Shown: positions 1 through 64,000 of the stretch, piece after piece
Layout of the letters: every line of letters starts with the position of its first letter
How positions within the stretch are numbered: position 1 is the first letter of the stretch
Assembly (NCBI GenBank): GCA_016194635.1
Contig: JACQBC010000001.1
Coordinates: forward strand, 124,001-188,000
DNA: 64,000 nucleotides
Direction of reading: 5' to 3'
Origin: Gammaproteobacteria bacterium
GTDB lineage: Bacteria; Pseudomonadota; Gammaproteobacteria; UBA6429; Thiohalophilaceae
Position numbers and translations under genes: made by a program
The notes under the pieces: generated by a model
Database searches by the model: none
What the model saw: only the letters and a program-made list of their open reading frames with translations
Told to the model about the DNA's origin: nothing

Positions 1-1269
1 GGTAAGGCCAGCGTGATCGCCTCGGCCAAACAGCTCGACCGGGTACAGCCCGGCGATGTGTTAGTGACCGACATGACCGATCCGGATTGGGAACCGATCA
101 TGAAACGCGCCAGTGCGATCGTCACCAACCGTGGCGGACGCACCTGTCACGCCGCTATCGTCGCGCGTGAACTGGGTATCCCGGCGGTCGTTGGCTGTGG
201 TAATGCCACCCAACGCATTCAAGACGCCGAGCCGATCACCGTGTCTTGCGCCGAAGGCGATGACGGTTACATTTATGCCGGCGAACAACCGTTTGTGATC
301 CGCACCATCGAACTGGATCGCATGCCACCCCTACCCTTTGAGCTGATGCTCAATGTGGGCAATCCCGAACGTGCGTTTGATTTCCGCGCTTTACCCAATG
401 CGGGTGTGGGGCTGGCACGACTGGAATTTATCATCAATACCATGATCGGAATTCATCCCAAGGCGTTATTGCAATTTGATAAACAGCCTCCCACGGTTCA
501 AAAGCAGATCCGCGCGCGCATCGCCGGTTATGCTGATCCCGTGAACTATTACATCGACAAGCTCACCGAAGGCATTGCCACCATTGCCTGTGCCTTCACG
601 CCCAAACCCGTGATTGTGCGTTTATCGGATTTTAAATCCAATGAATATGCCAATTTGATCGGTGGTAAGGCCTTTGAACCCCTGGAAGAAAACCCGATGC
701 TAGGTTTTCGGGGAGCATCCCGTTATGTCGCGGAGGATTTTACCGACTGTTTTGCCTTGGAATGCCAGGCGATTCTAAATGTCCGTAACACCATGGGACT
801 GCGCAATGTTGTGGTAATGGTCCCGTTTGTACGTACGCTGAGCGAAGCGCAGCAGGTCATCACCCAATTGGACAAACACGGTTTACGCCGCGGCAAAAAT
901 GATCTCAAGGTGGTCATGATGTGCGAAATCCCTTCCAACGCCCTGTTGGCCGACGCATTTTTGGATTATTTCGATGGCTTCTCCATTGGCTCCAACGATT
1001 TAACCCAATTAACCTTAGGCGTGGACCGCGACTCGGCCCTGGTCGCCGCATCCTTTGACGAACGAGACGCGGCGGTTAAAAAATTACTGGCGATGGCCAT
1101 CAGCAGCTGCCGCGCGAGAGGTAAATATATCGGTATCTGCGGCCAGGGACCGTCCGATCATCCGGACCTGGCGCTGTGGCTGGCGGAACAAAAAATTGAA
1201 ACCATCTCCCTCAACCCGGATTCCGTGGTGAGTACCTGGTTGTACCTGGCGGAGCATCTCATGCGGTAA
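1..1269 (+). CDS. ppsA: Phosphoenolpyruvate synthase, C-terminal part (5' end outside window)
   Basis: The reading frame is open from base 1, so the gene starts upstream; about 422 of the usual ~790 residues are present. PEP synthase makes PEP from pyruvate and ATP for gluconeogenesis. The swivelling phosphohistidine domain is seen first: motif GGRTCHAAI, with the phosphorylated His encoded at 148-150. The PEP/pyruvate-binding TIM barrel follows, with FRGASRY, the second PEP-utiliser signature ([18 protein letters not shown]) and the catalytic cysteine in [13 protein letters not shown] near the end. The last motif, [12 protein letters not shown], is typical of PpsA rather than pyruvate phosphate dikinase. 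No decay is visible. The next gene is convergent. Confidence 0.94.
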
Positions 1270-1357
1270 ACCTTGCCTCATCACATTGGATACTCCTGTC
1301 TCCCATCGGTGGTGGGAGTGGGCTGGGGTGAGGGGGGTGCAAGCGTCGTCGCCGAAA

Positions 1358-2551
1358 TTAACTAGCCTTGGCGAGTGTGTTAAACGCGCCCTTGGCGGCG
1401 TCGACCGCCACACCGGTTTTGATTTTAGCGCCGGCCTTGGTTAACACTTTATCAAGGGCGTTCAGGCAATACTCGACATGCCACATACTGCTACTACCGC
1501 CCATCAAACCAATGCGCCAGATCTTACCCGCGAGCGATCCTAAGCCCGCGCCGATCTCCATGTTGTGATCATTCAATAATTGCGCGCGTATAGCCGCTTC
1601 GTCGACACCCTCGGGAATGGTTACAGCATTGAGCTGCGGGAGGCGATCAGATTCCTTGACAATGAATTGCAAGCCCATGGCTTCAATGCCGGCCCGCAAG
1701 GCCAAGTGATGATCGCGATGACGCTGCCAAGCCTTGGATAGGGTTTCGTTTTGTAACATCACCAGCGCTTCGTGCAAGCCATACAAATTATTGATCGGCG
1801 CAGTATGGTGATATGCACGTTTACCGGTACCCCAATACCCCATGATCAGGTTCATATCCAGGAACCAGCTTTGTACTTTGTGTTTGCGTTTCTTGATGAC
1901 CTCCAGCGCCCGTTCGCTAAAACTCACCGGTGACAAGCCCGGCGGGGCCGACAGGCATTTTTGCGTACCGGAATAGGCCGCATCGATCTGCCATTCATCC
2001 AATAATACGGGGGTACCGCCGACCGAGGTCACACAGTCCATGATAATAAGTGCGTTATGTTGTTTCGCCAGTTGCGCCAGGGTCTTGGCATCGGACTGGG
2101 CACCGGTGGAGGTTTCGGCGTGCACAAACGCAAAAATCTTCGTATCCGGATGTTTCTTGAAGGTCTCGGCGACTTTATTTGGATCCACGACGGTGCCCCA
2201 GGTATCTTCTACCATTACGGCAACGCCGCCGGCACGTTCGACGTTTTCCTTCATGCGCCCACCGAACACGCCGTTCTGACAAATAATAACCTTGTCTCCG
2301 GGTTCGACCAGATTTACAAAACAGGCTTCCATACCCGCTGAGCCGGGGGCCGAGATGGGCAAGGTCATGGGATTTTTGGTCTGAAACGCATACTGCAGCA
2401 GCTGCTTGACCTCATCCATCATCGCGACGAACAAGGGATCCAGATGCCCGATGGTGGGACGCGCCAGGGCTTGCAGGACACGCTCGCTGACATCGGAAGG
2501 GCCGGGGCCCATGAGCACACGTTTGGGAGGATGAAAGGATTGAATCACCAT
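1358..2551 (-). CDS. PLP-dependent class V aminotransferase (alanine/serine-glyoxylate aminotransferase type)
   Basis: 397 residues, full length for the AGXT/serine-glyoxylate transaminase group of fold-type I enzymes. These move an amino group from alanine or serine to glyoxylate. The N-terminal MGPGPSDV motif, the cofactor-ring Asp in [11 protein letters not shown] (about residue 172) and the PLP lysine in [12 protein letters not shown] (K198) are all visible, followed by the substrate Arg region near WRIGLMGG. It is a single gene, convergent with ppsA and separated from psd by about 150 bases. Which amino donor is used cannot be read from the sequence. Confidence 0.87.
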
Positions 2552-2704
2552 AATGCACCTTCTGTTGAATGAAACAAACTAGGCCTGACGCGGGCTAAAT
2601 TAAAGTGTCCTGAAATGTCGGCCCTGTACTTAATTTCTATCCCCACGCTTGGGGAAGATAAGGGATAGGCCGCCACCATTTCGCAACAGCGGTTTTAGTA
2701 TACG

Positions 2705-3598
2705 TTAGCCCGTTGCGCCTGTTAAGCTCCCCAGCCCCTGCCCCATGCGCACGCTATCTCCGATATTAAATGCGTCATCCCAGTGTAACGCATCTTTGGG
2801 AAACAATAAGATTACCGTTGAGCCCATATTAAAGCGCCCCAGTTCGGCACCTTTGTCGAGCTGGATAATATCGTCCTGGCGATCATACACCCAACGGTGC
2901 ACCGGCTGGCGATGCGGCGGGGTCACCACACCATGCCAGACGGTTTCGATGCAAGCCACGTTCAAAGCGCCCACGGGGATCACCGCCATTGGTCCAGCCT
3001 GAGTATCAAACAACGCAATCACGCGTTCATTGCGCGCGAATAAATGCCGTACCCGGCGCACACTGGCGGGGTTGACGCTAAATAATCGCCCTGGGACATA
3101 GAGCATCTGCCGCAACCGTCCGGCAAGCGGCATGTGATAACGGTGGTAGTCACGCGGTGATAAATAAATCGTGGTAAACGCCCCGCCGCGAAATTTATCC
3201 GCCAACTCCACATCCCCCCCCAACAGTTGTTGCAAACTGTATTCATGGCCCTTGGCCTGCAACAGGAGGCTATCGTTTAAATAACCCATCGCACTGATAC
3301 GCCCGTCCGCTGGACTTAACACGCGGTTAGCACGGCTGTCGAACGGCCGGACTTCAGGTTTTAACGAGCGGGTAAAAAAATGGTTGAAGTGCTGATACGC
3401 ATTAATATCGGGGCTGAGCGCTTCGCTCATGTCAACGTTATAGGCGTTGATCACCCATCGGATCAATAGATTCTTAAACCACACCACCCTTACCCGGGTG
3501 GCGCGCAGCACACAGCGTGAGATCAAATGATGGGGTAACAGATATTGCGGAAGCACCTTGGCCCAATCTGACCACAGGGGTAAGGAAGGATTTGACAT
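2705..3598 (-). CDS. psd: Phosphatidylserine decarboxylase proenzyme
   Basis: 297 residues (E. coli Psd has 322). Converts phosphatidylserine to phosphatidylethanolamine at the inner membrane. The proenzyme self-cleaves at a Gly-Ser bond to give a pyruvoyl group on the small subunit. Here the cleavage motif is MGST at residues 258-261, Ser260 being the pyruvoyl precursor. The family usually has LGST, so Leu to Met is a mild variant. The Asp of LSPADGRI and the His of RDYHRYHMP are also present. The gene lies 5 bases downstream of the PCu(A)C gene and probably shares its transcript with it and SCO1. Confidence 0.93.
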   Translation of the reverse strand: MSNPSLPLWSDWAKVLPQYLLPHHLISRCVLRATRVRVVWFKNLLIRWVINAYNVDMSEALSPDINAYQHFNHFFTRSLKPEVRPFDSRANRVLSPADGRISAMGYLNDSLLLQAKGHEYSLQQLLGGDVELADKFRGGAFTTIYLSPRDYHRYHMPLAGRLRQMLYVPGRLFSVNPASVRRVRHLFARNERVIALFDTQAGPMAVIPVGALNVACIETVWHGVVTPPHRQPVHRWVYDRQDDIIQLDKGAELGRFNMGSTVILLFPKDALHWDDAFNIGDSVRMGQGLGSLTGATG

Positions 3599-3603
3599 TA
3601 GAA

Positions 3604-4056
3604 TTAGGGGTGGTGGTGTGAATGGCTGTCATCTAGACGGGCCGGGCTCACCAGCAGGGTGATTTTCTGGCTGGGCCCGTGTTGGAATTTCAATTTCAGC
3701 GTGACGTTATCACCGGCCTTTAACCGGTGTTTGGGATTAAACAGCATCAGGTGATAAGCCCCATGTTGCAGCGCGACACTACCCTTGGCGGGAATCACCA
3801 AACTGTCTAGGCGGATCATCTTAGCGAGGTTGTCTTGCATTACTGTTTTATGGATCTCGACACGACTGAATACTGAACTGCTAATCGCGGTTATTTGCAC
3901 GTCTTTGTCGGTGGGATTGTCGATGACCATGAAACCGCCCAGCACACTAACGCTCGGCGGGGCTTCGGGAATCACGGGGTCATGGATCACCAGGATATCT
4001 TTCGCCAACGCTGACAAACTTACCAAGAGTAAAAATATACTAAGCGATGAACGCAT
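3604..4056 (-). CDS. Periplasmic copper chaperone PCu(A)C
   Basis: 150 residues with an N-terminal signal peptide (hydrophobic stretch to about residue 18, ending ALA-KD). The family copper motif H-x10-M-x21-H-x-M is matched exactly by His69, Met80, His102 and Met104. A His-rich tail (HSHHHP) may add metal affinity. PCu(A)C proteins bind Cu(I) in the periplasm and hand it to SCO proteins and the CuA/CuB sites of cytochrome oxidases. The SCO1 gene lies directly upstream on the same strand, 3 bases away, which supports this role. Confidence 0.93.
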   Translation of the reverse strand: MRSSLSIFLLLVSLSALAKDILVIHDPVIPEAPPSVSVLGGFMVIDNPTDKDVQITAISSSVFSRVEIHKTVMQDNLAKMIRLDSLVIPAKGSVALQHGAYHLMLFNPKHRLKAGDNVTLKLKFQHGPSQKITLLVSPARLDDSHSHHHP

Positions 4057-4059
4057 CGA

Positions 4060-4740
4060 TCAACCTTTGAAATAGTCGCGGATCTTGCTAAACGTACTCA
4101 CGATATCCGGCACGGTGAGGGGAGGGGAAAATACCGCGCGCATGCTGCCGTTGGGATCAATCAGCACCAGTTGCGCACTATGCAATACGGTATAGTCCTT
4201 GGGGCTGCTACCGTCTTCGTAGCCGTATAACACCCCGAGTTGGTTGGTTAAAACATCCAAGTTGTCATGGTTGGAACGCACGCCTATAAAATCGGGATGA
4301 TAATAACTCACATAGTCCTTGAGTTTTTCTTGGGTATCGCGATCCGGATCAACGCTCACGAATACCATTTGCGGGGTTGGGCTCTGCTTGGCGGCAACAG
4401 GTAATTTTTCCCAGACTTGTTTCATCAGCAGCAAGGTGGTGGGACAGACATCGGGGCACTGAGTATAGCCAAAAAACATAAAGGTCCAATGCTGTTTAAA
4501 ACGTGCTTCGGTGAAAGGTTGCCCCCACTGATCCGTCATTTTAATTCCGACGATGGGTTTGTCGCCGATGAGGTAATGTTGTTTAAGTGCGGCCGGCAAA
4601 GTATCCTCGGAGGTGGACAGGAACTTTTTAGTCAGCCCCAGGTACAATCCCACGCCGATCAACGTGGCCACTGTAATAACCAGCAGCAAGACCCAGGGCT
4701 TGATGGGATTGGGTTCAGTAGTAGTCGACATAGGGCGCAT
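4060..4740 (-). CDS. SCO1/SenC family copper chaperone for cytochrome c oxidase
   Basis: 226 residues: one N-terminal membrane anchor (about 15-36) and a periplasmic thioredoxin-like domain. The copper/redox site CPDVC gives Cys95 and Cys99, and the third ligand is His187 in VLHSAQ. SCO proteins deliver copper to, or reduce, the CuA site of cytochrome oxidase. Met4 (4731) is an equally possible start; neither has a strong ribosome site. First gene of a likely SCO1-PCu(A)C-psd transcript. No oxidase genes are in the window. Confidence 0.93.
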   Translation of the reverse strand: MRPMSTTTEPNPIKPWVLLLVITVATLIGVGLYLGLTKKFLSTSEDTLPAALKQHYLIGDKPIVGIKMTDQWGQPFTEARFKQHWTFMFFGYTQCPDVCPTTLLLMKQVWEKLPVAAKQSPTPQMVFVSVDPDRDTQEKLKDYVSYYHPDFIGVRSNHDNLDVLTNQLGVLYGYEDGSSPKDYTVLHSAQLVLIDPNGSMRAVFSPPLTVPDIVSTFSKIRDYFKG

Positions 4741-4843
4741 TATGCCAGAAAGAGCCTAGGGCCCGGTGGAATATGAAAGCCAGAGGATTGCATTCCAACA
4801 CAAAACCGGTTATGTTGCCTATATATCTTCATGAGAAACCTTA

Positions 4844-5308
4844 ATGAAACTCCCTAGCCTATTGATTCCAAAGAATAAATATCCTGTGATTTTACCTGGT
4901 TTCGAGCCCATGGCGGTGTTCCCCGAGCCCTTGGTGGAAATTCCTCTATTGGGCTTTGTCCAAGCCGGTTCACCGGTGGATCTCTGCCAGCAACAGGACA
5001 GCGTCCGCGTCCCCGCCAACATGGTACGTAAAAATACCTATGCGTTACGGGTCCGTGGCCATTCAATGATCGACGATAACATTCAAGACGGCGATATTAT
5101 CGTGATCGAAAAACGCGAAAGCGCGCATAACGGCCAAACCGTTGTGGCGATGATCAATGGCGAGCAGGTAACCCTGAAAAAGTTTTACATCGAAGCCCAA
5201 GGCATTCGCCTACAACCCGCCAACCCCAAGATGGCTCCGATCATCTTGCGGAATCAAGAGGTGCAGATTTTGGGAATAGTGACCGGGGTGATACGCAGCA
5301 CGGTATAA
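4844..5308 (+). CDS. Stand-alone LexA/UmuD-like S24 peptidase domain protein (no helix-turn-helix)
   Basis: 154 residues matching the C-terminal half of LexA and UmuD. The self-cleavage site Ala41-Gly42 (GFVQAGSP), nucleophile Ser74 (RGHSM) and general-base Lys112 (VTLKKF) are all present, and the end GIVTGVIR is LexA-like. The first ~35 residues are too short for the winged helix of LexA, and no umuC follows. A RecA-stimulated self-cleaving role like UmuD is possible, and so is a plain regulator. No CTG-N10-CAG SOS box is visible in the 100 bases upstream. A degenerate copy of its 3' half lies at 6153-6286. Confidence 0.8.
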   Translation: MKLPSLLIPKNKYPVILPGFEPMAVFPEPLVEIPLLGFVQAGSPVDLCQQQDSVRVPANMVRKNTYALRVRGHSMIDDNIQDGDIIVIEKRESAHNGQTVVAMINGEQVTLKKFYIEAQGIRLQPANPKMAPIILRNQEVQILGIVTGVIRSTV

Positions 5309-5488
5309 TAAAAACCGTTTAGAAACACGTTACTCTTGCTTCACACGGAAAACAGCGGGTGATTGTCGTCCTGCTTCCAACCTTATGCCAACACCGTATC
5401 GTTAACATTTCGCCGGTTCTTTGTATTCATAAGAATTACCATCAATCGAACCCGTCCGAAAGACTCGTCGCTTTGAGCATGCAATGGT

Positions 5489-5854
5489 TTAAGATTTTTT
5501 TAATTTGCCCCGTAATTCAAACGTGGGGGCATGGTAAATATCTTTACCGTCACAACGACGCACTGCAAACCGGTAACTGCCAGGCACGGCGCGACCATGC
5601 AGGCGACAAGAGGCCGGGCATTGCGACGCGCAAAAATTTCCGGTCCAAGCCATTACATGTAATTTGGCATTCGCCTTGAGAGTGACACACGTTGGAACGG
5701 GTTCAGGCAAACAAGATTCTCTTAACAAGCAATTGCTAACATTAGCGTTCATCCATTGACCATTAATCTTTATTTCGACGCTAACCTCTGAAGTGAGTGC
5801 CTGATCCACACCACGGTTTACAATTAAAAATTCACCTACATGGCCTGTTGGCAC
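5489..5854 (-). pseudogene. Cysteine-rich hypothetical protein, probably lacking its 5' end
   Basis: The longest form from a GTG has 121 residues, but the frame continues upstream to 5939 without any usable start and reads on sensibly (YKWCVFGKC and so on). Cysteines come in close pairs or clusters (CVFGKC, NCLLRESC, CASQCPASC), as in small secreted disulfide-bonded proteins. No signal peptide is left in frame. A short ATG frame (MAIHLVPGSVFLVI) sits further upstream in another phase, so a frameshift near 5935 is one explanation. I do not recognise a family. Confidence 0.35.
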
Positions 5855-6152
5855 AATGAGAATCGAGGCTGTATTTTTACTATCACATTTTCCGAAAACA
5901 CACCATTTATAGCCGGTGGATAAACATAGGTTGTTGCGTTATGACTAAAAAAACTGAACCAGGTACAAGATGGATAGCCATATTAAATTTATCTTTCCGT
6001 GACAAAGCAAGTTTAGTATTTTTTTGGTAAGAGTTGTTACCTTCGAAAACCAAAGGCTAGGTTACCGGAAGATTTTTGTCCACAACAAGACCCTCTTTAA
6101 ATATCTGTCATTTTTATGTATAAAACATGTGTTCTACAAGTACTTGGATATA

Positions 6153-6286
6153 CTAATCAACGATAACATCCAAGTGAGGGAATTTGCTTACAACCTACTA
6201 ATCCTGAGATGGCACCGATTATCCTGCATAAACAAGAAATGCAGACTCTTGGAATTGTGACGGAGATGATACACACTACGTCGTGA
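6153..6286 (+). pseudogene. Remnant of a second LexA/UmuD-like gene
   Basis: Two pieces match the gene at 4844-5308. Bases 6153-6173 read LINDNIQ, against MIDDNIQ of the intact copy. Bases 6188-6286 read LQPTNPEMAPIILHKQEMQ and then TLGIVTEMIHTTS with a stop, matching LQPANPKMAPIILRNQEVQ and the LGIVTGVIRSTV end. About 44 codons between the two pieces are deleted and the frame changes. The active-site Lys region is lost, so no activity is expected. The similarity extends to the same stop position, which shows it is a decayed paralogue and not chance. Confidence 0.8.
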
Positions 6287-6309
6287 TCCTAAAATCATCT
6301 AGTGAAAAT

Positions 6310-6336
6310 AACCACTGTGGAGATACCACAGTGGTT
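6310..6336 (-). terminator. Hairpin terminator downstream of epmA
   Basis: Perfect 11-bp inverted repeat (6310-6320 and 6326-6336) with a 5-base loop. On the minus strand it is followed by ATTTT. It lies about 120 bases after the epmA stop codon and fits the end of the efp-epmA transcript. The T run is short, so efficiency is uncertain. Confidence 0.65.
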
Positions 6337-6458
6337 AGGAGTTTGGAGAAACAACTATTGTAAGTTACCCGTCAAGGTTACCGTTCCACCGTTGGGACAA
6401 CCAATGATTTGATGAGTAACACCGCCACCACTCACTGAAGGGAATGGGGGATAAAAAC

Positions 6459-7436
6459 CTATACGAACGCAATGACCTTATCAATGGCGTCCACCCCCGC
6501 CGCCAGCATCACCAATCGATCGAATCCAATCGCGATCCCGCAACAATCGGGCAACCCTTGTTGCAGGGCGCGGATAAACGGTTGATCGACAGGTACCTGG
6601 GGCAATCCCCGTTGCCGCCGTTCGTTCAGTTCACGGTCGATGCGCCGACATTGTTCGTTCGCGTCGGACAGCTCGTGGAACCCATTGGCAAGCTCTAACC
6701 CATTGCAATAGATTTCAAACCGTTCGGCAACCGCAGGCGTGGTACTACTGACTCGCGCTAAGCAAGCCTGGTCCGCGGGATACTCTGCGATCACGATCAA
6801 CCGATCGCGCGGTAACCGCGGCTCGATACGCTGGGTGAGTAATAGATCCAGCCATGCGTGACGATCCTGGTTTGGTATTGCTGTGACGTCCGTCGCCGAC
6901 TGCGCCAGATACGCCGCGCGCAATTGGCCGGTATCAGCCTCAAACGGATCGACTCCCGCATAGTCAACAAAGGCTTGACGGTAACTATACTGGAGCGCGG
7001 CTTCCAGTCGCAGGTAGGGACGCAGCAGCTCCTCCAACAGCCGCAGATTCTCGGCGATAAACCCCGGATAATCGGCCTCGGTCCGATACCATTCCAATAG
7101 GGTGAATTCAGGATTATGACGCGGCCCGCGTTCCCCGGCGCGAAATACCTTGGCGATTTGATACATGGAACCGTAATCTGCGGCCAACAAGCGTTTCATC
7201 GCCAACTCGGGCGAGGTATGTAAATACCCGACAGGCCCCGGCGCGCCCGGCGCACGCACCTCAAAACTTTGCAGATGCACTTCGGTCGTTGCTGACGGGG
7301 ATAACAACGGTGTTTCGACTTCGAGTATCCCTTGCGAGAAAAAAAACGCCCGCAACTGCTGTAACAGGCGAGCACGGCGTTCGAGGGTGGCGCGGGTGGC
7401 GGTGGGTCGCCAGTCGATGGAGGAAGAATTAGAAAT
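6459..7436 (-). CDS. epmA: EF-P--(R)-beta-lysine ligase EpmA (GenX/PoxA/YjeA)
   Basis: Class II lysyl-tRNA-synthetase paralogue without an anticodon domain. It attaches (R)-beta-lysine to Lys34 of elongation factor P. Motif 2 (FRAGERGPRHNPEFTLLEWYR) and motif 3 (GIAIGFDRLVML) are present. No ATG, GTG or TTG is available at the conserved N-terminus. The first in-frame TTG (7355) would drop 27 residues, including the conserved W-x-P region. An ATT at 7434-7436 gives exactly 325 residues, the E. coli length, and has an AAGGAA ribosome site a few bases upstream inside the efp stop region. I therefore propose an ATT start. Follows efp by 3 bases. Confidence 0.88.
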   Translation of the reverse strand: MSNSSSIDWRPTATRATLERRARLLQQLRAFFFSQGILEVETPLLSPSATTEVHLQSFEVRAPGAPGPVGYLHTSPELAMKRLLAADYGSMYQIAKVFRAGERGPRHNPEFTLLEWYRTEADYPGFIAENLRLLEELLRPYLRLEAALQYSYRQAFVDYAGVDPFEADTGQLRAAYLAQSATDVTAIPNQDRHAWLDLLLTQRIEPRLPRDRLIVIAEYPADQACLARVSSTTPAVAERFEIYCNGLELANGFHELSDANEQCRRIDRELNERRQRGLPQVPVDQPFIRALQQGLPDCCGIAIGFDRLVMLAAGVDAIDKVIAFV

Positions 7437-7439
7437 TGT

Positions 7440-8009
7440 TTATTCCTTGACGCGGCCCAAGTATTCACCGGTACGAGTGTCGACTTTTAACACATCGCCC
7501 TCATTGACAAACAGCGGGACTTTCACGATAGCGCCGGTTTCCAAGGTTGCGGGTTTAGAGCCTCCGGTCGCCGTGTCGCCCCGCAAACCCGGATCGGTGC
7601 GAGTCACTTTAAGCACCACGTGGTTGGGCGGTGTCACCGCGATGGGTACGTTGTTCCATAACGTCAATACGCATACGTCTTGCTCCTTCAGCCATTTGGC
7701 GTTATCGCCCACGGCATTGGTGCCGGCGGTGTATTGCTCGAAGCTCTCAGTGTGCATGAAGTGCCACATTTCTCCATCGTTGTAGAGATACTGCATGTCG
7801 GTATCAACCACGTCCGCCGCCTCGACCGTATCCCCGGATTTAAAGGTTTTTTCCAACATCCGTCCGGTTTTAAGGTTACGAATCTTGACCCGGCTAAAGG
7901 CTTGGCCTTTACCGGGTTTTACAAATTCATTTTCAATGATGGTGCAGGGGTCGCCGTCGAGCATGATCTTGACGCCGGCGCGAAACTCGCTAGTGCTGAT
8001 AGATGACAT
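7440..8009 (-). CDS. efp: Translation elongation factor P
   Basis: 189 residues, three beta-barrel domains. EF-P binds ribosomes stalled at polyproline and stimulates peptide-bond formation. The modified residue Lys34 sits in the expected loop ([10 protein letters not shown]), the version recognised by the EpmA/EpmB pathway and not by rhamnosylation (which needs Arg). The C-terminal domain ends GEYLGRVKE. An AGGA ribosome site lies upstream of the ATG. The modification enzymes are adjacent: epmA directly downstream and epmB divergent. Confidence 0.97.
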
Positions 8010-8096
8010 AACTGAAATTCCTTCGTTCGATTAAGTAATTTACGCTAAGCTAACGGGCAAACCTAACCCGTGCTACCCCTACCTACTTTTTAAGGA

Positions 8097-9122
8097 ATGA
8101 CTCCAAAGACGCCTATGATATCGGAAACCGTGTGGGCTTGGCAGCGCCCTGTTGCTTGGCAACAAGCTGTGGCCGCGGCGGTGCGCGACCCGGCGCTATT
8201 ACTAGAGCGTCTACAGCTCCCCAAGCACTTACTCCCTGCCGCGTTAGCTGCGGCGCAAGACTTCCCTTTGCGGGTACCCGAAGCCTTTATCGCTCGCATG
8301 GTGCCGGGGGATATACATGATCCTCTATTACGGCAAGTGCTACCGCTGGGGGACGAACTGCTTTTAAGTCAGGAGTATACGACCGACCCGGTGGGTGATC
8401 AGGACGCCATGGTGGTGCCGGGATTAGTACACAAATACCACGGCCGGGTGTTATTGATCATGACCGGGGCCTGTGCCGTGCATTGCCGCTATTGTTTCCG
8501 GCGTCACTTTCCCTATGGCCAAGCCAATCCCCTGGCCAGCCATTGGCATGACGCCTTGGCTACTATCGCAGGCGACACGAGTATCCATGAAGTGATCTTG
8601 AGCGGCGGGGATCCCTTAAGTCTTAGCGATGAACGCTTGCACCAATGTATACAGGATTTGACCGCGATCCCGCACCTCACCCGCTTGCGCATCCACACAC
8701 GTCTGCCGGTGGTCATTCCACAACGGATCACACCCGCCCTTGTGGCGCTGCTGAGCCATTCGCGTCTGCGACCGGTCGTGGTACTGCATATCAATCACCC
8801 TAATGAACTGGATACGCACTTAACCGACGCTTTGACAGGGTTTATGCAACACCACATTACCTTATTGAACCAGGCGGTTTTACTGCGTGGGGTAAACGAC
8901 CGGGTGGATACCCTGGTACTGCTCAGTGAGCGGCTGTTTAGCGCGGGGATCATGCCGTATTACCTGCATCAACTCGATAAAGTGCAGGGTGCCGCGCACT
9001 TTTTAGTGACTCCGAGCCGGGCGCGGGAGCTATACCGTCAACTCACGGCACAGTTACCGGGTTATCTTCTACCCCGGTTAGTACAAGAAATTCCAGGAAT
9101 GGCCGCTAAACTTCCGATGTAA
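8097..9122 (+). CDS. epmB: EF-P (R)-beta-lysine 2,3-aminomutase EpmB (YjeK)
   Basis: 341 residues, short radical-SAM lysine 2,3-aminomutase. It turns (S)-alpha-lysine into (R)-beta-lysine, the substrate of EpmA. The [4Fe-4S]/SAM motif C-x3-C-x2-C is Cys126, Cys130, Cys133 (GACAVHCRYCF). The C-terminal YYLHQLDKVQGAAHF segment is diagnostic for EpmB. It is transcribed away from efp-epmA across an 87-base shared promoter region, so all three EF-P modification genes are together. AAGGA lies immediately before the ATG with no spacer, so Met7 (8115) is a possible alternative start. Confidence 0.94.
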   Translation: MTPKTPMISETVWAWQRPVAWQQAVAAAVRDPALLLERLQLPKHLLPAALAAAQDFPLRVPEAFIARMVPGDIHDPLLRQVLPLGDELLLSQEYTTDPVGDQDAMVVPGLVHKYHGRVLLIMTGACAVHCRYCFRRHFPYGQANPLASHWHDALATIAGDTSIHEVILSGGDPLSLSDERLHQCIQDLTAIPHLTRLRIHTRLPVVIPQRITPALVALLSHSRLRPVVVLHINHPNELDTHLTDALTGFMQHHITLLNQAVLLRGVNDRVDTLVLLSERLFSAGIMPYYLHQLDKVQGAAHFLVTPSRARELYRQLTAQLPGYLLPRLVQEIPGMAAKLPM

Positions 9123-9197
9123 GCGCTTGAAAAACCACAAGTGAACGCGGCAATCAGGCATACTTAACCCTAATTTTAGGGTGGCCTTGAACTTGGA

Positions 9198-11045
9198 GTG
9201 GGTGTGGGAAAATCGTTGGAATTGGATCTACCTGAACGGGTTAAACCTGGAAAAGAGGCGTTTGATCTGCGCCCACGCCAGGTGGATACCTGGCTGAGCG
9301 AACTGCCGCGCGGCAATATCGGTGAAACCGCACGGCAGGTATTCCTAGCCTTAGTGGACACCAACCGACTGGATTACCCCCACCAGAATCGTGTCCAGTT
9401 TTTGGAGGCGGTGCGCGAAACCGTCGATTACGTCACCGACGCGATGCGTCGGCATTTTGTCGGCAACAACGCGCCGCTGCCGGTAAAAAATTGGAAGATC
9501 GCCGAGGCAACCCGCGAAATCTATTTTGCCCAAGCCACCGGCTATTTGATTGCAATTGAGAATTTACTCGGTCACTCGTTTTTATTCGCGGATTCGCACA
9601 CCCTCAGCATCTTGATACACCGCGCTATGACGGCGCTGGGCCGTACCATGCTCACCTGTTATTTAACCTATACCCCGTTGCCCGAATTGATCTGGAAGCG
9701 TCTACACCGTTTATATTCCACCGCCGAGCAGCGCAATCTATTGAATAATGCTATCAGTGATTCACAGCACCGTTTTGTGCAGAAAACCACCCTTACCATG
9801 GAATACACCCGGCTGTTATTATTGAGCCTCGCCTCGCCCTACCGTTTGCGGCATGGGGAATCGATCAAGGTCTACGATATTTTGGAACGCTGGAATCAGA
9901 AATGCCGGTTACTCCCCTTTGGTGAGGAAAACACCGCCGCCAAAACCGGGATGCAATTTGGGGTAAACATTCACTTGGATGAACCCGCGCGCGCGCTTGG
10001 CATGGCACGGCAAGATTGCAGCCCGGAGCACTGTCGAATCCTGGATACGCAACCGCTGGCCACGGCAATCCGCAAAGATGTAAAACAAGGTTTTAAAGTC
10101 GGTGATACCACCTTAACTGGCATCGAAATGAATCGCCCCGACCTCTCTCAAGACTTGATGCGGCGCTTACTCATTGCCTGGTGTGTGATACCCAAACGCG
10201 GTTTTCCGCGGAATGCGGTTGAAGAACAGGTTGAGGTCACCCTCGGCCTATCGGCCACCCACCAGGTCATTATCAGTGGCTCGCGTCGGCGTTCCGGCGA
10301 CAATGATAACTTTACCCAAACCGCCCAGTTTGAAGCCGGCAAAACCGCCGACGGGATCAATTTAACCGAAAAACCCGCCGCGGCCTTGCCCGATGTCTGG
10401 GAGATGATTTTCCATTCCAGCGGCGTGGACGGGATTGAGGTATTGGAAGAACAGTTTCAAAAAGAGCAACCCGCCACCACCCAACCTTCACCGCTACGTA
10501 ACTACTACCATCCCGAGACCTGGGCTATCCTCAATGAAAGCGCGCGCGGTTATTGCCTCCAATCCATGCAGCGACCCAAGGAGGCCCGCGCCCAGGTAGG
10601 TGAATTGGTGGGCGTGCGTCGCAGTATTCGCGGCCAAACCTGGAAATGGGGGATCGGGGTGATCCGTTGGTTAAAGGCTGACAATCAGGACCGCCTGATG
10701 TTGGGGATCGAGATGCTCACCCCCGATGCCGCGGCGATCGGCCTACGCGGCATGACCCATACCAAGAACGACTACAAGCGCACCTTGATGTTGCCGGAGA
10801 TCAAGGCCATCCATCAGCCTACTACCTTGATTACCACCGCCGTGCCCTTTCGACCGGGTAACCAATTAGTAATCAATATCTTGGGTAAAGAAATCATGAT
10901 TAAACTCTCTAAACAATTGCACAACACCGGTTTATTTGCACAATTCGAGTTTGAAATTCTCGAACAACAGCACCCCCCCGGCAGCAAATCCCCCGCTGAT
11001 GAAATACCGGGATCGGAATTTGATGGCGTATGGTCATCGATTTGA
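9198..11045 (+). CDS. Conserved hypothetical protein encoded upstream of fimX; possible PilZ-like C-terminus
   Basis: 615 residues, soluble, no signal peptide or membrane segment. The N-terminal two thirds are helical and unrecognised. Residues ~465-535 (AQVGELVGVRRS ... WGIGVIRWL ... LMLGIEMLTPDA) look like the barrel of a PilZ domain, but the usual c-di-GMP motif (RxxxR, then D/NxSxxG) is not clear. The gene lies 98 bases before fimX on the same strand. From memory, pseudomonads have a comparable unknown gene beside fimX, which suggests a shared role in c-di-GMP signalling or type IV pili. The GTG at 9204, behind GGAG, is an equally good start. Confidence 0.7.
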   Translation: MGVGKSLELDLPERVKPGKEAFDLRPRQVDTWLSELPRGNIGETARQVFLALVDTNRLDYPHQNRVQFLEAVRETVDYVTDAMRRHFVGNNAPLPVKNWKIAEATREIYFAQATGYLIAIENLLGHSFLFADSHTLSILIHRAMTALGRTMLTCYLTYTPLPELIWKRLHRLYSTAEQRNLLNNAISDSQHRFVQKTTLTMEYTRLLLLSLASPYRLRHGESIKVYDILERWNQKCRLLPFGEENTAAKTGMQFGVNIHLDEPARALGMARQDCSPEHCRILDTQPLATAIRKDVKQGFKVGDTTLTGIEMNRPDLSQDLMRRLLIAWCVIPKRGFPRNAVEEQVEVTLGLSATHQVIISGSRRRSGDNDNFTQTAQFEAGKTADGINLTEKPAAALPDVWEMIFHSSGVDGIEVLEEQFQKEQPATTQPSPLRNYYHPETWAILNESARGYCLQSMQRPKEARAQVGELVGVRRSIRGQTWKWGIGVIRWLKADNQDRLMLGIEMLTPDAAAIGLRGMTHTKNDYKRTLMLPEIKAIHQPTTLITTAVPFRPGNQLVINILGKEIMIKLSKQLHNTGLFAQFEFEILEQQHPPGSKSPADEIPGSEFDGVWSSI

Positions 11046-11143
11046 GCTTGCCTCCACCGGCCGAATCGGCTAGTTTGTGCGCCCACCCACTCGGGCAAGT
11101 AGAACCGCCAATAACTGATGAAATTCACTAGGATGGTGTCGCT

Positions 11144-13228
11144 GTGAGTAATGAAAATCTGTTGCGTGTCTTGACAGTGTTTGATGCCTCGGAAGAGGCG
11201 GAGTCGTTAATCAACGCCTTGCGCAATGTCGGACATATTGTACGCGACATGCGGGTTGAAACCGGCGAGGATCTGCAAATCGCCATCGAAGAAAACCCCA
11301 TCGATATTATTTTATGTAAACTCCGCTTGGCCGCATTCACGGCGCGCCAAGCCCTGGAAGCATTACTGCAATCCGGGCGGGATATCCCCCTGGTGGTGGT
11401 CACGCCGCCGGGCAAGGAAACCAGCGCGCTGGAGGTTCTAAAAAATGGGGCGCGTGATGCGGTTGCTGAAGATCAAACCGAACGTTTAAAGATTATCGTC
11501 AAGCGCGAGTTGGGCGATCTGCGTGAACGGCGCGCTGCGCGACGTTGCGAACAGTTACTGCATGAAACCGAAAAACGTGCCAAACACTTGATCGACAGTT
11601 CGCGCGACGCGATTTCTTACGTACATGACGGCATGCACATTTATTCCAATGAAGCCTATTTAAAAATGTTCGGCTACCACAATCTCGACGAAGTACAAGG
11701 AATGCCGATCATGGACCTGGTGAACAGCGAGGACCATGCCAAACTCAAGGAATTCTTACGCGCCTATGCCAAGGGGCAAACCGACAACAGCCAGCTCGAC
11801 GTCCACGGCCAACACACCCAAGGACGTAAACTAAAAATCAAAATGGAGTTTTCACCCGCCAGTATGGACGGTGAGGCCTGCACCCAGATCATCATTCGCG
11901 ATCATAGCGTCAACAAGGAGCTTGAACAAAAAATCAATACCATGAGTCAGACCGATTTGGTCACCGGGTTATTTAACCGTACTTATTTCCTTGAACACCT
12001 GGACTTAGTGCTTGCCCGCGCCGTGGAAGGCCAGGTACGCGGCGCGTTATTTTTTATTTTACTGGACAAATACACCGAGGTACGCAGCCAATACGGCATT
12101 GCCGCCGCGGATCATTTTATCTCGCATATCGCCAGCCAATTGAAAACCAAATTACGCGACCTGGGGGTGTTGGCACGCTTTGAGGCCGGCTCCTACACCT
12201 TGCTGGTACAAGGGATTGATTCCAAACAAGCGGAAAAATATGCCCTGGGCATCGCCAAACTTATCGCCGAACACAGCGCCGATATCGGCAATCAAACCAG
12301 CATACAATCCACCGCCAGCCTTGGCCTGACGTTGATCAACGAGACCACCAGCAATAGCCAGGAATGTGTCGGCCGCGCCGAAAAAGGCGCGCACATGGCC
12401 CACCAAGAGGGCGGTAACCGGTTGCGCATATTTAATCCCGCTATGCAAGAACTGGCGGCGCAGGAGCAGAACAATGCGGTGGCGGCACGGATCAAAACCG
12501 CGTTAAAGGAAAACAAATTCCGATTGATGTATCAACCCATTGTCAGCCTGCACGGCGAGCCTGGAGCGCATTATGAAATATTGCTGCGTATGCTCGACGA
12601 CAAGAACGAGGTATTACCTCCCACTGAATTCTTGCCGGCGGCGCAGGAATCCGGTTTAATGAATTATGTGGATCGCTGGGTAATTGCCAACGCCTTCATG
12701 GTACTAACACGCCGCCAACGTGAAGGCAATAAAACCCGGATCTTCATCAAACTCTCCGCCGCTAGTTTGTGCGACAACGAATTACTCGCCTGGATCAGCG
12801 ACCGCATCAAGACCACCAAAATTGATACCGACAGCTTGGTTTTTATGCTTAGCGAAGACGCCGCGTTAAACCACATCAAACAGGCCAAAATCGTCTGCGC
12901 GGGTTTAAATGAATTACACTGCCGCGTGGCCCTGGAAAACTTCGGGATTGAACAAAACACCTTCCATTCGATTAAACAGCTCAAGGTCAATTATATAAAG
13001 ATCCATATGAGCCTGATCCACGCCTTACCGCAGAACGTGGAAAATCAAGAAAAACTCAAGCAAATCGCCGAGGCCGCCAGCAACCAAAACATCCAGACCA
13101 TCGCGGCGTTTGTCGAAGACGCCAACAGCCTCGCGGTCTTATGGCAATGCGCGGTGGATTTTATCGAGGGGTATTTCTTGCAACAACCCGCAACCGAAAT
13201 GAGTTACGACTTCAACGAGAATTTCTAA
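11144..13228 (+). CDS. fimX: FimX-type REC-PAS-GGDEF-EAL protein, probably a c-di-GMP sensor
   Basis: 694 residues (P. aeruginosa FimX 691). Order: receiver-like domain (1-120), short linker helix, PAS (about 140-260), GGDEF (about 262-430), EAL (about 440-690). The GGDEF signature is replaced by EAGSY, so cyclase activity is not expected. The EAL motif reads EIL in HYEILLRML, and the metal-binding positions look incomplete, as in FimX, which binds c-di-GMP without cleaving it. FimX acts with PilZ and the PilB ATPase in type IV pilus assembly and twitching. No pil genes are in this window. GTG start. Confidence 0.85.
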   Translation: MSNENLLRVLTVFDASEEAESLINALRNVGHIVRDMRVETGEDLQIAIEENPIDIILCKLRLAAFTARQALEALLQSGRDIPLVVVTPPGKETSALEVLKNGARDAVAEDQTERLKIIVKRELGDLRERRAARRCEQLLHETEKRAKHLIDSSRDAISYVHDGMHIYSNEAYLKMFGYHNLDEVQGMPIMDLVNSEDHAKLKEFLRAYAKGQTDNSQLDVHGQHTQGRKLKIKMEFSPASMDGEACTQIIIRDHSVNKELEQKINTMSQTDLVTGLFNRTYFLEHLDLVLARAVEGQVRGALFFILLDKYTEVRSQYGIAAADHFISHIASQLKTKLRDLGVLARFEAGSYTLLVQGIDSKQAEKYALGIAKLIAEHSADIGNQTSIQSTASLGLTLINETTSNSQECVGRAEKGAHMAHQEGGNRLRIFNPAMQELAAQEQNNAVAARIKTALKENKFRLMYQPIVSLHGEPGAHYEILLRMLDDKNEVLPPTEFLPAAQESGLMNYVDRWVIANAFMVLTRRQREGNKTRIFIKLSAASLCDNELLAWISDRIKTTKIDTDSLVFMLSEDAALNHIKQAKIVCAGLNELHCRVALENFGIEQNTFHSIKQLKVNYIKIHMSLIHALPQNVENQEKLKQIAEAASNQNIQTIAAFVEDANSLAVLWQCAVDFIEGYFLQQPATEMSYDFNENF

Positions 13229-13344
13229 GCCTGCTTAACACGTAGTGAATCGCTGTTGCTAGGTCACCCACATTCTATTAAAAAATAGTACCCAGGCTCA
13301 GGGGTGGTAATACTATTGGTGGTTGCCAGGTTAGTGATTTTTAA

Positions 13345-14583
13345 TTATTTTAACAGGTACGACACCAGACCATCGGCCAGTTTTGGTTCGAACCAGGTCG
13401 ATTTAGGCGGCATGACTTGATTCGCATCCGCGACCGCCATCAAATCGCTTAGCTGGGTTGGATACAAGGCAAACGCCACGCGCATCTCGCCACCATCCAC
13501 ACGCCGCACCAGTTCTGCCAACCCCCGGATCCCCCCCACAAAATCGATGCGTTTGTCACGCCGTGGATCTGTGATCCCTAAAATTGGCGCAATTAAATTA
13601 TCCTGTAACAAACTAACGTCCAGCCTTCTGACCGGATCCGTCAGGGGTATCAAGCCGGGCTTGATGCGGAGTCGATACCACTGACCCGCCAGGTACATGC
13701 TAAATTCGCCGGGTTGCTGCGGTTTGTAGATCCTTGGCTGCGCGGCCACCTCGAAAGCAGGGCTGAGTTGTTGTTTGAATTGCTCGATACTCAGTCCGTT
13801 GAGATCCCGGATCAGACGGTTGTAATCCAGAATTTGCATTTGATTATCCGGAAAAATCACCGCAAGAAAATACTCGTGAACGGTGGTGACCGGATCGCCA
13901 CCGTCGCTTCGACGCAGCGCAGCCACCCGTGCGGCCGCGGCGCTGCGGTGGTGTCCATCGGCGATATACAAACACCGCATGCTATCAAAGGTGCGGGTAA
14001 TGGTTTCGATCTGTGCTGCGTTATCGATCACCCAGAAGCTATGCCGCACCCCATCATCGGCACTTAGATCATACTGCGGTGTTGTCGCGGTGACTTGGTT
14101 AACAATACGATCGACCTCCGGGTGTTGCCGGTAGGTGAGAAATACCGGTCCGGTCTGCGCATTGAGGGCATCGATTTGGCGTACCCGATCATCTTCTTTA
14201 TCCGGGCGGGTGTACTCATGTTTGCGGATCCGATTGCTGTTGTAATCCGCCACCGATGCCACCGCCACTACCCCTGTCTGCTGATGCGCCCCCATGATCA
14301 ATCGGTAGAGGTAATAACAGGGCTGGCTATCCTGCACTAATACGCGCTGGTCGATCAATTTCTGAAAATTCTCCGCCCCTTTGGTGTACACCGCCGGATC
14401 GTAGGGATCGGTTAGCGCCGGTAAATCGATCTCGGGTTTGGAGATATGCAAAAAGCTCAGTGGCCGGCCTTGGGCACGCAAACGGGCCTCCTCCGAATTC
14501 AGCACATCATAGGGCGGCGCTATCACCGCAGCGGCAAACTCGGGTTTAGGGCGCAAACCTTGCAATGGACGAATCAACGACAT
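13345..14583 (-). CDS. DUF1015 family protein
   Basis: 412 residues from the Met at 14583, chosen because GGAGGTGAC sits directly before it. An upstream in-frame start at 14622 has no such site and would overlap the peptidase gene. The family is widespread in bacteria and archaea and has no established function. Its hallmark YIADGHHRSAAA (about residue 210) and the early APPYDV segment are both present. No signal peptide or membrane helices, so cytoplasmic. The 3' end faces fimX. The M48 peptidase gene is upstream on the same strand, 26 bases away. Confidence 0.85.
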   Translation of the reverse strand: MSLIRPLQGLRPKPEFAAAVIAPPYDVLNSEEARLRAQGRPLSFLHISKPEIDLPALTDPYDPAVYTKGAENFQKLIDQRVLVQDSQPCYYLYRLIMGAHQQTGVVAVASVADYNSNRIRKHEYTRPDKEDDRVRQIDALNAQTGPVFLTYRQHPEVDRIVNQVTATTPQYDLSADDGVRHSFWVIDNAAQIETITRTFDSMRCLYIADGHHRSAAAARVAALRRSDGGDPVTTVHEYFLAVIFPDNQMQILDYNRLIRDLNGLSIEQFKQQLSPAFEVAAQPRIYKPQQPGEFSMYLAGQWYRLRIKPGLIPLTDPVRRLDVSLLQDNLIAPILGITDPRRDKRIDFVGGIRGLAELVRRVDGGEMRVAFALYPTQLSDLMAVADANQVMPPKSTWFEPKLADGLVSYLLK

Positions 14584-14609
14584 GTCACCTCCGACAAAAA
14601 ACCATCCGC

Positions 14610-15446
14610 TTAGCCGCGCCACAGCGCCATAATGCGCTGTGGCAGTGAGGGATGGGTGGATATACGCTGCCGCCAGGGCGCGTGAAACGCGCTTATCTGG
14701 CCCCAGCTCACTTCAGGCATAAATATCCCGTGTAAACAACGCAAGGTTGCCAGCATCGCGGTTTTACCCACCAACCCCACCGCATAACGATCCGCGGCAT
14801 ATTCCCAACGCCGCATTTGAACCAATACCAGCAGGTTAGTGAGGGGCAACACGAGGTAGGATAATCCCTGCCAGACGCGGCTTGCCGTTGTTCCCACTCC
14901 CATCCTGCGCCGCCGCGGCACATCAATAAGGGCCGTGATTATCAGCACAAGCGGGGAAAATAGTGGCAGTAAAGCCGTTTGCAGCAGGGCCAACTGGGTT
15001 GTGTGTCCCAAGGCAATATGCCCCACTTCATGCGCCAGGATCGCACTAACTTCAGCCTCGCTAAACGCCGCGAGAAAATGGGCATCGACAACAATAATCG
15101 CCTGACGGACGGTCCCGATCGCCATCACCAAGCCCGCAGTGGGCGGTACGGTCGTCTGAACCTGGGGCGTGGGCAGTTTGGCCTGTAGCGCTAATCGTTT
15201 TAACTGTGCTTGATAGAGTGTCGGTGTCGCCTCGGCTAGAAGCGCCGTGGGTACACCATGGAGGTAAGGGTGCGGCGCCTGTTTCCACCCTAAGACGAGC
15301 CCGAGTGCGCTAAGCAGTACCACGAACCCCCATACCGGGAAAGCCCATCCTAGGGGCAAAAGTAGGCACCACAAGCCCGCCTGGAAATATACGCTTAAGA
15401 GCAGCAGAGCAAACGGGGCTAACCAGGGGTGTCGTGAAAACTTCAT
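14610..15446 (-). CDS. M48-family membrane zinc metallopeptidase (HtpX-like)
   Basis: 278 residues. Two hydrophobic segments at the N-terminus (about 10-55) and one or two after the active site (about 155-172 and 195-212). Zinc site HEVGH at residues 139-143, third ligand Glu215 in EYAAD. HtpX-type enzymes cut misfolded membrane proteins at the cytoplasmic face. The sequence differs enough from E. coli HtpX that I give no symbol. Three 11-bp tandem repeats lie directly before the start and may include the ribosome site. Confidence 0.85.
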   Translation of the reverse strand: MKFSRHPWLAPFALLLLSVYFQAGLWCLLLPLGWAFPVWGFVVLLSALGLVLGWKQAPHPYLHGVPTALLAEATPTLYQAQLKRLALQAKLPTPQVQTTVPPTAGLVMAIGTVRQAIIVVDAHFLAAFSEAEVSAILAHEVGHIALGHTTQLALLQTALLPLFSPLVLIITALIDVPRRRRMGVGTTASRVWQGLSYLVLPLTNLLVLVQMRRWEYAADRYAVGLVGKTAMLATLRCLHGIFMPEVSWGQISAFHAPWRQRISTHPSLPQRIMALWRG

Positions 15447-15454
15447 ACAAAAAA

Positions 15455-15487
15455 ACCTACTAATAACCTACTAATAACCTACTAATA
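15455..15487. repeat. Three perfect tandem copies of an 11-bp unit (ACCTACTAATA)
   Basis: Units at 15455-15465, 15466-15476 and 15477-15487, identical to each other, starting 9 bases upstream of the M48 peptidase start codon. On the minus strand each unit reads TATTAGTAGGT and so carries an AGTAGG ribosome-site-like core. Only the copy nearest the ATG is at a usable distance. The copy number could vary by slippage. Confidence 0.85.
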
Positions 15488-15680
15488 ATATGCCCTAATA
15501 TGTGATCACTACCGATAAATACCGGCGACCGGGTCAGGGTTTTATGGCGTTGTCCGCTAACCACGGTTGCAAAACGTAACCGGGATGTCATTCACGCCGT
15601 GCTATTATATAGGAGTTCGTACACTATCGCCCGGTTACCCAATACCCAAGTTTACCCCAGAACCTAAATGAGTAACGCGC

Positions 15681-17228
15681 ATGGATTTTGATCACCGGCC
15701 AGGGGAACAACCTCCTTCACCACAACCCGCTACCGCTACCCATACCACGTCCACAAAGTGGCTTTGGCCGTCGTGGCTGCCTAATCATATTCCCATCGCG
15801 TATAAACTGGCGCTGATATTAACCTTGCTCATTAGCAGCGGCATGGTAATTCTAGGTTTAATCATTGTCTCCAACCAGGCCCATGTCTTGAGCAAACAGA
15901 TCAATAACTTTGGCCGCGCCATGACCAATCAATTAGCCGAGGCATCCAAGGAATTGGTCCTATCCGACGATATCCTGAGCCTGATGGTGGTGGTTAATAA
16001 TCTCAACACCACCGAAAATATTCTCGGCGCAGTGGTGTATTCCCATAAAGGCGAGATTCTAGCGCAGAAAGGCCGTCTGCCAGTACATACCATCCTCAAT
16101 CTTTATAACCATGCCACACCCATTGATGACGACACCTATTCGATCAATTGGACCGATTATGATGCCCAGGGAAATGTATTGGATATTACCTCCTTCTTGA
16201 CCCCTATCCGTTATCAAAAAACCATCGTTGGCCATGTGCTGGTATCGTATGATCGCTCCAGCCTCACCCATGCGTTACATGACACGATCCAAGCCATTAC
16301 CGCGGCCACCTTGTTTATGATCCTGCTGGGGATAATCTCGGCCTATTTCATCGGCAAACGCCTGACCCAACCGCTGCATAATCTGATGGATGCCAGCCGC
16401 GCGATTCATAACGGTAATTTCACTTACCGCATCGCCGAACGCCGCAACGATGAGATTGGTTACCTGATGAACGCATTTAATTCCATGGCCAGTGGCCTAT
16501 TGGAAAAACACCAAGTGGAAAATGCGTTTTCACGCTTTGTGTCCAATAAGGTCGCCAAACAGATCATGGACAATCTAGACCATATCAAACTGGGTGGTAA
16601 ACGCGTCAACGCCACCGCGGTATTCGCCGATATCGTTGGTTTTACCAGTCTATCCGAAAAACTCCCCGCGGAAGAAATCGCGTTGATGCTCAATGAATAT
16701 TTTTCCTATATCGACGCCGCTTGCCATTTATACCGCGGTATTATTGACAAATTCATGGGTGACTGCGCCATGTTGATCTTCGGTGCCCCCGAGGAAGATT
16801 CGGAACATAAATTCCACGCCATCGCCTGCGCGGTATTAATCCAAGGTCTTATTGATCGGCTCAATATCGAACGGATTCAAAACGGCCGTTATCCGGTTTA
16901 CTTTCGCATCGGCATTAATAGCGGCGAGATGTTGGCCGGCAATATGGGTTCACACGATCGTATGCAGTACACCGTGGTGGGTGAGGCGGTTAATTTGGCT
17001 TCGCGCTTACATACCGTCGCTGATCGCGGACAAATTATTATCACTGAATGTCTTGTCCGTGACCCCGACGTGGCACATCGGATCATCGCCGAACAACACC
17101 AATCGATCCGCTTGCGAGGCATCGCCGAACCGGTGACTACCTATCGCCTCTCCGGCCTCGTTGGAGCGGATCACCTCACCGTCCAATCACAGTTAGGAGA
17201 AATACTCCGTAAGCGAAAAGTGGCATGA
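15681..17228 (+). CDS. Membrane-bound class III adenylate/guanylate cyclase with HAMP domain
   Basis: 515 residues. Membrane segment about 42-64, an extracytoplasmic sensor region (about 65-205), second membrane segment about 207-228, HAMP (about 229-282), then a class III cyclase domain (about 300-490). The two metal aspartates are visible: Asp317 in FADIVGF and Asp361 in KFMGDC. The transition-state segment GEAVNLASRLH is also present, so the enzyme looks active. The base-selecting residues do not let me say cAMP or cGMP with confidence. Its stop overlaps the start of the next gene by ATGA. Confidence 0.9.
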   Translation: MDFDHRPGEQPPSPQPATATHTTSTKWLWPSWLPNHIPIAYKLALILTLLISSGMVILGLIIVSNQAHVLSKQINNFGRAMTNQLAEASKELVLSDDILSLMVVVNNLNTTENILGAVVYSHKGEILAQKGRLPVHTILNLYNHATPIDDDTYSINWTDYDAQGNVLDITSFLTPIRYQKTIVGHVLVSYDRSSLTHALHDTIQAITAATLFMILLGIISAYFIGKRLTQPLHNLMDASRAIHNGNFTYRIAERRNDEIGYLMNAFNSMASGLLEKHQVENAFSRFVSNKVAKQIMDNLDHIKLGGKRVNATAVFADIVGFTSLSEKLPAEEIALMLNEYFSYIDAACHLYRGIIDKFMGDCAMLIFGAPEEDSEHKFHAIACAVLIQGLIDRLNIERIQNGRYPVYFRIGINSGEMLAGNMGSHDRMQYTVVGEAVNLASRLHTVADRGQIIITECLVRDPDVAHRIIAEQHQSIRLRGIAEPVTTYRLSGLVGADHLTVQSQLGEILRKRKVA

Positions 17229-18316
17229 AACCTCTGCCGTTGGTGTTTTACCTGGTTATTATTACCATCCACCTCTGTGGCTGTACGTTTATTCCCAGCC
17301 TCGAATCCGATCTCGACACGCGGATTGATCAATGGATCAAAGAAAAAAAATACACCCAAGCGTTGGACGCCCTTGATCAAGTTCAACCCGGTCACCCGCA
17401 CTATGCCCTGCTGCAAAAAAAGAAACAGCGAATTCTAGTACTGGCCAAGGAATTTGAGAAAGATATACTTTACCGCAGCGAGCAGCTTAGTAAGGAACGG
17501 CGCTGGAACGAGGCCGAGCAATTGTTCGTGCAGGGACTAACCGTATTACCGCGAAACAAAATCCTGGCGGACGCCTACCACGAGTTTAAACTGCAACGCG
17601 ACCATCAATTACAATTACTCACCTTTCAGTTGTACGTCGACAAAGCCGAATGGCTGCTCAAAACCGATCCCTTACGGCAACAGATATTGCAAACGCTGCC
17701 GGAGGGTGAGAACCTGGATCGAGAATTGATCCCGGATCAACACGACAGAAAAGATATATTTTTAACCTTGGTGCGTTGTGGCCAACAAACCTTGGAGAGC
17801 ACGGAACTTAATTTAACCGAACAGTGCCTGCTCAACGCCGCACGACTCAATCCCGATGGAAAATTCTATACCACAACGGTGGATATTCCACAATTATTGC
17901 AGCAGTTGAAACAACGCCGGGTGAATAGTTTAAGCCCCGAGGCCAAAGAATATTTGGCCGCCGCACGCCAAGCCTTACAAAAAAATGATATTAAAACCGC
18001 GTTTAAACTCTTCCGGAAAATACCCTCGCCTGATCACCAAAATATAAGTGTTGTAGAATTCAAGAAAGAATTGGATCTACGCATCACCACCAGCTTTGGT
18101 CAGGGCATCGAAATGGGTAGAAAACTCTACAGCCAAGGTGATATCGAGGGGGCCTTAGCGGTTTGGAACAGTGTGCGGGAATTTGACCCGAATAACGAAC
18201 AACTTACCCAGCATATCGAGCGCGCGCAACACGTGCTCAACAAACTTAAAAGCCTGAAGAAAAACGAACCGGTGATCGCACCCCCTACCACCAAGAAAAA
18301 CACCGGTCAGTTATGA
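17225..18316 (+). CDS. TPR-like lipoprotein coupled to the nucleotide cyclase
   Basis: 363 residues. N-terminus is a lipoprotein signal with lipobox LCGC (Cys20). The rest is helical with tetratricopeptide-like stretches, for example about 40-75 ([18 protein letters not shown]), 85-115, 240-270 and 295-330. The start overlaps the cyclase stop (ATGA), so the two are translated together. A periplasmic lipoprotein paired with a cyclase that has a periplasmic sensor region suggests an input partner; this is inference. The 3' end overlaps the parC 3' end by 6 bases, convergent. Confidence 0.8.
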
Positions 18317-20572
18317 TCCGCTGATCGGTTCCAACCGTTCCACGCTGCGAAATCCCTGCGGTAATTTCAAGCCGCGCTGGCCACGTTGACCTTTGTAATG
18401 TTTGATCTCGGCGGCGTCTAACAGCTTGTGGCGTTTACCCGAATATAACTTCAAGCCCAGCCCCGCCGTCAACACGGTCATGGCAGTTACATATTCTTCG
18501 CGGGTTTTCGCCTTACTGACAGGTATATTAATAATCTTCACGCCCTTACCTTTGGGCATAACCGGCACATCCTTAATATTAAACGCCAACATCCGCCCTT
18601 CGTTGGTAACCGCCAGTACCATGGATTTCTCCATGTCGGGCACTAACACGGGCGCCAAACTGTTCGCGCCTTCGGGCACACGCATAAATGCCTTACCGGC
18701 CTTATTCCGCGTAATCATGTCCTCTAACTTGGCGACAAATCCATAACCGCTGTCATTGATGACCATTGCAAATTGATTGACTTCCCCCGCCACCATTCCC
18801 ATAAAACGCGCCCCTGGCGCGGGTTCCAAACGCCCGGTTAACGGCTCGCCCTGACCGCGCGCGGAGGGTAAGGTATGAATGGATAAGGCATAACTGCGTC
18901 CCGTGGAATCTAAAAAGACCGCGAGTTGATTGCTCTTGGCCAAGATCTTCTCCAAGAAACCATCACCGGCCTTGTAACTAAGGGTAGTAGCGTCGATATC
19001 GTGACCCTTGGCGGCACGCACCCAACCTTGTTGGGATAACACTACGGTCATGGGATCCGATCCAATTAATTCTGTTTCGCTGATCGCTTGCGCAGCGGCG
19101 CGTTTGACAATCGGCGAACGGCGCTTATCACCGTATTTCTCTATGTCCGCCTTAAGTTCGGCGTGGATCAAGGATTTAAGTCTGGCCGATGAACCCAATA
19201 CCGCCTCGATTGAATCGCGTTCTTCTTTAAGCTCCTTTTGCTCGGCTTTGATTTTTATTTCTTCGAGCTTGGCCAAATGACGCAATTTTAACTCTAGGAT
19301 CGCCTCGGCCTGGATCTCGGTTAATTTAAAACGTTTCATTAACACCGGTTTGGGTTCGTCGTGTTTACGAATAATCGCGATTACCTCGTCGATATTAAGA
19401 TACGCAATCAACAACCCATCGAGAATATGTAACCGGCTAATAACTTTATTTAAACGAAACTCCAAGCGCTTACGTACCGTGTCGGTACGATAACTCAACC
19501 ATTCGCTGAGCATATCGCGCAAGCTTTTTACCCCAGGACGGCCGTTTAGGCCGATCACATTCATATTGACACGGTAAGAGCGTTCCAGGTCGGTGGTCGC
19601 AAACAAGTGCTGCATTAACTCTTCTACATCAACACGGTTGGAACGCGGTACGATCACCAGCCGGGTGGGGTTTTCATGATCGGATTCATCACGCAAGTCT
19701 TCCACCATCGGTAGTTTCTTGGCTTGCATTTGTTGAGCAATTTGTTCCAGCAATTTGGCCGGCGAGGTTTGATGTGGCAAGGCCGTAATGACAATATCGC
19801 TGTTTTCCACCTCGTAACGGGCACGCATCCGGATCGAGCCATTACCGGTCTCGTACATCTGCACGATCTCTTTGCGCGGGGTGATGATCTCGGCCTCGGT
19901 GGGATAATCCGGCCCCTCGACAAAGTCGCACAACTCCTTATTCGTGGCCTTAGGGTTCTTTAACAAAAACATGCACGCTTGGCCGATCTCGCGCAAATTA
20001 TGCGGCGGAATATCGGTGGCCATGCCCACGGCAATCCCGGTGGTGCCGTTCAATAACACATGCGGCACGCGCGCGGGTAGTAACTTGGGCTCTTCCAAGG
20101 TACCGTCAAAATTCGGCACCCACTCCACGGTGCCCTGACCCAATTCGCTCAGCAACAAATCGGCAAACACCGACAAACGCGATTCGGTATAACGCATCGC
20201 CGCAAACGATTTGGGATCATCCGGCGAGCCCCAATTGCCCTGGCCTTCCAATAACGGATAACGGTACGAAAACGGTTGCGCCATCAACACCATGGCTTCG
20301 TAACAGGCGCTGTCGCCGTGCGGATGGAATTTACCAAGCACGTCACCCACCGTACGCGCGGATTTTTTATACTTCGCCCCCGCGCGTAAACCCAGCTCGG
20401 ACATCGCATACACAATCCGCCGCTGCACCGGCTTTAAGCCGTCTTCTATATGCGGTAAGGCGCGATCCAGCACCACGTACATGGAATAATCCAAGTACGC
20501 TTTTTCGGTGAACGCCTTCAGCGGCAAACGTTCGATATTGTCGTCGGGTTTTTCACCCATATTTCCTACCAA
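18311..20572 (-). CDS. parC: DNA topoisomerase IV subunit A
   Basis: 753 residues (E. coli ParC 752). ATP-dependent decatenation of daughter chromosomes with ParE. The active-site tyrosine is in [10 protein letters not shown]. The quinolone-determining region reads [13 protein letters not shown], with Ser at the position often mutated in resistance. The C-terminal domain lacks the GyrA box, which separates it from GyrA. The gene follows parE by 38 bases on the same strand, so the order is parE-parC. Confidence 0.97.
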
Positions 20573-20610
20573 CCCTGTCTATACACGCTATAAAAATAGT
20601 TCTAAAACCG

Positions 20611-22500
20611 TTAAATATCCGCCAGATCTCCGCGCTGTTCCAACCATTCACGTCGATCGGAAGCCCGTTTCTTCGCTAACAACATATCCATCAACTGCGA
20701 CGTGCCGTCGCCGGATTTAATCGTCAACCGCGCCAAACGCCGCGTATTAGGGTCCATCGTGGTCTCACGTAATTGCAACGGATTCATCTCACCCAAACCC
20801 TTAAACCGCGTCACCTGCGGTTTAGCGTTTTTCTTTTCCGCACTGATGCGATCCAGCACACCTTTCTTTTCCGCTTCATCGTGGGCGTAATACACCTCTT
20901 TACCCACGTCGATGCGGAACAACGGTGGCATAGCGACATAAATGTTTCCAGCCGCCACCAACGGCCCGTAATGACGCAAGAACAACGCCGATAACAACGT
21001 CGCGATATGTGCGCCGTCGGAATCCGCGTCGGCCAGAATAATCACTTTACCGTAACGCAGTTTAGAGATATCGGCAGCCCCGGGATCAACCCCAATGGCC
21101 ACGGAGATGTCATGCACTTCTTGCGAGGCCAGCACCTCGGCCGAATCCACTTCCCAGGTATTTAAAATTTTTCCGCGCAAGGGCATGATGGCTTGGAAGA
21201 CACGATCGCGCGCCTGTTTCGCGGAGCCGCCAGCCGAATCGCCTTCCACGAGAAATAGCTCGGTTTGATCACTTTCCGACGAGGTGCAATCCGCCAGTTT
21301 GCCGGGCAAGGCGGGCCCTTGGGTGATCTTCTTACGCACCACGGCGCGATTGGCGCGCAACCGCAGCTCGGCATTGGCGATCACCAAAGCCGCAATCTGT
21401 TCGCCTAACTCGACGTGTTGATTGAGCCACAGCGCAAAGCCATCCTTCACCACGCCGGTCACAAAGGTCGCGCATTCACGCGAGGTGAGGCGTTCTTTGG
21501 TTTGTCCGGAGAATTGGGGTTCGGCGAGTTTCACCGACAGGATATAACTCATTTTGTCCCACACGTCTTCCGGCGCGATTTTGACCCCGCGCGGAAGTAA
21601 ATTGCGGATCTCGCAAAACTCGCGCATCGCATCGGTCATCCCGGTACGTAAACCATTTACATGGGTACCACCTTGCACGGTGGGGATTAAATTGACATAA
21701 CTCTCGGCGATGTTCTCCCCACCTTCGCCGATCCACGCCACCGCCCAATCCACCGCCTCGGTGTTGCCGGTCATATGGCCCATAAAGGTCTCGGCGGGTA
21801 AGAAATCCGTACCCTGTAAAGCGCCGATCAAATAATCGCGTAACCCGTCTTCATAATACCACTGATCTTTTTCACCGCTGGCTTTATCCTCAAAACTTAC
21901 TTGTAAGCCAGGACACAACACGGCCTTGGCGCGTAACACGTGTTTTATGCGCGCCACCACAAATTTTGCCGATTCAAAAAATTTTGGATCGGGCCAGAAA
22001 CGCACGGTGGTGCCGGTATTGCGCTTACCCACCGCGGCAAGGGTTTTTAACGGCGAGGTACGTTTGCCATCGGCAAAGGTCATTTTGTATTCCTTACCGT
22101 CCCGGCGGATAGTCACTTCTAATTTTTTGGACAACGCGTTCACCACCGACACCCCCACGCCATGTAAACCGCCGGAAAACTGGTAGTTTTTATTGGAAAA
22201 CTTACCACCTGCGTGTAATCGGGTCAGAATCACTTCCACCCCGGGAATTTTTTCCTTGGGATGTATGTCCACCGGCATGCCACGGCCGTCATCGGTGACC
22301 TCACAAGAACCGTCAGCGTGCAGCACCAGATCAATGGACTTGGCGTAACCGGCAATCGCCTCATCGACGCTGTTATCGATCACTTCCTGGGCAAGGTGAT
22401 TCGGGCGATCGGTCTGGGTATACATCCCCGGACGCTTGCGCACCGGTTCAAGCCCCGAAAGCACCTCAATGGCGTCGGCGTTATAAGATCGGGAAGTCAT
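20611..22500 (-). CDS. parE: DNA topoisomerase IV subunit B
   Basis: 629 residues (E. coli ParE 630). GHKL ATPase domain first (DNSVDEAIAGY, DDGRGMPVDIHP, GGLHGVGVSVVNAL), transducer domain, then TOPRIM (LVEGDSAGGSAKQARDR, and ILADADSDGAHIATLL) and the C-terminal MNPLQLRETTMDP segment. The absence of the long GyrB insert identifies it as ParE. Supplies ATP hydrolysis to the ParC2ParE2 complex. ATG start at 22500. Confidence 0.97.
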   Translation of the reverse strand: MTSRSYNADAIEVLSGLEPVRKRPGMYTQTDRPNHLAQEVIDNSVDEAIAGYAKSIDLVLHADGSCEVTDDGRGMPVDIHPKEKIPGVEVILTRLHAGGKFSNKNYQFSGGLHGVGVSVVNALSKKLEVTIRRDGKEYKMTFADGKRTSPLKTLAAVGKRNTGTTVRFWPDPKFFESAKFVVARIKHVLRAKAVLCPGLQVSFEDKASGEKDQWYYEDGLRDYLIGALQGTDFLPAETFMGHMTGNTEAVDWAVAWIGEGGENIAESYVNLIPTVQGGTHVNGLRTGMTDAMREFCEIRNLLPRGVKIAPEDVWDKMSYILSVKLAEPQFSGQTKERLTSRECATFVTGVVKDGFALWLNQHVELGEQIAALVIANAELRLRANRAVVRKKITQGPALPGKLADCTSSESDQTELFLVEGDSAGGSAKQARDRVFQAIMPLRGKILNTWEVDSAEVLASQEVHDISVAIGVDPGAADISKLRYGKVIILADADSDGAHIATLLSALFLRHYGPLVAAGNIYVAMPPLFRIDVGKEVYYAHDEAEKKGVLDRISAEKKNAKPQVTRFKGLGEMNPLQLRETTMDPNTRRLARLTIKSGDGTSQLMDMLLAKKRASDRREWLEQRGDLADI

Positions 22501-22645
22501 CGTATTGAGTAATTTAGCTGTCGCAGGTTAGGTTAAATGCGCGCATATGATGCAGATAAAAACCGATGAGCGCAAGTTATAACCCGGGGTTATAGCGAGT
22601 AGTGATCGGAATTACCGGGGCAATTGCTAGCGGGTTTGGTGCGTG

Positions 22646-24946
22646 TCAATAGTCACTGCTATACGACGGTTTATTTTTAGCGATTTCTTTTTGAGCGGAT
22701 TGTTTGAGTTGTTGCGCGTCTTTGAGGTCGGGGATAATTTCCAGGGCCGAATCGGACTTTGCGACCGCGCAGCCATAGTCTTTCTTGTTAAAACAGGCAT
22801 GCCCTTCGTCCAAGGTGATCTTCGCCTTGTTCATGGCTTCCATCAGACGGTTTTTAGCCTCGGAGGATTTTTGGTAGAGGGTTTCCGCGCTGGCATCCCC
22901 GGGTTTCACCGTCAACGCCAGTTTGGTGAACTGCATGCCACAGTCGTAGTCTTTTTTACCAAAACAGGCCTCGGCACTGGCCAAGTTATCACGGTACTTC
23001 TGTTCTTCTTGTTGTTGTTTGATCTGGGCGGCTTTTTGATAAAGGGCATCGGCGCTGCTATCCGCCGGTTTTACCGCAAGCGCTTGTTTGGCGTACTGCA
23101 TGCTACAGTCGTAGTCGTGTTTGCCAAAACAGCTGTTGGCGTTGGCCATGATCTGGTTATATTTACCCAGTTCGATTTGCTTTTTGGCTTGCAAGGATTT
23201 TTGATACAGGGCCTCGGCGTCCGCATCCCCTTGTTTAACACTCAGCGCCTGACGGGCGTTCTGCATCCCACAATCGTAATCCTTCTTGCCATAACAGGTT
23301 TGAGCGCTGGCCAGCAGCTCGGCGAACTTTTTATTGTTGGCTTCAATCTTGAGTTGATTGTCCGCCTGGATCGCATGCACGCGTTGGGTGATATCGCGCG
23401 CGAAGGTATTGTTGGGGTCTTTTTCAAGGATTAACGCACTGTTGGATAACGCGCAATCGTAGCGTTGTTCCGCCAAACAACTGGCGGCGGTGTTATGCGC
23501 GGTCCTTAAATCGATATTTTTTTGTATCACATCACCCATCACGGATTCCGGCTGTTCCTTTTTCAAGGCGGCCAAATTGCTCCGGGCGCAATCAAGGTTA
23601 TCGGATTCAATACAGGCGGTGGCCGTGTCAACCAGTTTTTGCTCTTGGTTTTTACGCACGGCCGCATTGGTTTGTTGCAATAACAAGTTAGCGTCTTTAT
23701 TGTTAGGATCAACCTTGAGCACTGCACTGGCACTTTCCTTGCCGCAACTGTAATCTTTTTTCTCTAAACACTGAAAACCCTTTTTAATGACAATATCCAC
23801 CCCCTCGGACAATCGGTTGGGGACGAAAAACAGATAATAACTCAGTGCCGCGGCTATCCCCACGACCGCCACTGCCGCGACCTTTAGCAACCCATTACTG
23901 CGCGCTTGAGTGAGATCCTGTAGGAATTTCTGCACCGTCGGGGAACGATCTTGGCGTTTTATTTTTAGCCCGGCTTCCAAGGCTTGCCACTGCCGATTAG
24001 TGAGTTTGCTAATCCGTTGCGGTTTTAAACCCTCGGCCAAGGCCTGACCGGCGGTTTTTTGATCGAACGGGTGCCGGCCCGCCAGTAATTCATAGGCAAT
24101 CACTGCGGCGGCATAGACGTCGTCGCGCTGTTCGGGAGGATTACGATTCAACATTTCATAGCTGGCATAAGCCGGGGTTAATGCCCCCAGCGAGCCGGCA
24201 TCAAAGTTATCTTGTTGATGCGCGCTGGCTGCCAAGCGCGCGATACCAAAATCTAAAATCTTTGCGCTACCGTCTTTGGTGAGAAAAATATTGCTGGGTT
24301 TAAAATCGGAATGGATGATATCGTTCTGATGGGCATAAATCAGCGCAGCGCAGTAATCTTTAATGATCTTGAAGGCCGCCTCGCGTTCCATCCCCACGCC
24401 GGCATGGGATTTAAGCTGGCGCTCAAGGTCGATACCGTCCAACATCTCCATAGTCATGTATATGACCGCGCCGTCGCGATCAAAATCATGTACCGAAAGA
24501 ATATTAGGATGGGCCAGGATCTGCGATTTATTGGCTTCGCGCTGCAACGTGATCAAGGCATCGGGGTGGTTTTGAAAATCTTCGTTCAGCACCTTGACGG
24601 CGATATGGGGGTTGGGCGCATTGGCCTCGACCTTACGCAAGTCACGTGCCTTATAGACCGTACCCATTCCGCCGCTGCCGATGATGGAATCCAGGACAAA
24701 ACGGTTATTTAAAATGATTTTATTGTGGGCCAGGGCCTGATTGGCGGCCTGACGGGCGACTTCAAAACCAACACTGTTATTGCTGGATTCAAGCGAGTGA
24801 TAAAACTGGGTAAGGGCACGGGCCTGGCCGGTGTCCAAGCTCCAGTTGGTGACTTTGGTAAGGTTTGTAGGATTCGCCGACGTGACTGCGTCGTTGTGTT
24901 TTACTACCGTGGCGTCATCCCGTTCACGCTGTTTTCTGTTGTCCAT
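22646..24946 (-). CDS. Membrane Ser/Thr protein kinase with seven cysteine-paired repeats outside the membrane
   Basis: 766 residues. Kinase domain about 83-345: glycine loop GSGGMG (90-95), ATP lysine K118 (AVKVL), catalytic Asp214 in HSDFKPSN (HSD instead of HRD, a non-RD type), DFG at 232-234. One membrane helix about 353-375. The remaining ~390 residues, expected in the periplasm, hold seven repeats, each with a C-x7-C pair (for example CFGKKDYDC) followed by a TPR-like second helix (QALxVKPxDxxAxALYQK). All 14 cysteines there are in these pairs. Topology resembles PknB-type sensors with a TPR sensor. No phosphatase gene is adjacent. Confidence 0.88.
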   Translation of the reverse strand: MDNRKQRERDDATVVKHNDAVTSANPTNLTKVTNWSLDTGQARALTQFYHSLESSNNSVGFEVARQAANQALAHNKIILNNRFVLDSIIGSGGMGTVYKARDLRKVEANAPNPHIAVKVLNEDFQNHPDALITLQREANKSQILAHPNILSVHDFDRDGAVIYMTMEMLDGIDLERQLKSHAGVGMEREAAFKIIKDYCAALIYAHQNDIIHSDFKPSNIFLTKDGSAKILDFGIARLAASAHQQDNFDAGSLGALTPAYASYEMLNRNPPEQRDDVYAAAVIAYELLAGRHPFDQKTAGQALAEGLKPQRISKLTNRQWQALEAGLKIKRQDRSPTVQKFLQDLTQARSNGLLKVAAVAVVGIAAALSYYLFFVPNRLSEGVDIVIKKGFQCLEKKDYSCGKESASAVLKVDPNNKDANLLLQQTNAAVRKNQEQKLVDTATACIESDNLDCARSNLAALKKEQPESVMGDVIQKNIDLRTAHNTAASCLAEQRYDCALSNSALILEKDPNNTFARDITQRVHAIQADNQLKIEANNKKFAELLASAQTCYGKKDYDCGMQNARQALSVKQGDADAEALYQKSLQAKKQIELGKYNQIMANANSCFGKHDYDCSMQYAKQALAVKPADSSADALYQKAAQIKQQQEEQKYRDNLASAEACFGKKDYDCGMQFTKLALTVKPGDASAETLYQKSSEAKNRLMEAMNKAKITLDEGHACFNKKDYGCAVAKSDSALEIIPDLKDAQQLKQSAQKEIAKNKPSYSSDY

Positions 24947-25040
24947 AAGGGCACATGCTAACCAGTCTTTAAGCGAGAGTCTAGTAAAACCAGCGGTTAA
25001 ACTATAACCAAGGTTAAAGGACTGTGGGCGGGTTCACAGT

Positions 25041-27092
25041 TCAGATTTTAAACTGCCCCACCATCCCCTGTAATTCGGTCGCTAACTGGGCCAGGGCGAT
25101 ACTTGACTGCGCCAAACCATCAGTACTGCGCGCCGTATCATCCGCCACGGCGCTAATATTGGTGACATTCTGATTGATGGTTTCTGCCACCTCGCCTTGT
25201 TGCCGGGATGCTTCCGCCATGTGCTTATTCATACTGGCAATCTTGGTCACGGCGGCGGTAATTTGCTCTAAGGCCATGCCTGCTTCCGCGGCTTTTTTGA
25301 CGCTGGCCTGGGCCTGTTCATTCCCGCCGCGCATCGCCTCGGCGGCGCCGCGCGCACCGGATTGCAGCCGTTCAATCATGGTTTGAATTTCGCGGGTTGA
25401 TGCACTGGTACGGCTGGCCAAATTGCGCACCTCATCGGCGACCACCGCAAAACCGCGTCCTTGTTCACCCGCGCGTGCCGCTTCGATAGCCGCATTCAGA
25501 GCCAGTAAATTGGTTTGTTCCGCGATGCCTTGAATCACATCCAATACCGTGCCGATGGCGTCGCTATTTTTCTCCAACTCCTGAATCACGCCCAACACCT
25601 TGGTAACTTCATTGGCCAAGGTTTCGATCGCATCAATGGTACGTTGCACGGTGTGTTTACCGGAATTGGCTTGGCTATCGGCCTGTTGCGTCATGCTGGC
25701 GGCATTACCGGCGCTTTGTGCCACGTCTTGCACAGTGCTGACCATTTCATTCATCGCGGTGGCCACCAGCTCAGTTTCCTGCCGCTGCCGCTGCACACCT
25801 TGTTTGGTGCTATCGACCACCAAGGACATTTCCTCGGCGGCGGCGGCTAACTGCGAGGTGGACCCCGATACCTGGGTCATGATGCCTTGCACCTTGGAAA
25901 TAAATTGATTAAACGAGGAGCCCAGTTGGGCAATTTCGTCGTGTCCTTTTGCGTCCAACCGCCGGGTGAGATCGCCTTCACCATGGGCAATATCCTGCAT
26001 AGCCGCCACGGCATGCCGTAGGGGACTGACGATCGAGACGGTGATTAACCAGCCGCCGAGGCCTCCCACCACCAAGGCCACCATCAGAATCGCCATGACC
26101 ACCCGACGGGTGCGCACGACATCGGTGACCAGAATACGGCTATCGGCCTCGTTGCGTTGGATTTGCGATTCCACCAAGGTGTTCAACTTGGATTTTATTT
26201 CTTGTACCAAGGGGCCGACCTCGGTGCGAATCATGTAAGAATCAGTACGCCACTTATCACTGCTGTGGACCACAATCATTTCATCCATTAATTTATTAAA
26301 TTCCGGCCACAGAGTCTTGATTTGATCGTAAAAATCCGCTTGCTCGAAAGTGAATAATTTTGCGTAGGTTTCAACCTTCTTCATTTCCTCGGCAAACACT
26401 TGACGATACATATTAAGATTGTCCAACGCGACCTGGCCGCGAAACGCCATATAAGCGCGATTACCGACGATGATATTCATCCATTGCTGGCGTAATTCAG
26501 CCAGCTCAAACACCAACTTACGCCGCGCCGCAGAGGATTTTTGATCACGTTCATTTTCCAACATACCTTGCATCGCCGCTTGGATATTCATCGCGACTGG
26601 GTTCATACGTTGGCTGGAATAACTCATGCCGGGGAAGTTTTTTTGGAAATCGGTGGCCAGTTCTGTCATGGTATGTTGGTAATTTTTATACCGCACCAAG
26701 CCCTGACCGATGGCATTAACCAGCACCACGGTATCAGGATCGCGCTGTACCGCCGGCATGTCTTTAATTTTTACTAATAAGGTATCCAGATCTTTAAGAG
26801 CCTGTTCATACGCGGCTTTATCCACCGGTTCGGTACTGGACAGGTAAAAACCCAACGCCGCATTGGCGCGATCCAAGCTTTCGGATAAGGCCAAGGAACT
26901 CATGGCCAGCGGCTGCCGTTCGTCGACCACCCTCACTACATCGCGTTGAGTGGTTGTCAGGCTGATAATGGCGAATACGGCCACAACCACCAACATCCCC
27001 AGAATAGAGCCCATGCCGAGCACCACTTTCTGGCGGATGGATAAGATCGACATCCACTGTAAGAGGAGCTGTTGAAGCGGTGAGTGTTTCAT
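25041..27092 (-). CDS. Methyl-accepting chemotaxis protein
   Basis: 683 residues from the Met at 27092 (AGGA upstream). An in-frame start at 27164 has no ribosome site and would add an unlikely leader. Membrane helix 1 at about 23-45, a long periplasmic ligand domain to about 330, helix 2 at about 333-355, HAMP, then the cytoplasmic coiled coil with the conserved hairpin tip [35 protein letters not shown] (signature residues EQTNLL...EVR). The ligand domain is helical and its ligand is unknown. No C-terminal CheR pentapeptide. No che genes nearby. Confidence 0.93.
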
Positions 27093-27190
27093 AACGCTAG
27101 TCCTAACCATATGAAAATAATAGAAGTTCTCCCCTGCCGAACAAACCCAAGCAGGGATTATCATTACTATCGGCGGGTTGGCGGGATTAC

Positions 27191-27904
27191 TTAAGGTAAC
27201 GGGACACCGAGGCGGCGGGCCACTTCTTCATAGGCTTCGATCACATTGCCTAAGTCTTGGCGAAAGCGGTCTTTATCGAGTTTTTCACCGCTCTGGGCGT
27301 CCCACACGCGGCAACCGTCCGGAGAGAATTCATCACCCAACAATACCTGCCCCCGGTAACGGCCAAATTCCAATTTGTAATCCACCAATACCATCCCCGC
27401 CTTGGCGAACATAGCCTTGAGAAGAGTGTTCACCTTAAACGTCAGGGTTTTCATCTGTTGGATTTCATCGGCGCTGGCCCATTTAAACGCCAGGATGTGA
27501 TAATCGTTGATCATCGGGTCGTGCAGCGCGTCATTCTTTAAGAAAAATTCAAACGTGGGGGGATTGAGTTCCATACCTTCGCTGACACCCAGGCGTCGCA
27601 CGAGGCTACCGGCGGCAACATTTCTTACTACACATTCCACCGGGATCATCTCCAGGCGTTTGACCAGGGATTCGGTGTCGTTTAAAAGCTTCTCAAAATG
27701 CGTCGCGATGCCGGCCGTGGCGAGTTGTTGCATGATAAAAGCGTTGAAATGATTATTCACCTTACCCTTGCGATCCAGTTGTGCCAACTTTTGGCCGTCA
27801 AACGCCGAGGTGTCGTTGCGATACAACATGATATAACGGTCCGCGTCCGTGGTTTTATAGACACTTTTGGCCTTGCCCTTGTATAGCAGTTCACCTTTTT
27901 GCAT
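27191..27904 (-). CDS. purC: Phosphoribosylaminoimidazole-succinocarboxamide synthase (SAICAR synthase)
   Basis: 237 residues, same length as E. coli PurC. Joins CAIR and aspartate with ATP in step 8 of purine synthesis. The N-terminal [11 protein letters not shown], the [12 protein letters not shown] segment and the LVDYKLEFG and [14 protein letters not shown] motifs are all present. It is the last gene of a minus-strand group dapA-bamC-MBL hydrolase-purC. The dapA-bamC-purC order is seen in E. coli and many gammaproteobacteria. Confidence 0.96.
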
Positions 27905-27918
27905 CGCGTCCTCGTGGT

Positions 27919-28677
27919 TTATACCGTCCGCCAGTCAAATCCATCCGCTTGATCCGCCACCGGGATCTCGTCGGCGCTGCAACCCAACACCGCCGCCAGC
28001 GCTGCTTGCGCCAGGGCGGGAGTATTATTTTGCTGACTCAAATGCATCGCCACGATGTGCTGTAATCCAGAATAATCAATCCGACTTAATAACTGGGCGG
28101 CTTGAGTATTATTTAAATGTCCATAGTCGCCACCCACCCGCGCCCGGAGACTGGCAGAATAATCGCTCCGCGCCAACATTGCCAGATCATGGTTACACTC
28201 CACCAACAGCGCGTCGAGCCGATACAGGTTGGCCACGATATGCGCGGTGATCATCCCGGTATCGGTCAACAAACCCAGGCGGGTTGCGCCATCGCTAAAT
28301 ACAAATTGCACCGGTTCAGCGGCATCGTGCGGGATGGTAAAGGGATGACAATGGATATCGGCAACGCTGAAATCGTGATCGGGTTCAATCGGATGCCAAT
28401 AGGGATTATCCAGGGCGTTGAGTTTACTGCAAGTGCCGCGTGTCATATACACCGGTATTTGAAATTTGCGCGCGAGCGATACAACCCCATGAATATGGTC
28501 GTGGTGTTCGTGGGTGACGACAATGCCGCTGAGGACGTCGGCCGACAACCCGATCCGCGCCAGTCGACGTTGGGTCTCACGGACTGAAAATCCGCAATCC
28601 ACCAGCAAATGCGTCGCACGCTGGGATAGCAGGGTAGCGTTTCCGCGGCTGCCGCTGCCCAAGGATGCGAATCGCAA
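27919..28677 (-). CDS. Metallo-beta-lactamase-fold hydrolase, YycJ/WalJ-like
   Basis: 252 residues. The metal motif HxHxDH is seen as [10 protein letters not shown] (about residues 55-64), with further ligands in CNHDLAML and AMHLSQQN. The opening [15 protein letters not shown] is typical of the YycJ group, whose members are linked to DNA or cell-wall housekeeping. Its substrate is unknown. Lies between bamC and purC, 14 bases before purC, in the same direction. Confidence 0.85.
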
Positions 28678-28695
28678 CGCTGTCGCCTCCTGAGC

Positions 28696-29838
28696 CTAGG
28701 AGATATTGTCCCGGATCTGGCCCAAGATCTTGCGCGCCAAGACAGAAATATCGTCACTCTTACCGTCTTGCTGACGCAAGCTCACCTGGGTTTTTTCACC
28801 TTTGTTTTCCACCACCAATAAATATTTCTCAGCCGGTAGCTTGCTGGCGCCCTTACCGAATAATCCACCCAACCAACCCTTGTCGGTGTTCAAGCGAAAG
28901 TTCTCGGGTAATTTTATGTAATAGACCCCGGCGGAACGGTTACGGTCCTCAATGATAAAACCCATCCGGTCCAAGGCCAGTTCCACATGCCGCCAGGTAC
29001 GATCAAAACTGTCGTTAATCTCCAGCAACACCATGTTATTTTGATCCAATAAGGCAGGAGGCGGTGTAGTGCTGGCACTGCTGGCGATAGCCTCATGCGC
29101 CGCAACTTCGCTGACACCGCGAAAGGCCATAAAGCGCATCAGCATCTCCGCTTCTAATTCCGGGTCGGGTTCGCGCACCACCCAATTGACACCTTTATTG
29201 GTCTCCAAGGTGGTGTTGGGGCCTTCATTCTCTGCCAGTTCTTTTAGCCCATGATGGGTAATGAACATCAAGGTGGTATTCGGATCACTGCCTCGCTCCA
29301 GGCGCACCCGGTATTTATCCAGCAACCCAGTGGAAAACACCTTATTCAATATTTTTGAGAACCAGTTCTTAGGCACCTCGGCGCGATTCTCCTGGTAATC
29401 GGTTTCGAGAATACCCAAGGACGGCTGATCAATTTTAATTTGAAATCCCGCCTTGAGGAAAAAATCCCGCACATCGGCCCAGACGTGCTCGGGGGAATTT
29501 TTTATCTCCAACCAAAACACATCACCGGCGCGCACAAAACGCATGTTTTTATAATCCGGCGCGACCTGCAAGTTGGGATTATTTTTTTGTTCCTGTTTAT
29601 AAGCATTGAAACTTTGCAGCGAGGCGGTAATTTCCGGCGGCAGTTCGGTTTGTTGATTGTCCACCGGATTATCAAGATCAGGGGGGACTTGTAAGGAACC
29701 GACGTCCACCCGGTGACCATATTCGGTTTTGTATTTATTGGGATCGGAGGCACAGCCCACCACCACGCTGATCAATACACCAACAACCACAAATCGCAAC
29801 ATATCTGCTAATTTACTCACCACTAATTTATACCTCAC
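28696..29838 (-). CDS. bamC: Outer membrane protein assembly factor BamC (NlpB)
   Basis: Up to 380 residues. Lipoprotein of the BAM complex, which inserts beta-barrel proteins. The lipobox is VVVGC, with mature Cys at about residue 29 of the longest form, followed by an unstructured linker ([25 protein letters not shown]) and two helix-grip domains. Starts are ambiguous: the GTG at 29838 overlaps the dapA stop (GTGA) behind a G-rich stretch, and GTG 29823 or ATG 29802 would give a shorter, normal signal peptide. Operon with dapA upstream, as in E. coli. Confidence 0.9.
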
Positions 29839-30710
29839 AATGCCCCCGCTTGTTTGAGCGCTGCGCTAATTTCGGCGTGATACTGCGGCGACAACGGCGT
29901 CAGGGGTAAACGGATCCCGGGGGCGATCAACCCCATTTTATGCAACGCCCATTTCACCGGAATCGGATTGGCCTCGACAAACAATTTAGTATGCAAGCCC
30001 AGCAAGCTCGCATCGATCGCACTGGCACGCTTACGATCGCCGGCGATAGCGGCAGCGCACATGGCCTGCATCGCCTTGGGGGCGACGTTGCTGGTCACCG
30101 AAATCACCCCCTGCCCGCCACGCAACATAAACTCCATCGCCGTGGCATCATCACCGCTGTACAACTCAAAAGCGCCGCCGCATAACTCGCGCAGGGCGGT
30201 AACCCGAGCCAAATCACCGCTGGCCTCTTTAATCCCGATAATATGCTGGATTTTTGCCAGCCGTCCTACCGTCGCCGGTAATAAATCCACCGCGGTCCGG
30301 CCTGGTACATTATAGGGAATTTGGGGGATCGCCACCGCCTCGGCCACTGCCTTGAAATGCAAGTACATGCCTTCTTGGGTGGGTTTGTTGTAATAGGGGG
30401 TTACTAATAAACAGGCCGCGCAGCCGGCCTCTTTCGCACAGCGGGTGAGCTCGATCGCCTCGCGGGTGGAATTGGAACCGGTCCCGCCGATCACCGGTAT
30501 CCGGCCGCGCGCCAATACCACGGTACGGCGCATGACATAACAATGCTCTTCTTCATCCAAGGTGGCGGATTCGCCGGTGGTGCCCACCGACACAATGGCA
30601 TCGGTGCCGTTGCTGATATGAAATTCCACCAACACCTCAAGCGCGGCCTCATCGATTGCCCCATCCTCTGTCATCGGGGTTACCAGGGCAACCATACTAC
30701 CTTTAAACAT
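29835..30710 (-). CDS. dapA: 4-hydroxy-tetrahydrodipicolinate synthase
   Basis: 291 residues from the Met at 30710, which has GAGGAAGG just upstream (E. coli DapA 292). The longer open frame to 30821 lacks such a site. First committed step of lysine and diaminopimelate synthesis: condensation of pyruvate with aspartate semialdehyde. Schiff-base lysine in [11 protein letters not shown], tyrosine in YNVPGRT, and the GTTGESATL motif are present. First gene of the dapA-bamC group. Confidence 0.96.
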
Positions 30711-30852
30711 ACCTTCCTCTGCCAGGCGGCGGTATCCGTGAAAAAACGCCATAGTACTGGTGAGGCCGATGGAACACAAGAACTCGTCAAAACCCGCCCG
30801 CCTCAGTACACTTTGCCGCAACTATTTCAATTATCGCTAAGGAGACTGGCAG

Positions 30853-31941
30853 GTGGAGCAACAGCACGACGAAAAACCATTACGCGAAATTCGCATCAAC
30901 CCCATCGTACCCAGCGAATCGGTACTGGTCGCAACCGCGCGCAGCATGCGGCCGCGTAAAAAAGAAGAACCCGCGCCGCGCGATACCCGTCGTCATGTCC
31001 CCGAATGCGCCTTTTGCCGGGGGAATGAATCCCAAACCCCACCGGAGATTCTGCGCCAGCCTCCCGGTCAAAACGACTGGGAGATGCGTATTGTGGAAAA
31101 CCTCTACCCAGTGTTGGGCAATGAACACAGCCAGCCGGGGATTATATTTGGGTTACAACAGGCCATCGATGGCTACGGCCGGCACGAAGTGATCGTCGAT
31201 CATTTCCAGCACGGTATTGCTATTCATGAGATGAGTCCGCCCCATCTGCAAGGATTGTTTGGTCTCTACCAGCAGCGCATGGCCGAGTTGTATCGCATGG
31301 ATGCACGATTGCGCTATGTGCTGGTGTTCAAAAATTTTGGACCGGCGGCCGGCGCCAGTATGGCGCATACCCATAGCCAGATCATCGCCACCCCGGTCGT
31401 ACCGCAAAATGTCTATGATGAAGTCACGAACAGCGAGCAGTACTTTAAGCGCCAGCAACGGTGCATCTTCTGTACTTTAATTGACGAAGCCTTGACCTAC
31501 GAGGCCACCATTTATGCGCGTGACTCCGGCCATGTCGTGCGTAAGATCAATGTTGGCCAATACGTGGTCGAACGCGGCCAACATTTTGTGGCCATCAAAC
31601 CTTTCGCCAGCCGTTATGAATGGGAGGTCCACGTCTTACCCTTACGCCACCAGAGTAATTTCCTGGAGGTGAGCCACGCGGATTTAGCCGATCTCGCCCA
31701 GGTATTACAACGCACCATGGCGCGGCTGGACGCGGTGATTGGCGGGGCACAGTTTAATTTCTTCTTGCATACCCTGCCCCAGGGGGAGGAATACCAGCCC
31801 TGCCAGCCCAGTTACCATTGGCATTTGGAAATTGCCCCACGCACCAGTATTCCGTCGGGGTTTGAGCTAGGCTCAGGGTTGTTCGTGAACACCATCAGCC
31901 CCGAACAAGCGGCCGAACGATTGCGTGCAGTTGTGCTGTAA
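30853..31941 (+). CDS. GalT-like nucleotidyltransferase of the HIT superfamily
   Basis: 362 residues from a GTG behind AGGAG. Resembles galactose-1-phosphate uridylyltransferase: two zinc-site segments (CAFCRGNE and CIFCTLI) and the nucleotidyl-accepting motif GASMAHTHSQIIATP, where the catalytic His is followed by Ser-Gln. Classical GalT has HPHPQ; the HTHSQ form and the IRINPIVPSESVLVA opening are closer to the archaeal/bacterial GalT-like and ADP-glucose phosphorylase group. No Leloir-pathway genes are near, so galactose metabolism is not implied. Divergent from dapA. Confidence 0.82.
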   Translation: MEQQHDEKPLREIRINPIVPSESVLVATARSMRPRKKEEPAPRDTRRHVPECAFCRGNESQTPPEILRQPPGQNDWEMRIVENLYPVLGNEHSQPGIIFGLQQAIDGYGRHEVIVDHFQHGIAIHEMSPPHLQGLFGLYQQRMAELYRMDARLRYVLVFKNFGPAAGASMAHTHSQIIATPVVPQNVYDEVTNSEQYFKRQQRCIFCTLIDEALTYEATIYARDSGHVVRKINVGQYVVERGQHFVAIKPFASRYEWEVHVLPLRHQSNFLEVSHADLADLAQVLQRTMARLDAVIGGAQFNFFLHTLPQGEEYQPCQPSYHWHLEIAPRTSIPSGFELGSGLFVNTISPEQAAERLRAVVL

Positions 31942-31988
31942 ATGCGGTATAAGATGCCAACCCAATTCGAGAACACGCCCAAAACCGA

Positions 31989-32519
31989 ATGAGTAACTAT
32001 TTAGTCATTTCCGCTGTGGGTGAAGACCGCCCCGGCCTGGTCGCCGACCTTACCCAAATCATTGTCAACTGCGGTTGCAATATCGAAGAAAGCCGCATGA
32101 GCCTACTGGGCGGTGAATTCGCGGTTTTGATGATGGTCTCGGGTCCTTGGAACAGCATCGCCAAACTGGAAGATGCCCTGCCAAGTTCCGCCAGCAAGCT
32201 GGGGATTAATACCGCCCAAAAACGCACCCAGGCCCGCGCCCTCACCCAAGAGCGACTACCGTACAACGTCGAGGTGGTGTCCCTGGACCACCCCGGCATC
32301 GTGCAACAACTGGCCAGTTTTTTCTCCAAACGCCAGATTAATATCCATGATATGTATACCACGTCGCACCGGGCCGCACATACCGGTTCCACCATGTTCA
32401 GCCTGAGCATGACGATTGAAATACCCGCCGGTACCCACATCACCACCCTGCGGGAACAATTCATGGAATTTTGCGACCACCTGAATCTCGATGCTATTCT
32501 TGAACCAGTAAAGGGGTAA
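31989..32519 (+). CDS. gcvR: GcvR-like protein with two ACT domains
   Basis: 176 residues made of two ACT domains (about 1-80 and 90-170). The opening YLVISAVGEDRPGLVADLTQII and the second-domain VVSLDHPGIVQQLASFFSKRQINIHDM match GcvR, which antagonises GcvA at the glycine-cleavage operon. gcvA and the gcv operon are not in the window. In E. coli and relatives gcvR also lies just before a bcp peroxiredoxin gene, and the same order is seen here: its stop touches the next gene. Confidence 0.88.
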   Translation: MSNYLVISAVGEDRPGLVADLTQIIVNCGCNIEESRMSLLGGEFAVLMMVSGPWNSIAKLEDALPSSASKLGINTAQKRTQARALTQERLPYNVEVVSLDHPGIVQQLASFFSKRQINIHDMYTTSHRAAHTGSTMFSLSMTIEIPAGTHITTLREQFMEFCDHLNLDAILEPVKG

Positions 32520-32524
32520 TGACC

Positions 32525-33211
32525 ATGGCAAGCAAAAAGAAATCCCGTAGTAAAAAATCCGCGGCTAAGAAGTCCGCGAGGAAAAAATCGGTTAAGAAAT
32601 TAACCAAGAAAAAAACCCGGCCGCGCACATCCAGTAAAAAACGCCCGGCAAAAAAGCGCGTCACACAACAACGCGCGGCGCAAAAACCCGCGCCCAAACC
32701 CAAAAAGAAGCCAACCCGCCCGGCAACAGCCGCCACCGTGACAGGCAATACTCCGATGCTAGGGCAACCCGCGCCGGATATCGCCCTGCCTTCCACCGAC
32801 GGACATACCGTGCAACTGTCGAAGCTGCAGGGTAAACATGTGGTACTGTACTTTTATCCGCGCGATAACACCCCGGGTTGTACCATTGAAGGGCGCGATT
32901 TCCGCGATCACCACGCGGAATTTGAAGCGCTTAACACTCTCGTCTTTGGCATCTCGCGTGATACTCTCAAGAGCCACGCGAATTTCCGCCAAAATGAAAA
33001 TTTTCCGTTTCACCTGTTAGCGGATGAAAATGAGATCGCGTGTAACGCCTACGGCGTCATGCAGCTGAAAAACATGTACGGAAACAAGGTGATGGGAATT
33101 GAACGTAGTACCTTCTTGATTGATCGCCACGGTCTGTTACAGCGCGAATGGCGTAAGGTATCCGTTGACGGTCATGTCGACGAAGTACTGGCAGCCGTCA
33201 AAATGTTATAA
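32525..33211 (+). CDS. bcp: Peroxiredoxin (BCP/PrxQ type) with a histone-H1-like basic N-terminal tail
   Basis: 228 residues from ATG 32525, chosen because AGGGG is well spaced. The alternative ATG 32519 overlaps the gcvR stop. Residues 1-70 are almost only Lys, Arg, Ala, Ser and Pro (KKSxxKK-type repeats like AlgP or histone H1), roughly half of them basic. Residues ~78-228 form a PrxQ/BCP domain with peroxidatic Cys119 (TPGCTIEG). The usual resolving Cys five residues later is absent; Cys173 (IACNAYG) is the only other cysteine in the domain. Reduces hydroperoxides. The tail suggests nucleic-acid or nucleoid association, by inference. Confidence 0.88.
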   Translation: MASKKKSRSKKSAAKKSARKKSVKKLTKKKTRPRTSSKKRPAKKRVTQQRAAQKPAPKPKKKPTRPATAATVTGNTPMLGQPAPDIALPSTDGHTVQLSKLQGKHVVLYFYPRDNTPGCTIEGRDFRDHHAEFEALNTLVFGISRDTLKSHANFRQNENFPFHLLADENEIACNAYGVMQLKNMYGNKVMGIERSTFLIDRHGLLQREWRKVSVDGHVDEVLAAVKML

Positions 33212-33304
33212 CCGCAGCCTATATCCTACCCTGATGGATGAGCGACTATCCCCACCTGGGGTTACCGCTAGTCTTTATCTCATAGCTTGGAACCACGCCC
33301 GCCC

Positions 33305-34714
33305 ATGAATGCCAATCCGATTAAAGGTAAACGCCTGTTCGTCCTGGATACCAATGTCTTGATGCACGACCCCACCGCGCTGTTCCGTTTTAAGGAGCAC
33401 GATATTTTCCTACCGATGATCGTATTGGAAGAATTGGACGGCAATAAAAAAGGCAGTACCGAGGTGGCCCGCAACGCGCGCCAGACCAGCCGTTTTCTGG
33501 ATGACATGATGACGGGTGTCACTCCCGAGTTGATCGCCCAGGGCATTGAGATCAAACAAGCCGCGGTCACAACCAATGGCGGAGAATCCAGCGGGCGTTT
33601 ATTTTTCCAGACCCAGCATTTTCAAACGGAACTACCGGTAACCTTGCCGGGCAAATCCGCCGACAATGATCTATTGGGAACGGTATTGAGTTTGCAAAAA
33701 CGCCTCGCGCAGACTCTGATCACGGTTGTATCCAAGGATATTAATCTGCGCATCAAGGCCAGTGTCTTGGGGATCCACGCCGAGGACTATAATAACGACC
33801 AGGTACTGGAAGATGTCGATCTGCTGTATACCGGCGCGGGCGAACTCGACAAAAGTTTTTGGGATAAACACGCCAAAAACATGGATTCCTGGGTCGAATC
33901 AGGCCATACCTTTTATCGTGTGGAAGGCCCCAACGTGGCGGGCTGGTACCCTAATCAATTTGTCTATCATAGCGACGATGAGTTTGACGCGGTGGTGCGC
34001 GAGGTACACCAAGATTCGGCGATCATCGAAACCGTGCGCGATTACCGCAGCAATCACAAAACCGTATGGGGTATCCACGCCCGCAACCGCGAACAAAACT
34101 ACGCGCTTAATTTACTCATGGACACGAACATCGATTTTGTTTCCATGGTGGGCAGCGCCGGTACGGGTAAAACCCTGCTCGCTCTGGCCGCTGGGTTAGA
34201 ACAAACCCTGGAGAAAAATTTGTACCGTGAAATCATCATGACCCGCGTGACCATCCCGGTCGGTGAAGACATCGGCTTTTTACCCGGTACCGAAGAAGAA
34301 AAAATGACCCCTTGGATGGGCGCGCTGATGGACAATCTCGAAGTACTCACCGGCAACGGTGAAGGCGGCTCCTGGGGGCGCGCCGCGACCCAAGATATCC
34401 TGGCGCAGCGGATTAAAATTCGTTCGGTGAATTTTATGCGCGGCCGCACGTTCTTAAATCGTTTTGTGATCATCGACGAAGCCCAAAACCTGACATCAAA
34501 ACAATTAAAGACCCTGATCACCCGGGCTGGACCCGGCACCAAACTGATCTGTCTGGGCAATATCGCACAGATCGACACCCCCTATCTCACTGAAACCACT
34601 TCGGGCCTGACCTATGTGGTGGATCGGTTTAAAGGTTGGGCGCATAGCGGTCATGTTACCTTGCGCCGCGGTGAACGTTCGCGCCTGGCGGATCATGCCT
34701 CGGAGATTTTATAG
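33305..34714 (+). CDS. PIN-PhoH fusion ATPase (PhoH2 family)
   Basis: 469 residues. N-terminal PIN nuclease domain (about 10-150): LFVLDTNVLMHDP with the first acidic residue, VLEELDGNKKG, and VSKDINLRIKA. C-terminal PhoH ATPase with Walker A GSAGTGKTLL (about 282-291) and Walker B FVIIDEAQN. PhoH2 proteins are reported to be sequence-specific RNA helicases and ribonucleases. In mycobacteria a small upstream antitoxin-like gene can precede phoH2; none is seen here. The start is the ATG at 33305; an in-frame TTG at 33287 is less likely. Confidence 0.9.
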   Translation: MNANPIKGKRLFVLDTNVLMHDPTALFRFKEHDIFLPMIVLEELDGNKKGSTEVARNARQTSRFLDDMMTGVTPELIAQGIEIKQAAVTTNGGESSGRLFFQTQHFQTELPVTLPGKSADNDLLGTVLSLQKRLAQTLITVVSKDINLRIKASVLGIHAEDYNNDQVLEDVDLLYTGAGELDKSFWDKHAKNMDSWVESGHTFYRVEGPNVAGWYPNQFVYHSDDEFDAVVREVHQDSAIIETVRDYRSNHKTVWGIHARNREQNYALNLLMDTNIDFVSMVGSAGTGKTLLALAAGLEQTLEKNLYREIIMTRVTIPVGEDIGFLPGTEEEKMTPWMGALMDNLEVLTGNGEGGSWGRAATQDILAQRIKIRSVNFMRGRTFLNRFVIIDEAQNLTSKQLKTLITRAGPGTKLICLGNIAQIDTPYLTETTSGLTYVVDRFKGWAHSGHVTLRRGERSRLADHASEIL

Positions 34715-34758
34715 CGAGGTGTTTACCGTCATGGAAGAAGATGTTGGTCACTGCCGAA

Positions 34759-35832
34759 TTAGCGGGCGGCATCCTGTAGGTTAGTATGTTGCGGCCACAC
34801 GTGTAGTAACGCATTAATGAGGGTCGCCAGGGGGATTGCGAAAAACACGCCCCAAAATCCCCACAAACCACCGAACACCAACACACTCACGATGATCGCC
34901 ACCGGATGTAAATTCACTACCCCGGAAAACATTAAGGGCACCAGCACCGCACCGTCCAATCCTTGAATCACTAGATATAACACCATCATCCAAATAAATT
35001 CTCCGCTAAGGCCAAATTGAAAAAACGCCACCACCAAAACGGGAATGCTGACGATGATTACCCCGATATACGGGATCAAACAAGCCATTCCCACCACTAC
35101 CGCGAGCAAGAACGCGTATTTCAATCCAAACACGGTAAATACCAAATATGTCGCAGCGGCAACAATGGCTATTTCCCATACCTTGCCACGAATATAATTG
35201 CCGAGTTGCCGATCCAGTTCGGTCCATACTTGCAACATGAGGGCGCGTTGTCGCGGTAGAAAACGCCCGAACCAGGCGAGGATCAATCCCTTGTCCTTGA
35301 GAAAAAAGAATACCAGTAATGGCAACAGCACCAAATACACAATCAAGGTAATCACCCCGGAGGTGATGTCCTTGAGCGACCCGCCTAATAATAAATTTTT
35401 GCCTAGCGTACCGACCACTTCGCTGAGATTGCTGATTAACTGTTGGATAAAAGCCGGTGACACAAAACGGTAGTGCTGTGACCACTGGACTAAAAAGGCT
35501 TCGCTCTTGGCCCAATAGGTGGAAATCTCAGGAATAAAAGCCGCGAGTTGTACCGATAATAGCGGCAATAAACCAAACACCAGCAGCAATAATAAAATCA
35601 CAAATAACAACCAAATCAATAACACCGCCCAAACCCGCGGCATGCGGCGGGTTTCACACTGGCGGATGGGCCATTCCAATAAATAGGCGATCACAATCGC
35701 GGCAAACACCGGGGTCAGCATATTGCCAAAAACGAAAAATACCCCGAAGATCACCAGCAGAAGTACTACTAAAAGCACCGCCTGCGGATCGGAAAAATTA
35801 CGCTGGTACCAGGTTTGCAGAATTTGCAGCAT
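34759..35832 (-). CDS. AI-2E family (PerM-like) membrane transporter
   Basis: 357 residues, about eight membrane helices in the pattern of the AI-2E family: paired helices near the N-terminus (24-90), a soluble segment (~100-150), and a C-terminal bundle ending HPVAIIVSVLVFGGLWGFWGVFFAIPLATLINALL (key residues G-x-W-G-x-x-G/A-x-x-x-A-x-P). Members export small molecules or act as Na+/H+ antiporters, so the substrate here is unknown. Its ATG shares one base with the stop of the small gene upstream (TGATG), so they are co-translated. Confidence 0.9.
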   Translation of the reverse strand: MLQILQTWYQRNFSDPQAVLLVVLLLVIFGVFFVFGNMLTPVFAAIVIAYLLEWPIRQCETRRMPRVWAVLLIWLLFVILLLLLVFGLLPLLSVQLAAFIPEISTYWAKSEAFLVQWSQHYRFVSPAFIQQLISNLSEVVGTLGKNLLLGGSLKDITSGVITLIVYLVLLPLLVFFFLKDKGLILAWFGRFLPRQRALMLQVWTELDRQLGNYIRGKVWEIAIVAAATYLVFTVFGLKYAFLLAVVVGMACLIPYIGVIIVSIPVLVVAFFQFGLSGEFIWMMVLYLVIQGLDGAVLVPLMFSGVVNLHPVAIIVSVLVFGGLWGFWGVFFAIPLATLINALLHVWPQHTNLQDAAR

Positions 35833-36203
35833 CAGCTGCCCCGCTGTTGCGCCGTAAATTGATCGTACGCGCGACGAAACACCGCTTCTAATTCATCGAT
35901 GACCAGCTTCGCGGGTTTACCACTCATGACATGTTCGGCCACCAGACCGGCGGTCTGATGGAGTAATTTTTTCTTATCCAACATCGGATAGGATCCGGTT
36001 AAGCGTTTAATCGCATCCACCACCCGTTCTTGATCGGGCCGCGGCAGAAGATTCGGCTGGGGTATGACGCTAGCGGTGTTAACCAGAACTGCACTGGCCG
36101 ATTGTCCCTGGGCTAGAAACGCCGCAAAACGCAACAACGTATGGGCATCCTGGTCCTGCAATTGGGCAAAATAGGCCAGTAACTGTTGCTGTTGCGGTGT
36201 CAC
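35832..36203 (-). CDS. Small conserved hypothetical protein coupled to the AI-2E transporter
   Basis: 123 residues, soluble, mostly helical, Gln-rich at both ends. No signal peptide, cysteines or known motif. A proline-rich hinge (IPQPNLLPRPDQ, about 66-78) separates two helical parts. The stop overlaps the ATG of the transporter gene (TGATG), which implies coupled expression and perhaps a joint function. I do not recognise the family. Confidence 0.65.
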   Translation of the reverse strand: MTPQQQQLLAYFAQLQDQDAHTLLRFAAFLAQGQSASAVLVNTASVIPQPNLLPRPDQERVVDAIKRLTGSYPMLDKKKLLHQTAGLVAEHVMSGKPAKLVIDELEAVFRRAYDQFTAQQRGS

Positions 36204-36215
36204 GGCCGTACCCTA

Positions 36216-37118
36216 TTAAGTTTTATGCGATTGGCAATAGCTGCGCGCAAAGGTCAGTAATTCATCCATGGCGCGAACACGGAATTTTTGTTTCTGGTGA
36301 ACGAACGAAAACGGCCGGGTGATCAGCGGATCGGTATCCAAGGCCACCAAGGTACCCAAACGTAATTCCTTGAGGATAGTGGCCTTGGAGAGGATGGATA
36401 CCCCCATGCCAGCCTCGACCGCTCCTTTGATCGCTTCCAGTGATCCCAACTCCATCGCTAGATTGAGATCGGATAAATTCACTCCGGCCGTGACCATGCT
36501 CTCGATCATCACTTCGCGGGTACCCGAACCCTCTTCACGGCAGATAAACGGATAATCGATCAAGCGTTTGATCGGCACACTCTTTTCTTTAATCAATTCA
36601 TGTCCGGGCGGTACGATCACCACCAGTTGATCCGTGCGGCATTCCTCCACCACTAGATTCTTATTGTTCACCGGGGCTTCGACCACACCCAGGTCGATCT
36701 CGTTATTCTCGATTTGTGAGACGATCCCGTCGGTATTGGCGACTTTAAGCCGGATCGTGACTTCCGGGTGTTTGGTTTTAAAATCACCCAGCAGCACCGG
36801 CAGCATATATTCCGCGATGGTGGTACTGGCGCCTAAGATCAATATCCCACTCATGTCGCCCGTCAGTTCCCGCACGGTACGATCCATGCTGCCATAGAGT
36901 TCAAAGATTTTTTCGGCGTATTCAAACACCCGTTTACCGGCGTCGGTTAAACTGATGCGGTTATGGGTGCGATCGAATAAACGGGTATTAAATTGTTCTT
37001 CGAGCTGGCGTACTTGGAAGGTTACCGCGGGCTGGGTCATGTGCAGCTCTTCAGCGGCCTTGGTAAAGCTCAACAGGCGCGCCACCGTATGAAACACTTG
37101 CAGTCGTCGATCTGCCAT
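36216..37118 (-). CDS. LysR-family transcriptional regulator
   Basis: 300 residues, normal length for LysR regulators. N-terminal winged helix-turn-helix (about 4-63: FTKAAEELHMTQPAVTFQVRQLEE), linker helix, then two periplasmic-binding-protein-like halves for the effector (about 90-295). It resembles the CysB/CbbR-like branch in the HTH, but the effector cannot be told. It precedes the small hypothetical and transporter genes by 12 bases in the same direction and may control them, or the RND pump genes further off. Confidence 0.88.
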   Translation of the reverse strand: MADRRLQVFHTVARLLSFTKAAEELHMTQPAVTFQVRQLEEQFNTRLFDRTHNRISLTDAGKRVFEYAEKIFELYGSMDRTVRELTGDMSGILILGASTTIAEYMLPVLLGDFKTKHPEVTIRLKVANTDGIVSQIENNEIDLGVVEAPVNNKNLVVEECRTDQLVVIVPPGHELIKEKSVPIKRLIDYPFICREEGSGTREVMIESMVTAGVNLSDLNLAMELGSLEAIKGAVEAGMGVSILSKATILKELRLGTLVALDTDPLITRPFSFVHQKQKFRVRAMDELLTFARSYCQSHKT

Positions 37119-37237
37119 ACTTTTCCTCAGTTCACCCGTGTAATATTAAAAATAATTAAATTCTATCACTCTATTTATAAAACTAAGGATGGGATATTAC
37201 CAACTCCCGGCACAAAGGCAATGGGCTAAACACAAAT

Positions 37238-40200
37238 TTAATCGGCCTCACGCCGCGCTAGATAGGCGTAATACCACACCGGGATGATGACCAGGGTTAA
37301 TAGGGTCGATACCAGAATGCCGAAAATCAACGCCACCGCTAAGCCGTTGAAAATAGGATCATCCAAGATAAAAAACGCCCCCAACATCGCGGCCAGACCG
37401 GTGAGTATAATGGGTTTAGCGCGTACCGCGCCGGCGCGCAACACCGCCTCTTGCAAGTCCACGCCGTCGCGGCGCTGTTGATTAATGAAATCCACCAACA
37501 AAATGGAGTTGCGCACAATAATCCCCGCCAGCGCGATCATGCCGATCATCGAGGTCGCGGTGAACGTGGCGCCGGTTAAGGCATGCCCCGGCAGAATCCC
37601 AATGATGGTCAATGGGATGGGTCCCATGATGATCAACGGCACCATGTATGAACGAAATTGTGCCACCACCAAAAAATAAATCAGTAATAGGCCAACCGCA
37701 TAGGCGATGCCCATGTCCCGGAAGGTTTCATAGGTCACCTGCCATTCTCCGTCCCATTTAATGCTGTACAAATAGGGATTGTCCGGGGCATGAATAAAAT
37801 TGCGTTGCAACGGTAAGTGTTGCGCGGTGGTGATGGATGCAAGTTTAGAATTGACGGCGAACATCCCGTACAACGGGCTATCGATCTTACCCGCCATCTC
37901 CCCGGTCACAAACACCACCGGCAGTAAATCCTTGTGATAAATCGGTTGTTCATTCACGGACTGCTGTGTCCGCACCAAGTCCGAGATGGGTAGCAACCGA
38001 CCCTGGGTATCACGTAACTGGAGTTGCAGTAAATTGCTTTCACTGGTTTGTTGCGCCAGCGGCAATTCCAAACGGATCGGCACTGGGTATTTCATATCAC
38101 CGGGGTGCAAATAACTCACATCGTCACCGCTCAACGCGGTACCCAACGCCTGCACAATCCGTTGCGGGGCTATCCCCCACAGTGCCGCTTTGTGTTGATC
38201 TACCGTTAGCAACAGGCGGGCTTGCGGGGCTTGCATGCTGTCGTCAACGTCGACGATATCCGGCGTAGTTTCAAAGACTCGGCGGATCTGGCCCGCCAAC
38301 TGCCTCTGTCCGGCGTATTCTAAACCGTATACCTCGGCCACCAGTGGCGACATCACCGGTGGACCCGGAGGCACTTCGACGATCTTCACATTGGCGTTAT
38401 AGGCACGGCCGATGGTCTGTAATGCAGCGCGCACCGAGGCTGCAATCTCGTGGCTCTTACGCTGACGTAGGGATTTATCCACTAAATTCACTTGCAGATC
38501 ACCGACGTTGGGCCCAGTACGCAAATAATACTGCCGTACCAAGCCATTAAAATTGATCGGCGCGGCGCTACCCGCATAGGCCTGGTAATTGGTGACTTCC
38601 GGCACTTTAGCAATTTCAGCGCCTAAGGCGCGTAATACCCGTGCCGTTTGTTCCAAACTGGTCCCTGCGGGCATGTCGACGATCACTTGGAATTCGGATT
38701 TATTGTCAAACGGCAACATTTTGAGGATCACCAGTTTGAACACCACCAGGCTTACCGATGCCACAATTAATCCCAGCACGGTATACAACAATCGCGTGCG
38801 TCGCTTGGCCCCGCTCGCCCCTTGTAAAAACGGTTTAATGTATTTAACAAATACCGCATAGAGTTTTTCATCGGAAAACACGCCCTGTAATCCCGTGTTG
38901 TGGCCGGTCGTAGGGCCGTGGGCCAAGATACGGTTGGCGAGCCAGGGGGTGACCACAAAGGCGATCACCAAGGAGATGATCATCCCGATACTGGCGTTGA
39001 TGGGAATAGGGCTCATGTAGGGACCCATCAAGCCACTGACAAAGGCCATGGGTAACAACGCCGCGATCACCGTCAAGGTGGCCAGAATCGTCGGCCCGCC
39101 TACTTCATCAACCGCGCGCGGAATGCTTTCGAGTAAGCTCTGCTGGCCGATTTGCAAATGGCGGTGGATGTTTTCCACCACCACAATGGCATCATCCACC
39201 AAGATACCGATGGAAAAGATCAAGGCGAACAGCGACACTCGGTTGATCGTAAATCCCCAGGCCCACGACGCAAACAAGGTGATCGCCAGGGTGACGATCA
39301 CGGCGACACCGACCACCAAGGCCTCGCGTTTGCCCAGGGCAATGATCACCAACAAGACCACCGCGGCGGTGGCGAAGATCAGTTTTTTGATCAGCTGCTT
39401 GGCTTTGGCATCGGCGGTTTCACCGTAGTTACGGGTAACCGTAACGTGCACGTTATCCGGAATAAACACGCCCTTGAGTGCCCCAACCCGCGCAATGATT
39501 GTATTGGCGATCTGCACGGCATTGCTGCCCGGTTGTTTGGCAATGGCGATCGTCACCGCCGGTTGCGGTTGCCCTGTCGCGGAGTTACTGGTCCAAACAT
39601 AATGGCTGGGATAGGCGGCCGCACGCCGCACCTGGGCCACCTCGGAAAGATACACCGGCTTGCCGTTATGCACGCCGACAACCAAGTTGGCGACTTCTTC
39701 GGCCGTACTCAAAAATTGCCCGGGTTGAATTAATATTTCACGGTTATCTTTAACCACGCTGCCAGGTGGGTGCGCGCTATTACTGGTTTGCAAGGCGCGG
39801 CGCAGATCGTCCAGGTCAAGATCGTGTCCGGCCAGCAACGCCGGATCAAATTCCACGTGCACCACGTCACCTGGTCCACCCACGGTATAAATATCGCGCG
39901 TCCCCGCGACACGTTTGAGTTCCACTTCGATCGCATGGGCGACATTTTGTAATTCGTCCGCGCCGCGGTGCGGATCATCGCTCCACAAGGTCAAAGTCAC
40001 GATCGGCACGTCGTCGATACCCTTGGGTTTTATAATCGGGGCCGACACGCCGAGGTTCGAGGGCAACCAGTCCTGTTTGGAATACAACGCGTTATACAAG
40101 CGCACCAAGGCTTGAGTCCGATCTTGCCCCACTTTGAACTGCACCGTAAGCACCGCCATGCCGGGCGAGGACACCGAATACACATGTTCCAAGCCTTCGA

Positions 40201-40441
40201 TTTCCGATAGGATTTGTTCCGCCGGCGTACTGATCAGCTCCTCCACTTCTTTGACCGACGCCCCAGGATACGCGATAAACACATTGGCGAAGGTAACATT
40301 AATTTGCGGCTCTTCCTCGCGCGGTGTCACCAGCACCGCGAACACTCCCAGCAAAAATCCTACTAAGGTTAATAACGGTGTGAGTTCGGATTGTAAAAAA
40401 CTCTTGGCAATGCGCCCGGCGGGTCCCAATGCGTTATTCAT
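37238..40441 (-). CDS. RND-family efflux pump, inner-membrane permease
   Basis: 1067 residues with the RND plan: helix 1 near the N-terminus (23-42), a large periplasmic loop, helices 2-6, second loop and helices 8-12. The helix-4 motif GILVDDAIVVVENIHRH carries the proton-relay Asp pair, and PREEEPQI follows helix 1 as in the AcrB-like group. It takes up substrates in the periplasm and passes them to the partner fusion protein encoded just upstream in the same direction. No outer-membrane channel gene is present, so a TolC encoded elsewhere is probably used. Substrate unknown. Confidence 0.92.
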   Translation of the reverse strand: MNNALGPAGRIAKSFLQSELTPLLTLVGFLLGVFAVLVTPREEEPQINVTFANVFIAYPGASVKEVEELISTPAEQILSEIEGLEHVYSVSSPGMAVLTVQFKVGQDRTQALVRLYNALYSKQDWLPSNLGVSAPIIKPKGIDDVPIVTLTLWSDDPHRGADELQNVAHAIEVELKRVAGTRDIYTVGGPGDVVHVEFDPALLAGHDLDLDDLRRALQTSNSAHPPGSVVKDNREILIQPGQFLSTAEEVANLVVGVHNGKPVYLSEVAQVRRAAAYPSHYVWTSNSATGQPQPAVTIAIAKQPGSNAVQIANTIIARVGALKGVFIPDNVHVTVTRNYGETADAKAKQLIKKLIFATAAVVLLVIIALGKREALVVGVAVIVTLAITLFASWAWGFTINRVSLFALIFSIGILVDDAIVVVENIHRHLQIGQQSLLESIPRAVDEVGGPTILATLTVIAALLPMAFVSGLMGPYMSPIPINASIGMIISLVIAFVVTPWLANRILAHGPTTGHNTGLQGVFSDEKLYAVFVKYIKPFLQGASGAKRRTRLLYTVLGLIVASVSLVVFKLVILKMLPFDNKSEFQVIVDMPAGTSLEQTARVLRALGAEIAKVPEVTNYQAYAGSAAPINFNGLVRQYYLRTGPNVGDLQVNLVDKSLRQRKSHEIAASVRAALQTIGRAYNANVKIVEVPPGPPVMSPLVAEVYGLEYAGQRQLAGQIRRVFETTPDIVDVDDSMQAPQARLLLTVDQHKAALWGIAPQRIVQALGTALSGDDVSYLHPGDMKYPVPIRLELPLAQQTSESNLLQLQLRDTQGRLLPISDLVRTQQSVNEQPIYHKDLLPVVFVTGEMAGKIDSPLYGMFAVNSKLASITTAQHLPLQRNFIHAPDNPYLYSIKWDGEWQVTYETFRDMGIAYAVGLLLIYFLVVAQFRSYMVPLIIMGPIPLTIIGILPGHALTGATFTATSMIGMIALAGIIVRNSILLVDFINQQRRDGVDLQEAVLRAGAVRAKPIILTGLAAMLGAFFILDDPIFNGLAVALIFGILVSTLLTLVIIPVWYYAYLARREAD

Positions 40442-40543
40442 ATGATCACTATCCTAGATAACTGTTTTAAAACAATGCGCCGCCTATGACTCCTGCTCTC
40501 GCCGGGAAAAACCGGGAATGAGGGTTTAGGTTGACAACAGCAT

Positions 40544-41551
40544 TTACTTTTTAGGTTGGGACACCGCCACGGCAGCGGCGATCACGGGGTCGAGTACTAC
40601 TTCGTCACCCACCGACAACCCGGCCTGCACCGCGATCGTGTCGTCATCCAGCGTCCGGCCTAAACGCACCTGTTGAAACTGCAGTCCAGTGGGGCTCGTG
40701 ATATAAACCCCTGTGACCTCGCCACGGTGTGCTACCGCGCCGCGCGGCACTACCAGTTGTGATTCTTCGCCGACCATGAACAATGCACGGCTGGACATGC
40801 CCGGATAAACCCCGTGATCCCCGGCGGGCAAGTTGAGTTTGATGGTAAACGTGTGGCTTTGCGGATCAGCCGATGAACTGATGGTAAGCGAGGTGGCCGC
40901 TAATTTTGTTTGCTGATCTTTGCCGGTCATCACCCAGGCGCGTTTATATTTACGCACGTCATAAATGAGCGACTGGGGTAACTCCACCACGGCGCGTAAT
41001 TTTTCCAACGATAGCCCGGAGATCAACGGCATACCCACTTGCGCCATCTCTCCGACCTGGACAAGACGCTTCACCACGATACCGCTGTACGGGGCGCGGA
41101 TGCGGGTGTTCTCAAGGGTCTCATTGGCTTGGTCCAACGCCGCCTGGCTGGATTTGAGCTTGGCGTCTGCACTGTCCAAGACTGCCTTGGCTACCAATCC
41201 ACGCTTGAACACATCGCTAATGCGCGAGTACTCGGCCTGGGCCTCGTCGAACCTGGCCTTGGCGGCGTTATACGCCGCCTGTTGCTCCTTATCCCGCAGC
41301 TTGATGATAACACTGCCCTTTTGCACAAAATCATCGACGTCCACCGCGATCTCGGTGATACGGCCGCTTACCTGGGCCGAAACCGTGGCCTGCTGCACGG
41401 CCTCAAAACTGGCCTCTACCGTGCGTAATTGTGGGATCGTGATGGTTGGGATTTTTACCGTAGCAAGTTTGGAGGTGGGCTCCGTGGCCAGTAGCGGCGC
41501 AATCGCGCCCAGCAGCCCACCGAGAAACATGAATCGCAGGGTAGAAAACAT
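40544..41551 (-). CDS. RND efflux pump periplasmic adaptor (membrane fusion protein)
   Basis: 335 residues. Signal peptide (about 1-22), then the lipoyl half-motif (VSGRITEIAVDVDDFVQKGSVIIKL), a short helical hairpin (about 105-145), the second lipoyl half (RIRAPYSGIVVKRLVQVGEMAQVGMPL), a beta-barrel and a membrane-proximal domain. Bridges the inner-membrane permease to the outer-membrane channel. It lies 102 bases before the permease gene and is the first gene of that transcript. Divergent from ettA. Confidence 0.92.
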   Translation of the reverse strand: MFSTLRFMFLGGLLGAIAPLLATEPTSKLATVKIPTITIPQLRTVEASFEAVQQATVSAQVSGRITEIAVDVDDFVQKGSVIIKLRDKEQQAAYNAAKARFDEAQAEYSRISDVFKRGLVAKAVLDSADAKLKSSQAALDQANETLENTRIRAPYSGIVVKRLVQVGEMAQVGMPLISGLSLEKLRAVVELPQSLIYDVRKYKRAWVMTGKDQQTKLAATSLTISSSADPQSHTFTIKLNLPAGDHGVYPGMSSRALFMVGEESQLVVPRGAVAHRGEVTGVYITSPTGLQFQQVRLGRTLDDDTIAVQAGLSVGDEVVLDPVIAAAVAVSQPKK

Positions 41552-41725
41552 GGTTTTATCCTTCAGGTCTAGATAAGCTGTATATTAGCATTTTCTTATA
41601 TTCGATCGACAGCCTGAAAACAGATGATAGGCCCTCTTACTCATAGCATATTAATGCCAACTCGTTGTGAGGCACGACGGGCTGACGTAGAATCGCCGCT
41701 TCTTTCTCACACGTACCCTTATTCC

Positions 41726-43393
<1,668 letters not shown>

Positions 43394-43632
43394 CCTGGTT
43401 AGTACAGGTCACTGGTGCCCCGCGACTCCGAATCATCCGCGGATTCAACTTTACGGCTATAACGAATCGCCGTGATTTAAATAATTATCTTTTTATGGGT
43501 CAACAATAAGGGAGGTTGATCACAAGTGTTTCCAGCGCCATTGCTATTGAAATGGGCACGCCCGTAAAATCGGTAAACCAACATATCACGGATGTTTCGA
43601 GTCACAGTGTTCACATTACTCCGAAATCTTTT
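43394..43632. other. Junction between ettA and the hsd island, no intact gene
   Basis: 239 bases with no convincing gene. On the minus strand a frame beginning inside the end of the truncated hsdR reads GVLAALLWNPEIPIIFSKK and, after two stops, WFTDFTGVPISIAMALETL. This looks like a remnant of a membrane protein that I cannot name. It marks the right-hand side of the breakpoint that cut hsdR. Confidence 0.4.
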
Positions 43633-44883
43633 TTAGAAAAAATAATAGGAATTTCTGGATTCCACAACAACGCGGCTAATACTCCCGAGACGGGGAGGAA
43701 TGATGTCGTCACGCTCGCTATAGGGCTGTTCCGGCTCCACCTTGTGATTGAACTTCTGGATCAGCGAAAAGATGTAGGCCTTGTGCAGGGTCAACAACGC
43801 ATTTAGATGGTGGCCGCTGGCGGCGCGGCACGGCTCTTGATCGCTCACCACGCCACAGTTGGCGAAGGTCTTGTAGATCTGGGTGTCGAGGTTGTCGCGA
43901 TCGGTCAACACCAGAAAGATAAAGTTACCGCCGAGTTTACGATGCACCTTGCGCGTAAACATCACCATCGAGTAACTCTTGCCCGAGCCTTGCGTGTGCC
44001 AGAACACGCCCAACTTACCCTGGCGCGCCTTGCGCTCACGCACCGACGCGATGGCGCGGTTGACACCAAGAAACTGGTGATTGCGGGCGATGATCTTCTT
44101 CGGCTCGCCTGCGGACTCATCAAACAAAATGAAGTTCTCCACCAGATCGAGAAAGTTGCCTTTCTCACACACGCCCTTGAGCAGCGTCTCCATGTCCACC
44201 GCGCCGGGGGCGTCCTCCGCTAAACGTTTCCATTCGTTAAAGTGTTCCCAGCGGCTGGTGATCGAACCGATCTTCGCTTGCTCGCCATTGCCAAACATCA
44301 CAATGGCGTTGTGATGAAATAAATGTGGAATGGTGTCGCGGTAGTCGGAGAAGTTTTGCTCGAAGGCGGTTTTGAGATTCTTGTGCAGGTTCTTGCATTC
44401 GATAAATAACAGCGGCAGACCATTGACGAAACCAACGATGTCCGCCCGCCGCCGGTAGAGGTCGCCCTTCACCCACAGCTCGCACACACAGAGGAAATCG
44501 TTATTGTCTGGCGTGTCGAAATCGAACACCCGCAGCCGCTGCCGTACCCGCTCGCCCTTGTCATTGCGAAAGGTCAGCTGCACCCCATCGCGTATCTGTG
44601 TGTACTTTTCACGATTAGTGGCCGCCAGGGTTTGCGAGGCAACGATGGCCGTGATCTGCCGCACCGCGTCGTCATAAGCGGTATCCGGTAGATTTGGATT
44701 TAACGCCAGCAACTTCCCGCGCAACGTACGCGTCAGTACCACCTCACGATCGGCAGCACGGCCCAACAGACTATTCGGCCCAAAGTCCTCGTTGTTATAG
44801 GCATACACCGATGTCCAACCGAGCTGCTGCTGCAGATAATCGGCGGTAGTCTGTTGGACGAGGGTGTCTTCGGTGTAATTCAT
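43633..44883 (-). pseudogene. hsdR: Type I restriction enzyme HsdR, truncated after the first helicase motifs
   Basis: 416 residues of a protein normally ~1000 or longer. The N-terminal nuclease domain is intact to the eye: Asp148 and Glu162-x-Lys164 (PD-ExK) in RRADIVGF and LLFIECKN. The first RecA-like motor domain begins with Walker A GSGKS at 299-303 and motif Ia (LTDRDNLDTQI), then the frame leaves the family at about residue 395, just where motif II (DEAH) should follow. The last ~21 residues are unrelated. DNA translocation is therefore impossible. The start overlaps the rhuM-fic stop (ATGA), and 5' copies lie at 45909-46008 and 46687-46725. Confidence 0.88.
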
Positions 44884-45863
44884 GCGTTTTCTTTTTTATT
44901 TTTCTCGGCGCCCACGGCCAGCAGGTTCATCACCAACCGCACCATCAGATCCTTGGCTTTTGGATCGCTCTGGGCAATCAGCAGCGCCAGCGCCGTGAGG
45001 CCGTTTTCATCCAGGGTAAGGCGCATGCCCTCTTGGCGTAGATACAGCAAAAACAGAAAAGCGCCGGAGCGCTTGTTGCCGTCCGAGAACGGATGGTTCT
45101 TGATGACAAAATAGAGCAGATGCGCAGCGCGCTCTTCGCGGGTCTTGTACAGCGGATCGCCAAACATGGTCTGCTCGATATTACCGAGGATAGCCGCCAG
45201 CCCCTCGCCCCGATCGCGGGCAAACAGATCGCCGGCCTCGCCGCGCTGGCGCAGTTCCCCTGCCAGAGCATCCAGCGCCCGGCGCGCTTCTTCCAACCGC
45301 AGCACACCCCGCGCCGGTTGCGCTCCAGCAGGCACACCGAGCTTGCCTTCGTCGTAATCCTGCAGCAAGCGCCACGTCTTGGCGTAGCCCAGAATCAGGC
45401 CGACCACTTCGCGCCCGATGTCGGTCACGAGTTCCTGCCGAGTCAGAGTCTTGCCCAGCAGGTCCACCGCCTGCTCAAGTTCAGTCAGCCCCTGTTGGGT
45501 CAGCCGGTGTTCGTTGAGACTGTAACCTTGAGTCAGATGCTCTCGCAGCATCCGTGTGGCCCACTGGCGGAAGTGAACACCCCGCTGGGATTTCACCCGG
45601 TAACCAACCGAGATAATGACGTCCAGATTGTAGTGTCGCGTTTTGTATTGCTTGCCGTCATTGGCAGTAGTCAAGGAATCCTTGACTACTGCATCCTCCA
45701 GCAACTCGCCTTCCTTGAAGATATTACGAATATGCAGACTAATGTTTTGCTTTGTTTTTTCAAACAAATCAACCATCTGACCCTGAGTCAGCCAAACCGT
45801 ATCACCTTCGAGACGGACCTCTATCGGCTGATCTTCGGTTTCAAAAATTACGATGTCACTCAT
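44880..45863 (-). CDS. RhuM-Fic fusion protein
   Basis: 327 residues. Residues 1-~165 are a RhuM (virulence-associated) domain: VWLTQGQMVDLF, an HTH-like segment, and the family hallmark YNLDVIISVGYRVKSQRGVHFRQWAT. Residues ~185-327 are a Fic/Doc domain with the catalytic loop HPFSDGNKRSG at 257-267, the complete motif for AMP or other nucleotide transfer to a target protein. An inhibitory helix motif (S/T)xxxE(G/N) was not found. Ends in ATGA overlap with hsdR; start has AGGAG. Function as toxin, regulator or defence effector is inferred. Confidence 0.87.
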   Translation of the reverse strand: MSDIVIFETEDQPIEVRLEGDTVWLTQGQMVDLFEKTKQNISLHIRNIFKEGELLEDAVVKDSLTTANDGKQYKTRHYNLDVIISVGYRVKSQRGVHFRQWATRMLREHLTQGYSLNEHRLTQQGLTELEQAVDLLGKTLTRQELVTDIGREVVGLILGYAKTWRLLQDYDEGKLGVPAGAQPARGVLRLEEARRALDALAGELRQRGEAGDLFARDRGEGLAAILGNIEQTMFGDPLYKTREERAAHLLYFVIKNHPFSDGNKRSGAFLFLLYLRQEGMRLTLDENGLTALALLIAQSDPKAKDLMVRLVMNLLAVGAEKNKKENA

Positions 45864-45908
45864 ACAGTCTCCTTACTGCGCCATCGTCCATAACGCTACC
45901 TAACGCGT

Positions 45909-46008
45909 AGTCCTCGTTGTTATAGGCATACACCGATGTCCAACCGAGCTACTGCTGCAGATAATCGGCGGTAGTCTGTTGGACGAGGGTGTCTTCGGTG
46001 TAGCTCAT
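45909..46008 (-). pseudogene. Duplicated 5' end of hsdR (copy B) between vapC and rhuM-fic
   Basis: 100 bases that match 44784-44883 at all but three positions. Translated from the ATG at 46008 it reads MSYTEDTLVQQTTADYLQQ and then hits a TAG where the intact hsdR has CAG. The match stops abruptly after YNNED, 46 bases before the rhuM-fic start. It lies 9 bases after the vapC stop. Very recent duplication, given the identity. Confidence 0.92.
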
Positions 46009-46017
46009 GTGAGAAGA

Positions 46018-46386
46018 TCAATCCTTCTCATATGCCAGCGCCAGTGTATCGGCCACGGTGCGTAGACGTTTGTCCCGTGTCCAGAGTCGCACCACATCGC
46101 CCAGTGTCGCTGCGGCCAACAAGTGGGCATCGATGTAACCAATACCACGGCCCATCAGTGCGTGCCGCTCGATGAAAAAAAGCATCTCCTCGTCGGTGGC
46201 GACGGCGGCCCGCGGTAAATCCTTGAGTAAGGCCAGTACCTCAACGCGGTTGCGCAAGTTGCCGCAGGCCAGCTCACCGAGTACGAAGGGGTGCATCAAC
46301 ACCAAGCTGCCATTCAGCAGCGCCGCCAGTTCCGCGTCACCGACACGCAGGTGATCGAGCCAGACCGAAGTATCAACCAGGATCAT
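46018..46386 (-). CDS. vapC: VapC-type PIN-domain toxin
   Basis: 122 residues, one PIN domain. All four acidic metal ligands are visible: Asp5 (VDTSVWLDHL), Glu39 (LGELACG), Asp86 (GYIDAHLLAAA) and Asp105 (WTRDKRL). VapC toxins cut specific tRNAs or 23S rRNA and are held inactive by VapB. The start overlaps the antitoxin stop (ATGA), the usual vapBC arrangement. Catalytically complete, so probably functional although it sits inside a decayed operon. Confidence 0.92.
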   Translation of the reverse strand: MILVDTSVWLDHLRVGDAELAALLNGSLVLMHPFVLGELACGNLRNRVEVLALLKDLPRAAVATDEEMLFFIERHALMGRGIGYIDAHLLAAATLGDVVRLWTRDKRLRTVADTLALAYEKD

Positions 46387-46580
46387 GCTGGATTGGACTG
46401 CCGCCGAGCTATCGGCTCCAATTGCGGCTCACTGCCGCCAAGACGCGCCAGCCGCCGGGCACTCTCGCGTTCGATCAACGCACGCAGCCCCTCCCGCACC
46501 AAACTGGCCTTCTCGGACAGGCCGGTAATGCGTTGGGCTTCTTCCAGCAACTGATCATCTATATTCAGCGTCGTGCGCAT
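46383..46580 (-). CDS. vapB: VapB-type antitoxin
   Basis: 65 residues. N-terminal ribbon-helix-helix DNA-binding part (MRTTLNIDDQLLEEAQRITG), then a charged helix and a flexible tail that would wrap the PIN toxin. AGGTG precedes the ATG. A 20-base palindrome at 46602-46621 lies upstream and is the likely operator. First gene of the vapBC pair. Confidence 0.9.
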   Translation of the reverse strand: MRTTLNIDDQLLEEAQRITGLSEKASLVREGLRALIERESARRLARLGGSEPQLEPIARRQSNPA

Positions 46581-46601
46581 CGAAACACCTCACTTAGGGA
46601 T

Positions 46602-46621
46602 TGTATGCATTAAAGCATACA
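46602..46621 (-). promoter_or_regulatory. Palindromic putative operator of vapBC
   Basis: Perfect 7-bp arms TGTATGC and GCATACA separated by six A/T-rich bases, 21 bases upstream of the vapB start. Ribbon-helix-helix antitoxins bind such palindromes to repress their own promoter. Confidence 0.6.
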
Positions 46622-46686
46622 TCAAAAGATGCTGATTGTCGTGCCTCTAAGCCAATGATGTCCATTTACGAAGCGACGATGGGAGT

Positions 46687-46725
46687 GGTCTGCTGGAGGA
46701 GGGTGTCTTCGGTATAGTGGTGCAC
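46687..46725 (-). pseudogene. Short degenerate copy of the hsdR 5' end (copy C) upstream of vapBC
   Basis: From the GTG at 46725 the minus strand reads VHHYTEDTLLQQTT, matching the HsdR start MNYTEDTLVQQTT. About 29 bases align with three mismatches, and the match then ends (PIVAS, stop). It lies 120 bases after the stop of the OLD-like gene, where hsdR would have begun before the toxin modules came in. Confidence 0.75.
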
Positions 46726-46844
46726 GGTTCCTCTCTTCCATTTACCAATTAGAAATTGAATTTATATCAGCAAACTCGTCAGTCATTTCGCAGATGCTAG
46801 TTTGTATGTTCTGTTTCTGAAAACGATAGGTATGATTGCACAAA

Positions 46845-48608
46845 TTACAGCGTCTCAATGACATTAAGCAAACGCTGAATGTCAGCGTGCGAATTATGTA
46901 GTTCGATAGTATCGGCAATCATCCGATGAATGAATGGTTTCTTAAATGGGGGTTTGTCCATAGCATTCATCGGAACCCCTTTGCTTCCAATCTGTCGCTT
47001 AAGCATATTCAAATCATAGCCGCTACTGTAATCCACACCGTTGTTTGAAACCTCTGTTAATACGCGCGCTGCTGCGGCTTTATTGGTTGTCGCGATCAGA
47101 GCGTACTCAAGGTCCGACGTGAACACAAATACGTTTAACCCAGCGGACTTAAACAGCGTTGTCGCCTCTATAGAAACTTCAGAAAACTCCGCTTCCTCCT
47201 TGTCCAATGCCGCATCGACTTTCGTATGAAATAGTGCTTCACCAGTGAGTACATATCCAGCAGCCTTCGCTCCGACAAGAACTGCTCGCTCCGTGGACTT
47301 CGTCAATGAATCGAAGTCGGTCACAACGAGATGCGGTATGTATGCAGCACTCCAAGCACGAATCATCCTTAGGAATGGGGAGAAGTTCGCATTTCCAGAG
47401 GCGGAAATGATTGAAATTCTATGTGATTGTGCCCCAAACTTTTTCTCAAGTAGAAGCTTAATCACCCGCGCATCTGACTCGCCCTCAACAAAGACCACCT
47501 TGTCTGCAAAAAACAGTAAAGAATTCACATCGTCGCTGTATGCGTCAAAAGTTTTTTGTTCTTTTGCGTCTTTTACTTCTGCTATGTGCAATGCGGAGTG
47601 TTGGCCAACCTTTTTTACCAAGCCAAGACGCGTAAATGGTGTTTCTGCTACGATGTAGGGACTGTGCGTTGTCACGATGACCCTAAGATTGTCCGATTGG
47701 GCGGATCGGATATCCTGATACAATTCTTTCTGCTTTTGCGGATGAAGGAAAGCCTCAGGTTCTTCAACGGCAAGAATAAACTGTATACCAGGATTCTGTG
47801 CAGCTTGCTGCTCAAGACGATGTAGCGCGAGGAGCACGCCACTCTGGACACCGGAACCCGCTTCAGATAGAGCTAGTGTCGTATCCCCGTCGTCAGTCAT
47901 TTGAAATCCCAGCCTCAAGTTGTCCAGAATCCACTCTCCGACGTCCTGGACATCGACGTCGAACTTCAGGGCAAGTTTGTGCTGTGTCTTGAAACCAAAA
48001 TGCTCTTCAATTTGTGGCAGCAATGCTTCATTGATGAACGGTTTGATAGTGCTCGAAATCCTGTCTCTGATGTCCTTCAGGGTACGGTATTCTCTGGGTG
48101 TACCACCTGCAGAATCAGGAATAATCTTAGCGAGGCCATGCACACGAAGCATCTTTGAAAACAGCTCTTGGAAGCGCGGGGAAGTTGCATCACGCAAAGC
48201 AGGGATGAGAACGAACCGGTTGTGATTGCGTAGTTTTTTTAACACGTCTATTGATGCTGAAGTAGTCTTGGCACCCTTTTCGATGGTCTCCAGCACTGTG
48301 AATGTCAAATCTTGGCGCACCGTAATGTGTAGCTGCTTGTCTTTGTCGATATCGGAGTATGTGATGGTAATCCGTCGTGCCTTCGCATTCACATGAAAGA
48401 TCGGCAGCAAGCGCTCTGCCAAGTCTGGGTGTAATGCCCCAAGCTCGATTGCCTTTTCATCCAGTTGGTTTAAGACAATATCAATAACCTTAAGTATCGA
48501 GGATTTGCCGTGATCATTCTGGCCGATGAGAACGGAGGTCTTTTCCAGATCGAATCTGAGTGATTTGAACGATTTGATGTGTGCAAATTCAAAGGATTTT
48601 ATCTTCAT
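46845..48608 (-). CDS. OLD-family ATPase-TOPRIM nuclease
   Basis: 587 residues. ABC/SMC-type ATPase with Walker A GQNDHGKSS at 29-37, a signature-like LSEAGSGVQSG, and Walker B ILAVEEPEAFLHP, then a C-terminal TOPRIM domain with VVFVEGESDARVI (conserved Glu) and VTDFDS (the DxD pair). This is the architecture of OLD nucleases and of GajA of the Gabija defence system. No GajB-like helicase is adjacent, so it is a stand-alone OLD or a partner of the hsd operon. Starts by ATGA overlap with hsdS. It is more A+T-rich than the core genes. Confidence 0.88.
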   Translation of the reverse strand: MKIKSFEFAHIKSFKSLRFDLEKTSVLIGQNDHGKSSILKVIDIVLNQLDEKAIELGALHPDLAERLLPIFHVNAKARRITITYSDIDKDKQLHITVRQDLTFTVLETIEKGAKTTSASIDVLKKLRNHNRFVLIPALRDATSPRFQELFSKMLRVHGLAKIIPDSAGGTPREYRTLKDIRDRISSTIKPFINEALLPQIEEHFGFKTQHKLALKFDVDVQDVGEWILDNLRLGFQMTDDGDTTLALSEAGSGVQSGVLLALHRLEQQAAQNPGIQFILAVEEPEAFLHPQKQKELYQDIRSAQSDNLRVIVTTHSPYIVAETPFTRLGLVKKVGQHSALHIAEVKDAKEQKTFDAYSDDVNSLLFFADKVVFVEGESDARVIKLLLEKKFGAQSHRISIISASGNANFSPFLRMIRAWSAAYIPHLVVTDFDSLTKSTERAVLVGAKAAGYVLTGEALFHTKVDAALDKEEAEFSEVSIEATTLFKSAGLNVFVFTSDLEYALIATTNKAAAARVLTEVSNNGVDYSSGYDLNMLKRQIGSKGVPMNAMDKPPFKKPFIHRMIADTIELHNSHADIQRLLNVIETL

Positions 48609-49825
48609 AATGGAATTCCCCCGTTCATCAGACGCGGCAGGAGCAAGTCGCGGGCTTTGGCAAGTTGTAGATTGCTATCTAGTAACAACTTAATTTGGGT
48701 GTAACTTGAACTTACGTGCTCCTCGAATAACTCAATAAGTTGAGTATTAGGCATCAATACGGTCATAACCTTTAGATGTGCCGGACCGTAATTCAACTGG
48801 GCTGCACCGGTGGCCATAGCTGTTGCCTGATCGATAAAATTTCCATACTTGAGATAGGCCTTCAGAAACCATTTTCTCATTACTCCCTTCGGCCGCATCC
48901 TAATCAAACTCGTGTTCAACATCACGGGTAAATGGCATTTCCGAATTGTAACGACTCGGCCTAGTGTGCCAGAACTCGAAACAACGTGGTCATCCACATC
49001 CAGCAAAAAATGTTGGTACTTGGACGCAACCTCTGTTTCGTCGATGCATTTTGTTTTTGACAAGTCTATTTCGTCATCATTGAAAGTTCGTATGTTGAGG
49101 AATGGAATGCCTTGATCACGATATTGGTGGTTGCGTAGTCCCGGTCCTTCTTTAAAGTCCACCACATCCGGAAATGGCTTCTTCTCCCACCCCTCCGGTA
49201 CGCCGTCTTTGATTTTGACGTGTTCGTGGCCGGGGAAGCGGAGGTGGACGAACCATTCTTTGTAGAGCAGTCGTGCGGCCTGTTCCAGTAACTGTATCCG
49301 CCGCCGGTTGTTTTCGATCAGGTCGTCGTAGGCGGAGAGGATGTTACGAATAGCGTATTGCTCTGTCAGGTCAGGAACAAGCAATGGCCATGTTTCAAGA
49401 ACCCGCGATTCAAGCTTTTTTGTCCCGTGGGAAGCATCAGTGGCAGAATCCCGTATGGCGTGACTTTGCGACTGAAGATAATAAAAAAGAAAACCAGAGT
49501 CGATCTTCGGGGATGGTTGCAGAGCTTTTAAATCTTGATTGAATGTGACCGGCCTTCCCGTCAAGGAAATTCGAAATTCCTTCGCAAGCGACATACCTCG
49601 AACCACCACGAGGACGGTGTTCTCGGGCACAAGTCTTGTCCCGTTTTCTGCGCCCTCTTCCGTCACATGGAGTTCGGTATCGTATATCCGACGTTGCGTC
49701 ATCTCACCAGAGCTGACCCACGGAATCTCACCGTCCCAATACTTAGCTTCGCTCTTGCTAGGCGTTCCACCTGAACGGAACTTCACTTCGTCCCCCATAG
49801 GAACCGTGCGCCATCGAAAACTCAT
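48605..49825 (-). CDS. hsdS: Type I restriction-modification specificity subunit HsdS
   Basis: 406 residues, full length, with two target-recognition domains and two conserved helices. TRD1 begins WRTVPMGDEVKFRSGGTPSKS and TRD2 begins GWEKKPFPDVVDFKEG; each ends in a helical spacer (for example YDDLIENNRRRIQLLEQAARLLYKEWF). It sets the bipartite DNA target of the complex. The start overlaps the stop of a 37-residue hsdM remnant (ATGA), and its stop overlaps the OLD start. The only hsd gene here that looks intact. Confidence 0.93.
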   Translation of the reverse strand: MSFRWRTVPMGDEVKFRSGGTPSKSEAKYWDGEIPWVSSGEMTQRRIYDTELHVTEEGAENGTRLVPENTVLVVVRGMSLAKEFRISLTGRPVTFNQDLKALQPSPKIDSGFLFYYLQSQSHAIRDSATDASHGTKKLESRVLETWPLLVPDLTEQYAIRNILSAYDDLIENNRRRIQLLEQAARLLYKEWFVHLRFPGHEHVKIKDGVPEGWEKKPFPDVVDFKEGPGLRNHQYRDQGIPFLNIRTFNDDEIDLSKTKCIDETEVASKYQHFLLDVDDHVVSSSGTLGRVVTIRKCHLPVMLNTSLIRMRPKGVMRKWFLKAYLKYGNFIDQATAMATGAAQLNYGPAHLKVMTVLMPNTQLIELFEEHVSSSYTQIKLLLDSNLQLAKARDLLLPRLMNGGIPL

Positions 49826-49935
49826 ATCCCCAACTCCTCAAAATTTCTTTTGATCGTCGTTGCCAGCATAACTGCCTCGGCGTTGAGGTCTTGCAGCTCC
49901 ACGTGGATTTCGCGCAGCGACTGTAAACGCCTCAT
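49822..49935 (-). pseudogene. 37-codon frame carrying a duplicated HsdM C-terminus
   Basis: From ATG 49935 it reads a short new leader and then LREIHVELQDLNAEA ... IKRNFEELGI, the same end as the hsdM gene at 51046. The DNA is about 84% identical over 96 bases (49822-49917 against 51046-51141, counted by eye). Its ATG overlaps the stop of the yhcG-like gene and its TGA overlaps the hsdS ATG, so translational coupling is kept through it. It may be translated as a relay peptide. Confidence 0.88.
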
Positions 49936-51049
49936 TTCGCCACCTCGTCCCGCGCCAGTTCCGCTTCGAGTTCCGCAACGCTCGGCAGGCTACCCTGCAA
50001 TTCCTTGGGAAGAACCTTGATGATTTCGGTTTCCCACTCGGCGACACCGATGGGTTTGTTGAACCCGCGCAGCGCGTATTCGGCTTCGAGCTTGTTGTTG
50101 GTGCGGCACAGCAGCAGGCCGATGCACGGCTTGTCGTCCGGGTGGCGCAGTAGGTCATCCACGGCCGAGAGGTACAGGTTCATGGTGCCGACAAAGCCTG
50201 GATCGAACGGCACCGCCTTGAGTTCCACGACCACATAGCAGCGCAGTTTCAGGTGATAAAAAAGCAGGTCGAGGTAGTAGTCGGCACTGGCAAATTCAAG
50301 ATGAACCTGTCGACCGACAAAGGCAAAGCCCGCGCCCAACTCCAGCAGGAAATGCTGGATGTGATCCACCAGCGCCTGTTCGACTTCGCGCTCGCGGCGC
50401 GGATCGGCGGTGCCGAGAAAGTCGAAGAGGTAAGGGTCCTTGAAAATCTGCGCGGCCATGTCGGAATCCGCAGGCGGTAGGGTGGCGTCGAAGTTGGTGA
50501 TGGCTTTGCCGTGGCGTTGGTGCAGATGGTTTGCAATCTGCGTCGCCAAAACGTCACGGCTCCAACCATGCTCAATCGTCTTGCGCGCATACCAGAGGCG
50601 TATCTCAGCATCTTCAGCTTATCGAGCAGCGCCACATTGCTGCGCCAGGGAATTTGTGCAACGGTGCGTTGCACAAATTCGCGGTCCGGCCAGGATTCGG
50701 CAAACTTACGCATATATTTCAGATTGCGCGGCGACAAACCGCTCATGTCTGGATAAGCAGCCCCAAGGTCGGCGGATAATCTGTCGATGACTTTCGCCCC
50801 CCAGCCTTGTTGCTCCTGTCGCGCCAGGATCAAACGCCCGATGTCCCAATACAGCATGACCATTGTCGCATTGGCGGCCATGACCACGCGCAATCGCTCG
50901 GCCTGGATGCGCTGCTTAATCTCCGTGAGCACCGCCGCATAACCGTCGGGCAAATCGGCGTGCGACGGCGTCGCGGGAAACGATGCGTCGCCCCGTTTGC
51001 GGCCACGCGAACCGCGCTCAACGGTGGTGCCGGGGGGCGTTTTTTTCAT
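49932..51049 (-). pseudogene. YhcG/DUF1016 PDDEXK nuclease-like gene with a single-base frameshift
   Basis: Two frames together give one ~370-residue DUF1016 protein. The N-terminal domain (51049 to about 50612) reads YWDIGRLILARQEQQGWGAKVIDRLSADL and YPDMSGLSPRNLKYMRKFAESWPD up to ALLDKLK; the C-terminal nuclease domain continues in another frame as AEIRLWYARKTIEHGW and on through YLDLLFYHLKLRCYVVVELK (the D...ExK-type site) to 49932. One G appears to be missing at about 50611 (KLK-D-AEIRLW expected). The start overlaps the hsdM stop (ATGA). Could also be a sequencing error; otherwise inactive. Confidence 0.88.
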
Positions 51050-51837
51050 ATCCCCAATTCCTCAAAATTCCGTTTGATGGTCGCCGCCAGCGTGACCACC
51101 TCGGCGTTGAGATCTTCCAGTTCGACGTGAATTTCGCGCAGGGTTTCCTCGAAGTCGAAGTCTTCATCGACTTCTTCGGGGGCGACGCCGACATAGCGGC
51201 CGGGGGTGAGGCTCCAGTCGTTGGTTTCGATCTCTTTGATCGTCACCAGTTTGACCAGCCCTTCCACGTCGCGCAGTTTGGCCTCGGGGAAACGTTCGGT
51301 GAGCCAGTGGGCCTGTTTCCAGAAATAGCGCACTTGCTTGAGTTGCTCGACGGCGAAGTGACGCGCTTCATCGGCGGCCTTGCGGGCGCGGGTGATGTCT
51401 TTGCTCACCCAAGCGTCGCTGTCTTTGGCGTTGCATTCTTTTTCGCAGGTGTCGATAAGGCGAGTGGCAAGCTTATAGATAAGATCGGTTTGTTTAATCA
51501 GGTCACGGCTGGCATCACTCATGGGCTCGAACGCTTTGGTGAGTTTGCACAGCGCCGCATTGGTATCCGATGCGGCCTCCCATTGCTTGGTTGCCTGCTG
51601 CGCACGCTTGCGGAACTGTGCGATGTCCTGATCAAACAGTTCGGTCTCATTTTCTAATTCCTTCAGCACGTCGGCCTGTGGTCCGGTTTTGGGCTGGCTG
51701 TGCAGAAACGGTGTTAGTGTGTTGCGCAAGACCTTCAGCGCCTCGGCATAGTCTGGCAATGGCTGTGCGATGTGTTCGAGTTGGGACATTCGGCGCGAGT
51801 TCTCGTTGTTTAGTCGTCTCAGCGTATTTCGCTGCAC
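51046..51837 (-). pseudogene. hsdM: Type I methyltransferase HsdM, C-terminal part only
   Basis: At most 263 residues (GTG 51837; ATG 51789 gives 247). The last ~100 match the HsdM C-terminus: YFWKQAHWLTERFPEAKLRDVEGLVKLV, NDWSLTPGRYVGVAPEE, FDFEETLREIHVELEDLN. The SAM-binding and catalytic NPPF/Y motifs of the N6-adenine methyltransferase domain are missing, and no trace of them is seen upstream. The N-terminal ~150 residues are helical and unrecognised. It can still contact HsdS but cannot methylate. Last gene on the upstream side of the island. Confidence 0.8.
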
Positions 51838-52051
51838 TGCAACCGATCACCCCCTTAAAACTGTTCAGACATTTTGCGCTATTTGGCGGGGGCAGGCAAG
51901 GTTGAGGAAAGATGAAATACAATCACAGATTGCGAATGCCTTGCGATGTCTTCAGAAATTGCCTGCGGTCATTACCAAGTTTTTCAAAACTCCGCTCTAT
52001 AAGGCAAGCTGGAATATAAGGCTTTACTTGTGTTGTTTTTTTGCATTCACT

Positions 52052-52076
52052 AAAAAAACGCCCCCTTGCGGGGGCG
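52052..52076 (-). terminator. Rho-independent terminator of the DUF2914 gene
   Basis: On the minus strand a 7-bp G+C stem (52070-52076 with 52059-52065) and a GCAA loop are followed by seven T. It lies about 50 bases after the stop of the DUF2914 gene. The rest of 51838-52123 holds nothing I can identify. Confidence 0.9.
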
Positions 52077-52123
52077 CTGCGTTTAACGACCTTGGAGAGG
52101 GTCGTGGAGCTGAGAACTCGGGT

Positions 52124-52759
52124 TTACTCTTTGCCCATCGCAGCGGGGGCGGGTTGAACACCGGCGGCGGGGGCGGCGTTTTCAGTTTTTGCAGGCGCTT
52201 TGGATATTGCAGCGGCCGCGGCGGCGGAGATTTTAATATTGTCTTCGGAAATAACCTCGCCCGCACCATTCACCACCGAGACTTTGTATTCACCGGCGGT
52301 TTGCGGAATAAAACTCTTGCTGGACCACACGCGCCAACGGTTACTGCCCACGTTAAATTTCATTTCGGCTACGACTTTGCCGTCGTGTTCCCAACGGTGG
52401 GTGGCGGTTTGGCCGTTCATGTCGCGCAGTTCAGTGAAATAATAAACCTTGGAGTTATCGGTATTTTGCAGTTTATCGGTGGGCTCACGGTCTTTAATCT
52501 CGCTGGTGAAGATCGAGCGCACCACGCTCCCTTTTGAAAAACCCGACTGCTCGGCCACATCCTGTTTTGCCCCCGTGGTGGCAGTACTCGTGGCCTTTGG
52601 AGTCGTGGTTGCCTCGGCGGGAGCAGTTTGGGTTTGAGAATGGGTCTGTTGCGCCGCGGCCGGCGCGGCGGGGGTTTGTGCCGACGTAGTGCCGGTGGTT
52701 TCAGCCACGGCGATAACCGGGCCTAGGGTTGCGGCGAAAATAATATGGCTTAATTTCAT
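52124..52759 (-). CDS. Secreted DUF2914 domain protein
   Basis: 211 residues. Signal peptide (about 1-19, ending AVA-ET), a Thr/Ala/Pro-rich linker (20-72), then a DUF2914 domain (about 78-175: VVRSIFTSEIKDREP, YYFTELRDMNGQTATHRWEHDGK, WRVWSSKSFIP, GEYKVSVVNGAGEVI) and an Ala/Pro-rich tail. The beta-rich domain is found in gammaproteobacterial envelope proteins of unknown role. It has its own terminator and stands alone. Confidence 0.87.
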   Translation of the reverse strand: MKLSHIIFAATLGPVIAVAETTGTTSAQTPAAPAAAQQTHSQTQTAPAEATTTPKATSTATTGAKQDVAEQSGFSKGSVVRSIFTSEIKDREPTDKLQNTDNSKVYYFTELRDMNGQTATHRWEHDGKVVAEMKFNVGSNRWRVWSSKSFIPQTAGEYKVSVVNGAGEVISEDNIKISAAAAAAISKAPAKTENAAPAAGVQPAPAAMGKE

Positions 52760-52894
52760 AACTGGGCTCCTCTGATGAATTCTAATTCGGTGTGTAATTA
52801 ATTACAGTGCCGAGTTTATTGTGTGTGCACTGTCTACCAAGTATAACAATCTATCCGTGAATAACATCACACTCCAATCCGGACCCCGGCAAGC

Positions 52895-53350
52895 TTATAG
52901 CACCAGCCGCGCCTTGATAAGCCCATAAAAAGAGCGGGCTTGAGGTTGACTAAAATACCAACCCAAGTGAATCCCGCATTGCAGGCAAGTGGCGAGCTGC
53001 CAGCTATAACCGCTAAACCACGTGTGCTGCAACGTAGGCTCTCCTGAGATCAGACCCCGCGCCTCGTGAAATAACACAATGGCGAACCTCATCCCCGCCG
53101 GGTTAGTCACGACATGGTGGTGCTGCCCCGCCATGTCGATGGCCTGACTGGGTCGTGTAATAACGCTACGGCAGTGCAGGCAGCGAATGACCTCGGCAGT
53201 TTCGGTTGGCTGGGGTATTGGGACGGTCAGACTGGCGGTTTTATCAAAATAAAATCGCGGCGGTAATAATTTATCCAGCCATAGCGGTAAGAATACAATC
53301 ATCGTGTGATCCTGGTAGGGCGCGTAAGGTCGACACTGCCACACTTCCAT
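52895..53350 (-). CDS. Bacterial cereblon-type (CULT) domain protein
   Basis: 151 residues. Residues ~52-151 match the thalidomide-binding CULT domain of cereblon and MsCI4. Zinc cysteines are C57-x2-C60 and C122-x2-C125. The three cage tryptophans are W111, W117 and W131, with the same +6 and +14 spacing as human W380, W386, W400; F133 corresponds to F402 and His109 to H378. HTWFSGYSW and HLGWYF are nearly the eukaryotic segments. The domain binds cyclic imides and uridine-like ligands in its aromatic cage; cellular role in bacteria is unknown. Divergent from hemH. Confidence 0.9.
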   Translation of the reverse strand: MEVWQCRPYAPYQDHTMIVFLPLWLDKLLPPRFYFDKTASLTVPIPQPTETAEVIRCLHCRSVITRPSQAIDMAGQHHHVVTNPAGMRFAIVLFHEARGLISGEPTLQHTWFSGYSWQLATCLQCGIHLGWYFSQPQARSFYGLIKARLVL

Positions 53351-53397
53351 CCTACAATGGCCGCCCGCATAACAACTGAATTTAATACAACCGCCTC

Positions 53398-54411
53398 ATG
53401 ACGCGCTACCCTGCCACTACTCCAGCCACCGATACTGCTCCCATAACCGGCGTCCTGTTAGTCAACTTGGGGACGCCCGATGCCCCGACACCTGCCGCGG
53501 TACGGCGTTACCTGGCGGAGTTTTTATGGGATCCGCGGGTGGTGGAAAGCCCACGCTGGTTTTGGTGGTTGGTACTGCACGGCTTCATCTTACGCTACCG
53601 GCCGCCGCGGGTAGCTAAAGTCTATCAAAGTATCTGGGGTCGGCAAGGCTCGCCCCTTTTGACCCATAGCCTGTCCCTGGCTAAGGCCGTGGCGGCCTCG
53701 GTGCCGGCGAATGTGGTGGTACGTTGCGCGATGAATTACGGCAATCCCAGTATTGCCTCGGTATTGGCGGAATTAAACCAGCACAATCTGCAACGCTTGT
53801 TGGTGCTACCGCTTTACCCGCAGTATTCCGCCACCACCTCGGCGGCGGTATTTGATGCGGTAACGCGCGAACTTCGCCGTTGGCGCAAACTCCCCGATCT
53901 GCGTTTTTGTCTTCACTACTATAACCATCCCCAGTATATTGATGTCTTGGCCGGGCAAATTCGCCACAGTTTCCAAACCCAGGGCCGGCCGCAAAAGTTA
54001 CTGTTTTCGTTTCATGGGATCCCGCAGCGCTATTGCAAAGCGGGCGATCCCTATGAACAGCAGTGTTACGCCACCGCCGCGCAAGTGGCTGCCCGCTTAG
54101 AATTAGGCCAAGAGCAATGGCAATTAACCTTTCAGTCGCGTTTTGGACGCGAACCTTGGTTAGAGCCCTTTACCGATCGCACGCTTAAAGCGTTCCCTGG
54201 ACAGGGTATTACCCGGGTGCAAATTATTGCCCCGGGATTTGCCGTGGATTGTTTAGAAACCCTGGAAGAGTTGGCTATCCAAAACAGAGAGTTTTTTACC
54301 CACGCGGGCGGACAAACGTTTCACTACATTCCGGCATTAAATGACAGCGCGGCGCATGTCGCGCTTATCCGCCAGTTAATCGATGAACAAACCGCGGGTT
54401 GGCACGGATAA
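53398..54411 (+). CDS. hemH: Ferrochelatase
   Basis: 337 residues. Inserts Fe2+ into protoporphyrin IX, the last step of haem synthesis. The opening GVLLVNLGTPDAPTP, the metal-site histidine in LLFSFHGIPQRY, and the glutamate segment PGFAVDCLETLEELA are all present. Peripheral membrane enzyme without a transmembrane segment. A haem-dependent sulfur oxidiser would need it, but the neighbours are not haem genes. Confidence 0.96.
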   Translation: MTRYPATTPATDTAPITGVLLVNLGTPDAPTPAAVRRYLAEFLWDPRVVESPRWFWWLVLHGFILRYRPPRVAKVYQSIWGRQGSPLLTHSLSLAKAVAASVPANVVVRCAMNYGNPSIASVLAELNQHNLQRLLVLPLYPQYSATTSAAVFDAVTRELRRWRKLPDLRFCLHYYNHPQYIDVLAGQIRHSFQTQGRPQKLLFSFHGIPQRYCKAGDPYEQQCYATAAQVAARLELGQEQWQLTFQSRFGREPWLEPFTDRTLKAFPGQGITRVQIIAPGFAVDCLETLEELAIQNREFFTHAGGQTFHYIPALNDSAAHVALIRQLIDEQTAGWHG

Positions 54412-54455
54412 GCGGTTTACCCGGCTCGCTAGCCGTTTCACTTTATTAGGGATGA

Positions 54456-56282
54456 TTAGCCCAACTCCCCTTTGTAATCGGCGATACCGGCATTGCCTTG
54501 GGCACCGATAATTTTCGGCGTATTAAATTTCTTGATCTTCGCCACTTTCACGTCGCGCAAATATTTAGCCACCGTGTCCCAAACCGGCTCACCGGGGGAT
54601 TGGCTACCCACCGTGGCCCAGCCCGCGACTTTATAGCTCTTCTTGGCGTCAATCGGGGTGCCGTTATCCAAGCGCATATCCTTGATCCGATTACCGATGC
54701 TGGCATTGAGGTCGATGGTGTAATCCATGCCGCCGAGCCGGACCATGTCGCCACCCTGTTGTTTATAAGGATCGGTATTGAATAAATTGTCCGCCACGTC
54801 TTCAAGCACGATCTTAATATCGTCACCGCTCATGTCACGCACATAGGTTTCGGGATAGGTCGTAGCGGTTTGATCCATGACGTGATCCATGGTCACCGTC
54901 TGACCTGGCAATACGGTGGTTCCCCAGCGAAAGCCCGGCGACAAGGAGATTTGCGCTTGGTTTACCGCGCGCAAGGCATCACAAATCACCTGGTCAAAGG
55001 TACCGTTGAAATTGCCACGGCGGTATAACGAGACACCCTCGGGATCGGCAATCGCCAATTGTTCGGTTAACTTGGCTTCATAGGGCTTGCGAATATCCGC
55101 GATATACCCTTGCATTTCCTTGTCCGGCTCTAACAAATTGGAGAATACCGGCAACAAGCGATAACGGAAATCCTGTAACTTGCCGTTACGCACATCCAGC
55201 TGCATAAACCCTAAGAACTTACCGTTGGAACCCGCGTTGGTTACCAAGGTTTGCCCGGTTTTATTCTTGATAACCGTGGGCGCGGGGACACCATCGTGGG
55301 TATGACCGCCGAAGATCACATCGATACCGGAGACTAGTTCCGCCATCTTTAAATCCACATCCATGCCGTTATGCGAGATCACCACCACGATATCGGCTTT
55401 TTCCTTATTACGCACCTCGTCGACCGTGCGTTGCATGTCTTGATCGTGGATACCGAAGGTCCAATGGGGAATAAAGCGTTGTGGATTGGCGATAGGGGTA
55501 TACGGGAAGGCTTGTCCGATCACGGCGACCCGCACCTCACCGACTTGTTTAATGCTATAGGGCTTAAAGGCGCGTTGGGTGCTTTCATTAAAGCCGGCAA
55601 AATCCGCGAAGGGATACCCGGTGAGGATCGATTCGTCATTCACAAACACGTTTTGACAAACAAAATCGCCTTTGAAGTTTTTGACGTTTTCAATCACTTC
55701 TTTATCTTGATAGGTAAATTCCCAATGGCCGGTCATTACATCCACGCCTAATAGATTACAGGCCCCGACCATGTCCTTACCACGGGTCCAATAGGCCGTG
55801 CCCGATCCTTGCCAGGTATCACCGCCATCCATTAACAGGGTTTTATTGACGCCGTGTTCGCTGCGTAATTTTTTAATCAGGGTACGCAGATGGGCAAAAC
55901 CACCGACCTTGCCAAAGGTCTTAGCCGCTTCCTCGAAATTCAAATACGTAAAGGCATGGGCCTCGATACTCCCCGGATGGATACCGAAGTGTTTGAGAAA
56001 TTTATCCCCTACCAAGTGGGGCGAAACCCCCGACATCGTGGCCAGCCCCACATTAACATTGGGCTCGCGAAAATAAATCGGCAGCAACTGCGCATGGGAG
56101 TCGGTGAAGTGAATTAAGGACACATTACCAAAGGGGGCGATGTTATAAAGTTCTTCGGGTTTACGCGCCACCGCCGAGGCCGGTGCGGCACCACTCTTGC
56201 CGGACTTATTACATCCGGGAACCAGACCGGCGGCGGCGGCCAGGCCCATCATTTGAATAAATTCTCGACGGCTAAGAGACAT
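54456..56282 (-). CDS. soxB: Thiosulfohydrolase SoxB
   Basis: 608 residues with a Tat signal (SRREFIQMMGLAAAAG) and a possible lipobox (LVPGC). Metallophosphatase-fold enzyme with two Mn ions that releases sulfate from the thiosulfonate bound to SoxY. Metal ligands are seen in LIHFTDSHAQL, DGGDTWQGSG, VVISHNGMD and GGHTHDG, and the SoxB-specific SPGFRWG segment is present. soxXA, soxYZ and soxCD are not adjacent, so this is an isolated soxB, as in several sulfur-oxidising gammaproteobacteria. Confidence 0.95.
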   Translation of the reverse strand: MSLSRREFIQMMGLAAAAGLVPGCNKSGKSGAAPASAVARKPEELYNIAPFGNVSLIHFTDSHAQLLPIYFREPNVNVGLATMSGVSPHLVGDKFLKHFGIHPGSIEAHAFTYLNFEEAAKTFGKVGGFAHLRTLIKKLRSEHGVNKTLLMDGGDTWQGSGTAYWTRGKDMVGACNLLGVDVMTGHWEFTYQDKEVIENVKNFKGDFVCQNVFVNDESILTGYPFADFAGFNESTQRAFKPYSIKQVGEVRVAVIGQAFPYTPIANPQRFIPHWTFGIHDQDMQRTVDEVRNKEKADIVVVISHNGMDVDLKMAELVSGIDVIFGGHTHDGVPAPTVIKNKTGQTLVTNAGSNGKFLGFMQLDVRNGKLQDFRYRLLPVFSNLLEPDKEMQGYIADIRKPYEAKLTEQLAIADPEGVSLYRRGNFNGTFDQVICDALRAVNQAQISLSPGFRWGTTVLPGQTVTMDHVMDQTATTYPETYVRDMSGDDIKIVLEDVADNLFNTDPYKQQGGDMVRLGGMDYTIDLNASIGNRIKDMRLDNGTPIDAKKSYKVAGWATVGSQSPGEPVWDTVAKYLRDVKVAKIKKFNTPKIIGAQGNAGIADYKGELG

Positions 56283-56407
56283 TCATCTCCTCCTGCGGGT
56301 TAGTGTGGATCGCGTTAGCATTTATCTATATCGCCCCATTATGCCATGCTCGGGCGGGGGGTATATACCTGGGGAACGATCTGCCAATAATAATACAAAA
56401 AGTGGAC

Positions 56408-57040
56408 TTATGGCATTACTTTGGTGGGGATGGGTGCTTGTCTTTGGCGCGACACTAACGGGGAGTAGTGCCGTACAACACGAAACAGCAGCAGCGCGGC
56501 CGCCCCGATGGACAACTCGATCGGGCGCAGGGTATCGGCCTTGACCAGCCAAAAGAAGTGGATTAAAGCCATGATCACGATCACATAAATTAACCGGTGC
56601 AACCGCACCCAATTACGTTTTAAACGGCGCTGCATCGCCTGGGTCGAGGTTAGCGCCAGGGGAATAAGCAACCCAAAAGCCAGCATACCGACGGTAATAA
56701 ACGGCCGCTTGAGGATATCGTGTCCGATCTCCGGCCAATCAAAAAATTGATCCATCCACACATACGCCAATAGGTGTAATAACGCATAAAAAAATCCGAA
56801 TAAGCCCAGCATACGCCGCAACCGAATCGGCCAGCCAGACTGCAATGCGGTTTTTAGGGGTGACATGCACAGGGTGATTAACAATAACATCAAGGCCCAT
56901 TCACCCAAGTGGCGGGTAACCACTTCAATGGGATTGGCGCCGAGTTGATGTTGTGTAAAACGCCATACCTGGATACCCAAAGGTAACAGGCACAGACTAA
57001 ATACCGCTGTTTTAAACAGCACCCAGTTACGTGACGGCAT
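56408..57040 (-). CDS. msrQ: MsrPQ system haem-binding membrane subunit MsrQ (YedZ)
   Basis: 210 residues, about six membrane helices, ferric-reductase-like domain. Passes electrons from the quinone pool to MsrP. Haem-ligand histidines fit RHLGEWALML, LLHLLAYVWMD and RLHRLIYVIVIMALIHF. It lies 32 bases downstream of msrP on the same strand, the normal arrangement. Confidence 0.93.
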   Translation of the reverse strand: MPSRNWVLFKTAVFSLCLLPLGIQVWRFTQHQLGANPIEVVTRHLGEWALMLLLITLCMSPLKTALQSGWPIRLRRMLGLFGFFYALLHLLAYVWMDQFFDWPEIGHDILKRPFITVGMLAFGLLIPLALTSTQAMQRRLKRNWVRLHRLIYVIVIMALIHFFWLVKADTLRPIELSIGAAALLLFRVVRHYSPLVSRQRQAPIPTKVMP

Positions 57041-57072
57041 TGGAGTAAGCGAGTTTCAGGTCGGCAATCGGG

Positions 57073-58002
57073 CTAGAAATATTTACGTAGATCCATACCA
57101 GCGTACAACGGCGCCACGGCCTCGGCATAACCATTAAACATCAAGGTATCGCGTTTGCCGAATTCACCAATACGCCGCTCGCGTTTTTGACTCCAGCGTG
57201 GATGATCCACCTCTGGATTAACATTGGAATAAAAACCGTATTCGCTCGGAATAGCCCTCGCCCAGGTGGATACGGGTTGTTGTTCGGTCAGACGAATTTT
57301 GACAATCGACTTGATGCTCTTAAATCCATATTTCCAGGGCACCACTAAGCGCAGCGGCGCGCCGTTTTGCTTGGGCAGTGTCTGGCCGTACAAACCCACG
57401 GCTATCAACGTAAGCGGGTGCATGGCCTCGTCCATCCTTAAACCTTCCAGGTAGGGCCACTCCAGTACCGCGCGTTTTTGTTCTGGCATTTCTTCTGGAC
57501 GCAGCAAGCTGGTAAATTCCACGTATTTCGCCCGCGAAGTGGGCTCATGGCGTTTTAGTAACGCGGCCAAAGGGAATCCAATCCACGGGATCACCATTGA
57601 CCATCCTTCCACACAACGCAGGCGGTAGATCCGTTCTTCCAACGGATGGGGTTTAAGAATATCTTCCAGGGTAAAGCGACCGGGGTTTTTAACTTCCCCC
57701 TCGATGACCACCGACCAAGGTGCGATCGTTAGCGCCTGGGCGCGCTCGGCGGGAGAATATTTGTCGGTGCCGAATTCGTAGAAATTATTGTAATGGGTCG
57801 CATCGTCGAAGGATGTTTTGGCTTCATTTAAGGTATATTTATTCGCGGCGCTGTAGTTTAAGGTAGAAGCCGCCACCGTACGGCTCACCAGCGGTGCCAG
57901 CGCCAACCCCGCTGTCGCCTGCATGAACCGCCGCCGTGCGCGGTAAACAGCCTCCGGGGTAACTTCGGATAACACTCGTGATGTTTGTCGTTTGGGTGAC
58001 AT
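57073..58002 (-). CDS. msrP: Periplasmic methionine sulfoxide reductase, molybdopterin subunit MsrP (YedY)
   Basis: 309 residues from the Met at 58002, which has AGGAG five bases upstream (the longer frame to 58032 does not). Tat signal with [15 protein letters not shown]. Sulfite-oxidase-fold Mo enzyme; the Mo-ligand cysteine is in [15 protein letters not shown]. Repairs oxidised methionines in periplasmic proteins with electrons from MsrQ. Useful beside a periplasmic Sox pathway that handles reactive sulfur and oxygen species. Confidence 0.94.
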
Positions 58003-58169
58003 ACCTGCTCCTAACAAAACCGCTGAATTCACTCGACACTTGACCGGATAACCGGCCTAGGGTTAAGGACCATGGATCCCGTGACTACCTTACAACCGGT
58101 ACTTAACCTTGCACTAAGTCAGGTCACGTCATAAGATTTGGTGACACCACCACCCAGGACTCATAAGAA

Positions 58170-58817
58170 GTGACCACCACCACGCCTAGTGTAGATCGGG
58201 CACCCCAGCCCCGTGCGGTGAATCGCACCATGGTACAGACCAGCAAGGCCAAGGGGGAAACCCGCACCTTCGAGATATTTGATGATCGGTTCATCGAAGT
58301 CACGATAGACAATATCTTCGGACAGAAGCTCTATAACCTCAATCTATGCTTGCTGGAGCCCTGGCCGGTACGGCACCGCGATGTTTCCTGGCGCTGGCTG
58401 TTGGCGATGATCTATTTTAGCATCACCACCCTGGCCTACGGTATGTACATGATCGACCACTCGTCCAACGATGCCCTCTCGCGGCTGGTACCCTTTCTGG
58501 TGATTTTTGTCTTGTTGTTACTGGGCTCACTGCTGATGTTTCTATATCGTTCCCCGAACGTCACGGAATTTCGCAGCCGTTATTGCGGTTGTGTACTGAT
58601 CAGCCTGATTTATGCCAACCCGTCGCAAGAACTATTTGACCAGTTTGTCGAAGAACTCAAACAACGCATCCTCGCCGCCAGCCAGACGGTACGCATCGAC
58701 AAACACCGGATGTTGATCAATGAAATCACCAAATTGCGTAAGCTGCGCAATGACGGTGTCATCAGTGAACGCGAATACGTCGCCGCGTCACGCCGCATAC
58801 CGAATATGCGGATCTAA
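58170..58817 (+). CDS. Small two-helix membrane protein of unknown function with a SHOCT-like tail
   Basis: 215 residues from a GTG (Met21, 58230, is an alternative behind GGTGAA). A basic soluble N-terminal part, two membrane helices (about 74-93 and 106-126) joined by a short loop, then a cytoplasmic helical part. The last ~25 residues (KLRKLRNDGVISEREYVAASRRI) look like a SHOCT oligomerisation motif. Divergent from msrP. Family not recognised. Confidence 0.65.
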   Translation: MTTTTPSVDRAPQPRAVNRTMVQTSKAKGETRTFEIFDDRFIEVTIDNIFGQKLYNLNLCLLEPWPVRHRDVSWRWLLAMIYFSITTLAYGMYMIDHSSNDALSRLVPFLVIFVLLLLGSLLMFLYRSPNVTEFRSRYCGCVLISLIYANPSQELFDQFVEELKQRILAASQTVRIDKHRMLINEITKLRKLRNDGVISEREYVAASRRIPNMRI

Positions 58818-58850
58818 CCGCAACAGCGCGGTCATCTTAGCGTAGTACTG

Positions 58851-58970
58851 ATGTTGGTTGTTGGCAGGGGTTGGGTCAGGTGACTCGCCGTCAATACATC
58901 CTGTAGGCTCGGGGAGCGACATCCCTGTCGCCCACGGTCACCCGACCCAACCCCTGCCAACAACCAACAT
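58851..58970. repeat. Long palindromic repeat, copy 1
   Basis: Perfect 27-bp arms (58851-58877 and 58944-58970), extended inward by one mismatch and six more pairs. The 51-base loop holds a core shared with two other sites: GTGACTCGCCGTCAATACAT (58881-58900), a TACATCCTGTA mini-palindrome and a GCGACATCCCTGTCGC hairpin. It lies between two convergent genes and could act as a bidirectional terminator. The rest of the gap 58818-59083 holds nothing else identified. Confidence 0.9.
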
Positions 58971-59083
58971 TGATAACTTTCCGTTGTAAGTTAAATCACC
59001 ACTCTAAACCCTAAGCACTTTGCCCGAGGGATGTATTCACAGCGAGTTACCCACACCGGTTGATCCGGCAATCACCGACTTTA

Positions 59084-60193
59084 CTACTGTTGTGCCCATC
59101 CTAAAATATCTTGCCACGCGCGCCAGGTAAATAATCCGCGCTGATGGAAAAAAATCGTTTGTGCCAAGTGACGGAACAAGGGTTGCTGAATAAGACGATC
59201 ATACGTGGCATTTGACGGTGCAATCCGATCCAGTACATGGCGCAGCTGTTGCTTGAAGAAGTAATTGGGCCGAGCGTTACGGATCTCTGCCTCGATATCA
59301 CCCGTCCCGCCTTGAAATTTCTGCGCCAAGGCTTCACCGGCGACCTGTCCGATCGCTAACGCTGCATGGATACCACCCGCCGTCAACGGCGATACCATCC
59401 CCGCGGCATCGCCGAGTAATAACACCGCCCCACGCGTCATAGGTGTTACGGGTCCGCCGCAGGGGATCAAGCCGCCCCGTCGCGACACGGTTTCGCTGCT
59501 GGAGAAATCAAATAACCGTGTTAGTTTTGCGATAAACCGTTCCAAATCTGGCATTGCCGGCCAACGCACCGCCAGGCCAATTTGATGCACCCCAACCCCC
59601 GGGACCACCCAACCGATATAACCGGGGGCCAGTTGCGCATCTAAAAACACGTGCAAATGATTAGCATCGATCCCTTTGACCCCGCGTAGCTCAACTTCCA
59701 CGCCGAAAATAAACTCCTGGTTCTTGCCTAATTGAAAATTGCGTGCGACGCGTGAGCGCGCCCCGTCACAGCCGATCAAATAACGCGTCTGAATGTTGTG
59801 TCGGGCTATGCGGATGAACTCGCCGTCGGCTTGAGCACTCGTATAGGCCATGCGGGTACGAATATTGGCTCCCGCGCTACGCGCCGTATTGGCGAGCCAA
59901 TCCAAACACGCCCCAGTATCAGTGGCAAGAAAATAATAGTCGGGGGAATGTAAATCGATCGATTGCAGCGAGGGGCTATACAACCGCACCCCCTCGATTC
60001 GACGCGTGAGGTTAGTAGGAAAATTCCAGTGCTGCGCGGCTTCTTTTACCAAAATACCCGTGGTGTGCGGGGTTGCACCGGGGTGCGATTTACGTTCCAT
60101 CACCAAGGTTGAAACACCTTGCGCCGCCGCGGCCTGTGCACACGACAAGCCCGCGAATCCCGCCCCCACAATCACGACGTCATACTTTGCCAT
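59084..60193 (-). CDS. FAD-dependent oxidoreductase, geranylgeranyl-reductase-like
   Basis: 369 residues from the Met at 60193, behind GGAGGAG; a longer frame to 60241 has no such site. N-terminal FAD motif VVIVGAGFAGLSCA, mid-chain LIGCDGARSRVAR, and LLGDAAGMVSPLTAGGIHAALAIG near the C-terminus, the pattern of the geranylgeranyl reductase and p-hydroxybenzoate hydroxylase flavoproteins. Substrate unknown; isoprenoid or quinone chemistry is a guess from the family. Confidence 0.85.
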   Translation of the reverse strand: MAKYDVVIVGAGFAGLSCAQAAAAQGVSTLVMERKSHPGATPHTTGILVKEAAQHWNFPTNLTRRIEGVRLYSPSLQSIDLHSPDYYFLATDTGACLDWLANTARSAGANIRTRMAYTSAQADGEFIRIARHNIQTRYLIGCDGARSRVARNFQLGKNQEFIFGVEVELRGVKGIDANHLHVFLDAQLAPGYIGWVVPGVGVHQIGLAVRWPAMPDLERFIAKLTRLFDFSSSETVSRRGGLIPCGGPVTPMTRGAVLLLGDAAGMVSPLTAGGIHAALAIGQVAGEALAQKFQGGTGDIEAEIRNARPNYFFKQQLRHVLDRIAPSNATYDRLIQQPLFRHLAQTIFFHQRGLFTWRAWQDILGWAQQ

Positions 60194-60396
60194 GGTCTTT
60201 TCTCCTCCTGGGATATGAGAGAGCAAGACTAGCGGCAACAATTAGTACAGACCAGCTCCGATCAGAATACACTGCAAATGATCATTTTTCGTAATTTTTG
60301 ATCCCGGCGGACAATACCCACTAACTGCGAGTGCTGTTGGTGGCGACCGGGTTGCCACCCGCTTTATCACGGTGTGAATCTAATGTTGCGGTGATG

Positions 60397-60499
60397 ATGT
60401 TAGTTGAGGGCGGGTTGATGGGTACAGGTGGCCGTCGAGCGTACAGGGATGTATTTACAGCGAGTCACCTGTAGCCATCAACCCGCCCTCAGCTAACAT
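60397..60499. repeat. Long palindromic repeat, copy 2 (directly after clpB)
   Basis: 34-bp arms with two mismatches (60397-60430 and 60466-60499) and a 35-base loop. In the opposite orientation the right part reads AGGTGACTCGCTGTAAATAC then ATCCCTGTACGCTCG, matching the core of copy 1. The arm ends 4 bases after the clpB stop codon, so it may serve as the clpB terminator. Outside the repeat, 60194-60396 shows no gene. Confidence 0.9.
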
Positions 60500-60503
60500 T
60501 ACG

Positions 60504-63101
60504 CTATGCCGCCGCGAGTTTCTTCGCGCTCTTTTTAAAGATAAAGCGGTCGCGTTCAAAATCCACCTCAATAATATCGCCGGGGATAAATTTCCCGGCG
60601 AGAATATCCTGCGCCAAGGGATTCTCGACGTTTTGTTGGACCGCGCGTTTGAGCGGCCGCGCGCCGTAGACCGGATCAAACCCGGCCTCACCGAGTTTAT
60701 CCAAGGCACGTGCAGATAACTCGATACCCAGGTGACGGTCTTTAAGACGCTTACGCAGATAATCGAATTGAATCGTGGTAATAGCCCGAATTTGTTCACG
60801 CCCCAGCGGATGGAACACCACCACCTCGTCGATCCGGTTGATAAATTCGGGACGGAAGTGTTGTGCCACCACACCCATCACGGCGGATTTCATTTTGTCA
60901 TACTGTTCTTCCGTGGCCATCTCCTGGATCACTTGCGAGCCCAGGTTCGAGGTCATGATGATTACCGTGTTGCGAAAGTCCACGGTACGGCCCTGACCGT
61001 CGGTGAGGCGGCCATCGTCTAAGACCTGTAATAACACATTGAACACATCCGGGTGGGCTTTCTCCACTTCGTCCAATAAAATCACCGCATAGGGTTTACG
61101 CCGCACCGCTTCGGTTAAATAACCGCCTTCTTCATAGCCGACATAGCCCGGCGGCGCGCCAATTAATCGCGCCACCGAATGTTTTTCCATGAATTCCGAC
61201 ATGTCGATGCGCACCATCGCCTCTTCGGTATCAAATAAAAATTCCGCCAGGGCCTTGGTTAGCTCGGTTTTACCCACCCCGGTCGGCCCTAAAAATAAGA
61301 ATGAACCACTGGGGCGATTGGGATCTGCCAGGCCCGCCCGCGCGCGGCGGATGGCATCGGCCACGGAACGCAGGGCATCGCTTTGGCCGACCACGCGTTT
61401 ATTCAAGGCTTCTTCCATGCGCAGCAGTTTGTCACGCTCACCTTCGAGCATTTTGGAGACCGGGATACCGGTCCATTTCGACACCACTTCGGCGATCTCT
61501 TCCTCGGTGACTTTATTGCGCAGCAGTTTGGTTTCCTGCATCTCGGCCTGCGCCGCCATGTCGAGTTTTTTCTCCAACGCGGGGATGCGGCCGTATTGCA
61601 ATTCCGACATGCGGGTTAAATCCCCGGCACGGCGTGCGGTTTCCAATTCGATACGGGCACGTTCCAAGTCCTCTTTAATATGCTGGGTACCTTGCAGCGC
61701 GGCCTTTTCAGCGCTCCAGATTTCCTCCAGGTCTTTGTATTCGCGTTCGAGTTTGTCGATTTCGTCTCTGAGCTTTTCCAGGCGTTTCTTCGAGGCTTCG
61801 TCGGTTTCCTTTTTTAAAGCCTCGCGTTCGATCTTTAATTGAATCAGGCGGCGGTCGAGTTTATCCATTTCCTCGGGCTTGGAATCGATCTCCATCCGTA
61901 TCCGACTGCCCGCCTCGTCGATCAAATCGATCGCCTTATCCGGCAACTGCCGATCGGTAATGTAACGGTGCGATAACACGGCGGCGGCGACAATCGCTGG
62001 ATCAGTGATATCCACGCCATGATGGACCTCGTATTTTTCCTTCAAACCACGCAGAATTGCGATGGTATCTTCAACATTAGGTTCGTTCACCAATACTTTT
62101 TGGAAACGCCGCTCTAAGGCCGCGTCTTTTTCGATATATTTGCGGTATTCATCCAAGGTGGTCGCACCTACACAATGTAACTCACCGCGTGCCAAGGCCG
62201 GTTTCAACATATTCCCGGCATCCATCGCACCTTCAGCCTTGCCCGCGCCCACCATGGTATGAATTTCATCGATGAATAGAATGATCTGGCCTGCTTGTTT
62301 GGCCAGATCGTTGATCACCGCCTTCAGGCGCTCTTCGAACTCGCCGCGAAACTTGGCCCCGGCGAGTAAGCTCCCCATGTCGAGCGATAACACCCGTCGG
62401 CCTTTTAGACCTTCGGGTACCTCACCGTTAACCACGCGTTGCGCCAAGCCTTCAACAATCGCGGTTTTGCCCACCCCGGGTTCGCCAATCAATACGGGGT
62501 TGTTTTTAGTACGGCGTTGTAAAATTTGTATGACCCGACGGATTTCATCGTCACGACCAATCACCGGATCGAGTTTGCCCTGCTCGGCACGCTCGGTGAT
62601 ATCGATGGTGTATTTTTCCAGCGCCTGGCGTTGCTCCTCGGCATTGGGATCGTCAACCTTTTGCCCACCACGCACCTGTTCAATCGCCTTTTCCAAGGTC
62701 GTGGTCTTGGCGCCGGCCTTACGCAGTAAATTGCCTAGTTCGCTTTTATCGTCAATCGCCGCCAGCACGAATAATTCGCTGGAAATAAACTGGTCTTTAC
62801 GTTGCTGCGCGAGTTTATCCGTCACATTGAGCAAGCGCGCCAGCTCATTGGAAATATGCAGGTCACCTTGATTACCACTGACACTGGGTAGACGCTCCAT
62901 GGCCTCGGCCAACTGCGAACGCAGCAAATTCACATTCACATTGGATAAGCCCAGCAGATGCCGCACCGACCCGCCCTGCTGATCCAGCATCGCCAGCATC
63001 ACATGCAGGGGCTCTACAAACTGGTGGTCACGGCCAATCGCCAGGCTTTGCGCCTCTTGCAGGGCGGCCTGAAATTTACTGGTTAATTTTTCCATACGCA
63101 T
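60504..63101 (-). CDS. clpB: ATP-dependent disaggregase ClpB
   Basis: 865 residues, normal length. N-terminal Clp repeat domain (1-145), NBD1 with Walker [16 protein letters not shown], the ClpB middle coiled-coil (about 410-525, [18 protein letters not shown] and on), NBD2 with [19 protein letters not shown], sensor motifs, and the C-terminal D2-small domain ([16 protein letters not shown]). The middle domain separates it from ClpA and ClpC. Hexameric chaperone that pulls proteins out of aggregates with DnaK. No clear sigma-32 promoter was identified upstream. Confidence 0.97.
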
Positions 63102-63265
63102 GAGTGCGTTTCCTCGTTACTTATTCGTTAAAACAGGTTGCTGGAATTTATAGGGGCTATAAGGGTAGATTCAAGCATAGGCTAAGGATAACTTGATCGG
63201 TATCAAGTTAGTGATGTTTAGCTTCAACAATGGGCCGCGGATGGGGAGGTGGCTTGCGGTTGGGT

Positions 63266-63306
63266 GTGACACGCCGTAAATACGTCCGTGTAGGCTGGGG
63301 GGCGAC
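63266..63306 (+). repeat. Half copy of the palindromic repeat core (copy 3)
   Basis: GTGACACGCCGTAAATACGT, then CCGTGTAGGCTGG and GGGGCGAC, align with the core of copy 1 with few changes. The G+T-rich left flank resembles the other left arms but no matching right arm was found, so it does not form the long palindrome. It lies in the 248-base gap between clpB and the glutamate-synthase-like gene; nothing else is seen in that gap. Confidence 0.7.
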
Positions 63307-63349
63307 AAAATTAATAGTAGCCGCGATCCAATCCACCACCGCAATTACC

Positions 63350-64000
63350 TTACGCTGGTCGTTTGAACGTAGCCACTGAATTCGCCGGCGGTTTTTTTTC
63401 AGGATACAACTCATCCAAGGAAAGACTGGCCCCGGGCCGTTGCACGATGCGGATGTGTTCGCGGCGAAACTCGCGCGCGTTGCTCAAACCACAGGAATGC
63501 GCAATGACATTGATTTCGTGGTTCACCCATTTAGCATAATTCGCCACCCGCTCGGCCTTGTCGGTGACCACCAAACCTTTTTGTAAGCGTGGGTTATGGG
63601 TGGTAATACCGGTCGGGCAGGTGTCCATATGACACTGCAAGGATTGAATACAACCCAACGCAAACATAAATCCCCGCGCCGAGACCGCGAAATCCGCGCC
63701 CATACACAGCGCCCAGGCGACATTGGCCGAAGTGACCAACTTACCGGAGGCAATCACCCGGATACGATCCCGTAGTCCATATTCACTCAACACATCCACC
63801 ACCAACGGCAAGGATTCGCTGATCGACAAACCGACATAATCGGCGAGGATTTGCGGTGCGGCTCCGGTACCGCCTTCACCCCCATCAACGGTAATAAAAT
63901 CCGGAGCTGCGTCCAGACCACGGCGCACAATGGTTTCGCATAATTCGCGCGGAAAACGATCCGATCCAAACACCGATTTAAACCCCACGGGACGCCCGGT
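63350..64000 (-). CDS. FMN-binding glutamate-synthase-like protein, C-terminal part (5' end outside window)
   Basis: The frame stays open to base 64000. About 216 residues of the C-terminal half of the GltB/GltS alpha-subunit FMN domain. Seen: TGRPVGFKSVFGS, DFITVDGGEGGTGAAP (FMN phosphate site), RVIASGKLVTSANVAWALCMGAD, and the iron-sulfur cysteines in SLQCHMDTCPTGI. The short stand-alone FMN-binding members of this family lack the amidotransferase domain, and the tail here (ASLSLDELYPEKKPP) is of that kind; full assignment needs the missing part. Confidence 0.85.
   Translation of the reverse strand, partial: TGRPVGFKSVFGSDRFPRELCETIVRRGLDAAPDFITVDGGEGGTGAAPQILADYVGLSISESLPLVVDVLSEYGLRDRIRVIASGKLVTSANVAWALCMGADFAVSARGFMFALGCIQSLQCHMDTCPTGITTHNPRLQKGLVVTDKAERVANYAKWVNHEINVIAHSCGLSNAREFRREHIRIVQRPGASLSLDELYPEKKPPANSVATFKRPA

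Follow-up and report, generated by a model that had tools for sequence, protein, structure and literature searches.

The window, a stretch of 64,000 nucleotides of contig JACQBC010000001.1 from a gammaproteobacterium, encodes on its minus strand a predicted protein (the window protein, residues counted from its Met1) that by sequence and modeled fold is a CULT domain of the single-domain bacterial group. It is an ordinary further member of a published family; the bacterial CULT family was described in 2015 (Lupas et al. 2015, PMC4287342). The relevant features are as follows.

52895–53350, minus strand: longest open reading frame, ATG start, 151 aa (open reading frame listing)
52895–53302, minus strand: most likely true extent of the CULT-domain protein, Met17 start, 135 aa
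52895–53182, minus strand: CULT domain proper, residues 57–151 and the stop, with zinc cysteines, cage residues and H109
53183–53302, minus strand: N-terminal tail, residues 17–56, 40 residues with a hydrophobic start and an FYFD stretch
52124–52759, minus strand: DUF2914 protein (PF11141, E-value = 1.9e-15), first gene downstream in the same orientation, at a distance of 135 bp
53398–54411, plus strand: hemH, ferrochelatase (TIGR00109, 310.4 bits; PF00762, 371.2 bits), divergent from the CULT gene
54456–56282, minus strand: soxB, thiosulfohydrolase (TIGR04486, 844.8 bits), within the same conserved block

The 151 aa frame, named in a first-pass annotation of this DNA, is confirmed on the minus strand with its ATG. 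The true start is probably Met17 at position 53302. This Met is preferred because AGGA is found 7 nt upstream of its ATG and because one candidate Met of the same-genus orthologue, in whose frame other starts are possible as well, aligns with it. At Met1 an AGG directly abuts the ATG. With the Met17 start the N-terminal tail would therefore consist of 40 rather than 56 residues, and the gap to hemH would be 95 bp.

The first-pass annotation had described zinc cysteines, three cage tryptophans at +6 and +14 spacing, a following Phe and an HxW histidine, and all of these are found. The cysteines form two CxxC motifs (C57-x-x-C60 and C122-x-x-C125), the tryptophans are W111, W117 and W131, the Phe is F133, and the histidine belongs to H109-T-W111. 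The assignment to CULT, with its zinc site, cage and cereblon-like pocket, is supported by the sequence, by family alignments and by the predicted fold. A phmmer search of PDB sequences gave Magnetospirillum MsCI4 as the best solved relative (E-value = 6.5e-26), with W111, W117, W131 and F133 collinear in the alignment, and entries named 'Protein cereblon' rank next (E-values 6.2e-11 to 8.5e-9), matches well beyond what chance would give. A relative is present in a second species of the genus (E-value = 7.1e-33, genome search). The Pfam family Yippee-Mis18 (PF03226), which belongs to the same zinc beta-tent superfamily, matches with an E-value of 2.3e-5 and 24.9 bits, under the curated cut-off of 26.6, and in the 3.7 Mb genome the window protein is its only match at E ≤ 0.001. 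Since Pfam otherwise finds just a weak zf-BED match (E-value = 0.038), the window protein appears to be a CULT domain alone. Pfam shows no LON domain in it, the two LON matches of the genome being on other contigs; NCBIfam shows no match at E ≤ 1, and the PADLOC anti-phage models give 0 families at E ≤ 0.001.

The AlphaFold model, built with 72 sequences, has a mean pLDDT of 85.6, and ten-residue blocks from residue 51 onward average 93–98. The first-pass annotation had proposed superposition on cereblon or MsCI4. The model has a predicted beta-tent fold and superposes on MsCI4 with Z = 19.8 and 0.9–1.0 Å over 99 residues, and on the cereblon thalidomide-binding domain 9odr with Z = 18.7 and 1.1 Å over 100 residues (VIA-align). 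The match to 9nr3, a CRBN-DDB1 complex with the cyclic imide GLUL-cN, gives Z = 18.0 and 1.4 Å by the same program. Foldseek agrees; the deoxyuridine complex 4v31 comes first, with other MsCI4 entries at a nearly equal E-value.

MsCI4 (MGR_0879, 'cereblon isoform 4' of Magnetospirillum gryphiswaldense; PDB 4v2y, 4v32 and others) is likewise a single CULT domain with zinc cysteines and a cage of three tryptophans, and shares 39–43% identity with the window protein over 99 residues. It differs in having Phe and Tyr at the positions of H109 and F133 (phmmer alignment) and in its shorter N-terminal tail. The CULT domain of cereblon, the human target of thalidomide, shares the cage of three Trp and one Phe as well as the HxW histidine; the identity is 27%, and the window protein has neither the LON domain nor the DDB1-binding part. 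Human cereblon presumably carries His at the position of H109. A Phe at the position of F133 is implied by PMC8900816. With H109 and F133, the cage of the window protein would be nearer to that of human cereblon than the cage of MsCI4 is at these two positions.

Residue conservation was followed in two sets. The unfiltered set, assembled with no motif requirement, has 13 rows: the window protein and 12 homologues. The copy in genome G031, cut by a contig end, is left out of it. The wider set has 72 aligned proteins, for which the search patterns partly required W111-W117 or C122-W131. Invariant in 72/72 are C57, C60, N83, P84, W111, F112, G114, W117, C122, C125, G130, W131 and F141, and all except G114 are also invariant in the 13 rows of the unfiltered set. 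His is found at position 109 in 19 of the 72 aligned proteins and Phe at 133 in 43. Cysteines common among the bacterial proteins at positions 93 (67/72) and 100 (57/72) are absent from the window protein, a difference from other members.

The domain diverges rapidly around these positions. In pairwise comparisons among 11 family genomes, CULT identity is below HemH identity in 55/55 pairs, which are not independent and include pieces clipped by contig ends. Within the genus the percentages are 46 for CULT and 69 for HemH; for the pair G020 and G032 they are 62 and 85, with DUF2914 at 96. The residues that stay fixed despite this divergence belong mainly to the zinc site and the pocket. A faster divergence of CULT than of HemH would be expected if it is chiefly the pocket that is under constraint.

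In cereblon, an extension docks on the pocket. The N-terminal extension of the window protein had been offered as a clue to its role, and this expectation did not hold: the tail is of low confidence and shows no robust motif. Blocks over residues 1–50 have mean pLDDT values of 53–70 (53, 69, 62 and 70 for residues 11–50). A hydrophobic-F-D motif was a candidate. A first EM run (88 sequences, width 7) gave a log-likelihood of 165 against 92.5–107.5 in 6 shuffles, with 25 restarts on the real data and 10 on the shuffles. In a stricter run with equal restarts, width 6 and tighter removal of relatives, leaving 35 sequences, the value was 84.7 against 70.5–83.0 in 12 shuffles and 78.2–89.0 in 8 sets of neighbour N-termini. 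The signal is not robust, and no motif is claimed.

The CULT gene has a patchy distribution. It is found in 11 of 37 genomes of the same GTDB family and, counting the genome of the window, in 14 of 58 relatives and 28 of 369 genomes of the class. A pattern scan of GTDB showed 415 stretches that encode a relative, and the number of genes may be smaller since two patterns were used. By their titles, the best 80 loci from the 415 matched stretches, mostly metagenome bins, include Desulfobacterota groups, Nitrospirae, Spirochaetes, Aminicenantes, Thermoanaerobaculia, Magnetococcales and alpha-, beta- and gammaproteobacteria, a wider list than that in the available text of Lupas et al. 2015 (PMC4287342). 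None of 35 pattern matches on viral contigs is a relative, and 50,697 phage and 72,556 plasmid records show no match at E ≤ 0.001. A tree of 72 domains, built on few columns and with 41 of its 69 inner branches open, shows the phyla intermixed: the 7 groups need 17 changes, against a minimum of 6 and a mean of 30.2 after shuffling. Paralogy or binning errors could explain the mixing; therefore horizontal transfer is not claimed.

Neighbouring genes were clustered by BLAST with up to eight open reading frames on each side in 96 loci, a procedure that missed one of 97 CULT open reading frames (L038). Clusters found in at least 4 loci and spanning phyla are generic by eye and lie at scattered positions, e.g. 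an ABC ATPase in 13 loci and a kinase/response-regulator type in 10. Clusters of at least 4 loci at a fixed position are lineage-bound. Contexts outside the family of the window genome are lineage-bound: TauE (by Pfam), Slt and cca (both by eye) are found near CULT in other gammaproteobacteria, and RmuC and response regulators, named by eye, in Desulfobacterales. Same-strand neighbours within 250 bp form 72 distinct clusters, of which the 60 longest were searched with Pfam and the 12 shortest were left out. No family occurs in more than 4 of the 60, the commonest being generic AAA and GTPase domains (among the 25 listed of 98 families). Thus no specific partner gene recurring across phyla was found in the 96 loci and 60 Pfam-scanned neighbours. 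In three gammaproteobacterial loci (L061, L079 and L094) a DUF427-like gene, recognized by eye, lies two to three open reading frames downstream of CULT; Lupas et al. 2015 (PMC4287342) count DUF427 among the beta-tent folds as well. Loci L001–L127 contain 20 frames of at least 200 aa (up to 469 aa) whose upstream parts resemble non-coding read-through by eye. No convincing CULT fusion was seen in these loci, and no frame extends more than 70 residues beyond the second CxxC.

The hemH gene lies divergent from CULT, as the first-pass annotation had noted, and it does so in all 11 CULT-positive genomes of the GTDB family. DUF2914, whose product has an N-terminus resembling a signal peptide by eye, adjoins CULT in 10 of these 11 (in G031 the contig ends) and in G050 from another family. 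Thirty DUF2914-centred loci were examined, with pieces from 18 of the 26 CULT-negative family genomes. In 10 of the 26, hemH lies beside DUF2914 with 240–887 bp between the match edges, and neither CULT nor a remnant of it is found there at E ≤ 10. In 8 others the DUF2914 piece carries no hemH; four of these pieces are clipped, whereas the other four have complete flanks of 1.5 kb, which shows that the block is not conserved throughout the family. In part of the family, then, the block occurs independently of CULT, which either resides in it or has been lost from it. Because ten CULT-negative genomes keep hemH and DUF2914 together, hemH looks like a positional neighbour. The divergent orientation stands, whereas its value as a clue to role does not; conservation of the hemH neighbourhood in relatives had been proposed as a check.

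Coupling of CULT to ferrochelatase through a shared divergent promoter region, and hence a heme-linked role, is very improbable. It would agree with the constant divergence in the family, with hemH lying convergent at 83 to 4876 bp in 5 more gammaproteobacterial loci (L049, L061, L064, L094 and L109), and with HemD as one of the 60 neighbour clusters elsewhere. Against it are the CULT-free blocks of the family and the three CULT-positive relatives of other families (G037, G047 and G050), which show no hemH in pieces of 11–16 kb. A 2-hydroxyacid dehydrogenase gene (PF02826 in the G006 copy) also intervenes between CULT and hemH in 5 of the 11 family genomes. In these five (G005, G006, G017, G020 and G032; loci L130, L140, L134, L137 and L133) the dehydrogenase gene ends a few bases from the listed CULT start, a spacing that suggests co-transcription or translational coupling there.

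Two other loci were seen in the window. At 46845–51837 on the minus strand there is a defence-like cluster with an OLD/GajA-type ATPase, a type I specificity subunit, a PDC-S02 protein whose coding sequence is spread over two frames (49932–50549 and 50249–51049) and the C-terminal part of a type I methyltransferase (51046–51837); by eye the cluster resembles a type I restriction locus in decay. At 46018–46580, also on the minus strand, two small overlapping open reading frames resemble by eye a VapBC-type toxin-antitoxin pair, with a PIN-like protein and a short antitoxin.

Cereblon fuses LON and CULT (PMC4287342), and in the genome a stand-alone LON-domain protein (G000:C2:34158-34739, about 194 aa) occurs alongside a LON domain in an 811 aa frame, presumably Lon protease. 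These observations speak for a split cereblon, in which CULT and the stand-alone LON-domain protein would form a substrate receptor for Lon or another protease. Against it, nearly every genome of the family encodes the LON-only protein whether or not it has CULT (9 of the 11 with CULT, 25 of the 26 lacking it), and genome G008 (98% complete) has CULT and lacks this protein. In addition, no convincing fusion was seen, and LON is missing from the 25 commonest neighbour families listed of 98. Such a receptor is hardly probable. A PIMT gene over the family cut-off is present in 51 of 58 relatives, including the genome of the window: 13 of the 14 relatives with CULT and 38 of the 44 without it. Since most genomes have it whether or not they carry CULT, PIMT does not follow the CULT gene and is uninformative. 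Co-occurrence with LON and PIMT genes neither supports nor excludes a functional link to CULT.

The native ligand and role had been called open in the first-pass annotation, and Lupas et al. 2015 (PMC4287342) and Hartmann et al. 2015 (PMC4449219) state the same. Searches of the CC-licensed PMC library listed structure, drug and chemistry papers; judged by title and start of abstract, none of those listed gives a role, substrate, phenotype or partner for a bacterial CULT protein. MsCI4 binds thalidomide and uridine, the latter at low-micromolar levels, and a third of the protein folds upon ligand binding; its authors gave no biological context for uridine in the available text (PMC4449219). Human cereblon recognizes cyclic imides at protein C-termini, and PCMT1 is able to generate these (PMC11974815, PMC13001092).

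The reading favoured here, held tentatively, is that the window protein may be a free-standing reader of cyclic imides, probably on damaged protein C-termini. It would act without a ubiquitin ligase; bacteria are not known to have a cullin ubiquitin ligase. A zinc-pinned beta-tent with an aromatic cage of three Trp and one Phe would close round a cyclic imide, the caged ring being a glutarimide, a succinimide or uracil-like. The likeliest native ligand would be a C-terminal cyclic imide arising from cyclization of a terminal Asn or Gln or from a chain break there, since the pocket is homologous to those of cereblon and MsCI4. We infer that the window protein may bind imide ends in vivo; that as a free reader it would cap, sequester or hand over damaged chains is a guess. 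Counted in favour of the imide reader are MsCI4 as closest solved relative, the fold match, the invariant zinc and cage residues, the lower identity of CULT than of HemH in every pair, the wide presence of PIMT, and the ligands published for MsCI4 and human cereblon. Counted against it are the lack of a bacterial substrate, phenotype or partner among the papers listed, the lack of a specific neighbour family across phyla in the loci surveyed and the failure of PIMT to track CULT. The patchiness of the gene would also be odd for a general repair function, and since the corresponding pocket of MsCI4 also takes uridine, a pocket of this kind is not enough to identify the ligand.

This last point leads to a sensor or buffer of small molecules (free uracil or uridine, dihydrouracil, hydantoin or another cyclic amide), with folding upon binding as a switch that would signal to a partner. 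The uridine binding and ligand-induced folding of MsCI4 (PMC4449219) are consistent with this, as is the first rank of the deoxyuridine complex in Foldseek, where other MsCI4 entries score nearly the same. No pyrimidine or hydantoin family is seen, however, among the 25 commonest neighbour families listed of the 98 matched, and a sensor appears unlikely. Patchy presence, absence from sister genomes and fast divergence would also suit an accessory binder that the cell can largely do without, maintained through drift and transfer and with no single defined ligand in the lineage. Zinc and cage residues that stay invariant through the divergence are unlike drift, and such a binder is improbable. 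An extension of the imide reader is a speculation of similarly low probability: a ubiquitin-free bacterial quality control of C-terminal cyclic imides, in which a lone CULT protein recognizes imide-capped termini and passes them to a protease encoded elsewhere, whether or not the stand-alone LON protein takes part, eukaryotic cereblon then being a fusion of these parts.

For the bacterial CULT family, the survey limits what the role can be: no specific partner gene across phyla, no convincing fusion and no phage or plasmid copy appeared in the searched records, neighbourhoods are lineage-bound, and the domain diverges fast around fixed zinc and cage residues. An adaptor with a conserved docking surface fits these limits less well than a reader that stands alone and recognizes a small moiety, and hemH is weakened as a guide to CULT function. 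Bacterial CULT proteins serve as a crystallographic stand-in for human cereblon (PMC8900816). With His and Phe where MsCI4 differs, the window protein may be a closer natural model of the human pocket.
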